Shown here: positions 1 through 45,557 of the stretch, piece after piece
Layout of the letters: every line of letters starts with the position of its first letter
Position numbering within the stretch: the stretch's first letter is position 1
NCBI GenBank assembly: GCA_003139095.1
Contig: PLHW01000030.1
Location: 64,602-110,158 of the forward strand
Source: Acidobacteriaceae bacterium
GTDB lineage: Bacteria; Acidobacteriota; Terriglobia; Terriglobales; Acidobacteriaceae
Length of the DNA: 45,557 bases
Reading direction: 5' to 3'
Position numbers and translations under genes: made by a program
The notes under the pieces: model-generated
The model's database searches: none
What the model was told of the DNA's origin: nothing
Seen by the model: only the letters and a program-made list of their open reading frames with translations

Positions 1-55
1 GTCAGATTGCAGAAGTAAAACCTCATGCGCGGGGCTCAGATTGTCGAGCCGAGAC

Positions 56-1381
56 TCACTGTACCAAAGACGTTTGATTTATCACGGGACAGCGGGCGAA
101 ATGCCCGGGTGCTACCTCGACTAGTGGGGGGAGATCAGCGGCACAGTTGACGATGCGGTGAGGGCATCTTGGCTCGAAGGGGCAGCCTGGGGGGAGAGCG
201 GCGATGGAGGGAACGGTGCCTTCGATGGTGGCGAGGGGATGCGCGCGATCGGTGGAGAGGGTGGGGATGGCTTGGAGTAGGCCTTGGGTGTAGGGGTGCG
301 CGGGGCTCGCGAAGATGGCGGACTTGGGGGCGAGTTCGACTAGGCTGCCAGCGTACATTACGGCGACACGATCGGCGACGTGGGAGACGACGGCGAGGTC
401 ATGCGAGATGAAGAGCATGGAGAGTTGGAATTTTTGGCGGAGATCGTTGAGGAGGTCGAGGATCTGCTGCTGGATGGTGACGTCGAGGGCGGTGGAGGGC
501 TCGTCGGCGATGAGGAGTTGAGGACGATTGACGATGGCCATGGCGATCATGATGCGTTGGCGCATGCCTCCGGAGAGCTGGTGGGGATAGGAGCGGGCGC
601 GGCGGTCGGGTTCGGGGATGGCAACGTCGCGCATGGCTTGGATGGCGAGTTCGTAGGCTTTTTCGGGCCGAATGCGTGAGCGAATCATTATTCCGCTCCC
701 TCGGTTTAATACACCCGAATACAGATGTACAAAGGGGATTCCGAAGATTCGGAACCAGAGCGGCGCGGGCCGATGCCATTCTTTCCACAATTCACGCCTC
801 TCGTTACCGATGTCATTCCGAATTCTCTCGCGAATTTCCGGTGGAACAGCATTGTGGGCGAGGACGGCCTCAGCGATCTGGTCGCCGACGCGCATGACGG
901 GATTGAGCGCGGTCATGGGCTCCTGGAAGATCATGGCGATACGGGAGCCGCGGAGATGGCGGAGTTCGGCGGGCGGGAGAGTGGTGAGATTCGTGAGATG
1001 GGCTGGGCCGTTGGCCGATTCGTGATCTTGGAAGGTGATGTTGCCGGTGAGTTTTGCGTTAGGCGGCAGGAGGCCCATGATGGCGAGGGAGGTGACGGAT
1101 TTTCCGGAGCCGGATTCACCGACGAGGCCGAGGACTTCGCCGGGGTGGATGGAGAAGGATAGGTTGCGGACAGCGGCTAGGGTGAGGGCCGGGGAGACGT
1201 TCTTTTCGGAGCCGGGATCCGATGGGACATTTTTTCGGGAGCTCGCACTCGAAGAAATGTTTCTTGTGACATCGGCATTCGCGGGCGAGGGCGCCCGCGT
1301 CACACTTTTCCCGGCCAAGCTTTTCCCGGCCACACTCGGGAATTCTACGGTGAGGTTCTGGACGTCGAGCAGCGGGGGCAC
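56..1381 (-). CDS. Oligopeptide/dipeptide ABC transporter ATP-binding protein (OppD/DppD type)
   Basis: This is the cytoplasmic ATPase of a peptide or nickel-type ABC importer. Visible motifs are Walker A ([11 protein letters not shown]), Q-loop ([10 protein letters not shown]), signature (LSGGMRQR), Walker B ([12 protein letters not shown]), H-loop (SHDLAVV), and the C-terminal oligopeptide-transporter extension (HPYTQGLL, then a CPFEPRCPH cysteine motif). At 441 aa it is about 100 residues longer than usual. The excess is an N-terminal insertion at about residues 18-65, part of it encoded by a palindromic repeat at 1280-1305, and an insertion of about 60 residues near 178-236, between Q-loop and signature. 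GTG is the only start I can place, just ahead of [13 protein letters not shown]; no clear Shine-Dalgarno precedes it. No permease, binding protein or OppF partner lies in the window, so partners may lie beyond the left edge. The family call is secure; the substrate is unknown. Confidence 0.9.
1280..1305. repeat. Short palindromic repeat, family A copy 1 (inside the ABC ATPase gene)
   Basis: An 8-bp stem CGCGGGCG (1280-1287) pairs with CGCCCGCG (1292-1299) around a 4-nt loop and is followed by TCACAC. The same architecture, 8-bp GC stem, 4-nt loop and a CCACAC-type tail, recurs at 12940-12965, and a related tail at 26022-26030. It is read in frame as part of the ABC protein's N-terminal insertion. 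Confidence 0.55.
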
Positions 1382-1445
1382 GTGGTTATGGTAACAGCGG
1401 GCGCGGGTGGGAACTTCTCTGCGCGAGCTTAGGGCTGCGCCTGGA

Positions 1446-2873
1446 TCATTTCACGAAGACCTGATAGCCCCACGGCTTTAGGTTGAGTTTTGTGGATGCG
1501 TTGAGTTCGACGAGCAGACCCGCGAAGTAGTCGGTGTACTTGCCCTGGTAGAGACTGTCATTGAAGGTGACGGTCTGGGGGCTATCGGAGAAGTTGATTA
1601 CTGCGAAAACTTTGTCGACCTTGTTTTGACGGACGAAGCTGAAGACCTTGGCGGGCGCGCTGTTTGGGACCTGGATCATGGGGGCTCCCCAGCGGGCGTT
1701 CCAGAGCGCGGTGTTCATGTGTTTGAGGGCGAATAGTTTTTTGTAGAGATCGCCGTTGGGATGAGACTTCCAGAGGATGGGATCGCGCTCAAAAAATTTT
1801 AGGCGCCTGGAGTTGCCGGATTCCTGTCCGTTATAGATGAGGGGCATGCCTTCGCCAATGACGGATAGGACCATGGCGGGCTCGACGCCTTTGCCGAACT
1901 GTTCGAACTCGGTTCCTTCCCAGGCGTTCTTGTCGTGATTGCTGAGGAAGGTCATGCGCATGATGTTGGGCGGGTACGCCTTCTCATTGGCGGAGTAGTA
2001 ACTGTAGAGGCCGCCGAGATCTTTGGCCTTGCCGGTACTGATGGCATGGACGGCGTCGTACCAGGTCCAGGCGTAGGTCATATCGAAGGCTTCGGCGTGG
2101 AGGTCGCGGGATTCCCATTCGGCGAGCATGAAGACGGGCTTGATGGCGTCGAGTTCCTTGCGCGCATTGTTCCAGAAATCAAGGGGCACGAAGCCGGCGA
2201 CATCGCAGCGGAAGCCGTCGATGTTGGTCTCTTTGACCCAGTACTTGAGCGCGTCGGTCATGTATTTGCGCAGACCAGGCTGGCTGTAGTCGAGGTCGAT
2301 GATGTCAGACCAGTCTTCCCAGGGCGTGGGGGTGAAGTCGCCCTTCCAGTCGCGAGCGTACCAGTCGGGATGCTGGGAGACGAGGACGTTATCCCAGGAA
2401 GTATGGTTGGGAACCCAGTCGAGGATGACGCGCATGCCTTGTTGGTGGGCGGATGCTACGAAGTGCTTGAAGTCGTCGAGGGTGCCGAATTCGGGATTGA
2501 CGCTGTAGTAGTCCTGAACGGAGTAGGGACTGCCGAGAGTGCCCTTGCGATTTTTTTCGCCGATTTTGTTGACGGGGATGAGCCAGAGTATGTCGACGCC
2601 GAGTTCTTTGAGGCGCGGGAGTTGCTGCTCGGCGGCGCGGAAGGTGCCTTCTGGGGTAAATTGGCGCGTGTTGATCTGGTAGATGACGGCGTTCTTGCTC
2701 CAGTCGGGATGGGTGAGTTTGACGTAGGGGATGGGCTGATAGGGGTCGGGCTGAGGCGCGGGGACGCTGCCGGATTGCCGATTGGAACAGGCGGCGAGCG
2801 CGGCGATTAGAGAGAGGAGGAAGGAAATGGTGGCGAGCGGGCGGAGCGTGAGTTTACGGCTTTGGGGGAGCAT
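1446..2873 (-). CDS. GH13 alpha-amylase-family lipoprotein
   Basis: This is a predicted exported alpha-glucan-active enzyme of glycoside hydrolase family 13. The start is placed at the ATG at 2873 because residues 1-29 then form a lipoprotein signal (basic start, hydrophobic core, lipobox LAAC with Cys29); the open frame extends 125 codons upstream without protein-like character. GH13 signatures are in order: region I DWVPNH, region II GFRCDVAGF with nucleophile Asp224, region III MLAEWE with acid/base Glu252, and region IV LSNHDKN with Asp314. The C-terminal part looks like the usual beta-sandwich. The Shine-Dalgarno is weak. Specificity (amylase, maltogenic or trehalose-type) cannot be decided. 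At 475 aa it is a normal size for a single-barrel member. No other starch or maltose gene is adjacent. Confidence 0.88.
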   Translation of the reverse strand: MLPQSRKLTLRPLATISFLLSLIAALAACSNRQSGSVPAPQPDPYQPIPYVKLTHPDWSKNAVIYQINTRQFTPEGTFRAAEQQLPRLKELGVDILWLIPVNKIGEKNRKGTLGSPYSVQDYYSVNPEFGTLDDFKHFVASAHQQGMRVILDWVPNHTSWDNVLVSQHPDWYARDWKGDFTPTPWEDWSDIIDLDYSQPGLRKYMTDALKYWVKETNIDGFRCDVAGFVPLDFWNNARKELDAIKPVFMLAEWESRDLHAEAFDMTYAWTWYDAVHAISTGKAKDLGGLYSYYSANEKAYPPNIMRMTFLSNHDKNAWEGTEFEQFGKGVEPAMVLSVIGEGMPLIYNGQESGNSRRLKFFERDPILWKSHPNGDLYKKLFALKHMNTALWNARWGAPMIQVPNSAPAKVFSFVRQNKVDKVFAVINFSDSPQTVTFNDSLYQGKYTDYFAGLLVELNASTKLNLKPWGYQVFVK

Positions 2874-3812
2874 ACGATTTGCGGTTGATGATAGCACCGG
2901 CGTAGGGGCGGCGGGGGGAGGGGTGGTAAATCGCCTGAATTTATGCGGTTGAGCGGGGGTTTTGCACAGAGCGGATGCCGGGCACGATATCGGATCGAAT
3001 GAATCTGAAATCGGGACTAGCTGCAAAAACATGCATGGATATTGGGGGTGCGGGACGGGGCTGGAGGGGGGTGCACCGATTTTGCGGCAGGCGGCTGTGA
3101 ATGGGCTGCACTCGATTGAAAAATGGCCAGTTAAAAGGTGGGGATTTCGATTGACGGGAAAAATGGTTGGAGTAAAAGGGTAATCGTTCTTTGACACGTT
3201 CTGAAGTTTTTCCGGTTGGTGCAGCGTCCGGGGCTCAAGCGAGGTCACTCTGACGGCCGCGAGGTAAGTTGGAGAGGGCTAGCAAGGGTCTATAGCAAAG
3301 CGCTGGTCGAGGAGAACAGGAGCTGTTGTCGAAGGCAAGATAGAGTCCCAAGGCGTTGGACTGATTTGTCCGGTTGGCGGTGAGCCCGGAGCCCGAGCAG
3401 GATCGCCGGAAGGAAGACCCGCAAGGGAGCCTTTCGAGAGAGGTCAGCAAGGGTCTAAACGCGAGCTACTGGCCGAGAGGAATGAGTTCAACATCACCTT
3501 GGGACTCTTAATTTTTGTCCCGGAAGCCCCCCAAACAGGCCGCAGAAGGCCCTCCTAAGTGCCCCTTTTGTTCTCCTTGCATTCGCCCATAAAATGTCTT
3601 TCGCCGATAGGGCATTTGGGGAGGGTTGTCGAGCGGCGTCTTAATGCAAGCTGCTGACTTATAAGGAGTTATTTTTTGAAGAATGGGGAAATCCAGCTAC
3701 TAGGATAGCATGGGTTGTCAATAGGTATTCGAGTAGTTAAGTACGGAGGATAGTAGGTTTATACATTAGTAAACCTCCCCGGCCGCGCCGCAAAGATGGT
3801 ACGGGGGAGAAA
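2874..3812. other. Gene-poor intergenic region with a diverged duplication
   Basis: I see no convincing gene in these 939 bases. The upstream (promoter) side of the GH13 gene is at the left. A diverged duplication of about 60 bases lies at about 3260-3315 and 3415-3480, sharing the 12-mer AGCAAGGGTCTA at 3281-3292 and 3446-3457 and similar flanks. A weak 7-bp hairpin (AGGTTTA/TAAACCT, 3755-3776) lies downstream of the GloVer gene but lacks a T-tract. The only open frame (3235-3450 minus, 71 codons) spans the duplication and looks like chance. Confidence 0.5.
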
Positions 3813-5069
3813 TCAGGGTTTGATTTTGAAGACGACGCCGCAACCGTCATATATCAAACAGTTCCCGGAGCCCCCTTGGTAGGTGGTGCCATAGAGAATG
3901 CCCTTCGCGTTCATGACCAAGCCGCCGATGGGTTGCATCGGTCCGGGGAGGCCGCCGAATGCATGCAACACGGTGAAGATTCCGGCCGCATCCAACTCGA
4001 ATACCGCCCCTCCACCGTCGCCGCCCTCGAGGGTGGTGCCGTAGAGATTCCCGTCTCCGTCCATGATCGGCCCAGCGAGGGGAGTCTCTCCGTCGGCGCA
4101 GCCGGACTCGGAGCAGAAGGTGTGGAGCACCCATTCGTTGCCGTTGGTATCCAACTTGAACACCACGCCTTCAACGCCTTGACCGCCGCCGCCTTGCGAG
4201 GTAGTGCCGTAGAGGTTGCCGTCAGCGTCCATGACCAATCCGCCCGTGGGGTATTTCCCGTCAAGGCAGCCAGGCTCAGTGCAGAAGCTGTAGAGCACCG
4301 ACTCACGACCGCTCTTATCCAATTTAAAGACCGTTCCGCAGCCCAGCCCTCCCGAGCATCCGCTGCCGCCGGCACCGGTCGTGCCGTAGAGATTGCCGCT
4401 AGTGTCCATAACCAGACCGTAGTCCTGCGGGTAATCCCCGTCCGTGCAATTCATCGCAGAGCAAAAGCTGTAGAGCACAGTCTCACGGCCTTTCGCGTCC
4501 AGCCTGAACACGGTTCCCACGCCAGCCGGGTTGCCGCCATTCCCAGGGTTGGCGCCACCGTTGCCGGTCGTGCCGTAGAAATTGCCCGCCGCGTCTCGCA
4601 ATAGACCGCCAGTAGGACCGGCTCCGTCGGGTACCCCCTTAAAGCTGTACAGGATGGTCTCCTTGTTTCCGCTCAACTTGAATATCGCTCCATAGCCATA
4701 GGCGCCGCCCTCCGTTGTGGTGCCGTAGAGGTTGCCGGACTTGTCTTGTAACAAATTGCCGACTGGGAGCGCCCCGTCGGGCTGGCCGCGGAAGCTGTAC
4801 AGCTGAGTTTCTTTCTTTCCGCTCACCTTGAATATGGTTCCGCAGCCTACGGTGACCCCCTCGGTTGCGCAGGGTCCGGTACCGCCAACGTAGGTTGTGC
4901 CGTAAAGTACACCGTGCTCGTCAATCAAGGAGGCTTGCGGGAGACCACCGTCGGGGGGACCGGCGAAGTTGTAGAGCACCGTGAATTTCTGCGCGTGCGC
5001 GTGCGGCGTCCCAACGATCATGAACCCGAGCAATAACAGCGTGAGTGTCGCTTTTTGCGGTTTCTTCAT
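3813..5069 (-). CDS. Secreted GloVer (Gloeo/Verruco) tandem-repeat protein
   Basis: This is an exported repeat protein of the TIGR03803-type family, probably a beta-propeller or beta-solenoid surface protein of unknown function. The ATG at 5069 is chosen because AAGGAGG stands about 8 nt upstream and a signal peptide follows (MKKPQK, hydrophobic core, AHA-Q cleavage near residue 29). The rest is tandem units of about 45-60 residues of the form VFKLD..G.E.VLYSF....DG..P..GL..D..GNLYGTT..GG, with seven YGTT copies. Its 3' neighbour on the minus strand is the gene-poor gap. Upstream, 59 bp away, is the end of the beta-helix protein gene on the same strand, so cotranscription is possible. A paralogue lies at 19145-20050. 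Confidence 0.85.
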   Translation of the reverse strand: MKKPQKATLTLLLLGFMIVGTPHAHAQKFTVLYNFAGPPDGGLPQASLIDEHGVLYGTTYVGGTGPCATEGVTVGCGTIFKVSGKKETQLYSFRGQPDGALPVGNLLQDKSGNLYGTTTEGGAYGYGAIFKLSGNKETILYSFKGVPDGAGPTGGLLRDAAGNFYGTTGNGGANPGNGGNPAGVGTVFRLDAKGRETVLYSFCSAMNCTDGDYPQDYGLVMDTSGNLYGTTGAGGSGCSGGLGCGTVFKLDKSGRESVLYSFCTEPGCLDGKYPTGGLVMDADGNLYGTTSQGGGGQGVEGVVFKLDTNGNEWVLHTFCSESGCADGETPLAGPIMDGDGNLYGTTLEGGDGGGAVFELDAAGIFTVLHAFGGLPGPMQPIGGLVMNAKGILYGTTYQGGSGNCLIYDGCGVVFKIKP

Positions 5070-5128
5070 GGATTCCTCCTTACTAAATCGTGCGGCGACT
5101 AGCGATGGGGTTCCGTGGAAACATGCGA

Positions 5129-8100
5129 TCAGTTCGGATTTCCGAAAAGCATAGCCGCCCACGTTGCGGAGTTATTTGACGCGGCAGTAACCGTCACTGT
5201 CGTACCCGTCACGCTACATGCCCCGGCGATCGGCGAACTGCCTTGCACGGTGACCACGCATCCCGGAGTGCTTGTGTAGCGCGCAGCCACGGTTATGGTG
5301 CAGGTGGTCGCGTTTTGCATCGTGCAAGTTCCGGCAAATTGCCCGGTCGAGAACTGATTTAGATGTGTCCGCAGGGCAAAACCCGCGGCAGTAAGCTGAG
5401 TCAACCAGTTCGTGCTTGGGTTGTACCCAGTGCTATTTGGAACGGCGTCGATGTAGTTTGAGATCGACACAGGTGCGCCAAAGGCGAGTTGGCCGTTAGT
5501 CAGTTGCGTACCGTTAGCCACGACATCTGTGCCAATCCATGTGTCGGCGGTGGTGCCGGTGCCGGCTTGCGGTCGGTAGCCCCAGGTTGCCTGCGTTAAG
5601 CCGGGTTGGGAATCGATTAGAGTTATGATTTCGTGTGGCTGAAGGGTCGCGAAGGGCGTAGTAGAGAAATTCAGTCGTCCTTTAGGGAAATACTGGTTGC
5701 TGCCGGCGCCACCGACAGCAGCTCCGTCAGTGAGGATCGTGGCGGACTGGTACGCTACGTCTTGCGTTGAGAGGCTGGCCAGGCATGCGGTATAGCCGCC
5801 TGGCGAGGCGGTTCCATAGTCGGTGCACTTACCAGCGACTTGAATCGGGTTCCCAGCCAATCCGACGCCGACGATGTTCGCCGCTTCCCCGTCGGTGACC
5901 ACACTCTTGTTCAGCGAGACGATGGATCCGGGCCAGAAGTTCAGGTCCCCGGAGTAGTCGCCGACTGCAATGTTGTAGCTTTGTGTCACTGCTGCTCCGC
6001 TGTCGGTGTAGGCGCACACTAGCCCGGAACACTGCCCAAGGGTCGCAATGTATCCGCATGCGGCAGTTGAGCCGCCGTTGCAGTTTCCGGGGCTGGGGTA
6101 AGCCGCGCCTACCCCAACTGGCGTGGTTGTACGAAGGAGATCGTAGGTGATACTGTCCGTCCCGTTGGCGACGCGGGGAAACAGTACGGGGATGGAATCG
6201 TTCTGAGTAGAGTTGTAATTCAGAACCTGCATGGGCGAGGTCTGCGACGGGTAGGGTGGGCACGTGTTGCCGCTCGGACAGTCTTTCGCCACGACGAAGT
6301 AAGAGTACGGCGTTGCGCCACTAGCGGTCCCCACGCCTGTTGCAGTACCGAGTCCCGAGAGGGGGTAGGTTGAGACCTGAAAGCTACTTGGCCCGCTTAG
6401 AGTGACCGGCCAGGTTCCGTTGAATCCAGTCGGCACGTTGCCAGCTAATGTTACATTGCTGCCGACAGCGGGATTTAACGTGCTGGTTACTGTGGCCGTC
6501 GTGCTGCCGGTGGGCTCGCTTAGCGCGGTAATGGGGGCTGACGTTGTCCCGGTTGCGAATGCACCTTGAGGGCCGCCGCTCCCGACAGCCAAGAAGTTGG
6601 CGGCACCGCTTGAGGCCCCTGCGATCAAACCGGCTACCCCAGTGCCCGCGAACGGCGACTTGGCAGGGGATAGCGGATTCAGGCCCGGATTACTTTCGGA
6701 ATAGAGATTCTTGACGTATGCGCCTTGATAATTTCCGGTGGTGTTCGAGGAATACACCTGCCAAGGGCCGGATGCCTGGATGACGGTGTTCTCGATGTAG
6801 AGGCCATTGGAGTTGTAATCCGTCACCCCATCTGACCAGTTGGCCGTGATGTTGGAGTCGCGCAGGGTGATGACGGGAGCGATCTGGTGGCCTGTACCTT
6901 GATTGCCCGCGGAGAAAATGAACGATCCGGTCCAGTTAGCATTCGCGTTCAAAGGGATGGCGTTGTTATTGAAGTGGTCGATGGCACAGTTCTCGTCGTC
7001 CCAGAGATCGAAGAAGTTGTTGAAGGCGCCGTATTCGTACGCGATGTCGTATTGGATGTCGATGAAGTGGGTGGCCAAGGCGTTGTCGAGGATGGCGTCG
7101 TAGGCAAGAGCAACGACACCCGGAGTGTTCTGAGGGTTGATGTCTGACCCTGAGTGGCTGTAGGTAAACGTGGTTGAGGAAGAGCCGCAACCTCCCCCAC
7201 ACCCTGTGACTAGTGCGTCTCCCCAGAAGGCGTTGTTGTCGGTGAACATGATCGTGACCATGTCGCCGATGCGGAAGCCGTGCGGAGTGGCAGTCGTAAT
7301 CGTTACTACCTGCGAGGCGCGCTGCGTACTGACGATCGCAACGCCTGAGAACGAGGGATTGGATGTTAGGGAGTTGGGCGACCTGAAGCTGATCCCGCTG
7401 ACTGTATTGTTTGTGTAATCGTTGGAGCTGCCGAGGTCGCCGACTTGCAGGCAGGGGCCGCGCAGCGTCACGGTCGTGGCTCCAGCCGGCCCACCGCAGT
7501 TCAGCGAAACGCCGTAACCGCTCAGTACGGACTGGTTCGAGTGCAGAAAAATTGTTCCGTAGACGTTGTAAGTATTGCTGGATGGGGGCGGGGTAGGCGT
7601 GCCAATCTCATAGTTATTTGCCGGGATGGTGACATTGCATTGAGCGTTCAGAAACGTGGTCTGGTTGATCCCACAGGCATAGTTAATGGTTTCCTGAATA
7701 CCGGAGGATGCGGAGCCGACCGTATATCCGGCCGGATAGCCGTTGAATGGCGTGAAATGGATTGTTCCAGTGGATGCACCCGGGGTGCAGTCCCCGGCGG
7801 TTGGAACGACATTTACTACCTCGCTGTTCCCGCCTCCAGAAACTAGCACTTGGTACCCGGCACGGCTCGTTGTGTCGATGCCGGTTGGGCACGGCGTCAG
7901 TGTGACCGACACCGGGGACATGGCGGATAGCGTTGTGGGGTTGGTCGGGGATTGCGACCAGTTGTAGACCGATCTCACGTAGGTGATGCCAGGCGGTACG
8001 AGACCCGGTGGGGTCTGCGCGTTTGCAGGCATCCATGAAAAAATTGAGAAACCGATGAGAGCCGCCGCGAAGACGGGTGATCGAAAACTCCTTATGATCC

Positions 8101-8221
8101 GCAGCTGTTGGAGGTTGGCCAAACCGGGGCCCTGCGGCATAACGCCGTAAGCATTATCGAGGGAAGGGTTGAGGCGGCGAGTACGGATCGGGAGTGCGCA
8201 CTCCTCTACTGCGAGAGCCAT
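5129..8221 (-). CDS. Large secreted beta-helix protein, 1030 aa
   Basis: This is a large exported protein rich in Ser, Thr, Gly and Asn. I recognise no catalytic family. The ATG at 8221 has GGAGGAG about 4 nt upstream, giving an N-terminal stretch of about 38 residues before a hydrophobic segment ending SWMPANAQ (near residue 69); an internal Met at about residue 28 is an alternative start nearer the signal. The segment around residues 200-540 (LRDSNITANWSDGVT, LYIENTVIQASG) has the short-strand pattern of right-handed beta-helices such as tail-spike or pectate-lyase-like proteins. Repeats with ATPHGFRIGDMVTI and STLNPAVGSNVTLAG look like short beta-modules. Cys-rich turns (GCGGGCGSS, NCNGGSTAACG) occur. 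It probably acts at the surface or as a secreted glycan-binding or degrading protein; the function is unknown. Confidence 0.7.
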   Translation of the reverse strand: MALAVEECALPIRTRRLNPSLDNAYGVMPQGPGLANLQQLRIIRSFRSPVFAAALIGFSIFSWMPANAQTPPGLVPPGITYVRSVYNWSQSPTNPTTLSAMSPVSVTLTPCPTGIDTTSRAGYQVLVSGGGNSEVVNVVPTAGDCTPGASTGTIHFTPFNGYPAGYTVGSASSGIQETINYACGINQTTFLNAQCNVTIPANNYEIGTPTPPPSSNTYNVYGTIFLHSNQSVLSGYGVSLNCGGPAGATTVTLRGPCLQVGDLGSSNDYTNNTVSGISFRSPNSLTSNPSFSGVAIVSTQRASQVVTITTATPHGFRIGDMVTIMFTDNNAFWGDALVTGCGGGCGSSSTTFTYSHSGSDINPQNTPGVVALAYDAILDNALATHFIDIQYDIAYEYGAFNNFFDLWDDENCAIDHFNNNAIPLNANANWTGSFIFSAGNQGTGHQIAPVITLRDSNITANWSDGVTDYNSNGLYIENTVIQASGPWQVYSSNTTGNYQGAYVKNLYSESNPGLNPLSPAKSPFAGTGVAGLIAGASSGAANFLAVGSGGPQGAFATGTTSAPITALSEPTGSTTATVTSTLNPAVGSNVTLAGNVPTGFNGTWPVTLSGPSSFQVSTYPLSGLGTATGVGTASGATPYSYFVVAKDCPSGNTCPPYPSQTSPMQVLNYNSTQNDSIPVLFPRVANGTDSITYDLLRTTTPVGVGAAYPSPGNCNGGSTAACGYIATLGQCSGLVCAYTDSGAAVTQSYNIAVGDYSGDLNFWPGSIVSLNKSVVTDGEAANIVGVGLAGNPIQVAGKCTDYGTASPGGYTACLASLSTQDVAYQSATILTDGAAVGGAGSNQYFPKGRLNFSTTPFATLQPHEIITLIDSQPGLTQATWGYRPQAGTGTTADTWIGTDVVANGTQLTNGQLAFGAPVSISNYIDAVPNSTGYNPSTNWLTQLTAAGFALRTHLNQFSTGQFAGTCTMQNATTCTITVAARYTSTPGCVVTVQGSSPIAGACSVTGTTVTVTAASNNSATWAAMLFGNPN

Positions 8222-8337
8222 TAGCTCCTCCGAAAGCTCTAAGTTGTCCCCCTCGATGTTGAGGGTATGATGAAGACCCGCCCTGAATCAAGAGAAATAA
8301 GCGTGCTCTGACTTGGCCGGTGCGGCGCTGCGGGAAG

Positions 8338-8396
8338 CCCACTTCTCGAAAAGCGCGAGAAGTGGGGCACCCCAGTCTTCAGAGATCGTGCCCCAT
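8338..8396. repeat. Two-hairpin palindromic repeat, family B copy 1
   Basis: A perfect 11-bp stem CCCACTTCTCG (8338-8348) pairs with CGAGAAGTGGG (8356-8366) around a 7-nt loop and continues into GCACCC. A second stem TGGGGCAC (8364-8371) pairs with GTGCCCCA (8389-8396). The element at 12836-12905 has the same layout with a different stem sequence but the same TGGGGCACCC junction and 7-nt loop. It lies between the efflux pump's 3' end and the beta-helix gene's promoter side. Confidence 0.6.
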
Positions 8397-8428
8397 CCGT
8401 TTTTCCCGTCAAGGTTCAGAGCCGCCGG

Positions 8429-11400
8429 TTAGTCGACGTGCTCGCCTTCTTCGAAGGCGCCGGGTTCGGGGAGGACGTCGGTGTCGCGGGCTATCCAGAC
8501 GTAGAGGGTTGGGAGCAGGAAGACGCTCATGACCAGGGCGGCGATGAGGCCGCCTACGATTACTATCGCGAAGGGGCGCTGCGAGTCGGAACCGATGGCG
8601 TGCGAGAGGGCTGCGGGGAGCAAGCCTAGCGTCGCTACCAGCATGGTCATCATGATGGGGCGAAGACGCAGGACGGCGCCTTCTACCGCGGCATCTTCTA
8701 CCGAATAGCGGCGCACTCTGAGCTGGTTGATGTATTCGAGCATGATGACGCCGGTCTGCACGCACACTCCGAAGAGGGCGAGGAAGCCGACGCCGGTGGA
8801 GACGCTGAAGTGTGTGCCGGTGATGAGGAGAGCAATAAGCCCGCCGATGGGAGCGACCGCGATGTTGACCATGATGAGGGCCGTCCATTTGTAGGACTTG
8901 AACATGGTGAACAGGATAATAAAGATGATGAGGATAGTGATGGGGAGAACGATTAAGAGGCGGGCGTTGGCGCGCTTCTGGCTGGCGTATTCACCTTCCC
9001 ACCTGAGCGTGTAGCCGAGCGGCAGTTTGACTTTGTCGTTGACCTTTTTCATGGCCTCTTCGACGGTCGAGCCGAGATCGCGGCCGCGGACGCTGTACTT
9101 GATGGCGATGTAGCGCTGATTGCCCTCGCGATAAATTTCCGAACCGCCATCGGTGACTTGGATTTTGCAAAGCTGGGCGAGGGAGACGCGTGCGCCGGAG
9201 GGCGCGAGGAGGCGAATGTTTTCGATCGCATCCTGCGTGCCGCGGAATTGCGGGAGGTAGCGAAGGGTGAGGTCGTAGCGAGCCTCGCCTTTGAGGACCT
9301 GGGTGAGGGCAGTGCCGCCGACGGCGGTTTGGATGGCGTCCTGAACGTCGGAGACGTTGATGCCGTAGCGGGCGGCGGCGTCGCGATCGACGGTTACGTT
9401 GAGATTGGGCTGGCCGAGGACGCGAAAGACGCCGAGATCTTCGACGCCATCGATCTGGCGCATGACGGCGACGATTTCGTCGGCCTTTTCTTCGAGAACT
9501 TTCAGATCGTCGCCATAAATTTTGGTGGCGAGCTCGCCTTTAACGCCGCTAACGGCCTCTTCCATGTTGTCTTCGATGGGCTGGGAAAATCCCCAAACGA
9601 CGCCGGGAATCTTGTCGAGCTCGCGCTGCATGGCGGCGATGACTTCTTCTTTATTTTCGTGGAAGACGGGACGCCACTGGTCTTTGGGCTTTAGGTCGAC
9701 AAAGTATTCGGTGTTGAAGAAGCCGGTGGCGTCGGTCCCGTCGTCGGGGCGTCCGACCTGGCTGGTGCACTGCGGGACTTCGGGAAACGAGCAGAGAACG
9801 ATGCGGGCCTGATTGGCGATGCGGATGCCTTCGTCGGGACCGGTGGAAGGCGCGAGCACGCCACGCACCCAGATTGCGCCTTCGTCGAGATGAGGAAGAA
9901 ATTCGGAGCCGATGACGCCGGTGAATGCGATTACGTTGGCGAAGACGATGGCAACAAGGCAAATGCCGACGGTGATGGCGCGGTGGTGGATGGCCCAGCG
10001 CACGGCAGTGCGATAGCGGGCGAGAATCCAGACCATGACGGGATTGCTCCACTCAGAGGCGCCTTTGGCGAAGGCGAAGCTGGCGAGCACGGGAGAGACG
10101 ACGATGGAGAAAAACAGAGCGCCGAGGAGGGCGAAGGCGACGGTCCAGGCCATGGGGCGGAAGAGGCGGCCCTCGACGCGCTGAAGGGTGAAGATGGGGA
10201 GGAAGGCGGTGATGGTGATGACGATGGCGTAGAAGACGGGGCGCTGGACTTCGTGAGAGGAGTCGCTGATTTTTTCGATGGAGGTGCGGGTGCCACCGTT
10301 GGGGTGACTGAGATGGTGAACGATGTTTTCGATGAGGACGATTGCGCCTTCGACGAGGACACCGAAATCGAGCGCGCCGATGGAGAGGAGGTTGGCGGGA
10401 ATCTGGCTGAGGTCGAGACAGATGGCGGCGAAGAGGAGTGAGAACGGAATGGTGGCGGCGACGATGAGCGCGCCGCGAACGTTGCCGAGGAACAGGAAGA
10501 GCACAAGGGAGACGAGAATCATGCCCTCGGTGAGATTGTGCAGCACGGTGTGAGTGGTGTAGTGGACGAGCGTGCTGCGATCGATAAAGGGAACGATTCT
10601 TACGCCGGGGGGAAGGATGTGGGAATTGAGTTCGTCGACCGTTTGGTGGATGCCCTCGAGCGCGGCGTCGGCGGGCGCGCCTTTGCGGAGGAGGGCGATG
10701 CCGGAGATGACGTCATCGTTGTCGACGATTTTGCCGTCTTCGCGGTGAATGGCGCGGGCGAACTGGCCGAGGCGGATTTTGGGGCCCTGCTGAACGACGG
10801 CGATGTCTTTGACGCGGATGGGCGTGCCGTTTTTAGTGGTGACGACGGTCTGCTCGATGTCCTGCACGCGGTCGACCAGGCCGACGGAGCGAACGTTGAT
10901 CTGCTGCAGACCTTCCTGAATAAAGCTGCCGCCGGCGTTGACGTTGTTATTGGTAAGTTGCTGCTCGACCTGAGCGAGGCTGAGGCTGTAGGCGATAAGC
11001 TTATTGGGATCGACGCGGACCTGATACTCGCGCGTGGGGCCGCCGAAGCTGGCGACATCGACAATATCGGGGATGGCTTTGAAGCGCTTTTCCACGATCC
11101 AGTCTTCGATGGACTTCAGCTCCATGGGATCGTAGGCGGGATTGGAACTGTGGAGCGTGAAGAAATAGATCTGGCCGACGGGGCTCCAGTCGGTGCCCAT
11201 CTGCGGATTGACACCGGGCGGGAGCGTGACCTGGCTGAGACGCTCGAGGACGCGCTCGCGATTCCAGGCGTTGTCGGAATCGTCGTCGAAGATCATTTTG
11301 ATGTCGGACAGACCGAAGAGCGAGAAAGAGCGGAGATGAACGATCTGGGGGATGCCGTTCATCGAGGTCTCAAGCGGGATGGTGACTTGCTGCTCGATCT

Positions 11401-11578
11401 GCTCGGCGGAGATGCCGGGCCACTGGGTGATGATCTCGACGTAATTGTCGGCCACGTCGGGGTAGGCCTCGATGGGAAGACGCTCGAAGGAAATGCAGCC
11501 CCAGGCGAAGAGGAGCAGGGCAAGGCCGAGGACGAGCAGGCGATTGTTGAGCGCGAAATCGACGATGCGGCGGATCAT
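8429..11578 (-). CDS. Heavy-metal efflux RND pump (CzcA/CusA family)
   Basis: This is the inner-membrane proton-driven pump of a tripartite heavy-metal efflux system. At 1049 aa it is full length and shows two-fold repeated RND architecture: TM1 at the start (NNRLLVLGLALLLFAWG), a first periplasmic porter domain, a TM bundle around residues 340-540, a second porter domain (FLPHLDEGAIWVRG), and C-terminal TM helices. The TM4 motif reads LDFGVLVEGAIVLIEN: Asp404 and Glu417 match the charged residues of CzcA-type pumps, but the middle acidic position is Glu410 where CzcA has Asp. The metal is therefore uncertain. It is last in the operon, 104 bp after the adaptor, with a 15-bp minisatellite in the gap. 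No Shine-Dalgarno is visible before the ATG. Confidence 0.93.
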   Translation of the reverse strand: MIRRIVDFALNNRLLVLGLALLLFAWGCISFERLPIEAYPDVADNYVEIITQWPGISAEQIEQQVTIPLETSMNGIPQIVHLRSFSLFGLSDIKMIFDDDSDNAWNRERVLERLSQVTLPPGVNPQMGTDWSPVGQIYFFTLHSSNPAYDPMELKSIEDWIVEKRFKAIPDIVDVASFGGPTREYQVRVDPNKLIAYSLSLAQVEQQLTNNNVNAGGSFIQEGLQQINVRSVGLVDRVQDIEQTVVTTKNGTPIRVKDIAVVQQGPKIRLGQFARAIHREDGKIVDNDDVISGIALLRKGAPADAALEGIHQTVDELNSHILPPGVRIVPFIDRSTLVHYTTHTVLHNLTEGMILVSLVLFLFLGNVRGALIVAATIPFSLLFAAICLDLSQIPANLLSIGALDFGVLVEGAIVLIENIVHHLSHPNGGTRTSIEKISDSSHEVQRPVFYAIVITITAFLPIFTLQRVEGRLFRPMAWTVAFALLGALFFSIVVSPVLASFAFAKGASEWSNPVMVWILARYRTAVRWAIHHRAITVGICLVAIVFANVIAFTGVIGSEFLPHLDEGAIWVRGVLAPSTGPDEGIRIANQARIVLCSFPEVPQCTSQVGRPDDGTDATGFFNTEYFVDLKPKDQWRPVFHENKEEVIAAMQRELDKIPGVVWGFSQPIEDNMEEAVSGVKGELATKIYGDDLKVLEEKADEIVAVMRQIDGVEDLGVFRVLGQPNLNVTVDRDAAARYGINVSDVQDAIQTAVGGTALTQVLKGEARYDLTLRYLPQFRGTQDAIENIRLLAPSGARVSLAQLCKIQVTDGGSEIYREGNQRYIAIKYSVRGRDLGSTVEEAMKKVNDKVKLPLGYTLRWEGEYASQKRANARLLIVLPITILIIFIILFTMFKSYKWTALIMVNIAVAPIGGLIALLITGTHFSVSTGVGFLALFGVCVQTGVIMLEYINQLRVRRYSVEDAAVEGAVLRLRPIMMTMLVATLGLLPAALSHAIGSDSQRPFAIVIVGGLIAALVMSVFLLPTLYVWIARDTDVLPEPGAFEEGEHVD

Positions 11579-11605
11579 GGGCTAGCGCGCGGCCTCCGGG
11601 CATTC

Positions 11606-11695
11606 GATCGCTGCTCTAACGAGCGTTACTCTAACAATCGTCACTCTGCCGATCATTGCTTCGACGATCATTGTTCCACCGATCATTGTTCCACC
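11606..11695. repeat. 15-bp minisatellite, six copies, between adaptor and pump genes
   Basis: Six contiguous 15-mers run from 11606 to 11695. The last two (11666-11680, 11681-11695) are identical, GATCATTGTTCCACC; the third-last differs at a few sites and the first three are more diverged. The adaptor's stop codon (11683-11685) falls inside the sixth copy. Read on the minus strand, each well-preserved copy contains GGTGGAACAATG, an ATG with a G-rich stretch before it. Fifteen bases equal five codons, so copy changes keep frame. Confidence 0.8.
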
Positions 11696-12984
11696 GTATT
11701 TTGCAGCGGGAGGGCGTTGGAGACGACCTGATCGCCGGGTTTGAGGCCGCTGGTGACTCCCTGCATATTGCCGGGAAGCATTTTGCCGGTGACGACTTCC
11801 ATGCGCTTGAAATGGCCGTTGCCGATGGGCGCGTAGACCCACTCGCGATCGTGAAGATGAAGAATGGCGCTGGCGGGGATGGCGGCGTAGGTCTGCGGCT
11901 GCTTGCCGTAGAACGTGGCGGTGACGAACATGCCGATGCGGAGCATGCCGGGGTTGAGGACCTCGATGCGAATTTTAGCGGTGTGAATGCTCGGATCGAG
12001 GACGGGGAGAATGTTGTCGATGCGGCCTTTGAGGACCTGATTGGGAAAGGCGTTGACGCGGATGTCGGCGGACTCGCCGACGTGGACGGCGTCGAGATCG
12101 TTTTCGTAGACGTCGCAGACGATCCAGACATAAGAGAGATCGGAGATGGTGAAGGAATTGGGGCCGGCCAGGCCCTGCACGCCGGACGCGCTGGTGACCT
12201 GCTGATCGGTGATGACGCCGGAGATGGGAGCGACGACGTTGACGATAGCAGAGGGATGATCCTTATCGACGCCGAGGGTGTGAAGCTGCTCGGTGGCGGC
12301 GTTGAGATCGACGCGGGCGTCGGCTTCGGCAGTTTCGGCCTGCTGGAGGGCGCTTTGAGCGATGGCGCCCTTGTCGTAGAGAAGCTGGGCGCGGTCGAGT
12401 TGCTGGTGGGCGAGATGCTCGTCGTTCACGGCCTTGAGGTAATTCTGGTAGGCGCCGGAAACGTCATTGCTTTGGACGCGGAGGAGGAGCTGACCTTTTT
12501 TTACGAGGTCGCCGAGGCGGGCTTTGACTTCGACGACGCGGCCGGCGGCGAGAGAGATGACGGGGACGGCGCGGGAGATGTCGGGCTGAACGACTCCGGT
12601 GACATTGAGGGCGGGGGCGGCTTTGTATTCGGCGGCAGTGACGAGAGGGAACTGGTCGGGATGATCGACGGTGAAGTTGTTCTGGTTGAGATCGGCGACG
12701 ACCTGGGGATTGGGCGGGGCTTCGGCTTTGGGGTCGGCCTTGTGGTCGCAGGCGGCGAAGAGGAGAGTTAGAGAAAGAGGCAGGGCCGTAATCGAGCGGC
12801 GAAACGCGGCTTTCCGAGACGCGGCGGTCAACAACCCCCACCCTAAAATCGCAAAGTACGCGATTTTAGGGTGGGGCACCCTCGGGATTCCGGGATGGGG
12901 TGCCCTCGTATTTGTCCGACAGTTTACTCGCTGCACACACGCGGACAGGAGTGTCCGCGCCACACGTGCAAGTTTCGTTTTCAT
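11683..12984 (-). CDS. Efflux RND periplasmic adaptor (membrane fusion protein, CzcB/CusB type)
   Basis: This is the periplasmic adaptor joining the RND pump to the outer-membrane channel. After the N-terminal region it shows the lipoyl-like half-motifs (GRVVEVKARLGDLVKKGQLL and VVAPISGVITDQQVT), an alpha-helical hairpin (about residues 155-235), and beta-barrel and membrane-proximal domains (IRVNAFPNQVLKGRI, RIGMFVTATFYG). The ATG at 12984 overlaps the upstream TolC stop as ATGA, which supports translational coupling. The first 50 codons are odd: palindromic repeats A (12940-12965) and B (12836-12905) are read through before a lipoprotein-like signal (basic, hydrophobic, lipobox FAAC). A TTG at 12832-12834 just before that signal could be the functional restart. 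Confidence 0.9.
   Translation of the reverse strand: MKTKLARVARTLLSACVQRVNCRTNTRAPHPGIPRVPHPKIAYFAILGWGLLTAASRKAAFRRSITALPLSLTLLFAACDHKADPKAEAPPNPQVVADLNQNNFTVDHPDQFPLVTAAEYKAAPALNVTGVVQPDISRAVPVISLAAGRVVEVKARLGDLVKKGQLLLRVQSNDVSGAYQNYLKAVNDEHLAHQQLDRAQLLYDKGAIAQSALQQAETAEADARVDLNAATEQLHTLGVDKDHPSAIVNVVAPISGVITDQQVTSASGVQGLAGPNSFTISDLSYVWIVCDVYENDLDAVHVGESADIRVNAFPNQVLKGRIDNILPVLDPSIHTAKIRIEVLNPGMLRIGMFVTATFYGKQPQTYAAIPASAILHLHDREWVYAPIGNGHFKRMEVVTGKMLPGNMQGVTSGLKPGDQVVSNALPLQNTVEQ
12836..12905. repeat. Two-hairpin palindromic repeat, family B copy 2 (inside adaptor gene)
   Basis: A perfect 17-bp stem, left arm CCCCACCCTAAAATCGC (12836-12852) and right arm 12860-12876, encloses a 7-nt loop (AAAGTAC). 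A second stem pairs GGGCACCC (12874-12881) with GGGTGCCC (12898-12905). The layout matches the 8338-8396 element. It is translated in the adaptor's long N-terminus. Confidence 0.75.
12940..12965. repeat. Short palindromic repeat, family A copy 2 (inside adaptor gene)
   Basis: The stem CGCGGACA (12940-12947) pairs with TGTCCGCG (12952-12959) around loop GGAG and ends in CCACAC. It falls within the first 15 codons of the adaptor open frame. Confidence 0.65.
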
Positions 12985-14258
12985 GGGATCACTTCCTGGC
13001 CGACGGCCTGGTTGAGCTGGGCGGCGGCGGTCAAGTACGAGGCTACGAGATTGACGTAGCTCAACTGGACGGAACGATATTCGTTTTCGGCGTTGAGGAA
13101 ATCGAGAAGCGACGCGCCGCCGTGCTGATAGGAGAAGAGGATCGTGTCGCGCACCCGGACGGATTGCGCCAGGTACTTGGCTTTGTAGGGGCGCAGGAGG
13201 TTGAGCGTGCTATCGACGGTGGCGTAACCGGAGTCGACGTCGCTGAGGACCTGAGCCTGGGCGGCGTCGCGAAGTTTTTCGTTGCGCGCGATGTCGAGCC
13301 GGGTCCGCAGCTTTTCTCCCTGGTTGCGGTCGAAGATGCGGAGGGGAATGCTGACGCTGACGCCGACGGTCTCCTGCGCGAAGGGATTGTTGGTAGAGGC
13401 GTTGTGGGTCCACCAACCACTGATGGTGGGATCGGTTGAGCCGTTGGCGACGGCGAGTTTGTAATCGGATTGCGCTTTGTCGACGGCCTGGAGGGCAGCG
13501 CGGAGGTCGGGGCGGGAGTCGAGGGCGGTTTTGCGAATGTCGTCGCGCGATGGAAGTTGGTCGACGAAGTCGTAGGCTCCGGCGACGTCGAACTGCTCGA
13601 TGGGCGTGCGATCGTTGAGTAGAGTGAGCAACTGAATTTTCGATGTGCGCAGGCTGACGTTGGCATTTTCAACGTCGGACTCGTATTGCACGCGCTGAAG
13701 CTCGAGGCGGTCGAGATCGATTTGAGCGATGTCGCCGGCGGAGAAGCGGTCGCGGCTGACCTTGAGCACCTTGTCGTAATAGTCGAGATTGCCTTTGGCG
13801 AGCTCAAGAACGGCTTTGGCCTGGAGGGTGGAGACGAAGGCGCTGCGAAGGCTGAAGAGCAGGGTGCGGCGCTGATCGGCGTAATCAGATTCGGCGATGA
13901 GGGTATTTTTTTTGGCGCTTTCGAGGCGGAGATGACGCTTGTTGCGGCGTTCAATGAGTTGGCTGATGGCGGGAGTTTCGAAAGTTCCGGCAAGGGGCTG
14001 CCAGACGCCATGATTGGGGGCGGCTTGGGTGCCGTCGACGGAAAAAGTGAAATCGGGATTGGGGCGCAGAGCGGCGGTGATCTCCTGCGCTTTGGATTCG
14101 TCGATGCTGAGTTTGCTGGCCATGAGCGTGGGATTATGCTGCTCGAAGCGGTCGCGAACCTGGTCCCAGGTGAGGGGTTGCTGGGCGGAGGCCGAGGCGG
14201 CCACCAGCAGGACGAGCAGGGCCAGGTTGTGGAACTTACGCTCTGGGAAAACTGGCAT
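12981..14258 (-). CDS. TolC-family outer-membrane channel (CzcC/CusC type)
   Basis: This is the outer-membrane factor of the metal efflux complex. A Sec signal is visible (basic start, then NLALLVLLVAASASAQ, cleavage near residue 26). The body is two repeats of long amphipathic helices typical of the outer membrane efflux family (first half with QVRDRFEQHNP; second half with DSRPDLRAALQAVDKAQ), and 425 aa is normal length. GGAG stands about 8 nt before the ATG at 14258. Its TGA stop overlaps the adaptor ATG by ATGA. A 77-bp gap separates it from the upstream small membrane protein on the same strand, so the operon order is small protein, channel, adaptor, pump. Confidence 0.9.
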   Translation of the reverse strand: MPVFPERKFHNLALLVLLVAASASAQQPLTWDQVRDRFEQHNPTLMASKLSIDESKAQEITAALRPNPDFTFSVDGTQAAPNHGVWQPLAGTFETPAISQLIERRNKRHLRLESAKKNTLIAESDYADQRRTLLFSLRSAFVSTLQAKAVLELAKGNLDYYDKVLKVSRDRFSAGDIAQIDLDRLELQRVQYESDVENANVSLRTSKIQLLTLLNDRTPIEQFDVAGAYDFVDQLPSRDDIRKTALDSRPDLRAALQAVDKAQSDYKLAVANGSTDPTISGWWTHNASTNNPFAQETVGVSVSIPLRIFDRNQGEKLRTRLDIARNEKLRDAAQAQVLSDVDSGYATVDSTLNLLRPYKAKYLAQSVRVRDTILFSYQHGGASLLDFLNAENEYRSVQLSYVNLVASYLTAAAQLNQAVGQEVIP

Positions 14259-14335
14259 TGACGACTCCGGCGCGACGGGAGTGCGCGTGCGCCTGATTGC
14301 AATATTCAGATGATACGAAAGAACGGGGGCGGAGT

Positions 14336-14740
14336 TTATGCCGGCGGAGCGCGGGCGATGGGCTGGGAGGCGGAGAGAATGGCGAGGGAACGCGGAGCAA
14401 AGAACGAGATGATGCCGAGTTGCTGGAGCCCGGTGCTCGCGGCGGGCGACGCGGGGAGAGCGAATAGAGATGTGTGCGCGACGGAATGAATGGGCCGCGC
14501 GGAGTGCGAGTCATAGTGGAAGGAACGCTTGGATTCCTCCATGGCCTGACTGGTGGAGTGGAGATCGTCACTGGCGGAGATTACGGGGAAAAGCAGGACG
14601 AGGACGCACCCGAGGGAGCAGATGAAGAGGAGCGAGCCACGCGCGGAGCGGTGCGAAGAGGTGCGGCGCTGCCAGAGAAAGAGAGCGGGCAGCATTAGGG
14701 CCATCCAGCAAAGATTAAGAGAAAGCTCCACGAGAAACAT
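14336..14740 (-). CDS. Small membrane protein leading the metal-efflux operon
   Basis: This is a 134-aa protein I do not recognise by family name. It has two likely membrane segments at the N-terminus (VELSLNLCWMALMLPALFLW and LLFICSLGCVLVLLFPVISA), then a soluble tail with histidines (SDDLHS, FHYDSHSARPIHS) and a hydrophobic C-terminal stretch. Position and orientation, first gene before the TolC-like channel, suggest a role linked to metal resistance such as metal sensing or delivery; this is inference. No Shine-Dalgarno is seen before the ATG at 14740. Upstream, around 14760-14800, there is only a weak promoter-like TTGCCC with ATAACG after 17 nt. Confidence 0.6.
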   Translation of the reverse strand: MFLVELSLNLCWMALMLPALFLWQRRTSSHRSARGSLLFICSLGCVLVLLFPVISASDDLHSTSQAMEESKRSFHYDSHSARPIHSVAHTSLFALPASPAASTGLQQLGIISFFAPRSLAILSASQPIARAPPA

Positions 14741-14892
14741 TGGTGTTATGGATCGGGCCGGAGGACCGGCGGTCGATCGTTATCAAATGTTCGGTTTCAA
14801 GGGCAAGAATAGCATAGGCGCGGCCGGGGAATTTGGGTACGAACGTACCGGCGGGCGCCGATAAGGGTAAATGCGCGGATCGTGTTGGCGCG

Positions 14893-15552
14893 TCAGGGGC
14901 CGGCCACCACTTTGAGGGGCTGCGGCGTTTGCAGGCGCTGGCGGAGGATGTTGTTGCGAGCGGGGATTTCGGCGATGGCATCGGCGTTTACGGCGTAGGC
15001 GCCGGGTGGCATGGTGTTGCCGAATTTTATGGGGACGTCGGTGTCGCCGGGCTTGAGGTTGAAGTGTTCGTAGCCGATGGCGGTGGCGCGGCCGTTTTCG
15101 GCGACGGCTTCGATGACGATGGTGAGGTCGTATGTATCTTTGGAGCCGTTGGAGATTTTGACGGAGCCGTCGATGCGGTTGTCGCGAACTTTGGGGGGTT
15201 CGAGCCACTCGAGGAGGAGCGAGGCGGCTACGGCTGCGTGAAAATCTTTGGTGATGGAGTGGGCGGGATGGGCGGAATCCTCGACCTTGATGGTAACGGT
15301 GAATTCACCGGGCTTGAGCGGGCGGCCGCAGAAGCAGCCATCCGGGCTAAGGTTGAGGCCGGCGGGCGGGTCGCCACCGGCGATGCTCCAGGTGTAGGGA
15401 GGCACTCCACCGGCGGCGCGAAGCTCCATACGGAAATCGGAGCCGGTGCTGATCGCGGGCACGGGCTGGTCGGGGATGCTGAGCGGCGACTGGGCGGCGG
15501 CGATGGCGGAGAGTACGACCAGGAGAGTGAGGAGCGGGAAGAGTTTGGGCAC
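14893..15552 (-). CDS. Secreted protein with a putative Ig-like (He_PIG-type) domain
   Basis: This is a 219-aa exported protein of unknown function. The open frame runs far upstream on the opposite strand of the transglutaminase gene, but protein character begins at the GTG at 15552, which opens a signal peptide (VPKLFPLLTLLVVLSAIAAAQ); AAAGGA lies about 12 nt before it. Residues of about 28-110 match the putative Ig pattern GGVPPYTWSI..GDPPAGLNLSPDG...G.P..PGEFTVTIKVEDS. The C-terminal half (VRDNRIDGSVKISNGSKDTYD) resembles a second beta-sandwich. It is divergent from the DUF3857/transglutaminase gene; the 150-bp shared region may hold both promoters. Confidence 0.72.
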   Translation of the reverse strand: MPKLFPLLTLLVVLSAIAAAQSPLSIPDQPVPAISTGSDFRMELRAAGGVPPYTWSIAGGDPPAGLNLSPDGCFCGRPLKPGEFTVTIKVEDSAHPAHSITKDFHAAVAASLLLEWLEPPKVRDNRIDGSVKISNGSKDTYDLTIVIEAVAENGRATAIGYEHFNLKPGDTDVPIKFGNTMPPGAYAVNADAIAEIPARNNILRQRLQTPQPLKVVAGP

Positions 15553-15616
15553 GGCGGGCAGGAATCCTTTCAGAGCGGCGTTGGCAAAATGATTTCCCAA
15601 GTACTCAACAACGATC

Positions 15617-15650
15617 GGGTAGTCAGCGCCATCCAACTGAGAAACTACCC
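15617..15650. promoter_or_regulatory. Inverted repeat in the divergent intergenic region
   Basis: GGGTAGT (15617-15623) is inverted as ACTACCC (15644-15650), 20 nt apart, between two divergent genes. It could be an operator or a hairpin; no regulator is known nearby. Confidence 0.25.
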
Positions 15651-15664
15651 AAGTTTCACGCTGG

Positions 15665-15693
15665 TTGATTTTACGACGGGCACAGCGTAAAAG
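15665..15693 (+). promoter_or_regulatory. Possible promoter of the transglutaminase/TPR gene
   Basis: TTGATT (15665-15670), a 17-nt spacer and TAAAAG (15688-15693) lie only 9 nt before the ATG at 15703, and no Shine-Dalgarno intervenes. If used, the transcript would be leaderless or nearly so. The -10 match is modest. Confidence 0.3.
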
Positions 15694-15702
15694 AACCTCA
15701 AT

Positions 15703-18700
15703 ATGAAATGTCGTTGCTACACCGCAGTCTGCCTCCTGTTTGCGGGACTTTGCACTTGCCTTTTGAGTACGAACGCCGGCGCGCAGGTTGCTTCCGGAAA
15801 AAAAGTTGATGACTCGCAGGAAGAGGCGGTGTTTGAGCGGATCGTGAACCGCGCACGATTTGAAAACGATGGGACAGGAGTGGAAGAAACCGAGGCCGTG
15901 ATCCGAGTGCAGAGCGAGGCCGGGGTGCGGGAGTTTGGGCAGCTGGTGTTTGGGTATTCTTCGGCGACCGAGAAACTGGATGTGGAGTATGTGCGCGTGC
16001 GGAAGGCGGATGGACAGGTGGTGGTGACGCCGGAGGGGACAGCGCAGGATTTCGCTCCCGATGTATTGAAGGATGCGCCGATGTACACGGATTATCGGCA
16101 GCGGCATATCTCGGTGGCGGCGCTGCGGCCGGGCGACACGTTGGAATATCGCACGGTGACGCACATGAATGTGGCGCTGGCGGCGGGGAATTTCTGGTAT
16201 GAGCACACCTTTCCGAAGGGCGTGGCCGTGAAGGAGGACCGGCTGGAGATCGATGTGCCGAAGGCGCGGGAGATCAAGTTGAAGACAACGAAGTATGCGC
16301 CGGAGATTGAGGACAAGGGAGAGCGGCGAATCTATACGTGGGTGGTGAAGGACATTGAGCCGGAGCGCGGGAAGCGATCGGAGGATGCCGAGGAGACGAC
16401 CGGGCCGGATGTGCAACTGACGACATTTCTGGAATGGAAGCAGGTAGCGGCGTGGTACGCGAAGCTGCAAGGCGAGCGCATGGTGGTGGATGAGAGCGTG
16501 GGCAAACAGGCGGAGGAGTTGACGAAGGGCGCGGCGACTCCGGAGGAGAAGGCGCGGCGGCTGTATAACTTTGTGGCGCTGAATATTCGCTATGTGAGCA
16601 TTTCGCTGGGGGCGGGACGTTACCAACCTCATGCGGCGGCGGAGGTGCTGGCGAGCGGATATGGAGATTGCAAGGACAAGCACACGCTGCTGGCGGCGAT
16701 GCTGAAGGCGGTGGGAATCCAGAGTTATCCGGTGCTGATCGATTCGGCGCGGCCGCTGGACAGCGACGAGCCATCGCCGGCGCAGTTCGATCATGTGATG
16801 ACGCTGGCGCGAGTGGGGACGAACCTGACGTGGCTGGATGCGACGCAGGAGGTGACGCCGTACGGGCTGCTGCTGTACCAGTTGCGGAACAAGCAGGCGG
16901 TGGTGGCGTCGGAGGATGCGGAAGGCGGAGTGCGGAGGACGCCGGCGGACTCGCCGATCCCGACTTTTGTGCATTTCGAGTTGAAGGGCAAAGTCAGCGA
17001 GTACGGGGCGCTGGATGCGAGGCTGGAGTTCACGGCGCAGGGCGACCGGGACTGGCCGATGCGCGCGGGGTTTCGGGATATGCCCCGGTCGCACTGGGAC
17101 GATTTTACGAAGATGCTTTCGGCGAGTTGGGGGCTGGCGGGAGAAGTGGACGATGTGAAGGTCGACCCGCTGGAGGATACGTCGAAGCCGTTTCACCTGA
17201 AGTATCACTTGCGGCAGGAACGATATTTTATGGTGCCGACAGCGGGCGTGGCGTTTCGGCCGATTCCGCCGCTGGGAGTCGATGCACCGCGGGGGACGGG
17301 GAAGAGCACGGATCCGATCGACATTGGCCCGGCAGAAGAAGTGGAGTATAAAGTGCGGCTGGAGTTTCCCGCGAACTACACCATCAAAACACCGGTGGGC
17401 GTGGCGATGACGCGGGATTATGGGGAGTATGCGTCGTCGTATGCGGTGAATGCGGCGCGGGGCGGGGCGGGCGGGGCGGCGGGCGGGGCGAGTGCGGCGG
17501 GTGGATTTGTGCTGGAGGGCGAGCGCAGGCTGAGCGTGAAGGTGAATGAATTACCGGCATCGCGGCGGGCGGACTTCGAGTCGTTTCGCAACGTGACGCG
17601 CAGCAATGACGACCAGGTGCTGACGTGCGCGATTGCGGCGCCGACGGGCGCGGCGGCGGAAGCGGAGAAGATGGAGGGCAGTCCGGCGGAACTGCACCGG
17701 GCGGGCGTGACGGCGCTGGAGAGCAAGGACTACCGGCGCGCGATCGAATTGCTGAAGCGGGCGATGAATGGCGACGCGAACCTGAAGGATGGATGGTACG
17801 ACCTGGGGCGGGCGTATGCCGCGGCCAACAATCATGCGGAGGCGATTGGCGCGTTTCGCAAGGAGATTGACGAGGACCCGAATCACAAGCTGGCGAATCT
17901 GGAGCTGGGAATCGAACTGCAACAGAGCGGTAAGACGGATGAGGCGGTGGCGGCGTATCGAAAGCAGATTGAGATTGCTCCGTATGAAAAGGAGTCGCAC
18001 AAGGAGCTGGGGCTGCTGCTGGCGCAGACGGGAAAGGATGCGGAGGCGCGCGGGGAGCTCGAAGCGGCGGCGGCGATTCCTCCGGACGATCCGGAGACGA
18101 AGATGGCGCTGGCGCAGGTGTATGCGCGGCTGGGCGAGACGGCGAAATCGCAGGCGCTGATGAAGGGATTGACGGGAAGCGCCGGCGGAGACGCGGGCAC
18201 GGATGTTTATGCGGGGGCGCTAAGGGCGGACATCGATCCGGCGCAAACCGAGACGGACGCGCAGCAGGTGCTGTACGACATTGGCGGGCAATTCGATTCG
18301 GGGGAGTTCGAGCGGCTGGGCCCATCGGCATTTTCGGCGATGCGGCTGGTGGCGCTCGCCTGGGCGCGCATGGGATGGGCAAAATATTTGCGCGGAGAGA
18401 ATCTGGCGGCCATGCAGTTTTTGAATTCGGCGTGGCTGTTGAGCAGGTCTGGCACGGTGGCAAACCGGCTGGGGCAGGTGTATGAGAAGCAGGATCAGCG
18501 GGAGAAGGCGCGGCACATGTACGCGCTGGCGGCGGCGGCGGGGGGCGATGATGCGGGGGATTCGCGAGCGCGGCTGGGAAAGCTGGTGGCCGATGCGAAC
18601 ATATTAAAGATGGGAGCGGCGCAGTCGCCGGCGGTGCAGAAGGAGATTGCCGAGGCGACCATGGAACTGGCGCAGTCGCGAACGGTGAAGCTGAACACGC

Positions 18701-18951
18701 TGACAAAGAAGACGGCGTCGGCGAAGTTCAATCTGGTGTTTGACGGGTCGTCGAAGCCGGAGCGCGTGGAGTTTGTGGAGGGCGACGAGACCTTGCGGGC
18801 GGCGGGCGAGAAGATGCGGGAGAATGAATTTCCGGTGCGGTTTCCGGATGCGTCGTCGATCAAGATTGTGCGGCGGGGAGTGGTGAGTTGCGATGGGGCG
18901 GGATGCGGGGTGGAGTTGATGGGGATCGAGGACGCGACGGCTGCGAAGTGA
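15703..18951 (+). CDS. DUF3857 - transglutaminase-like - TPR protein
   Basis: This is a 1082-aa exported protein. A signal peptide (MKCRCYTAVCLLFAGLCTCL, ending near NAGAQ) is followed by a DUF3857 domain (about 50-240; RPGDTLEYR) and a transglutaminase-like fold (about 275-400) whose triad is visible as Cys323 (GYGDCKDK), His364 (FDHVMT) and Asp379 (WLDAT). From about 660 to 860 there are TPR units (GWYDLGRAYAAANNHAEAI, ANLELGIELQQSGKTDEA). The C-terminal domain is beta-rich. Members of this architecture are common in Bacteroidetes and Acidobacteria; the substrate is unknown, possibly peptidoglycan-linked or envelope peptides. A GC-rich Gly/Ala run (about 586-600) links the domains. The start is the first ATG of the frame and directly precedes the signal. 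Confidence 0.85.
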   Translation: MKCRCYTAVCLLFAGLCTCLLSTNAGAQVASGKKVDDSQEEAVFERIVNRARFENDGTGVEETEAVIRVQSEAGVREFGQLVFGYSSATEKLDVEYVRVRKADGQVVVTPEGTAQDFAPDVLKDAPMYTDYRQRHISVAALRPGDTLEYRTVTHMNVALAAGNFWYEHTFPKGVAVKEDRLEIDVPKAREIKLKTTKYAPEIEDKGERRIYTWVVKDIEPERGKRSEDAEETTGPDVQLTTFLEWKQVAAWYAKLQGERMVVDESVGKQAEELTKGAATPEEKARRLYNFVALNIRYVSISLGAGRYQPHAAAEVLASGYGDCKDKHTLLAAMLKAVGIQSYPVLIDSARPLDSDEPSPAQFDHVMTLARVGTNLTWLDATQEVTPYGLLLYQLRNKQAVVASEDAEGGVRRTPADSPIPTFVHFELKGKVSEYGALDARLEFTAQGDRDWPMRAGFRDMPRSHWDDFTKMLSASWGLAGEVDDVKVDPLEDTSKPFHLKYHLRQERYFMVPTAGVAFRPIPPLGVDAPRGTGKSTDPIDIGPAEEVEYKVRLEFPANYTIKTPVGVAMTRDYGEYASSYAVNAARGGAGGAAGGASAAGGFVLEGERRLSVKVNELPASRRADFESFRNVTRSNDDQVLTCAIAAPTGAAAEAEKMEGSPAELHRAGVTALESKDYRRAIELLKRAMNGDANLKDGWYDLGRAYAAANNHAEAIGAFRKEIDEDPNHKLANLELGIELQQSGKTDEAVAAYRKQIEIAPYEKESHKELGLLLAQTGKDAEARGELEAAAAIPPDDPETKMALAQVYARLGETAKSQALMKGLTGSAGGDAGTDVYAGALRADIDPAQTETDAQQVLYDIGGQFDSGEFERLGPSAFSAMRLVALAWARMGWAKYLRGENLAAMQFLNSAWLLSRSGTVANRLGQVYEKQDQREKARHMYALAAAAGGDDAGDSRARLGKLVADANILKMGAAQSPAVQKEIAEATMELAQSRTVKLNTLTKKTASAKFNLVFDGSSKPERVEFVEGDETLRAAGEKMRENEFPVRFPDASSIKIVRRGVVSCDGAGCGVELMGIEDATAAK

Positions 18952-19060
18952 GGTTCAGGGTCGAGGGGACGATTGGGTGTGGGGTTTTGAGGGTTTTCGA
19001 CGGAGTGCAATTGCCGTTAACAATGGCAACCTTGCAGCGATGTCGGCGGTGAAAGAAAAG

Positions 19061-19080
19061 CCGCCCACAAAAGTGGGCGG
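19061..19080 (-). terminator. Rho-independent-type terminator of the second GloVer gene
   Basis: An 8-bp perfect stem CCGCCCAC / GTGGGCGG with an AAAA (minus strand TTTT) loop lies 65 bp past the GloVer stop. On the minus strand it is followed by CTTTTCTTTC, a T-rich tail. Confidence 0.6.
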
Positions 19081-19144
19081 CATTCCCCCAACGGCAAGGA
19101 GGGACATGCAATGAGGTAGATGTCCCCAATGGCATAATCCCAGG

Positions 19145-20050
19145 TTAAGGCTTCAGCTTGAACACCGTTCCACAACCGTGCTGTTGGCAGACATACCCAC
19201 CTCCGGAAGAGGTTGTGCCATAGAGATTGCCCTGTGCGTCCATGACCAAATTGCCGGGGAACTGCCCGTCCGTTCCCCCAGTGAAGCTGTAGAGCACCTC
19301 TTCGGTGCCGGCAGCGGTTATCTCGTAGACCGTTCCACGGTTGGAAGCGCCTCCTTCTACGGTTGTGCCATAGAGATTGCCTTTATTGTCCAGAACCAAG
19401 CTCAAGGGCCCGGCCCCGTCCGCTCCGCCGGTGAAGCGGTAGAGCACCGTCTCCGTGCCGTTCGGATCCAGCTTAAACACGGTCCCACAGCCAGGAAAAA
19501 CGCCCTTCGAGCAGAGGGAACCGCCGCCGCCTTCCAACGTTGTGCCATAGAGATTGCCTTTCGTATCCATGAACAAGACGCCATCGGGGATATCGCCATC
19601 CACGGTCTGTTTGAAGAGGTAGCGCCACTTCGCCTTGGCTTGGTTCGTTAGTTCAAAAACCGCACCATAAGGACCTTTCGGCGTGCCGATCGTTGTGCCA
19701 TAGAGATTGCCTTTCGTGTCCCAAATCAAACCGGGACTGGCACCGCTCTTCGCGCCGGCGGGGAAGCTATAAATCACCGTCTCGGTTCCGTTTGGAGTCA
19801 GCTTGAACAGCGTCCCGCAGCCGAGCTTGCACCGGCCAGCGCCGCCAGACTGGGTCGTGCCATAAACGTCGCCTTGTGCATCCAGGACTATTCCATCCGA
19901 TGGGGTACCTCCGTCAAATCCACCCGTGAAGCCGTAGAGCGTTGTGAACGTTTGCGCCTGCGCCTTTTGAGCGGCGACAAGCATCCCCAGAATTGCCACC
20001 AGCAGCAAACCGCGAACAGCGCGTTTCAAGAGAGTGTGCGCGTAGGTCAT
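19145..20050 (-). CDS. Secreted GloVer tandem-repeat protein, second copy
   Basis: This 301-aa paralogue of the 3813-5069 protein is exported with unknown function. The ATG at 20050 is chosen for AAGGAGA about 6 nt upstream and the signal peptide that follows (LLKRAVRGLLLVAILGMLVA, cleavage after QAQA near residue 33). Five units carry the YGTT motif, with FKL..NGTETVIYSF-type strands between them. It is shorter than the first copy by two repeat units. A hairpin terminator lies downstream and a 386-bp region upstream separates it from the eqolisin-like gene on the same strand. It is likely a monocistronic surface or secreted protein. Confidence 0.85.
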   Translation of the reverse strand: MTYAHTLLKRAVRGLLLVAILGMLVAAQKAQAQTFTTLYGFTGGFDGGTPSDGIVLDAQGDVYGTTQSGGAGRCKLGCGTLFKLTPNGTETVIYSFPAGAKSGASPGLIWDTKGNLYGTTIGTPKGPYGAVFELTNQAKAKWRYLFKQTVDGDIPDGVLFMDTKGNLYGTTLEGGGGSLCSKGVFPGCGTVFKLDPNGTETVLYRFTGGADGAGPLSLVLDNKGNLYGTTVEGGASNRGTVYEITAAGTEEVLYSFTGGTDGQFPGNLVMDAQGNLYGTTSSGGGYVCQQHGCGTVFKLKP

Positions 20051-20436
20051 TGCGTTCTCCTTTTTGAGGAACGAAGATTCCACTTGCAAAGCATGAGATG
20101 TTGGGTGCTCTGGCCTCAAAGGGTGTGCATCTCGATGAACGGGAAGCGCTCTTCGAAGAGGCAAGAAGATCAAGGACACGTATGCCACTGCCTTGCAATT
20201 CCCGTCAGTGAGATGAGTCACAAGGCATCTGTGACGTGAAGTCAGTGGCTCGCGGCTTGCTGGCGATAAAATCGCGATTACAGGCATTGACCTCGCGACC
20301 GGGGTTTTGGTGTGATCGCCCGCTAGCGGCGACGATGAAGATCACGAATTAAGGTTCGGGGCTTCCGCGTCTCTTGTTCACAGGCGGTGGGAAGCGGCGG
20401 GCATGTGGTGCCCGCCGTCCGAGTTCTGTTGTGAGG
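20051..20436. other. Intergenic region between two minus-strand secreted-protein genes
   Basis: I see no gene. It must contain the promoter of the second GloVer gene. Hairpins are GTCACA/TGTGAC with a 7-nt spacer (20217-20235), of unknown role, and a 9-bp stem at 20395-20417 listed separately. Confidence 0.45.
20395..20417 (-). terminator. Strong hairpin downstream of the eqolisin-like gene
   Basis: A 9-bp perfect stem CGGCGGGCA / TGCCCGCCG with a 5-nt loop lies 20 bp past the stop codon of the 20437-21399 gene. No T-tract follows, so it may be a terminator, an RNA 3' stabiliser or a palindromic repeat. Confidence 0.4.
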
Positions 20437-21399
20437 CTAATAGTTAAGGATCGCGGTGGTAGCCGTCGTCGTCGTGGAATAGTTGCACCAGGGTGATGTG
20501 CTGCCCTGCTGCACCCAATACATGGGAGTCCACGCCGGATTTTTGATTTTCTTGTAGTTATAGTCGAATAAAGCGACCTTGCTGAATTCGATGGAGCCAT
20601 CCGGCGGAAAGTCGCTGCACTGGTAAATGCTGTAAACCTCCAGCACACCGGATTGCGCCCAGTTGAAGGTTTGTCCTTCGCTGGGAGTGTTTTTCAAGAT
20701 TGTCTTTTTCCCCGTCGTCACGTCCTTGGTCGTGATATTCCAGGTCGAACAGGACGGGTTTCCAGCCTTGCAAGTGCCCTTAATCAGACCCTGGATTTCG
20801 TCGCCGGGACTCACCGTCACAGGCGTGCTGTAGTTTGCCGTGCCGCTCGGGCAGCAGTTCCAACTGGCAATATTCCACGGCCCCACGCCGGACTGTCCAT
20901 CATTCCACCCCAACACGGGCTGGATAATGAGCTGAACGTTGTCGATGTCCTCAAAGCCGGGGAAGAAGAACAAGGTCTGACCATCATTCGTCGTCGGCGT
21001 CGGTGGGACGGTCCAGACGGCTTTGACCTCGCCGTAGGAAGTACTGCTCGTGGAAACCTGACCGGCTTCAATCCAGTCCCAGCTTATATAGAGGGGCCCG
21101 GGATTTACCAAACGTTCAACTACAGGCTCTCCCGATGGCGTATAGCGCGGGAAATTACAAAACGGAACGTTGGCCTCTTCCGTTCCATTCTCAAATTGAA
21201 TGCGCCCATCTCCCAGCAGGGTCTCTCCTTCCTTGATTTCCCGGACACACGAAGGATGAAAGTAGCCGAAGGGTGTGATCACATAGTCGGAGGGCACGCT
21301 GGCTGGGCGAGTCGGCCCCGCGGCCATCTGCGCGCACATCATTCCCACCGACATCAGCAGAACGAACATAGTGCAGAAAGTCCATTTTCCCGGATTCAT
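20437..21399 (-). CDS. Secreted eqolisin/lectin-fold-like protein (function unknown)
   Basis: This is a 320-aa exported protein. The ATG at 21399 has TAGGAG about 8 nt upstream and opens a signal peptide (MNPGKWTFCTMFVLLMSVGM, cleavage near MCAQ). The body from about residue 105 (YGEVKAVWTVPP, LFFFPGFED, QLIIQPVLGWN, WNIASWNCC, VSPGDEIQGLI) has the strand order and motifs of a beta-sandwich seen in G1 (eqolisin) glutamic peptidases and their non-peptidase relatives. The usual catalytic Gln and Glu cannot be assigned with confidence. Six to eight cysteines suggest disulfides. It is a predicted secreted peptidase or glycan-binding protein; the family assignment is tentative. Confidence 0.65.
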   Translation of the reverse strand: MNPGKWTFCTMFVLLMSVGMMCAQMAAGPTRPASVPSDYVITPFGYFHPSCVREIKEGETLLGDGRIQFENGTEEANVPFCNFPRYTPSGEPVVERLVNPGPLYISWDWIEAGQVSTSSTSYGEVKAVWTVPPTPTTNDGQTLFFFPGFEDIDNVQLIIQPVLGWNDGQSGVGPWNIASWNCCPSGTANYSTPVTVSPGDEIQGLIKGTCKAGNPSCSTWNITTKDVTTGKKTILKNTPSEGQTFNWAQSGVLEVYSIYQCSDFPPDGSIEFSKVALFDYNYKKIKNPAWTPMYWVQQGSTSPWCNYSTTTTATTAILNY

Positions 21400-21874
21400 T
21401 CTTTGGCTCCTAGTTTTTGCGATTTGAACAATCAAAAGACATTCTCCATCTTGCAACCAGCGAGCGCGTCCCCGCTCCACGAGAGGAAACATTCCTAAAA
21501 GAGAAGTACGGGGTGCTCGCCTCAGGGGGGCGAGTCTCAGGGGGCGGGAACTGCTCCTCGGAGAGGTGAAAGAATTCTCCGGTCAAAATTGTAGCGCAGC
21601 TCGACGGCGGCGGCGAAGAAAAAGGCCGTGATTGGCGTCGCCGTCTCCGACCCAGACTAGTAGCCGAGAGGAGATTTTAAGTTCAATCGCGAATCATGTG
21701 TGTACGACATTGCAGATGTCTTCAGGGTTCTTTGACGCTGTCGCCATTAGGCCAACTTCAATGGGTTACGAAACCGGCCTGGAAATCGCCTTGGAACCGA
21801 GTGTCGGATCACATCGGCTTGTGCGGTGTCTGCTCGACGGTACAGTGTCGGCTCCGATAGTCTATTGAGTCTTC
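21400..21874. other. Divergent intergenic region before the HD-fold gene
   Basis: This 475-bp region separates divergent genes and should hold promoters for both. A 6-bp hairpin CTCGCC/GGCGAG lies at 21516-21534. An open frame with a TTG start (21632-21868, 78 codons) ends 6 nt before the next gene; it has no Shine-Dalgarno and no recognisable family, so it is not called. Confidence 0.4.
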
Positions 21875-22453
21875 ATGGAACAGCTTTTTGGAGGTCCTTG
21901 GATGCGCGAGGCCGTGGAACACTTGTGGCCGGAGATTGCGTGGATTGGCGATGTGAAGCTGCGCGAGCAGGTGACGCAGACCTGGATCAAGGCGCTGGAG
22001 CGGAGTCCGCTGAAGGCGGAGGATTTGAACCGGATTCCGTTTACGCTGCTGGTGCCGAATTGCCCGATCACGTTTATGGAGCACAAGCGCTGCGTGGTGC
22101 ACATTGCGCGCGAGAGCGCGAAGGCGATGACGGTGTTTATGGGACGCGCGCTGCCGATTGATGAGGACGTGGTGATTGCGGGGGCGATTCTCGCGGATGT
22201 CGGCAAGTTGCTGGAGTACGAGATTGGCGCGGACGGCAAGAGCAAGCAGAGCGAGCGCGGAGAAGCGTTGCGACATCCGTTTACCGGAGTTGCGCTGGCG
22301 CTGGAATGCGGCGTGCCTGACGCGGTCTGCCACATTATTGCGGCGCACGCGGCAGAGGGCGATCTGGTGAAGCGCACGACGGAGGCGTACATCGTGCACC
22401 ATGCGGATTTTATGGCCTACTTGCCATTTAAGAATGCGAAGAACTTGCGGTGA
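21875..22453 (+). CDS. HD-fold phosphohydrolase-like protein with degenerate HD motif
   Basis: This 192-aa cytoplasmic protein resembles small HD-domain metal-dependent phosphohydrolases. The helical core is visible: EHKRCVVHIARES, then the position of the HD doublet as AGAILADVGKLLEYE, then HPFTGVALALECGV, HIIAAHAAEGD and IVHHADFM. The canonical HDxGK reads ADVGK, so the metal-binding His is replaced by Ala while Asp is kept. The other histidines are present. The Shine-Dalgarno is weak (TTGAGT); the ATG at 21875 is the only start matching the domain. It is the first gene on the plus strand before the PrpD/homoaconitase/citrate-lyase cluster and may be cotranscribed across the 192-bp repeat-rich gap. 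Activity is doubtful; a binding role is possible. Confidence 0.75.
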   Translation: MEQLFGGPWMREAVEHLWPEIAWIGDVKLREQVTQTWIKALERSPLKAEDLNRIPFTLLVPNCPITFMEHKRCVVHIARESAKAMTVFMGRALPIDEDVVIAGAILADVGKLLEYEIGADGKSKQSERGEALRHPFTGVALALECGVPDAVCHIIAAHAAEGDLVKRTTEAYIVHHADFMAYLPFKNAKNLR

Positions 22454-22454
22454 G

Positions 22455-22635
22455 TTTTCAGCTATCAGTTTTCAGTTGAGCCGTGGTGGCTGATGCTTTC
22501 TGCGCCTTGGCGATCAAAGAGCTTTCAACGCAGAGGACGCCGAGGGCGCAGAGCACGGTTTGGTTTTACTGAAAACTGACGACTGACGGCTGACAACGAC
22601 TGACAAACTCAGAATCAACGACTGAGAGCTGAAAA
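22455..22635. repeat. Composite nested inverted repeat of heptamer and nonamer units
   Basis: The outer arms TTTTCAGCTATCAGT (22455-22469) and ACTGAGAGCTGAAAA (22621-22635) are inverted with one mismatch. The inner arms are 22499-22512 and 22538-22552 (TCTGCGCC..GGCG type). Heptamers CTGAAAA, CTGACGA, CTGACGG and CTGACAA run 22569-22596. Nonamers run 22527-22556 (AACGCAGAG, GACGCCGAG, GGCGCAGAG). The right outer arm runs directly into the AAAAGGAGA ribosome-binding site of the next gene. Confidence 0.7.
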
Positions 22636-22645
22636 GGAGATTTTC

Positions 22646-24076
22646 TTGGCTACACAGATGGGTGCTCCGAAAGAAACGATTACGGCGAAGATGGCACAGT
22701 TTGCGGCGGGCCTGACGTACGAGCAGCTTTCGCAGGAAGCGGTGTATCAGGCGAAACGGTTTCTGCTCGACTCCGTCGGATGCGCGCTGGGCGGATACCA
22801 GCAGCATGATGTGGTGATCGCGCTCGGAGTGCTGAACGAGATCGCCGGACGCGGAACGTCGACGGTGATTGGAACGGGTAAGAAGATGGATCCGGTGTCG
22901 GCGTCGCTGGCGAATGCGCTGATGATTCGCTGCATGGATTACAACGACATTTACTGGAAGCAGGACCCGTCGCATCCGTCGGACATTTTTCCGGCAGCGA
23001 TGGCGTGCTGCGAGCGGATGAAAGCCGATGGGAAAGAGTTGATTGTGGGATTCGTGCTGGGGCACGAGTTCGAGATGCGGCTGTGCGAGGCGGCGTTTCC
23101 GGGGATTCGCGAGCGCGGATGGCACCATGCGACGCTGACGGCGTTCGCGTCTCCGATTGTGGCGGGACGCGCGCTGCGGCTGAACTGGGAGCAGATTCAG
23201 CATGCGATTGGAATTTCGGCGTCGCGGCATTGCACGCTGGGCGCGGTGACGGCGGGCAAGCTGACGATGATGAAGAATACGGTCGATCCGATGGCGACGC
23301 AGAGCGGCGTGCTGGCGGCGCTGCTGGCGGAGAAGGGATACACGGGGCCGGAGCACGTGATCGACGGGAAAGAAGGACTGGCGCACTGTTTCGGGCCGGA
23401 ATGGAAGCTGAATTTGCTGACGGATGGCCTCGGCGAGTCGTGGCGGATTACACAATGCGGGATGAAGTTTTTTCCGACGGAGGCATTGACACATGCGCCG
23501 ATTTCGGCGGTGCTGGATCTGGTGAAAGAAAACGATCTGCACCCGGAGAGCGTAGAGAAAATACAAATACGGTCGCTGGCCCGCGCGGCGGATATTTTGT
23601 CCGATCCGAGCAAGTACGATCCCCATACGAAAGAGACGGCGGACCACTCGCTGCCATATGTGATTGCGGCGGCGCTGGTGGAGCGGCAGGTGACGCCGGC
23701 GCAGTTCGAGATGAAGAAGATCATGGACCCGACGATTCGGGCGCAGCTGAAGAAGGTGGAGGTGGTGGCGGACCCGGAGATTGAGAGAGTTTTTCCGGCG
23801 CTGCAACGGGTGATCGTGAATATTACGACGACGGATGGGCGGACGTTCTCAAAGCAACTGGACTATCCGAAGGGCGATCCGCGGAATCCACTGACGGACG
23901 CGGAGATTGAAGAGAAGTTCCGGGCGCTGGCGGAGGGCGTGCTGACCAAGAAGGCGCAGGACAAGTTGATTGCGGCGATCTGGAGGCTGGAGAAGTGCGC
24001 GTCGGTTTCGAAGCTGATGAGGATGATGAGGGGGGATGAGGAATTGCAGAGGTCAGAGGTCAGAGTGCAGAAGTAA
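22646..24076 (+). CDS. MmgE/PrpD family protein (2-methylcitrate dehydratase-like)
   Basis: This 476-aa enzyme belongs to the MmgE/PrpD superfamily, whose members dehydrate 2-methylcitrate or citrate-like acids or decarboxylate cis-aconitate. It is helical in the N-terminal two thirds (FLLDSVGCALGG, NALMIRCMDYNDIYW, RGWHHATLTAF, LAALLAEKGYTGPEHV), with the small C-terminal domain after about residue 290. The start is TTG at 22646, decided by AAAAGGAGA 5 nt upstream; no better ATG precedes the domain. The last ten codons (LQRSEVRVQK) come from a heptamer repeat at 24048-24075, so its tail is repeat-derived. The nearby homoaconitase, dehydrogenase and citrate lyase suggest the substrate is citrate, homocitrate or an alkylcitrate; this is inference. 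Confidence 0.88.
   Translation: MATQMGAPKETITAKMAQFAAGLTYEQLSQEAVYQAKRFLLDSVGCALGGYQQHDVVIALGVLNEIAGRGTSTVIGTGKKMDPVSASLANALMIRCMDYNDIYWKQDPSHPSDIFPAAMACCERMKADGKELIVGFVLGHEFEMRLCEAAFPGIRERGWHHATLTAFASPIVAGRALRLNWEQIQHAIGISASRHCTLGAVTAGKLTMMKNTVDPMATQSGVLAALLAEKGYTGPEHVIDGKEGLAHCFGPEWKLNLLTDGLGESWRITQCGMKFFPTEALTHAPISAVLDLVKENDLHPESVEKIQIRSLARAADILSDPSKYDPHTKETADHSLPYVIAAALVERQVTPAQFEMKKIMDPTIRAQLKKVEVVADPEIERVFPALQRVIVNITTTDGRTFSKQLDYPKGDPRNPLTDAEIEEKFRALAEGVLTKKAQDKLIAAIWRLEKCASVSKLMRMMRGDEELQRSEVRVQK
24048..24075. repeat. Heptamer repeat at the end of the MmgE/PrpD gene
   Basis: AGAGGTC, AGAGGTC, AGAGTGC and AGAAGTA run in tandem and include the stop codon region. Almost the same string (AGATTGC, AGAAGTA) occurs at 4-17 of the window. 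Confidence 0.6.
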
Positions 24077-24152
24077 GACCTTGGGTTCTTTTGCACGTGA
24101 GTTTTGAAGTTTTGAAGACATTTTCTAGATCGCGGCAGCGAACAAAAGCTTG

Positions 24153-24179
24153 AACCACAGGGGACACAGGGAACACGGG
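24153..24179. repeat. Nonamer repeat before the DinB gene
   Basis: ACCACAGGG, GACACAGGG and AACACGGGG are three 9-nt units of the NNCRCAGRG type, also seen at 22527, 26641, 27991 and 30874. Confidence 0.6.
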
Positions 24180-24196
24180 GGCTTCAACTGAAGAGA

Positions 24197-24664
24197 ATGG
24201 CTGATCTGAATGAGACAGTGACGGATAGTCTGGCTGCCCGGTACTTGAAGCTGGCGGGGGTGGTGCGGGAATTGGCGGGGCCTTTGAGCGACGAGCAGTT
24301 TTGGGCTAAGCCGTTTGCGTTCGGGAACAGTTTTGGGCATCTGGTGCTGCACTTGACGGGAAATTTGAACTACTACATCGGGGCGCGGCTTGCGGATACG
24401 GGGTATGTGAGGGATCGTCCGCGGGAGTTTACCGAGGCGGCGCCGCCGGCGAAGACGGAGGTGCTGAAGAAATTTGATGAGGCGGTGGAAATAGTGGTTC
24501 GGACGATGCGGAGCCAGTCGGCGGAGGATTGGACGCGAGAGTATTCGGCCACGGGAGCGGATGCGAAGACGCGGTTCGATATGGTGCTGCAATGCGCTAC
24601 CCACTTGCACCATCATGTTGGGCAGATGATGTACCTGGCATTCGAGTTAACGCGGAGCGCCTGA
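24197..24664 (+). CDS. DinB-family protein
   Basis: This 155-aa four-helix-bundle protein is of the DinB/DUF664-type superfamily, which includes metal-dependent thiol transferases and stress-induced proteins. The putative metal ligands are in the usual places: the first His pair in GHLVLHLTGNLNYY and a C-terminal HLHHHVGQMMYL. It is cytoplasmic. The ATG at 24197 has GAAGAGA directly upstream. The next gene starts 15 bp after its stop, so it is transcribed with the homoaconitase; whether it acts in the same pathway (for example in thiol or radical protection of an Fe-S enzyme) is unknown. Confidence 0.85.
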   Translation: MADLNETVTDSLAARYLKLAGVVRELAGPLSDEQFWAKPFAFGNSFGHLVLHLTGNLNYYIGARLADTGYVRDRPREFTEAAPPAKTEVLKKFDEAVEIVVRTMRSQSAEDWTREYSATGADAKTRFDMVLQCATHLHHHVGQMMYLAFELTRSA

Positions 24665-24679
24665 GAGAAGGTAGAGGCT

Positions 24680-26641
24680 ATGGGTCAGACCATCGTTGAG
24701 AAAATCGCGCAATCGCATATGGCGGAGGGACCGAATCGTCCGCTGCGTGCGGGGGACTTTTTGTCGATACGGCCGCACCGATGCATGACGCACGACAACA
24801 CTTCTGCGGTGATGAGCAAGTTCAAAGGGATTGGCGCGAAGAAGCTGAAAGACGCGCGGCAGATGGTGTTTGCGCTCGACCATGACATTCAGAATCAGGA
24901 TGAGGCGAACCTGAAGAAGTATCGGGCGATTGAAGCGTTTGCCAAAGAACAGGGAGTGGATTTTTATCCGGCGGGCTCGGGGATTGGGCACCAGATCATG
25001 GTGGAGCGCGGGTATGTGGTGCCGGGATCGTTTGTGGTGGCGTCGGATTCGCACTCAAATATGTATGGCGCACTGGGGGCGATCGGGACGCCGATTGTGC
25101 GGACGGATGCGGCGGCGGTGTGGGCGACGGGCGAATTCTGGTGGCAAATTCCGCGCTCGATTCAGGTGGTGCTGGAGGGAAGGCTGGCGGCGGGCGCGAC
25201 GGGCAAGGACGTCATTATTACGCTGTGCGGGCTGTATAACCACGATGAGTGCCTGAATGCGGCGGTGGAGTTTACGGGACCGGGAGTGGCGGCGCTCTCG
25301 ATGGATGCACGGCTTTCGATTTCGAACATGACGACGGAGTGGGGACCGCTGGTGGGGTGGTTTCCGGTGGACGCGACAACGATTGGGTACATGCGCGGAG
25401 TGCGGGAGCGGCTGAAGGCGCTGGGCGTGGAGCGGTTCGCGGAGAAGGATATTGAGGAGTGGGCGGAGAGGTCGCCGGCTCCGGATGCGGACGCGGCGTA
25501 TTCGGCGCGCATCGTGCTCGATCTTGCCGAGGTCACGCCTCACGTTTCGGGGCCGGATACGGTGCAGACGATGCAATCGGTGGCAGAGATCGAGGGGAAG
25601 AAGGTTCGGATTCAGAAAGCGTATTTAGTGTCGTGCGTAAATTCGCGGGTGGAAGATCTGGAGGCGGCGGCCGCGGTGCTTCGCGGAAAGAAGGTGGCGG
25701 CGGGCGTGAAGTTCTATCTGGGCGCGGCGAGCAAGTGGGTGCAGGAGGAGGCGGAGAAACGCGGCGTGTGGAAGACGCTGATGGATGCGGGTGCGAACCC
25801 GCTGCCGCCGGGATGCGGGCCGTGTATTGGGCTGGGCGTCGGTCTGCTGGAAGCTGGAGAGGTGGGGATTTCGGCGACAAACCGGAATTTTAAAGGGCGG
25901 ATGGGATCGCGGGACGCGAAGTGTTACCTGGCGAGCCCGGAGGTGGTGGCGGCGTCGGCGGTGGCGGGATTTATTTGCACGCCGGAATCAGCGGACGCAA
26001 CGCCCAGGGGCGGGGGCGTTCGCGCCACACGGCGTTACACGGAGTTGGCGGCGGGGGCTGGCGCGGCGGAGAAGGTGGAGATACTGGCGGGATTTCCGCA
26101 GCGCGTAACGGGGCGCCTGGTGTTTATGCCACAGGACAATGTGAACACGGACGCGATTTACGGGAAGGATTATACGTATCGCGACGACATGACGCCGGAG
26201 ATGATGGCGAAGGTGGTGATGGAGAACTACGATCCGACGTTTGCGTCGCGGACGCGGGCGGGAGATGTGATTGTGGGCCAATTTAATTTTGGGACGGGAT
26301 CGAGCCGGGAGCAGGCGGTGACGTGCCTGAAGGCGAAGGGAATTCCGCTGGTGATTGCGGCGAGTTTTTCGCAGACGTATTTGCGCAATGCGTTTAATAA
26401 CGGATTTTTGTGCATCGAGGTGCCAGAGTTGGTGGCGCGGCTGCGCGAGCAGTTTGGGGAGGAGATTGCGGCGAAGGAGAAGACGATTATTGCGGGAGAT
26501 GAAATTGATATCGATTTCACCTCGAGCGCGATCTCGTGGCGCGGCCAGACGTTTAACTTCCCAGCTCTAGGCAGTGTGCCGCAGTCGCTGGTGATTGCGG
26601 GGGGAGTGGAGAATCTGGTGGCGAAGCGGTTGGCGATTTAA
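24680..26641 (+). CDS. Fused homoaconitase-like hydratase (LYS4 type)
   Basis: This 653-aa aconitase-superfamily enzyme has the large and swivel (small) domains in one chain. The [4Fe-4S] ligands are visible: Cys319 (LVSCVNSR), Cys379 and Cys382 (GCGPC). Signature stretches THDNTSAV, DSHSNMYG, RTDAAAVWATGEFWWQIP, SNMTTEWG, GISATNRNFKGRMG and FGTGSSREQAV resemble, from memory, the single-chain homoaconitase of fungi (LYS4) more closely than aconitase A/B or the two-subunit LeuCD. It would interconvert cis-homoaconitate or a similar acid with its 2-hydroxy isomer. The domain linker (about residues 435-452) carries a palindromic repeat read in frame (25991-26030). The start ATG follows GAAGGTAGAGG by a few nt. 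Exact substrate is unproven. Confidence 0.9.
   Translation: MGQTIVEKIAQSHMAEGPNRPLRAGDFLSIRPHRCMTHDNTSAVMSKFKGIGAKKLKDARQMVFALDHDIQNQDEANLKKYRAIEAFAKEQGVDFYPAGSGIGHQIMVERGYVVPGSFVVASDSHSNMYGALGAIGTPIVRTDAAAVWATGEFWWQIPRSIQVVLEGRLAAGATGKDVIITLCGLYNHDECLNAAVEFTGPGVAALSMDARLSISNMTTEWGPLVGWFPVDATTIGYMRGVRERLKALGVERFAEKDIEEWAERSPAPDADAAYSARIVLDLAEVTPHVSGPDTVQTMQSVAEIEGKKVRIQKAYLVSCVNSRVEDLEAAAAVLRGKKVAAGVKFYLGAASKWVQEEAEKRGVWKTLMDAGANPLPPGCGPCIGLGVGLLEAGEVGISATNRNFKGRMGSRDAKCYLASPEVVAASAVAGFICTPESADATPRGGGVRATRRYTELAAGAGAAEKVEILAGFPQRVTGRLVFMPQDNVNTDAIYGKDYTYRDDMTPEMMAKVVMENYDPTFASRTRAGDVIVGQFNFGTGSSREQAVTCLKAKGIPLVIAASFSQTYLRNAFNNGFLCIEVPELVARLREQFGEEIAAKEKTIIAGDEIDIDFTSSAISWRGQTFNFPALGSVPQSLVIAGGVENLVAKRLAI
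25991..26030. repeat. Short palindromic repeat, family A copy 3 (inside homoaconitase gene)
   Basis: AACGCCC (25999-26005) pairs with GGGCGTT (26014-26020), and the tail GCGCCACAC is identical to that of the 12940 copy. It is read in frame as the linker between the enzyme's large and swivel domains. Confidence 0.5.
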
Positions 26642-26753
26642 ACGCAGAGATCGCAGAGGACGCAGAGAGAATGCAGGGATCCTTCGACTCCGCTCAGGAC
26701 GACAGAAGTTTAGTAACTATTATTTACCCTGCGAACTCGGCGGCCTCTGCGAT
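26641..26753. repeat. Repeat cluster: nonamers, dispersed palindromic tract and inverted partner
   Basis: Nonamers AACGCAGAG, ATCGCAGAG and GACGCAGAG run 26641-26667. A tract of the dispersed type GATCCTTCGACTC..CTCAGGACGACA follows at 26678-26704. ATCGCAGAGG (26650-26659) is inverted as CCTCTGCGAT (26744-26753), so the gap can fold on itself just before the strong ribosome-binding site of the next gene. Confidence 0.6.
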
Positions 26754-26785
26754 TAAGAGTTTTTAATTTTTGTAAGGAGCGATTA

Positions 26786-27979
26786 ATGGCGAAATATACG
26801 GTTATTACTATGCCCGGAGACGGCATCGGGAATCAGGTCTTGCCGGAGTCGTTGCGCGTTTTGAAAGCGGTCGGCTTTAATGCTGAGTATATTCATGCGG
26901 ACATTGGGTGGGATTGCTGGTGCGCGCAGGGGAATGCGCTGCCGGAGCGGACAATTGAACTGCTGACGAAACACAAGCTCGGGCTGTTTGGCGCGATCAC
27001 TTCGAAGCCGAACAAGGCGGCGCAGGCGGAGTTGAAGCCGGAGTTGCAGGGCAAGGGCTACGTCTACTACTCGCCGATTGTGACGATGCGGCAGAGGTTC
27101 AATCTGGATATCTGCATGCGGCCGTGCGTGGGGTTTACGGGGAATCCGCTGAACTACATTCGCAAGAGGGCGGGAGACGCGCCTGGATTTGACGAGCCGA
27201 AGATCGATACGACGGTGTTCCGGCAGGGGACGGAGGGCATGTACGCGGGGGTGGAGTGGACGAATCCTCCGGAGAATGTGCGGGCGGCGCTGAATTCGCA
27301 TCCGCGATTCAAGGCGTTTGCCAATGTGCCGGGGCCGGAACTGGCGGTGAGTTGCCGCATTATCACGCGCAATGCGGCGCGGCGCATCTGCACGGCGGCG
27401 TTTGAGTATGCGAAGAAACGCGGATTCAATGGCGTAACGATCTGCGAGAAGCCGAACGTGGTGCGCGAGACCTCGGGAATGATGGAGGAAGTGGCGAAGG
27501 AAGTGGCGAAAAATTATGCGGGGATCGCGCTGTGGTCGACGAATATTGACGCGCAGTTGATGTGGCTGAATAAGAATCCGGAAGAGTACAACGTGATTGT
27601 GGCGTCGAATTTGTTTGGCGACATTTTGTCAGACGCGTTCGCGGGGCTGGTAGGGGGGCTGGGGTTTGCAGCTTCGGGAAACATTGGCGACGAGGTGGCA
27701 GTGTTTGAGCCGACACATGGATCGGCGCCGAAATATGCGGAACTGGATCCGCCGATCGTGAATCCGATTGCGATGATCTTGTCGGCGGCGATGATGCTGG
27801 ACCACGTGAACGAAGGGCAGAAAGCGGAGCGGATTCGCAAGGCGATTGCGGACGTGGTGAGCGAAGGGAAAGTGCGGACCTACGACATGATGCGAATTGC
27901 GGGCGGAGCGAAGTCGATTGGGCAGGGTGCGGCGTCGACGATGCAGATGACGGACGCGATTCTGGAGAAGCTGAAATAG
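26786..27979 (+). CDS. Isocitrate/isopropylmalate dehydrogenase family protein (ICDH/homoisocitrate DH-like)
   Basis: This 397-aa NAD(P)-dependent beta-decarboxylating dehydrogenase oxidises and decarboxylates a 2-hydroxy-3-carboxy acid. Family motifs are MPGDGIGNQV, FGAITSKP, RQRFNLDICMRPC, FRQGTEGMYAGVEW, the metal-binding SNLFGDILSD, and the cofactor-site EPTHGSAPKYA. The substrate loop before RQRFNLD reads YYSPIVTM, lacking the Asn that E. coli isocitrate dehydrogenase has next to its substrate Ser, so isocitrate is not assured. The start ATG has AAGGAG 8 nt upstream. It sits between the homoaconitase and citrate-lyase genes, consistent with acting on the hydratase product. NAD versus NADP preference is not assignable by eye. 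Confidence 0.88.
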   Translation: MAKYTVITMPGDGIGNQVLPESLRVLKAVGFNAEYIHADIGWDCWCAQGNALPERTIELLTKHKLGLFGAITSKPNKAAQAELKPELQGKGYVYYSPIVTMRQRFNLDICMRPCVGFTGNPLNYIRKRAGDAPGFDEPKIDTTVFRQGTEGMYAGVEWTNPPENVRAALNSHPRFKAFANVPGPELAVSCRIITRNAARRICTAAFEYAKKRGFNGVTICEKPNVVRETSGMMEEVAKEVAKNYAGIALWSTNIDAQLMWLNKNPEEYNVIVASNLFGDILSDAFAGLVGGLGFAASGNIGDEVAVFEPTHGSAPKYAELDPPIVNPIAMILSAAMMLDHVNEGQKAERIRKAIADVVSEGKVRTYDMMRIAGGAKSIGQGAASTMQMTDAILEKLK

Positions 27980-27990
27980 AAGATTGGCTC

Positions 27991-28015
27991 ACCACAGAGA
28001 CACGGAGGCGCAGGG
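27991..28015. repeat. Nonamer repeat between dehydrogenase and CitDE genes
   Basis: ACCACAGAG, ACACGGAGG and CGCAGGG are degenerate 9-nt units of the cluster's nonamer family. Confidence 0.5.
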
Positions 28016-28077
28016 AAAACAAAATAATGCTCTGTCGCTTTTTGATTCTGCTGTGAAAGAGTGCCTGGTGAATAGCT

Positions 28078-29289
28078 ATGAGCAGCGTTGAAGTGAGGGC
28101 GGCGAATTGCGGTGAGGCGGGGCATTGGGGCAAGGACGTGCGCTCCGATTTGCATGTGGCGTTTGAGTCGCGGGAGAGAGGCGGGGTGGAAATCTCGCTG
28201 GAGTCGCGAGTGGCGCCGTACTACGGGAGCGCGATTCTGGAGCAGACGCGGCAGGTGCTGGCGGGGATTGGGATCAAGCACGGGCGGGTCGTGATTCACG
28301 ATGAGGGCGCATTGCCATTCACGATCGGCGCGCGGATTGAGGCGGCGACGCGGCGCGGCGGAATGGCAGCGGGAAAAAGCTGGCAGGCGGAGGCGCATCC
28401 TTTGCCGCCGGCATCGAGCAAGGAAAGGCTGCGGCGGTCGCGACTCTATCTGCCCGGTTCGGAGCCGAAATATTTTATTAATGCGGCGCTGCACGGCCCG
28501 GACGCGGTCATTCTCGATCTGGAAGATTCGGTACACCGCAGCGAGAAAGATGCGGCGCGCATACTGGTGCGAAACGCGCTACGGGCGGTCGATTTCGGGG
28601 CATGCGAGCGGATGGTGCGGATCAACCAGTTGCCGCTCGGACTGGAAGATCTGGCGGAGGTGGTCGGGGAGAGTCCTGATTTGATTTTGATTCCGAAAGT
28701 GGAACGGGCGGAGCAGGTGGTGGAGGCGGACCGCGCGATCGGCGAGATCAAAGCGCGCAATGGAAACAAGCGGGCGGTGTGGATCATGCCGATTCTGGAA
28801 TCGGCGCTGGGAATTGAGAATGCGTTTGCGATTGCATCGGCGAGCGAGAACGTGGCGGCGCTGACGATTGGGCTGGAGGATTACACGGCGGACCTCGGCG
28901 TGGTGAAAACGACGGAGGGGCGGGAGTCGCAGTATGCGCGGGCGCGCGTGGTGAATGCGGCGCGGGCGGCGGGCGTGCAGGCGATCGATTCGGTGTTTGG
29001 CGACGTGGGCGATATGGAAGGGCTGCGGCGGTGGGGCGAGGCGTCGCGTGCGATGGGATTTGAAGGGATGGGATGCATTCATCCGGGACAGATTCGGGTG
29101 ATCCACGAGGCGTTTCGGCCGACAGGGGCGGAGATTCAAAAGGCGCAGCGGATTGTGGCGGCCTTTGAAGAGGCACAGAGCAAAGGGCTGGCGGTGGTGA
29201 GCCTTGGATCGAAGATGATCGATCCGCCGGTAGTGCTGCGGGCGTTGAAGCTGGTCGAGCGGGCGAAAGCCATGGGAGCGATTCTGTGA
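28078..29289 (+). CDS. CitD-CitE fusion: citrate lyase acyl-carrier and beta subunit
   Basis: This is a 403-aa fusion. Residues 1-100 match the CitD acyl-carrier (GGVEISLESRVAPYYGSAI, VVIHDEGALPFTIGARIEAA); a Ser23-Asp24 lies near where the phosphoribosyl-dephospho-CoA is attached in CitD. Residues of about 115-403 are CitE, the HpcH/HpaI-type citryl/acyl-CoA lyase (LYLPGSEPKYF, DAVILDLEDSV, TIGLEDY, IHPGQI, SLGSKMIDPPV). Together with CitF it would cleave citrate or a homologue to acetate plus an oxo-acid. In Klebsiella these subunits are separate genes. The start Shine-Dalgarno is weak. The gene overlaps citF by four bases (GTGA). No citC, citX or citG is in the window, so prosthetic-group supply must come from elsewhere. 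Confidence 0.88.
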   Translation: MSSVEVRAANCGEAGHWGKDVRSDLHVAFESRERGGVEISLESRVAPYYGSAILEQTRQVLAGIGIKHGRVVIHDEGALPFTIGARIEAATRRGGMAAGKSWQAEAHPLPPASSKERLRRSRLYLPGSEPKYFINAALHGPDAVILDLEDSVHRSEKDAARILVRNALRAVDFGACERMVRINQLPLGLEDLAEVVGESPDLILIPKVERAEQVVEADRAIGEIKARNGNKRAVWIMPILESALGIENAFAIASASENVAALTIGLEDYTADLGVVKTTEGRESQYARARVVNAARAAGVQAIDSVFGDVGDMEGLRRWGEASRAMGFEGMGCIHPGQIRVIHEAFRPTGAEIQKAQRIVAAFEEAQSKGLAVVSLGSKMIDPPVVLRALKLVERAKAMGAIL

Positions 29290-30848
29290 CGGAGCGGGTG
29301 GAGTTCGCGCAAAATGCATTGGGCCGCACGGTGCCGATGATGGTGAATGGGAGGCCGCAGATTCCATTCCTCGGTGTGGGGAAATTTCAGCCGCGCGGGC
29401 GGAAGGCGGCACCGCCGATTTCTTCGAGCAAAGATTATCCGGAGAACGGCGACAAGCGGGTCGCGGACCTGGAGACGGCACTGCGGAAGTGCGGATTGCG
29501 CGATGGGATGGTGATTTCAAACCACCATCACCTGCGCGACGGCGACAAAGTGGCACTGCTGGCGCTGGAGGCGGCGGCGAAGATCGGCGTAAAAGATCTG
29601 ATGTGGTTTCCGAGCGCGTCGTTTCCGTCGCAGCAGGGCGCGATTGAATTGATGGAAAAGGGCGTGATCCATCACATTGAAGGCTCGATGAACGGGCCGC
29701 TGGGCGATTACTGCACGCAGGGAAAGATGCGCGGCATGGGCGTGTTGCGGTCGCATGGCGGGCGCTACCAGGCTATCCAGGATGGAGAGGTGCACGTCGA
29801 TATTGCGGTGATTGCTGCGCCGACGGCGGATTTTTTTGGCAATGCGGATGGTTCGCATGGGAAGTCGGCGTGCGGGTCGCTCGGTTTTGCGTTGGCAGAT
29901 TCGATGTATGCGGATCGCGTGATCGTGGTGACGGACAATCTGATTCCGTTTCCCTGCGTGCCGTGGCAGATTCAGGGAAACAATGTGGACTACGTGGTGG
30001 AGGTGGAGTCGATCGGCGATCCGGCGAAGATTGTTTCGGGCACAACACAGATTACGCGCTCGCCGGACCGGCTGCGGATCGCGGAGCTGGTGGCAAGCTT
30101 TCTGCGCGCGGCCGGGATCATGAAGAACGGATTTTCGTTTCAGGCGGGAGCGGGGGGAATCGCGCTGGCGTTTGTGCAGTACCTGAAACAGATGATGAAA
30201 GAGGATGGCGTGAAAGCGCGCTTTGTGCGCGGCGGATCGACAAAATTTCTGGTTGAGCTGCTGAAGGAAGGGCTGACGGACTACATTCTGGACGGGCAGA
30301 CGTTTGACCTGGATGGAGTGAAATCGATGGCGGACGACCCGCGGCATGTGGCGACGTCGCCGTTCACGTCGTACAACTATGATGGGAAGGGAAATTTTGC
30401 GTCACTGGTGGATGCGGTGGTGCTGGGTGCGACCGAGGTCGATGTCAACTTTAATGCGAATGTGGTGACGCATTCGGACGGGCGACTGCTGCACGGAATT
30501 GGCGGGTGGCAGAACTGTTTGTTTGCGGGGTGCTCAATTCTGGCGGTGCCGTCGTTTCGCGATCGCATTCCGGTGATTGTGGATGAAGTGACGACGATGA
30601 CCGGGCCGGGCGAGATGATTGACGTGATCGTAACGGAGCGCGGGATTGCGATCAATCCGCGGCGGACGGATTTGCTGGACGCGGTAAAGGGGACGAAGTT
30701 ACCGGTGCGGCCGATCCAGGAGATGAAGGCGGAGATCGAGAAGATTTGCGGCGGGAAGCCGGCGCGTCCGAAACTGGGGGAGAAGGCGTGCGCGGTAGTG
30801 AAGTGGGTGGACGGGACGGTGCTGGACACGGTGTGGCAGGTGGGGTGA
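29286..30848 (+). CDS. citF: Citrate lyase alpha subunit-like (CitF)
   Basis: This 520-aa CoA-transferase-fold subunit of citrate lyase exchanges acetyl on the acyl-carrier for the incoming acid. Recognised stretches are SNHHHLRDGDKVALLALEAAAKIG, in two parts, then GSMNGPLGDYC, SHGGRYQAIQDGEVHVD, GKSACGSLGFALADSMYAD, NNVDYVVEVESIGDP, GGSTKFLVELLKEGL, VDVNFNANVVTHSDG and VDEVTTMTGPGEMIDV. The length is normal for CitF. The GTG start overlaps the CitDE stop as GTGA, so the two are translationally coupled. A hairpin with a T-run follows the stop, probably ending the transcript. Specificity for citrate rather than a homologue (citramalate, homocitrate) is not shown by sequence. Confidence 0.88.
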   Translation: MTERVEFAQNALGRTVPMMVNGRPQIPFLGVGKFQPRGRKAAPPISSSKDYPENGDKRVADLETALRKCGLRDGMVISNHHHLRDGDKVALLALEAAAKIGVKDLMWFPSASFPSQQGAIELMEKGVIHHIEGSMNGPLGDYCTQGKMRGMGVLRSHGGRYQAIQDGEVHVDIAVIAAPTADFFGNADGSHGKSACGSLGFALADSMYADRVIVVTDNLIPFPCVPWQIQGNNVDYVVEVESIGDPAKIVSGTTQITRSPDRLRIAELVASFLRAAGIMKNGFSFQAGAGGIALAFVQYLKQMMKEDGVKARFVRGGSTKFLVELLKEGLTDYILDGQTFDLDGVKSMADDPRHVATSPFTSYNYDGKGNFASLVDAVVLGATEVDVNFNANVVTHSDGRLLHGIGGWQNCLFAGCSILAVPSFRDRIPVIVDEVTTMTGPGEMIDVIVTERGIAINPRRTDLLDAVKGTKLPVRPIQEMKAEIEKICGGKPARPKLGEKACAVVKWVDGTVLDTVWQVG

Positions 30849-30850
30849 GG

Positions 30851-30873
30851 GCCCGAGCGGGGCGGGCATTTTT
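30851..30873 (+). terminator. Terminator after citF
   Basis: GCCCG (30851-30855) pairs with CGGGC (30863-30867), loop 7 nt, followed by ATTTTT. It lies 2 bp past the citF stop and marks the likely end of the cluster's transcript. Confidence 0.55.
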
Positions 30874-30902
30874 AACCGCAGAGATCGCGGAGTTCGCAGA
30901 GA
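30874..30902. repeat. Nonamer repeat after citF
   Basis: ACCGCAGAG, ATCGCGGAG and TTCGCAGAG are three 9-nt units, the last of the five nonamer sites between 22.5 and 30.9 kb. Confidence 0.6.
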
Positions 30903-30990
30903 ACTGAGTTAGGCGGGGCTTGGGATAGCGGCCTTCGCGCTTCCGCGATAGCTCGTGCCAACGAACGTGCGGCGGGGATATCATCTTGCT

Positions 30991-31608
30991 ATGAACCCTG
31001 AGGATGAGCGGCAACAGTTGGCGGGAGTTTACCTGGCCAAGAGCGACGACGAACTGCGGCAGATTGTGGAGAGTGGCGACGAATTGAGCGAGGCTGCGCA
31101 GGAGGCGCTGGAGGCGGAGATTGAGCGGCGCGGGCTGGCGATCGAGTCGGGCGGATTCGATGTTCCCGAGGTGAATGATACTGTGACGCTGCGGCAGTTC
31201 CGCGATCTTCCCGAAGCGCTGCTGGCAAAGGGGAGCCTGGAGTCGGCGGGAATTCAGGCGTTTCTGCTGGACGACAACATGATCCGCATGGATTGGTTCA
31301 TTTCAAATCTGCTGGGCGGAATCAAGTTGAAGGTGCGGGCGGAAGACGTGGAGGCGGCGAACGAAATTCTCAGCCAGCCGATTCCCGAGATGGTGGAAGT
31401 GGAGGGCGTGGGGGAATATGAGCAGCCGAAATGTCCACGCTGCCAGTCGCTCGACATCGGGTACCAGGAGTTGAATAAGTTTCTTTCCTACGGCTCGGCC
31501 TATGTGGGGATTCCAATTCCTGTGCACCAAAAGGCGTGGACGCGCCACGAATGCGGCCACTCGTGGGAAGAGGAAAATGCGGTGGCGGGGGGCGAACCCA
31601 CTGCGTAG
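30991..31608 (+). CDS. DUF2007-type protein with C-terminal zinc ribbon
   Basis: This is a 205-aa soluble protein. An N-terminal helical region (DELRQIVESGDELSEAAQEALEAEI, in two parts) precedes a DUF2007-like ferredoxin-fold segment at about 72-130 (LPEALLAKGSLESAGIQAFL, GIKLKVRAEDVEAANEIL). A C-terminal zinc-ribbon follows (CPRCQSLD and HECGHSW). DUF2007 proteins are called putative signal-transducing proteins; the biochemical role is unknown. The ATG at 30991 is chosen over an in-frame GTG-type start at 30955 because protein character begins there. It stands alone between the citF terminator and the PASTA gene, whose start is 34 bp after its stop. Confidence 0.75.
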   Translation: MNPEDERQQLAGVYLAKSDDELRQIVESGDELSEAAQEALEAEIERRGLAIESGGFDVPEVNDTVTLRQFRDLPEALLAKGSLESAGIQAFLLDDNMIRMDWFISNLLGGIKLKVRAEDVEAANEILSQPIPEMVEVEGVGEYEQPKCPRCQSLDIGYQELNKFLSYGSAYVGIPIPVHQKAWTRHECGHSWEEENAVAGGEPTA

Positions 31609-31642
31609 ATGTTCCTTGAGCGCGCATTTATAATCGCGAAGG

Positions 31643-32431
31643 ATGAGACAATTTTTTCGCCTCGTACTGCTGGCGCTGGTGCTGATGACGGTGGCGCTGA
31701 TTTCCGCGATGACGGCGATGCGCTTTGCGATCCACGGGCGGGAAGTGGTGATTCCGAAATTAGTGGGAATGACGCCGGCGGAGGCGGAGCGGGCCGGCGC
31801 AGCTTCAGGGCTGCAAGTGGTGATTGAGCGGGAATTTTACAGCGCGGATGTAGCGGAAGGGCGAATCATGACGCAGATGCCGCCGGCGGGAACGAAGGTG
31901 CGGCGGGGCTGGTCGATTCGCGTGGCGCGCAGTCTGGGGCCGCAGCGAGTGGCGATTCCGGATGTGACGGGAGAAAGCGAACGGGCGGCCGAGGTGAATA
32001 TACGGCGGCGGGGGCTGGGGATCGGCTCCACTGCGCAAGTGAGTTTGGCAGGCGACATGACGAGCGCGGTTGCGAATGCCGAAGACGAGCGGGTGGTTTC
32101 GCAGAGCCCGCCGGCGAATGCCAGCGGCGTGGCGGCGCCGAAGATCGATTTGCTGGTGAGTGGCGGGGCCGAGCCGGAAGCGTACGTGATGCCGAACTTC
32201 AGCGGGCAGGCGCTGGGCAGCGTGACGCTGGCGCTGCAGGATGCGGGGATGCACGTCGGACGAGTGATCGTGGTTGCGAGTGGGGATAGTGTAGCGGGGG
32301 CGGCGGGCGGGCCGCAGGGTGCGCGGAATGCGGGAAGTCAGGCAAACGCGGCAAGTGTGATTGTGACGCAGAGTCCGGCGGCGGGGCAGAAGGTGGTGGC
32401 GGGAGCGACTGTGAATTTCGAGGTGCGGTAG
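31643..32431 (+). CDS. Membrane-anchored PASTA-domain protein
   Basis: This is a 262-aa protein with one N-terminal membrane segment (FFRLVLLALVLMTVALISA) and an outside region made of three PASTA modules at about 36-100, 103-172 and 178-262. Each begins like VIPKLVGMTPAEAE, VAIPDVTGESERAA or YVMPNFSGQALGSV and ends in QSPPA or QSPAAGQKV. PASTA modules bind muropeptides or beta-lactams in Ser/Thr kinases and penicillin-binding proteins; here there is no kinase or transpeptidase domain. The Shine-Dalgarno is close to the ATG (GAAGG). It converges on rsmB and may belong to an fmt/rsmB/PASTA neighbourhood. Confidence 0.82.
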   Translation: MRQFFRLVLLALVLMTVALISAMTAMRFAIHGREVVIPKLVGMTPAEAERAGAASGLQVVIEREFYSADVAEGRIMTQMPPAGTKVRRGWSIRVARSLGPQRVAIPDVTGESERAAEVNIRRRGLGIGSTAQVSLAGDMTSAVANAEDERVVSQSPPANASGVAAPKIDLLVSGGAEPEAYVMPNFSGQALGSVTLALQDAGMHVGRVIVVASGDSVAGAAGGPQGARNAGSQANAASVIVTQSPAAGQKVVAGATVNFEVR

Positions 32432-32535
32432 GGCGGCGCGACAGCGGACCTTGCGCGTCGTTGTGGTTCTTGCCTTGAGTCTCTTCTTGAGCTGAGATTG
32501 CTTCCGGTTGATCTTACCTTTGTATCATTACTGTT

Positions 32536-32560
32536 TTGTACCTATCTAGTTGTACCTATC
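32536..32560. repeat. Direct repeat of TTGTACCTATC between convergent genes
   Basis: The 11-mer TTGTACCTATC occurs at 32536-32546 and 32550-32560 in the 146-bp gap between the PASTA and rsmB stops. No terminator hairpin is obvious there; the role is unknown. Confidence 0.4.
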
Positions 32561-32577
32561 CGTTTATCCGCGGAACC

Positions 32578-33957
32578 TCATGAATTGCGTTGGATGATGG
32601 CGGCGAAGAAGCCGTCGCAGGGGTGAACTCCGGGGATGGTGCGGAGGAAAGGGCCGTCGAGGAGCGAGTGGGGGGACCGGGAGGCGAGTTCGCCTAACTG
32701 GCGGAGGCGATCGAGTTCCCCGCGACAATTTAAGACTTCAAATTGACCCGCGCCTTCCAGCGCGGCCTTCACCAGGGCTTCATTTTCTTCCGGCTCTAAG
32801 GAGCAGGTGGAGTAGACGAGGCGGCCGCCGGGAGAGAGGTGCGCGAGAGCCGATTGCAGGATGGCGAACTGGCGGACGTGGAGATCATGTAAATCCTGCG
32901 GCGTTAGACGCCATTTAATTTCGGGATTGCGCGCGAGGGTGCCAGTGCCGGAGCAGGGAACGTCAGCAAGAATGCGATCGAAGGAAGTGGAAAATGGAAG
33001 TTGACGCGCATCCGCCGCGACGACACGGATATTCGGTTGCAACGAAAGCGCGCGCAGCAGACGGGCGCGATGCGGATGCAACTCGCAGGCGAAGACGGTT
33101 GCGTGGGGATTGCGGTTCGCGAGTAGAGCAGTCTTGAGGCCGGGAGCGGCGCAGCAGTCGAGGAAGTTTTGGCCGTCACCAACGAGCAGAGCGACCAATT
33201 GGGAGGCTTCGTCCTGAATGGAGATGAGGCGCTCGCGATAGGCGCGAGTTTGGGTTACGTCGCCGGAGAGGACGATGCGCGCGGACGACAGCAGGAGGCC
33301 TGGCGCAAGCTGAATGTGGCTTTCGGCAAGATCGGCAAGGACGCGATCGTCATAAAGGTGAACGCTAGTGTGGGGTGTGCACTGGTTGTGAGCGCAAATC
33401 TGGCGGGCGGCGTCGAGGCCGTAGCGATCGACCCAGCGCTGGACAAGCCATTCGGGATGAGCGGAATTTTCGGCGAGGGCTGCGGCGTCGCGAGAGTCGC
33501 GGATTTGAGCGAGGAGAGCTTCTGCGGGGGAATCGGGGGCCGGGTGGGCGGCGCTCGCCGAGTTTGAGACGAGTTTGCGAAGGACAGCATTGACGAACGG
33601 CGCGGCCGACGTTTTGCGTGCGGCTTTGACGAGTTGAACGCTCTCGAAGATGGCGGCGCGCGCGGGAATGCGGGAGAGAAATTGAAGTTGATAGAGACCG
33701 AGGCGGAGGGCGACGAGGATTTCGGCGTCGAGGCGACCAAGCTTTTGGGACGAAGCGTTGGCGATGCGGCGATCGAGCCAGGACTGCCAGCGGAGACAGC
33801 CCATCACCAGTTCGGTGGCGAGGCCATGGTCGGCGGAAGAGAGTTTGGCGAGGCGAGTGGAATGGAGCAGTTCGCTTGCGTAAGCGGCCTCACGCGCGAC
33901 TTTCAGAAGAATTTCGAACGCGGCGGCGCGAGCGCGAGAGATGGGCATTGAGGACAT
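32578..33957 (-). CDS. rsmB: 16S rRNA (cytosine(967)-C(5))-methyltransferase RsmB
   Basis: This is a 459-aa ribosomal RNA m5C methyltransferase. An N-terminal NusB-like RNA-binding domain (about 1-150: FEILLKVAREAAYASELL, GLYQLQFLSRIPARAAI) is followed by a RsmB/NSUN Rossmann domain. The SAM-binding DCCAAPGLKT, the catalytic motif DVPCSGTGTLARNPEIKW and the second cysteine motif YSTCSLEPEENE are all intact, so an active enzyme is expected. The ATG at 33957 is used; a second ATG three codons in is an alternative. Four heptamers (GTCGTTG-like) lie 5-32 bp upstream. The gene lies 3' of fmt on the same strand with a 147-bp gap, the usual order in many bacteria. Confidence 0.93.
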   Translation of the reverse strand: MSSMPISRARAAAFEILLKVAREAAYASELLHSTRLAKLSSADHGLATELVMGCLRWQSWLDRRIANASSQKLGRLDAEILVALRLGLYQLQFLSRIPARAAIFESVQLVKAARKTSAAPFVNAVLRKLVSNSASAAHPAPDSPAEALLAQIRDSRDAAALAENSAHPEWLVQRWVDRYGLDAARQICAHNQCTPHTSVHLYDDRVLADLAESHIQLAPGLLLSSARIVLSGDVTQTRAYRERLISIQDEASQLVALLVGDGQNFLDCCAAPGLKTALLANRNPHATVFACELHPHRARLLRALSLQPNIRVVAADARQLPFSTSFDRILADVPCSGTGTLARNPEIKWRLTPQDLHDLHVRQFAILQSALAHLSPGGRLVYSTCSLEPEENEALVKAALEGAGQFEVLNCRGELDRLRQLGELASRSPHSLLDGPFLRTIPGVHPCDGFFAAIIQRNS

Positions 33958-33961
33958 TTTA

Positions 33962-33989
33962 GTCGTTGGTCGTTAGTCGCTGGTCGTTC
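33962..33989. repeat. Heptamer repeat upstream of rsmB
   Basis: GTCGTTG, GTCGTTA, GTCGCTG and GTCGTTC are four tandem 7-nt units directly upstream of the rsmB start. Confidence 0.7.
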
Positions 33990-34104
33990 GGGATGCGTTC
34001 TTGCTTGCGGCCTCGGTTAATTGGGCTGATTTTGTAATGGAGTAATTTCAGAATCTATTTGGGCTGAAGCTTCGGATCTGCTCAATTATGAATCTGCTCT
34101 GCAG

Positions 34105-35040
34105 CTACTCGCCCAAATGATCGCCGGGTTTGGGATGGTAGCCGTTGATAAATTCCTGGGCGGTCATGCGGCGCTTGCCATCGAGTTGAAGTTCGAAAAG
34201 ATTGAGAGCTGTGTTCTGACCGCAGCCAACCTGGAGGCGGGGGCCGTCGACTGCGAGCGCGGCGGGGGCCAGGGCGGCGTGAGAAGGCGCGGGTTCGGCG
34301 CGGTGCACTTGCAGAGCCTTGCCCTTGAAAGTGGTGAATGCGCCGGGCCAGGGGCGAAATCCGCGCATGCGATTGAAAAGCTCGGTGGCGGGGCGAGCGA
34401 AGTCCATGCGGCCATCTTCTTTCTTGAGAATGGGCGCGAGAGTGGCTTTGGAATGATCCTGCGGAACCGGGTCCAGTTGCCCGGTTTCGAGCTGGCGCAA
34501 GGTTTGGAGCATGAGGTCGGCGCCGAGAGATGCGAGCCGGGGAGCGAGGGATTCGGCGGTGTCTTCGTGGAGGATGGGCAGTTCACGCTGGAGGAGGATG
34601 TCGCCGGTATCAAGGCCGGCGTCGATGCGCATGGTGGTGACTCCGGTGATGGACTCGCCGCTGGCGATGGCCCACTGGATGGGGGCGGCGCCGCGATACT
34701 TCGGCAAAAGAGAGGCGTGAAGATTTAAATTTCCAAATCGCGGGAGATCGATCATCCACTGCGGGATGATGCGGCCGTAGCCAACGACGATGATGGCGTC
34801 GGGATGAAGGGCGGCGAGCTGGGAATGGAATTCGGCGTTGTTCTTGATGGACGCGGGTTGGACGACGGGGATCTGGAGGCGGAGGGCAGCTTCTTTGATA
34901 GGAGAAGCGGCGAGTTCCATGCCGCGGCCGCGGGGGCGATCGGGCTGCGTCACGACGAGAGGCACGGAATGACCGGCGGCGAAGAGGGCGTCCAGCGTGG
35001 GGACGGCGAAACGGGGCGTGCCGGAGAAGATCAGGATCAT
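34105..35040 (-). CDS. fmt: Methionyl-tRNA formyltransferase
   Basis: This is a 311-aa enzyme formylating initiator Met-tRNA with 10-formyl-tetrahydrofolate. The N-terminal Rossmann domain has IFSGTPRFAVPTLDAL and VVTQPDRPRGRG; the catalytic motif region reads NLHASLLPKYRGAAPIQWAI and TTMRIDAGLDTGDIL; the C-terminal OB-like domain follows GFRPWPGAF. The ATG at 35040 is the natural start, with a GAGAA stretch from a heptamer repeat ahead of it. Its usual partner def (deformylase) is not in the window. The remains of a sigma gene lie immediately upstream on the same strand. Confidence 0.95.
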   Translation of the reverse strand: MILIFSGTPRFAVPTLDALFAAGHSVPLVVTQPDRPRGRGMELAASPIKEAALRLQIPVVQPASIKNNAEFHSQLAALHPDAIIVVGYGRIIPQWMIDLPRFGNLNLHASLLPKYRGAAPIQWAIASGESITGVTTMRIDAGLDTGDILLQRELPILHEDTAESLAPRLASLGADLMLQTLRQLETGQLDPVPQDHSKATLAPILKKEDGRMDFARPATELFNRMRGFRPWPGAFTTFKGKALQVHRAEPAPSHAALAPAALAVDGPRLQVGCGQNTALNLFELQLDGKRRMTAQEFINGYHPKPGDHLGE

Positions 35041-35043
35041 CGG

Positions 35044-35071
35044 TTCTCAGTTCTCGCTTCTCAGTTCTCAG
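35044..35071. repeat. Heptamer repeat immediately upstream of fmt
   Basis: TTCTCAG, TTCTCGC, TTCTCAG and TTCTCAG (minus strand CTGAGAA units) fill the space between the sigma remnant and the fmt start codon, ending 3 nt from it. Confidence 0.75.
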
Positions 35072-35411
35072 TGGACGGCGGAAAGCTTGAAGCTGCCACC
35101 GATTGTCCAGTCCTAGTTACATGCCCGCGATGCCACGGTTGGCCGCGAGAGAGGCGCCATGCTAGGCCGCGCCTTGCGCCAATTCGTGCACGCGGTCCCG
35201 AAAGGTGATCGGGATCGACCAGCCGCAGGTAGGCCTCGTGCACGAGGGCAGTGGCGCGGAGGGTATGGTCGGGGCGCTCGGCGCGCAGGCAATTCGCGGC
35301 AAGCTTGCGGAGTTGGTCATAGACGACGGGCATTAACTCGTCGAGGGCCTCTCTGTTACCGCTGCCCCACTGCTGCAAAAGGCTCGTTACGAGCTGACGA
35401 TTCGGGTCCAT
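35061..35411 (-). pseudogene. Truncated ECF sigma factor (TIGR02999-like N-terminus)
   Basis: The first about 68 codons match the N-terminus of an ECF-type sigma factor (VTSLLQQWGSGNREALDELM, VYDQLRKLAANCLR, ATALVHEAYLRLVD), including the region-2 start. After that the frame changes into non-homologous sequence (DHLSGPRARIGARRG), and no region 4 (DNA-binding) is found in any frame before fmt. A shifted frame just after shows RDRVHELAQGAA, possibly the continuation, so a frameshift plus deletion is likely. GGAGG lies 9 nt before the ATG at 35411, so the start signals survive. A product would lack promoter binding. Confidence 0.7.
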
Positions 35412-35841
35412 CGATTTGCCCTCCAGTTTCGAGGCCGGTCACCCGGCGACTTTTTCCAAAAAAATTGCGATCCACTGAGGGAATCGGTGGACCACCGTCG
35501 CTTTACAAGTTGAGAGCAGATGTTGATCGCACCAAAAAGAGCCTTCTGGCCAACGATTATAAACCCGCGATCAAACTGCGGAGTGCGGTGACGAAAGCTC
35601 CGTGAATGGACTGGAGCCCTAGACGAAGCAAAAAACAAATTCTATTTCACCAGAACATCGAAAGAGAGGAACTACCATGACTCGACGGTGGTCAACGGCG
35701 TCAACGACGCTGGCGTGTTAGTCGGATTCTCAGGCACGGCTCCGACCAACAACGGCTTCATTGCTACACCGAGTAAGTAGTAAGTAGAAATATCATCAGC
35801 GCGCACCTTTTTTGGGGGGATCAACTCTCCGGCCACGGTTC
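35412..35841. other. Scar region between sigma remnant and orphan gene
   Basis: There are no intact genes. It contains the upstream side of the sigma remnant, the tail of a HAF-repeat protein (35658-35780, separate entry) and otherwise nothing I can identify. Confidence 0.45.
35658..35780 (+). pseudogene. C-terminal remnant of a HAF-repeat extracellular protein
   Basis: From about 35673 the plus strand encodes YHDSTVVNGVNDAGVLVG, then FSGTAPTNNGFIATPSK and a stop at 35778-35780. This is the usual C-terminal end of secreted proteins with HAF/INDAG-type repeats (G-I/V-N-D-A-G...VGF...HGF-like). No upstream coding part exists; the frame dissolves before 35660. It is a decayed fragment. Confidence 0.5.
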
Positions 35842-36264
35842 TCAGTTCACGCCGCGTCCCGCGTTCTGCCGAGTCTCGATACTGTCGAGCCGGTAGCTCT
35901 GCTGTATGTGGCGCGAATGTGCGGAAACCGTGGTATAAGGCACGCCAAGAAAGTGCTTGGCCACAATGGCCGTCACTTCGAGACAATTAAAGTTCTGGTG
36001 CTTCACTTTCCGCGCGATTTGTTGCAGAGCGCGCTGAATTTTGCCCGCGCCAACCGCGCCGAAGAATGTCGCCTTGATCTCATCAGCCATGAAAAGGAAA
36101 TTCCAGCGCGCCGCGTGAATCTTGTCGTCCAGTGCAATGCCGTCAAGCAGTTTCACCACACTCCAATTCCCGAAGTATGGTTCACTCTGTAAAGCCAGGG
36201 CTTCTGCCATATGTGGCGACTCTTCGCCGATTAGAACTGAGCCAACTTGAACAATTGGTATCAT
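35842..36264 (-). CDS. Conserved-looking hypothetical protein
   Basis: This is a 140-aa soluble protein of no family I can name. The central stretch (FGNWSVVKLLDGIALDDKIH, AARWNFLFMADEIKATFFG, FNCLEVTAIVAKHFLGVPY, VSAHSRHIQQSYRLD) has a regular, protein-like pattern and reminds me of an uncharacterised protein common in acidobacteria. GAGAG lies about 8 nt before the ATG at 36264. It has no operon partner: the scar region lies downstream and the divergent glycosyltransferase gene upstream. It could be regulatory or nucleic-acid binding; no evidence distinguishes these. Confidence 0.6.
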   Translation of the reverse strand: MIPIVQVGSVLIGEESPHMAEALALQSEPYFGNWSVVKLLDGIALDDKIHAARWNFLFMADEIKATFFGAVGAGKIQRALQQIARKVKHQNFNCLEVTAIVAKHFLGVPYTTVSAHSRHIQQSYRLDSIETRQNAGRGVN

Positions 36265-36455
36265 AGAAATACTCTCTTCGCGAACTGGTTGTTGAATGGA
36301 AACCCGCGGGCGACCTTGTTATATCTGTGACTTTAGAGGATCCGCGATTGCGATTCTGATCAATTTTGACCAGTGTTCTTGAGACAATCAGCGAATACTA
36401 ATCCGAGGGAGAACTGTAGTTACGCGTAGCAGTCGCCAATTTATTCAGGGGGTCG

Positions 36456-38891
36456 ATGTCATTGATAGAAACAGCGCCGCCGGTGCAGTCTCTTACCCCC
36501 ACCCAGGGCCCCCCCGGCACATCCGCTCCAACCCCAGTGGCCTCCATACCCTTGCAATCGAACGCGGGGTTGCCGAGCCGGATCGCCGTGGTTGGCAACT
36601 ATCTGCCGAGGCAGTGCGGGATTGCCACTTTTACGACCGACTTGTGCGACGCAATCTCGGCGGAGTGTGGTGCGGCCAAGTTATTCGCGGTTCCGGTCAA
36701 CGACACGGAACTGGGCTACGACTACCCATCGCGAGTGAGACTGGCGCTGGCGCAGGACGAAGTGTCCTCCTACGAACAAGCGGCTGACTTCCTGAATTTC
36801 ACAAACTTCGATTTGGTGTGCCTGCAACACGAATATGGAATCTTTGGCGGCCCGGCGGGCAGTCACATTCTGGCTCTCCTTCGCCGCCTCAAAATGCCTG
36901 TCATCACTACGCTGCACACGGTTCTTCGCGAGCCAAATCCCGACCAGCGGCGCGTGATGGAGGAGATCACAGCGCTCTCGGATCGTCTGATCGTGATGAG
37001 CCAACTCTCTTCCCAGTTCTTGCAGGAAATATTCAAAGTACCGGGCCGCAAGATCGATATGGTTCCACACGGCGTTCCCGATCTGCCGTTTCTGGATCCG
37101 AATTTTTACAAAGATCGTTTTGACGTGGAAGGGAAGGCGGTGCTCCTCACCTTCGGCCTGCTCTCGCCGAACAAGGGGATCGAGAACGTGATTCAAGCCC
37201 TGCCGCACATTTTGTCGAAGCACAAGAACGTGGTTTATATTGTCGCGGGCGCGACCCACCCTCACATTTTGCGCCGAGAAGGCGATCACTACCGCGAGGG
37301 CCTGCAGGCCTTGGCGAAGGAAATCGGCGTGGGATCGAATGTGTTCTTCCACAACCGCTTTGCCAGCCCTGCGGAAATGGCCGAGTTCATTGGCGCGGCA
37401 GACATCTATATCACTCCCTACCGTCACGAAGCACAGGTGGTCTCCGGCACCCTTGCTTATGCGCTCGGGGCGGGCAAGGCCATCATTTCGACTCCGTACT
37501 GGCATGCCATCGAACTGTTGGACGACCGCCGCGGCGCGCTGGTTCCTTTTCAGGATCCGGAGGCGATTGCGCGCAAAACAGTCGAACTTCTGGATACGCC
37601 CGCAATCCGTCATGCGATGCGAAAACGCGCCTATTTATACTCCCGGGAAATGGTCTGGAAAAAAGTGGCGCAGGGATACATGGCGAGTTTTGCGCGCGCT
37701 CGCAGTGACCGCATGCAGACGCCACGCGTGATAGTGGCCGATGCAATTCCGGAAAAGTGTTTCAATAAACTGCCCGCGCTCAACCTGGACCACTTGCATC
37801 GCCTGACCGATGAGACCGGCTTGCTCCAGCACGCGACCTTCACGGTTCCTAACTATTCCGAGGGGTATACCACCGACGATAATGCGCGTGCTTTGGTTCT
37901 CACCGTACTCCTCGAGCAACTCGGCCAAACAGAGCCGCGTGAGCTTCACGACCAGGCTTCGCGGTACCTCGCATTTCTCGGACACGCACTGAATCAAGCC
38001 AACGGGAGGTTCAGAAACTTCCTGAGTTATACGCGCGTGTGGAACGAGGCGGAAGGCTCGGAGGACTGTCACGGGCGCGCGCTTTGGTCGCTTGGAACTG
38101 TTCTTCGGCGGTCGGGCGATCAAGCGCTCCGAGGCGCGGCTGGCCGCCTGTTTGAGATGGCGGTTCCGGCGGTGCTGGCCTTCACCAGTCCGCGCGCCTG
38201 GGCTTTTGCGCTGCTGGGCATTGAAGAATATCTAAATTCTTTTCCGGGTGACCGAGATGCGCAACGAATAAGTTCTTTTTTGGCCACCCGCCTCGTCGAC
38301 AACTATAAGGGGAATCAGTCATCGGACTGGCGCTGGTTTGAAAATGTTCTGGCTTACTCCAATGCCAAATTGGCCCAAGCGGTATTGGCCGCGGGCTCGC
38401 GCAATCTGAACCACGAGATGGTTGCGATCGGTCTCGGAGCTTTAAATTGGCTAAATGAAGTGCAGCATTGCGCAGGGCAGCGTCATTTCGTCCCCATCGG
38501 CTCGCAAGGGTTTTACCGCCAGGGCTGCGAGCGAGCACGCTTCGATCAACAACCGGTGGAAGCGGGCGGCGCGGTTTCCGCCTGTCTCGAAGCGTATCGC
38601 ATCACGGGGGATGATCGTTGGCGCAAGGAAGCCTGGTCGGCCTTCAACTGGTTTCTGGGAAATAACGACTTGGGGATTCCCTTGTATGATCCCATCACGG
38701 GTGGCTGTCGAGACGGTTTGCATCCGGAGCGCGTGAATGAAAACCAGGGCGCCGAATCCACGCTCGCGTTCCTGATGGCGCAGGTTGAAATGCGCTTGCA
38801 GGGAGAGGCCGATGTTTCGCGACCGGATCCTGAACTGGTCAGCACCAGAAGCAACAAGAATAATAATGAGGTCACCGAACATGCACTTTGA
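36456..38891 (+). CDS. GT4 glycosyltransferase fused to a helical (alpha/alpha barrel-like) domain
   Basis: This is an 811-aa two-part protein. Residues of about 40-410 are a GT-B glycosyltransferase of family 4: an N-terminal acceptor domain (VVGNYLPRQCGIATFTTDL), then the donor domain with FGLLSPNKGIENVI and the E-x7-E type stretch EAQVVSGTLAYALGAGK. Residues of about 440-780 are helical with EGYTTDDNARALVL, FRNFLSYTRVWNE, DCHGRALWSLG, DWRWFENVLAYSNAKL and RVNENQGAESTLAFL, resembling an (alpha/alpha)6 glycan-processing toroid. The ATG at 36456 has AGGGGGT 2-8 nt upstream. The downstream GH130 gene starts 30 bp later. The pair probably makes and trims a mannose-containing oligosaccharide; substrate unproven. 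Confidence 0.85.
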   Translation: MSLIETAPPVQSLTPTQGPPGTSAPTPVASIPLQSNAGLPSRIAVVGNYLPRQCGIATFTTDLCDAISAECGAAKLFAVPVNDTELGYDYPSRVRLALAQDEVSSYEQAADFLNFTNFDLVCLQHEYGIFGGPAGSHILALLRRLKMPVITTLHTVLREPNPDQRRVMEEITALSDRLIVMSQLSSQFLQEIFKVPGRKIDMVPHGVPDLPFLDPNFYKDRFDVEGKAVLLTFGLLSPNKGIENVIQALPHILSKHKNVVYIVAGATHPHILRREGDHYREGLQALAKEIGVGSNVFFHNRFASPAEMAEFIGAADIYITPYRHEAQVVSGTLAYALGAGKAIISTPYWHAIELLDDRRGALVPFQDPEAIARKTVELLDTPAIRHAMRKRAYLYSREMVWKKVAQGYMASFARARSDRMQTPRVIVADAIPEKCFNKLPALNLDHLHRLTDETGLLQHATFTVPNYSEGYTTDDNARALVLTVLLEQLGQTEPRELHDQASRYLAFLGHALNQANGRFRNFLSYTRVWNEAEGSEDCHGRALWSLGTVLRRSGDQALRGAAGRLFEMAVPAVLAFTSPRAWAFALLGIEEYLNSFPGDRDAQRISSFLATRLVDNYKGNQSSDWRWFENVLAYSNAKLAQAVLAAGSRNLNHEMVAIGLGALNWLNEVQHCAGQRHFVPIGSQGFYRQGCERARFDQQPVEAGGAVSACLEAYRITGDDRWRKEAWSAFNWFLGNNDLGIPLYDPITGGCRDGLHPERVNENQGAESTLAFLMAQVEMRLQGEADVSRPDPELVSTRSNKNNNEVTEHAL

Positions 38892-38921
38892 AGTTCCATT
38901 TCCCTTTTCCGTGAAATCCTT

Positions 38922-39905
38922 ATGACAGTCGCAGTGATCGTCGGCCACGAGCCTTTACTCCTTCGTCATTCCGATAACCCGATTCTGACCAGCAAGGATT
39001 GGCCGTACTCGGTCAATAGTGTGTTCAATGCGGGAGCAACACTGCTGGAGGACGGATCAACGCTGCTGCTGTGCCGCGTGGAAGAGCGGCGCGGCCTGTC
39101 TCATCTCTGCGCGGCCCGCTCCCGCAATGGCGTGAATGGTTGGCAAATCGATCGGGAGCCGACGTTGATGTCGAGCCCTAAGGAATTTCCCGAGGAGATC
39201 TGGGGCATCGAAGACCCGCGCATCACCTTCGTACCTGAGCTGCAGCAATATGTCATCACTTACACGTCTTATTCGCGCGGGGGGCCGGGAGTCTCACTGG
39301 CGTTGACCAGGGACTTTCGCAGCTTCGAACGGTACGGGGTCATCATGCCACCCGATGACAAGGATTCGGCGCTCTTGCCGCGAAGAATTAACGGCTACTG
39401 GGCGCTCATCCATCGGCCGATGACCTCACTTGGCGCGCACATGTGGATCTCGTACTCGCCGGACTTGCGCCACTGGGGACGACATAGACTGATTCTCGAA
39501 GCGCGCCGCGGCGCATGGTGGGACGCGAACAAGATTGGCTTGTCACCACCTCCCATCGAGACTTCCAGAGGGTGGTTGATGCTGTACCACGGCGTACGAC
39601 AAACGCCCTCGGGCTGCCTGTATCGATTGGGGCTGGCATTGTTTGACCTTGAGAATCCGGAAAAATGCCTGCTCCGCGGCGACTCTTGGATCTTTGGGCC
39701 GGAAACCGACTATGAGCGCACCGGCGACGTGAAGGATGTCGTGTTTCCCTGCGGATACACCATGGACCCGGACGGCGATACGCTCAACATATACTACGGA
39801 GCCGCCGACAGCTCCATCGCACTGGCTCGAGCCAGCGTGCGGGCATTGCTAGCCTGGCTGGACGCCAATGGAAGTTCCGCGGGCGGGCAGCGGGCGGAAG
39901 ACTGA
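38922..39905 (+). CDS. GH130 beta-mannoside phosphorylase/hydrolase-family protein
   Basis: This is a 327-aa five-bladed beta-propeller glycosidase of family GH130, whose members phosphorolyse or hydrolyse beta-mannosides. The core motif IWGIEDPRITF carries the conserved Asp; other blades show NAGATLLEDGSTLLLCRVEE, HRPMTSLGAHMWISYSPDLR, WWDANKIGLSPPP and YYGAADSSIALA. Length is normal and no signal peptide is seen, so it is cytoplasmic. It follows the GT4 fusion by 30 bp in the same direction and is likely cotranscribed and functionally paired. A weak Shine-Dalgarno precedes the ATG at 38922. Phosphorylase versus hydrolase subtype cannot be decided by eye. Confidence 0.88.
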   Translation: MTVAVIVGHEPLLLRHSDNPILTSKDWPYSVNSVFNAGATLLEDGSTLLLCRVEERRGLSHLCAARSRNGVNGWQIDREPTLMSSPKEFPEEIWGIEDPRITFVPELQQYVITYTSYSRGGPGVSLALTRDFRSFERYGVIMPPDDKDSALLPRRINGYWALIHRPMTSLGAHMWISYSPDLRHWGRHRLILEARRGAWWDANKIGLSPPPIETSRGWLMLYHGVRQTPSGCLYRLGLALFDLENPEKCLLRGDSWIFGPETDYERTGDVKDVVFPCGYTMDPDGDTLNIYYGAADSSIALARASVRALLAWLDANGSSAGGQRAED

Positions 39906-40234
39906 GAAAGCACGTCCCGCCTCCTATTCCCGCGATGTGAGCTATCTTGCTCAGACGTGGCCCTCACAACCTGTCAACCTTTATCTACCTGAGTGTGGAG
40001 ACAGAGCCGCGAGCAGCGTATTCGCGGCTTTGATTCCTCGTTGCGTGAGGTCCAGAATCGCGAAGCGGTCATACTCGGCCAATCGGCATTCTCGTCCGTC
40101 TAAGCCGCCAGTCTTTGATTTCTGCGGCGCGGAACGATTCGACCCTGAAAGCCTCGAACAGGATCCTGGAACATTTTCGATCGGTCAGCCTTGGCGGATG
40201 AGGGTGAACGCACGAAAGAAGGAAGGTAACAAAT
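39906..40234. other. Intergenic region with a hairpin
   Basis: I see no gene in these 329 bases. An 8-bp hairpin (40005-40029) lies in the first third; the remainder should hold the promoter of the small membrane protein gene. Confidence 0.45.
40005..40035 (+). terminator. Possible terminator of the GT4-GH130 operon
   Basis: AGCCGCGA (40005-40012) pairs with TCGCGGCT (40022-40029), loop 9 nt, followed by TTGATT. The T-tract is short. Confidence 0.4.
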
Positions 40235-40429
40235 ATGCCTCTAATTCAGGTGCTGGAAGTCTTGATTGTGGTGGGTATCCTTCTGTGGCTCATAAATCGC
40301 TTCATCCCGATGCAGGGCACCATCAAGTCAATTTTGAACAGCGTCGTGGTGATCGTGGTGGTTTTGTGGATCCTGAATGTCTTTGGGCTCTTTAATGCCC
40401 TATCAGGCATTCACGTGGGAAAGGGCTGA
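40235..40429 (+). CDS. Thivi_2564-family small membrane protein
   Basis: This is a 64-aa hydrophobic protein with two membrane helices (VLEVLIVVGILLWLINRF and ILNSVVVIVVVLWILNVFGL) joined by a short MQGTIKS loop. The pattern matches the small Thivi_2564 membrane family, of unknown function. AAGGAAGG stands about 8 nt before the ATG at 40235. It is isolated between hairpins, so probably its own transcript; the small stress-type proteins nearby may share regulation, which is a guess. Confidence 0.78.
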   Translation: MPLIQVLEVLIVVGILLWLINRFIPMQGTIKSILNSVVVIVVVLWILNVFGLFNALSGIHVGKG

Positions 40430-40572
40430 GGCGCGAGAGTGTCAGCCGGTGGTAAAAGCACAACAGTGAATCTTCTCGCATCCCGAGGGCGCCATCGGCG
40501 TTCAAGGAACGAGACCGGAAATCTGGAATAAGCGGGCACGTAAACGAAATCGAATCATGGAGGCAATACGTT

Positions 40573-41106
40573 ATGAAGTTAGTTGGAGTTCTTAGCACCG
40601 CAGCACTCTGTTTGACCCTCGGAATCGCCGTTCCAGCATACGCGCAGGAGCAGCACGATGAGAAGGACAAGGCTGCTTCCCAGCAAGAAGAGAAGAAGGC
40701 ACAGCCGGAACAGAAGAAGGCGCAACAGGAACAACCGGCAAAACAAGAAGAGAAAGGCGCCCAACAGGAAAAGAACGGCAAGCAGGAAGAGAAAAATGCC
40801 CAGCAAAAACAAGGCCAACCGCAGGCTAAGCCAGTCGAGCAGGCACAGCACAACGGTGGCGGCCGGATTCCGGCAGATCGTTTCAAAGCCAATTTCGGAC
40901 AGGACCACAGGTTCCACGTTAGTCAGGCCGAGTACAGCAACGGCCGTCGATTTCAGTACGGTGGCTATTGGTTCGGATTCGTCGATCCCTGGCCCAGCAA
41001 CTGGCTCTACACGCAAGACGTCTATGTGGTAGATATTAACGGCGTCTACTACCTGTGCAACCCGATGTATCCCGGAGTGAACATTGCGCTCAGCTTCACC
41101 TTATAA
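40573..41106 (+). CDS. Secreted protein with a long Gln/Glu/Lys-rich region
   Basis: This is a 177-aa exported protein. A signal peptide ends at about residue 25 (MKLVGVLSTAALCLTLGIAV, AYAQ). Residues of about 26-92 are a low-complexity Q/E/K region with degenerate units like KKAQPEQ, KKAQQEQ and KNGKQEE, likely a charged helix. From about residue 95 a small compact domain follows (RIPADRFKANFGQDHRFHVS, FQYGGYWFGFVDPWP, DVYVVDINGVYYLCNP). The domain recurs, from memory, in acidobacterial and proteobacterial exported proteins of unknown function. GGAGG lies about 9 nt before the ATG. A strong hairpin follows. It may be periplasmic or cell-wall associated. Confidence 0.75.
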   Translation: MKLVGVLSTAALCLTLGIAVPAYAQEQHDEKDKAASQQEEKKAQPEQKKAQQEQPAKQEEKGAQQEKNGKQEEKNAQQKQGQPQAKPVEQAQHNGGGRIPADRFKANFGQDHRFHVSQAEYSNGRRFQYGGYWFGFVDPWPSNWLYTQDVYVVDINGVYYLCNPMYPGVNIALSFTL

Positions 41107-41154
41107 AAAAGCCCGAAGCGGGCGCCTAAGGTGGATTTCTCCTTGAGGATTCCC

Positions 41155-41190
41155 GGCGCGAGTCCTTTCCCTGGGACTCGCGCCCCCTTC
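41155..41190 (+). terminator. Hairpin terminator after the secreted Q/E/K-rich protein gene
   Basis: An 11-bp stem, GGCGCGAGTCC (41155-41165) with GGACTCGCGCC (41174-41184), loop 8 nt, is followed by a CCCTTCTTCT tract. A smaller hairpin GCCCG/CGGGC at 41111-41123 is preceded by A6, so it would end transcripts only on the minus strand. Confidence 0.5.
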
Positions 41191-41250
41191 TTCTAAATTT
41201 TGGGCACAGAACAAACCCGGAAAAATGGGAGAAAGCGCGAGGATTAATCG

Positions 41251-41457
41251 ATGGAACCGGTCCTTCGCGAATTCCGCGACCGTTTGCGGCGGCGCCTGGC
41301 GCCGATGCGTTATCGGTTGCAGAAACTGCTGGCCGCATTGACACCCGAAATCCGCGAGATCCACACACAAAGGATGTGTCCGTTTTGCGGGTTAGTCACG
41401 TCGCGTTCCAAACAATGTCTGGAATGCGGCAAGACGCTGGCAGAAGTTCACACTTAG
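41251..41457 (+). CDS. Small zinc-ribbon protein
   Basis: This is a 68-aa basic protein. The N-terminal half is an Arg-rich helix (LREFRDRLRRRLAPMRYRLQ) and the C-terminal half is a zinc ribbon with CPFC and CLEC pairs 14 residues apart. GCGAGGA lies 9 nt before the ATG at 41251. It could bind nucleic acid or ribosome; no family name is assigned. It is followed by another small Cys-pair protein. Confidence 0.62.
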   Translation: MEPVLREFRDRLRRRLAPMRYRLQKLLAALTPEIREIHTQRMCPFCGLVTSRSKQCLECGKTLAEVHT

Positions 41458-41490
41458 TAACGACGAAGAAAGACGTCTGAAAGGATGCGA

Positions 41491-41724
41491 ATGAAAAGAC
41501 AGTATCTTCACCTCTCAGCCTATCGTTGCGACGAATGTGAGGGGCCGGTCGTCAGCGGGTCGTTGGCCGTGCGCGAGAACGAGATATCAAAAGAGACCGA
41601 CATCACGCAGGTAGGGGCGATGTGCCTGGCGTGCGGCCACAAACAAGCGCGAGCAAGAGATGCAGGCATAACGCGGCAATGCCCGCCGGTGGATTGGCAA
41701 CCGGCTAAGACCCTTTGTCTGTGA
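41491..41724 (+). CDS. Small zinc-ribbon-like protein
   Basis: This is a 77-aa protein with CDEC (near residue 13) and CLAC (near 46), a likely structural zinc site, and a C-terminal Cys pair (RQCPP, TLCL). AAAGGA 6 nt upstream favours the ATG at 41491 over one two codons earlier. It lies 33 bp after the first zinc-ribbon gene and so is probably cotranscribed. The function is unknown. Confidence 0.58.
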   Translation: MKRQYLHLSAYRCDECEGPVVSGSLAVRENEISKETDITQVGAMCLACGHKQARARDAGITRQCPPVDWQPAKTLCL

Positions 41725-41778
41725 AACCACGACTCGCGTGGGGCGTGCCGGGTTGCACCAGGTAATCGGAGAATGCCC

Positions 41779-41943
41779 CTAGCCCTTCGTGTTTGACCGC
41801 CTCAGTTTGCGGCGATGCGCGCGCTTCTTTCTCTGTTTGTTGGCCATTCTCTTGGCCTCGAACGTATTCGTTGGAGCCGCGACCGGCGTTGCCGCCGCGG
41901 GCTTTGTTTCTCCTGCGTTTTGTTCTTCGGTTGGATTATCCAT
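41779..41943 (-). CDS. Very small basic protein
   Basis: This is a 54-aa protein, MDNPTEEQ start, Ala/Pro/Thr-rich middle and a strongly basic end (MANKQRKKRAHRRKLRRS). The ATG at 41943 has AAGGAGA about 8 nt upstream, which decides the start; the open frame continues upstream without protein character. A basic tail suggests RNA or DNA binding. It follows the zinc-ribbon gene at 42009 on the same strand. Confidence 0.6.
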   Translation of the reverse strand: MDNPTEEQNAGETKPAAATPVAAPTNTFEAKRMANKQRKKRAHRRKLRRSNTKG

Positions 41944-42008
41944 TCCACAATTCTCCTTGGCTGATCGATCCCGCACCCATTGTGATTTAAAGAAAGGCTG
42001 GCAACTGC

Positions 42009-42236
42009 TTAGGTACGCTCGACTGCGCTCGCGCTCGCACGCTTGCCGGCACGAAGTTGCTCCGCCGTGAAGACCTGTCCACAAGTGCTGCATCGCCACT
42101 TTGAGGTCGATCTCCCCGCATTGCCGGCGCCCGGCATAGCCCGCGCATTTTCGCTGGGATTGAATGCCATTCCCAGTTCACCGCCGCATCCCAGGCACAG
42201 TCGCTTTTCCATAATGATGGTGTTGCCGTATTCCAC
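42009..42236 (-). CDS. Small zinc-ribbon protein
   Basis: This is a 75-aa protein with a zinc ribbon formed by CLGCGGELG and KWRCSTCGQVFTAEQL, in the manner of ribosome- or DNA-associated ribbons. The start is given as the GTG at 42236 (EYGNTIIMEKRL follows); an ATG at 42212 is an alternative, and neither has a strong Shine-Dalgarno. The product end is Lys/Arg-rich. It is the upstream member of a minus-strand pair with the basic protein. Confidence 0.6.
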   Translation of the reverse strand: MEYGNTIIMEKRLCLGCGGELGMAFNPSENARAMPGAGNAGRSTSKWRCSTCGQVFTAEQLRAGKRASASAVERT

Positions 42237-42362
42237 TTCAATACTATCCGCCGCGGCTTCGCCGATCTGCTCACAATTGAACAGTGTTTCGAGCGTTCGC
42301 CAGGCTCACGATTTCTCCATGTTGCGCGTACTCCGGGCAATTCCCTCAACCGCAATTCCTGC

Positions 42363-43811
42363 TCACAGATTCTCCAGCACCAGTTTAAGGTAGTCCCAGA
42401 AGCTCTTTACCGATGAAATCTCCACGCGCTCGTTCGGACTGTGCGGACCTACAATTGTCGGCCCGAAAGAAATCATTTCCATGCCCGGATATTTCTCGCC
42501 GATGACGCCACACTCCAGGCCCGCGTGCATGGCGATCAACTTGGCAGGTTTGCCGAAGAGCTTGTTGTGCACTTCCTGGAGTTTGCGGACGATTTCGCTG
42601 TTCGGTTCCGGTTTCCAGCCCGGATATTTGCCGGAGTGCTCGACTTCGAAGCCCGCCAGACGGCATACGGTGGCCACCATGCGGGCGGCCGACATCATGC
42701 TGCTCTCGATGGCACTGCGCTGACTGGTCACAATTTCGACCACGTCGCCCTTGGTGGTGACGGTCGCCAGGTTCGTCGACGTCTGGACCAAGCCCGGGAC
42801 ATCGGGACTCATCGCCAAGACGCCATGATGCAAACTGCCAAGCAGCGCCGCCGTCTGTTTCGCGTCCGTCGCATCGAGAACATTTGCCGGACGGTCGGCC
42901 TTTTCGACCGTGATCGCGAGTGCCGAATCGAATTCTCCCAAATCGGTTCTGTAACCGGTTTCGGCGGTGGCGACGAGCGTTTTCAGTTCGCTTTCTCGAG
43001 CCGGATCCGCCAGCACCACGGCCGACGCTTCGCGCGGAATTGCATTCTGCGCGCTTCCGCCATTGATCGCGGCAATTTCAATCGGAATACGATCCAGCAG
43101 GGCTTGAAGAACTCCTCCGAGGATGCGGAGAGCGTTGCCGCGGCCCTGGTGGATATCGACACCCGAGTGACCACCTTTCAGGCCAGACACCTTGATGCGC
43201 CAGGCGGAGGCAGCGTGAGCAGGGCGAAGCGTGACCTTGCGTCGAGCCGTCGTCTTGATGCCGCCCGAGCAACCGATACAGAGCGTGCCTTCATCTTCGT
43301 TGTCAAGATTGAGGAAATATTTGGACTTGAGAACGCCACCCGGGAACTCGGCGGCGCCCGTAAGACCGGTCTCCTCGTCAATGGTGAAGGCAAACTCCAG
43401 CGGACCGTGTGCGATGTCGGTGCTCTCCATGACGGCCAAAGAGGCGGCTACGCCGACCCCGTTGTCGGCACCGAGCGTCGTGCCATCGGCTTTCAGCCAG
43501 TCCCCATCTCTGACCACCTGGATGGGATCGGTATCGAAGTTATGAGCGGTGCCCTCGTTCTTTTCGCAGACCATGTCGAGGTGACCCTGGAGCAGGGCCA
43601 TGGGCGCTCGCTCGCGTCCCGGCCGTGCGGGTTTCCGGACCACGAGATTGCCGGCATCGTCCTGTGTGGATTCGAGGCCCAGACTGGTGGCGAGTGAGCG
43701 GATGTATTCGCGCACGGCAGCTTCCTTTGTGGAGGGGCGGGGAATTGCAGCCAATTTGTCGAAGTGTTTCCATACTGCTTTGGGTTCCAGATTTTCGAGT
43801 GCAGGGATCAC
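42363..43811 (-). CDS. pepD: Aminoacyl-histidine dipeptidase (PepD, M20 family)
   Basis: This 482-aa cytoplasmic Xaa-His dipeptidase/beta-alanyl-dipeptide peptidase has two metal ions. M20 ligands and catalytic residues are visible: LLQGHLDMVCEKN (His and catalytic-site Asp), LGADNGVG (bridging Asp), TIDEETGLTGA (catalytic Glu, ligand Glu), NLDNED (Asp), and C-terminal VGPHSPNERVEIS (His). The lid domain at about 200-385 has KVSGLKGGHSGVDIHQGRGN and INGGSAQNAIPREA. The start is the GTG at 43811, which has GGAG 6 nt upstream; an in-frame TTG at 43832 would add seven residues. No neighbour suggests a pathway; a peptide-recycling housekeeping role is likely. Confidence 0.93.
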   Translation of the reverse strand: MIPALENLEPKAVWKHFDKLAAIPRPSTKEAAVREYIRSLATSLGLESTQDDAGNLVVRKPARPGRERAPMALLQGHLDMVCEKNEGTAHNFDTDPIQVVRDGDWLKADGTTLGADNGVGVAASLAVMESTDIAHGPLEFAFTIDEETGLTGAAEFPGGVLKSKYFLNLDNEDEGTLCIGCSGGIKTTARRKVTLRPAHAASAWRIKVSGLKGGHSGVDIHQGRGNALRILGGVLQALLDRIPIEIAAINGGSAQNAIPREASAVVLADPARESELKTLVATAETGYRTDLGEFDSALAITVEKADRPANVLDATDAKQTAALLGSLHHGVLAMSPDVPGLVQTSTNLATVTTKGDVVEIVTSQRSAIESSMMSAARMVATVCRLAGFEVEHSGKYPGWKPEPNSEIVRKLQEVHNKLFGKPAKLIAMHAGLECGVIGEKYPGMEMISFGPTIVGPHSPNERVEISSVKSFWDYLKLVLENL

Positions 43812-44040
43812 GGCACGCTCCGTAGGATTCAAAGGTACCAGCTATCGTACAGCGTAGGTGGTGATGGTGGCACTCTCAGGGGCGCTCCGCTTTACTGGTT
43901 CACTTTCCTGGGTAAGGTCGGCGCCGCGAGAAGCACCGTTGCATCCCTTCCTGTTGCTCAATTTTCTGGGTGAGTGAAATCACTGATCCGCGCTGCTTCT
44001 GCATGTCAAAATCCGGGCATTCATGCGCGTTGAGGAGCTC

Positions 44041-44961
44041 ATGCCTAAAGCCAGGATGTTGCGGATCGCGGGATATCTGTTATTTTTTGGGATCACATTT
44101 AGCCGTGCGAATGCCACCGAAAATGGCGGTAGCGTCTACCCGGTTGGAGTAGAAACCGTGATGACGGGTGTGCAGCCCCGTCCCGGCGAAACGGCCCTGT
44201 ACGAGTACACGGTTCTTTATGTGGCGAATGAATTTGATAACGCAAAGGGCAAAAGCGCGATCCCGGAATTCAGGCTCAGGGTGTTCGCCAACGCCGTCAA
44301 GGTGACTCACAATTGGGGAGTTCATTTTCTGGGTGGGACGATAGAAAGCCAGATCGGTGTCCCGTTTGTTTACCAGCAACTGCATACCGCGGGGGGTACG
44401 TTCAGCGAGTTCGGCCTCACCAACGTCAACTTGATTCCGGTGAGTATCACCTATCAGCATGGCGGCCTGCACTGGTATTACGAAGCCGACATGTTCCCGG
44501 CCGGGGCGGGATACTCGGCGGCGCACGCCGTAAATATCGGGCAGCACAACCAGGCTATTGCACCGGCCGCTGGTTTCACATACCTCCCGCGGCAGGGCAA
44601 AGCGGAATTGAGTTCGCGTTTTATGTACTTCTTCAACGGCTATGACAAAGCTACCCACTACCACAGCGGCAACGAATTTACGTGGGAATACAACGCAGCG
44701 TACGAGATCTCAAAAAAGATAGCAGCCGGTTTCAACGGATTCTTTTACCAGCAGACCACAGACGATTGGGCGCAAGGAGCGGTTTATGAGAACGGTTTTC
44801 GTGGCCGCGACCTGGCGCTGGGGCCGCAACTGCGCTTCCCGCTGGGCAAGCATGGGGGCCTGGCCGTCAAGTACTACCGCGACACTCTGGTGCACAACAA
44901 GCCGCGCGGCAATGCATTCTGGTTTCAGTTTTGCGTGCCCATCGGGAAACGGGCTCTCTAA
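44041..44961 (+). CDS. SphA/MetA-pathway-type outer-membrane beta-barrel
   Basis: This is a 306-aa exported protein resembling the phenol MetA-pathway/SphA transporter family, outer-membrane barrels linked to uptake of aromatic or other hydrophobic compounds. The ATG at 44041 is preferred, with GAGGAG 3-8 nt upstream, over one six codons earlier. A signal peptide follows (MLRIAGYLLFFGITFSRANA). Alternating amphipathic strands end in the aromatic pattern of a barrel strand (NAFWFQFCVPIG), and YVANEFDNAKGKSAIPEF and NLIPVSITYQHGGLHWYYEA are typical. No aromatic-degradation genes are nearby, so the ligand is unknown. Confidence 0.8.
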   Translation: MPKARMLRIAGYLLFFGITFSRANATENGGSVYPVGVETVMTGVQPRPGETALYEYTVLYVANEFDNAKGKSAIPEFRLRVFANAVKVTHNWGVHFLGGTIESQIGVPFVYQQLHTAGGTFSEFGLTNVNLIPVSITYQHGGLHWYYEADMFPAGAGYSAAHAVNIGQHNQAIAPAAGFTYLPRQGKAELSSRFMYFFNGYDKATHYHSGNEFTWEYNAAYEISKKIAAGFNGFFYQQTTDDWAQGAVYENGFRGRDLALGPQLRFPLGKHGGLAVKYYRDTLVHNKPRGNAFWFQFCVPIGKRAL

Positions 44962-45324
44962 TCCCGCGATCCCGCGATCGGAGCGAAACCTGGTGCCTGG
45001 CGAAACTCGGCGGCGCTCGCGCTCATACTTCCTCCCGTCAAGCGAGAGGCATTTGATCGGTCACGACCTCGCCATAAGCTGCCAATGCCCACTCGAAAGC
45101 CGTCGAGTTGGCCCTGGACAGTACGCAAACAGCACGCAAAACAATATTTGGGGGGTGAGCAGGGGAAAGCGGGCAAAGAGAAATGATGCTTTCACCTGAC
45201 CGCAATCTGGCGATGCGCAGGGCAAGTTCGTCTTGGGTCACGAAGAGCTTTCCCTGTTATGGGGTAGGATCGACCTGGCCAAAATTAATAGACTCAAGAC
45301 TCGGTTGGTAGTGATTAGTCTGCC
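44962..45324. other. Intergenic region without recognised genes
   Basis: No convincing gene. CCCGCGAT occurs twice in tandem right after the barrel gene (about 44963-44978). No T-run terminator is seen. Confidence 0.4.
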
Positions 45325-45522
45325 ATGGCGCCCGTCTATCATGGCCCAACATCGGGCGGGCCGTATGCAATGATCAATGCTTCACTGGACCCAAGCGTAA
45401 ACTACACTGACACCGCAGTCATCGCTGGGCAGACATATTATTATGTCGCGACCGCTGTGGATGAGAATGGGCTCGAAAGCGCTTACTCCAATCAGACCAC
45501 AGCCGTCATTCCCTCCCCCTAG
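45325..45522 (+). pseudogene. C-terminal fibronectin type III remnant
   Basis: The 65-codon frame reads VYHGPTSGGPYAMINASLDP, NYTDTAVIAGQTYYYVATAV and DENGLESAYSNQTTAVIPSP, the usual last Fn3 strands of large secreted acidobacterial proteins, whose C-terminus commonly ends PSP. The upstream part that should supply the remaining Fn3 strands is missing and no Shine-Dalgarno precedes the apparent start. It is best read as a decayed gene end rather than a small protein. Confidence 0.6.
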
Positions 45523-45557
45523 GTCAGCCGGGATACTAGGGTCTGTTCACACTATCG

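Follow-up and report, generated by a model that had tools for sequence, protein, structure and literature searches.

A conserved six-gene block of Acidobacteriota and other phyla with a citrate-lyase-like enzyme that seems to have lost its prosthetic group, a candidate operon for lengthening or shortening keto acids

Six genes in a 45,557-nucleotide stretch of contig PLHW01000030.1 from an Acidobacteriaceae bacterium, here called the window, recur together in other genomes, and this supports the conclusion that they are one co-inherited module. We propose, with a probability of a little under one half (about 0.48), that the block is an operon for the CoA-dependent, reversible lengthening or shortening of keto acids, most likely of the homocitrate series. 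The observations behind the proposal are the conservation of the block, the family identities of the proteins, the loss of the serine that attaches the prosthetic group together with that of CitG and CitX, and residue conservation. All six genes are on the plus strand, in the order HD-domain protein of 192 amino acids (21875-22453), MmgE/PrpD-family protein (22646-24076; MmgE_PrpD_N and MmgE_PrpD_C, 247 and 168 bits in Pfam), fused LYS4-like homoaconitase (24680-26641; Aconitase, 359 bits, and Aconitase_C, 62 bits), ICDH-family dehydrogenase (26786-27979; Iso_dh, 247 bits), CitD-CitE fusion (28078-29289; HpcH_HpaI, 186 bits, and the MdcD/CitD domain PF06857, 57 bits) and CitF, the CoA/acyl-transferase subunit (29286-30848; CitF, 435 bits), which overlaps CitDE by 4 bases. 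A DinB-superfamily gene (24197-24664, plus strand; DinB_2, 56 bits) lies between PrpD and the LYS4-like gene. An earlier note on this DNA had described PrpD, DinB, the homoaconitase, the ICDH homologue, CitDE and CitF as collinear on the plus strand, and these strong Pfam matches bear it out. It was also right that there is no synthase, CitC, CitX or CitG, since none was seen inside the block when the open reading frames of the window were read. The enzymes that it named do form one block, but it omitted the HD gene and wrongly included DinB. The terminator at which it had the cluster end is seen as a hairpin followed by a T tail just past the CitF stop (30851-30867, plus strand), a match to the consensus only, but such sites in the region barely exceed chance (11 found against 7.8 ± 2.6 expected).

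Relatives of the LYS4-like gene were collected at 80 loci, 34 of which lack the flank required for the six-gene count. At 39 of the 46 loci with sufficient flank the genes for HD, PrpD, LYS4, ICDH, CitDE and CitF are all on one strand, so the genes which the earlier note took to be one module are regularly found together. The relatives with the block are mostly from Acidobacteriota, and the sequence titles also name Gemmatimonadota, Latescibacterota, Krumholzibacteriota and others. The median intergenic gaps at 44 loci, in block order, are 14, 14.5, 27.5, 20.5, and -4 bases, which are approximate because gene starts were assigned mechanically; the 4-base overlap of CitDE and CitF is thus typical. 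The clustering of the six genes is far beyond chance. A second type of block keeps ICDH, HD, CitDE, and CitF and has PrpD and the fused LYS4 swapped for other aconitase-family enzymes, which are of the homoaconitate/isopropylmalate kind and include HacA/HacB-type subunits. It could be argued that the block holds enzymes of unrelated substrates together by shared regulation only, and it is true that all the enzymes but one are under the curated equivalog cut-offs. But the six genes recur in several phyla and have no further neighbour that is widely common, any other family being present in at most 4 of 30 distant loci, and the second block swaps two middle enzymes for others of matching type; we regard this as the least probable of the explanations.

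Co-occurrence was counted in 396 genomes of the phylum. The variant CitF is present in 48 and the ICDH clade in 43, and both are in 35 against 5.2 expected, while the variant CitF and LYS4 are together in 21 against 3.5 expected, neither expectation being corrected for kinship. The association has exceptions in both directions: among the 48 genomes with the variant CitF, 13 are without the ICDH clade and 27 without LYS4, and the variant CitF is missing from 8 genomes with the ICDH clade and from 8 with LYS4. The count left out genomes with canonical-type CitF (G193, G097, and G292) or divergent CitF (G154, G194, G093, G262, and G012), and it took the partial ICDH matches in G255 and G032 as present and the matches in G071 (58%, partial) and G119 (55%) as absent. 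The LYS4 tree has mainly one Acidobacteriota side and one Gemmatimonadota side with some mixing, and because long branches meet in it we make no claim of transfer between phyla. The neighbours of the block did not give away the substrate. Ten genes that lie beside dispersed copies of LYS4, ICDH or second-block genes were checked and they point to no common pathway: four had no Pfam match over the cut-off and the other six matched a methyltransferase, Hsp33, formiminotransferase, a disaccharide-hydrolase fold, a solute-binding protein, and O-antigen ligase.

The block starts at the HD-domain gene, upstream of the first gene in the earlier note. This gene has no match in a Pfam scan and it scores 31.5 bits with the HDIG model TIGR00277 (cut-off 27.6); the AF2 model of the protein (pLDDT 88) has structural matches to HD folds. 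It is a conserved upstream neighbour in 15 of 40 CitF loci. The histidine of the HD doublet is alanine in the window gene, and the doublet is Ala-Asp in 63 of the 64 HD genes read at LYS4 loci; His-Asp is retained in L049, L070, and L071. Thus, although the fold is HD, we do not take the protein to be an ordinary phosphohydrolase, and because the metal-binding doublet is broken it is probably a ligand-binding regulator. DinB is carried by only 10 of the 80 LYS4-like relatives and is therefore a passenger and not a member of the block.

The CitD-like part of CitDE (PF06857, residues 23-93) is followed by an HpcH_HpaI domain (residues 120-336). Homologues of CitF, CitE, and CitD are thus all present, with 38%, 37%, and 24% identity to the E. 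coli proteins, respectively, and all are under the NCBIfam equivalog cut-offs (for CitF, 481.4 against 501.45). We take Ser14 of CitD to be the site at which the prosthetic group is attached. Serine is at this position in E. coli and in L062, and the window protein has Arg22 (codon 28141-28143). When frames of 330 amino acids or less were excluded, the position was arginine in all 78 readable rows of the 80 aligned, one row being a misread canonical locus. A genome-wide search of the source genome turned up neither CitG nor CitX. Sixty genomes pass the CitF cut-off; the same search was done in 32 of them, G292 not included, and CitG and CitX were each found in two; these are the same two genomes and both have a canonical-type citrate lyase, while in some of the 30 negatives (for example, G002, G124, G154, and G262) no CitDE was seen beside CitF. 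The earlier note had likened CitDE and CitF to citrate lyase, and the family relationship stands, but with the attachment serine, CitX, and CitG all missing it is not an ordinary one. It seems to be a citrate-lyase-like enzyme stripped of its prosthetic group, which is new here. With no serine left in the CitD-like domain, and none of the enzymes known to make and attach the cofactor in the genome, we propose that the lyase, unlike citrate lyase, works with free CoA, a reading that is drawn from these absences and that a novel attachment system, if there is one, would overturn.

Put together, the enzymes could carry out R-CO-COOH + acetyl <-> R-CH2-CO-COOH + CO2 + NADPH in four reversible steps. 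CitF would load a citrate-type acid with CoA, and the CitE portion of the fusion would split or form the acyl thioester; PrpD would remove water to give an aconitate-type acid; the LYS4-like enzyme would add water to give an isocitrate-type acid; and the ICDH homologue would connect this acid, with NADP, to the longer keto acid. We infer the substrate, the direction, the order of the reactions, and the use of free CoA. The series would most likely be that of homocitrate (2-oxoglutarate <-> 2-oxoadipate). Lyases of the citrate-lyase type favour cleavage, and for this reason the block would most likely run toward cleavage.

The two middle enzymes bear on this proposal in different ways. The LYS4-like enzyme scores 750.6 with the homoaconitase model TIGR00139, well over the equivalog cut-off of 529.9 and the only such cut-off that it passes in the NCBIfam scan, in agreement with the identity given in the earlier note, and we propose that it is a homoaconitase-type enzyme with a predicted role as hydratase. 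The proposed dehydratase belongs to the MmgE/PrpD superfamily, having both Pfam domains and the conserved charged and histidine residues: 19 acidic, basic or histidine residues of E. coli PrpD, which presumably include the catalytic ones, are each present in no fewer than 95% of 54 block copies (frames outside 440-520 amino acids excluded). It is not close to 2-methylcitrate dehydratase (73.6 against a cut-off of 458 for TIGR02330), and neither PrpC nor PrpB of the 2-methylcitrate cycle is beside it among the open reading frames of the block. 2-Methylisocitrate is a tertiary alcohol and an ICDH could not oxidise such a substrate. To our knowledge, activity on homocitrate is not established for any member of the PrpD family. 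The likeness that had been drawn with fungi, where dehydration and hydration are done by separate enzymes, holds in that homoaconitase and aconitase there divide the two half-steps between them, as described in an excerpt of PMC3556520. According to the same excerpt the M. jannaschii homoaconitase alone performs both half-steps, and therefore two enzymes are not always needed.

The nearest solved relatives of PrpD are IDS-epimerase and cis-aconitate decarboxylases, IRG1-type enzymes among them, and the relatives of CitE include (S)-citramalyl-CoA lyases. These would fit a route through C5 acids, in which PrpD would form itaconate as a cis-aconitate decarboxylase, and CitDE/CitF would act as a citramalate lyase with pyruvate and acetate as its products. 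However, the second block type replaces PrpD by an aconitase-family enzyme, which would not decarboxylate, and the ICDH is left without a role, so that we consider this route very improbable.

A stronger competitor, though still a rather doubtful one, is that the same four steps act on the citrate series (oxaloacetate + acetate <-> citrate <-> cis-aconitate <-> isocitrate <-> 2-oxoglutarate + CO2) as an additional NADP-linked path alongside the TCA enzymes. The block ICDH is below every curated equivalog cut-off, including those of the AksF models with which it scores best in NCBIfam. Its Lys316-Tyr317 pair, invariant in 12 of 12, aligns to Lys344/Tyr345 of E. coli Icd, so that its NADP signature is the one of that enzyme. 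With reference to E. coli Icd, Ser113 is kept and Asn115 is isoleucine, likewise in a sister subfamily with the same SPIV substrate-helix motif, and the two are identical at E. coli positions 113, 115, 119, 129, 153, and 160. In G124 and G216 no Iso_dh other than this sister subfamily was found, so that isocitrate may be the substrate after all. The residues do not decide the matter. In addition, the name of one PrpD model in the NCBIfam scan, bifunctional 2-methylcitrate dehydratase/aconitate hydratase, implies that citrate-type acids are within the range of PrpD enzymes. On the other hand, about 12 inserted residues and a Gln for Glu beside Arg153 set the block ICDH apart from its sister, and in both types of block the hydratases have the scores of homoaconitase or isopropylmalate enzymes and not those of aconitase. 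Furthermore, the genome already has, outside the block, AcnA (1362 against a cut-off of 945), NADP-ICDH (669 against 567), an NAD-IDH-like gene just under its cut-off (425 against 432), and genes of the citrate-synthase family. Of these last there are three: the type I cut-off is exceeded by one and narrowly missed by another, and the third exceeds the type II cut-off. The block is therefore not the TCA aconitase and ICDH of the organism, a point on which the earlier note had made its reading depend. Its tricarboxylic-acid module is favoured by the co-inheritance, the PrpD residues, and the homoaconitase score, but the ICDH, which is under the cut-offs and has the motif of its sister, does not mark out the substrate series.

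If the homocitrate series is correct, a bolder version, which we think unlikely, is that NADPH would drive the carboxylation of 2-oxoadipate to homoisocitrate, LYS4 and PrpD would isomerise it, and the citrate-lyase descendant would cleave homocitrate to 2-oxoglutarate and acetate, with free CoA in place of the covalent group and the old carrier domain as the CoA-binding part. This would amount to the aminoadipate pathway in reverse, a means to break down lysine carbon. Lysine biosynthesis by way of LysW is not a constant partner of the block: LysW is over the cut-off in only 2 of 24 genomes with block genes, both belonging to the family of the second block; 5 genomes, the source genome among them, have a match below the cut-off, and 17 have no match. 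Citrate lyase is the textbook enzyme that depends on its own covalently bound CoA derivative, and a widespread subfamily with neither the attachment serine nor the cofactor genes would show how an enzyme escapes this need. The block is also a testable case of a whole keto-acid route with PrpD at a step done elsewhere by aconitase. Its hosts belong to phyla of soil and sediment in which central metabolism is little understood, and metabolic models of such bacteria would be led astray by the automatic names citrate lyase, homoaconitase, and isocitrate dehydrogenase.

The block has parts in common with four known systems. Like the citrate lyase operon citCDEFXG, it has adjacent homologues of CitD, CitE, and CitF, but here CitD and CitE are fused, the attachment serine is arginine, CitC is missing from the block, and CitX and CitG from the genome. 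With the free-CoA lyases (malyl-CoA lyase, CLYBL, and the RipC-type (S)-citramalyl-CoA lyase), which are the nearest solved structures, it shares the CitE-type fold, and it differs from them in the CitD-like fusion, the CitF partner, and a score of 161.1 against the RipC cut-off of 375. The fungal alpha-aminoadipate pathway, with aconitase, LYS4-type homoaconitase, and LYS12 homoisocitrate dehydrogenase (PMC3556520, in excerpt), likewise has two enzymes for the half-steps, a LYS4-type hydratase, and an ICDH-family dehydrogenase, whereas the block has PrpD and not aconitase, a CoA transferase/lyase and not homocitrate synthase, an NADP signature in its ICDH, and no lysine genes. Finally, keto-acid elongation in methanogens (AksDE/AksF and HacA/HacB) uses the same homoaconitase and homoisocitrate-dehydrogenase families, and in place of an HMGL-like synthase the block has PrpD and CitDE/CitF.

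The ORF list and the Pfam matches place six genes on the plus strand of the window, namely, an MmgE/PrpD homologue (PrpD, 22646-24076), a DinB_2 gene (24197-24664), a fused aconitase-family protein that is LYS4-like (LYS4, 24680-26641), an Iso_dh protein (ICDH, 26786-27979), a CitD-CitE fusion (CitDE, 28078-29289), and CitF (29286-30848), the last two ORFs sharing four bases. This collinear arrangement had been noticed in an earlier note on the sequence and it is confirmed and extended here. That note ended the cluster at a terminator; the CitF stop is indeed followed by a short GC hairpin and a T tail (30851-30867), and as a terminator it is plausible and not proven because the scan gave 11 such sites against 7.8 expected. 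The beginning of the cluster has to be moved because the note left out the gene for an HD-domain protein of about 190 aa upstream of PrpD (21875-22453; NCBIfam and ORF clustering), which by ORF clustering immediately precedes the block in 15 of 40 CitF loci. Further upstream, on the minus strand, are a 351-aa protein without a Pfam match (20440-21492) and, adjoining it, a protein with repeated NLYGTT-type motifs and a marginal Pfam match only (19148-20287).

CitF scores above the Pfam cut-off in 60 of the 396 genomes of the phylum, and stretches around 40 of these genes were fetched for neighbourhood comparison. PrpD, LYS4, ICDH, CitDE, and CitF occur in the same order in 13 of them, in two of which an end gene is cut by the contig; other loci are cut shorter. 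The CitF in L065 (genome G124), which is 56% identical to that of the window, has a UPF0102 gene on one side and the gene for a YchF-type GTPase on the other, and no CitDE was found near it. GTDB species genomes were also scanned with a LYS4 alignment and the best 80 of 541 confirmed loci were taken. Most are from Acidobacteriota and the next most from Gemmatimonadota; the titles Latescibacterota, Krumholzibacteriota, Deltaproteobacteria, Bacteroidetes, and Chloroflexi each occur once or twice. Since almost every locus comes from a metagenome bin, some titles may be wrong, and on the Chloroflexi contig there is not enough sequence to reveal the block. All six genes, HD to CitF, were found in 45 of these 80 loci and DinB in only 10, so DinB, which the earlier note had counted in, is not a regular member. 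Among the 46 loci in which LYS4 has 3 kb or more of sequence before it and 5 kb or more after it, 39 carry all six genes on one strand, and thus the co-occurrence for which the note had proposed a neighbourhood search is borne out. The seven exceptions are L104, L109, L138, L146, L151, L163, and L164; L104 is a rearranged block in which HD-PrpD is inverted and lies about 5 kb from LYS4-ICDH-CitDE-CitF. The median intergenic gaps are 14, 14.5, 27.5, 20.5, and -4 bases (44 loci, starts assigned mechanically). Besides the six, the commonest neighbour family in 30 distant loci reaches only 4 of them, and its protein resembles a spurious frame. In a LYS4 tree made by a quick method, the main split is between an Acidobacteriota and a Gemmatimonadota side, and the window sits among loci of Acidobacteriota whose titles are Acidobacteriaceae and Terriglobia.

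The association was also seen genome by genome. CitF of the block type (variant CitF) is in 48 of the 396 genomes, the block-type ICDH clade in 43, and LYS4 in 29. CitF and the ICDH clade are together in 35 genomes against 5.2 expected, CitF and LYS4 in 21 against 3.5, and the ICDH clade and LYS4 in 24 against 3.1, with Fisher p-values (<1e-14) that overstate the association because the genomes are related. Linkage is not strict, however: of the 48 genomes with variant CitF, 13 are without the ICDH clade and 27 without LYS4, and variant CitF is missing from eight genomes with the ICDH clade and eight with LYS4. A second type of block was found in L049, L070, and L071 in the order HD, a roughly 600-aa fused protein of the aconitase family, a HacA-type large subunit, a HacB-type small subunit, CitDE, and CitF; L050 matches this order in part. 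The L071 large subunit is above the hacA-family cut-off (514.5 vs 385.7) and its small subunit above that of LEUD_arch (169.2 vs 108.95). The end of an ICDH lies upstream of the block in L049, ICDH-HD-fused enzyme-HacA-HacB-CitDE form one run reaching the contig end in L217, and ICDH adjoins HacA/HacB-type genes in L220. In family f46 (G078, G144, G207, G294, and G380), LYS4, ICDH, and CitF share genomes but lie apart. From these blocks and genomes it follows that the dehydratase, hydratase, ICDH, lyase, and HD roles recur, the first two being filled by other proteins.

The earlier note had counted it as a refuting condition if these were the only TCA aconitase and isocitrate dehydrogenase of the organism. 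They are not, because the draft genome (5.5 Mb, 98% complete) has, outside the block, AcnA (1362 vs cut-off 945), NADP-ICDH (669 vs 567), and an NAD-IDH-like gene slightly below cut-off. Genome-wide there are one PrpD-family match, Aconitase-domain matches in four genes, and five Iso_dh genes. Three genes are of the citrate-synthase family, one above the type I cut-off, one above type II, and one slightly below type I, and three are HMGL-like. One HMGL-like protein (L168, G000:C50:320399-321199; 417 aa) gives a weak homocitrate-synthase C-terminal match below cut-off; at E 1e-60 it matched nothing in NCBIfam.

Among the best 25 of 26 matching NCBIfam families, the LYS4-like protein exceeds one equivalog cut-off, that of homoaconitase (TIGR00139, 750.6 vs 529.9), and its closest solved relatives are homoaconitase and isopropylmalate-isomerase large subunits. 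The PrpD, ICDH, CitE, and CitF homologues score below theirs (CitF, 481.4 vs 501.45). For PrpD, the closest solved relatives are IDS-epimerase and cis-aconitate decarboxylases; for ICDH, homoisocitrate dehydrogenase; for CitDE, malyl-CoA lyase and human CLYBL; and for CitF, two CitF structures. As substrate, homocitrate is probably to be placed before citrate, since the LYS4-like protein passes the homoaconitase model, the second block type likewise uses homoaconitate-type enzymes, TCA enzymes exist elsewhere in the genome, and fungi offer a precedent of aconitase beside homoaconitase. In the excerpt of PMC3556520, purified fungal homoaconitases are inactive with homocitrate and aconitase is needed, with an equilibrium effect as the authors' alternative, and the M. 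jannaschii enzyme carries out both steps. The citrate series is possible, ranked behind homocitrate: ICDH has the E. coli Icd residues at 113, 119, 129, 153, 160, 230, 283, 307, and 311 and keeps the NADP pair at 344/345. The replacement of Asn115 by Ile (E. coli numbering) is common to a sister subfamily, 51-59% identical, with an SPIV substrate helix and widespread in the phylum (L178, L179, L180, L185, L189). This sister is possibly the isocitrate dehydrogenase of G124 (one contig) and G216 because it is the only Iso_dh found there. What sets the block ICDH apart from it, however, is an insertion of some 12 residues and a Gln after Arg153.

Cleavage of the citrate-lyase type is favoured at cellular concentrations, and with a lyase instead of a synthase the module would tend toward the shorter keto acid: longer keto acid, CO2, and NADPH would give shorter keto acid and acetate. 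The LysW pathway was rejected as a general partner, since LysW exceeds its cut-off in just two of 24 genomes, which both belong to the family of the second block. A weak LysW-like match below the curated cut-off lies on the window's contig outside the window (G000:C29:9472-9612), and the same was seen in four further genomes of the family of G000.

The HD protein has a confident HD fold (AlphaFold2, pLDDT 88), and YhaM was the sole match with E < 0.001. Its HD doublet is Ala-Asp, not His-Asp, in 63 of 64 copies (window 21875-22453 and L087-L166) and Ile-Asp in L127, and is still His-Asp in the second-type blocks L049, L070, and L071. Our guess is that its role is regulatory or binding.

The strongest new fact of this analysis is the stripped citrate lyase. 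Ser14, the attachment residue of CitD, is present in the E. coli gene as fetched. This position is Arg in 78 of 80 aligned CitDE rows and has no residue in the other two; L063, among the 78, is a canonical locus that was misread and is not to be counted. A separate CitD in L062 retains Ser. The next residue is mostly Ser, and it is not a fixed substitute for the lost serine because two rows have Ala and one has Gly at this site. CitG and CitX were found in the same two of the 32 CitF genomes searched (of 60 above cut-off), G193 and G097, where they immediately follow a CitF that shares just 40-42% identity with that of the window. Neither was found in the other 30, the window's genome included; the serine test does not cover all 30 because some show no CitDE beside CitF. 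The CitE part has a predicted lyase fold closest to enzymes using free CoA esters, which is weak evidence because, as the excerpt of PMC3832036 has it, no true CitE structure was known as of 2013. Very probably, then, the covalent prosthetic group is absent from this lyase, and free CoA would take its place. The tricarboxylic-acid module proposed in the earlier note is partly supported: the multi-enzyme block is conserved, but CitDE/CitF is not an ordinary citrate lyase. Among the matches listed from open-licence PMC literature, titles and abstract starts did not describe the block, and no open-licence PMC paper was found for homocitrate lyase, for citrate lyase with homoaconitase and PrpD, or for 2-oxoadipate with homoisocitrate and reductive carboxylation. 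The system with which this lyase is to be compared is the classical citCDEFXG cluster, described in Geobacter in the excerpt of PMC2996986.
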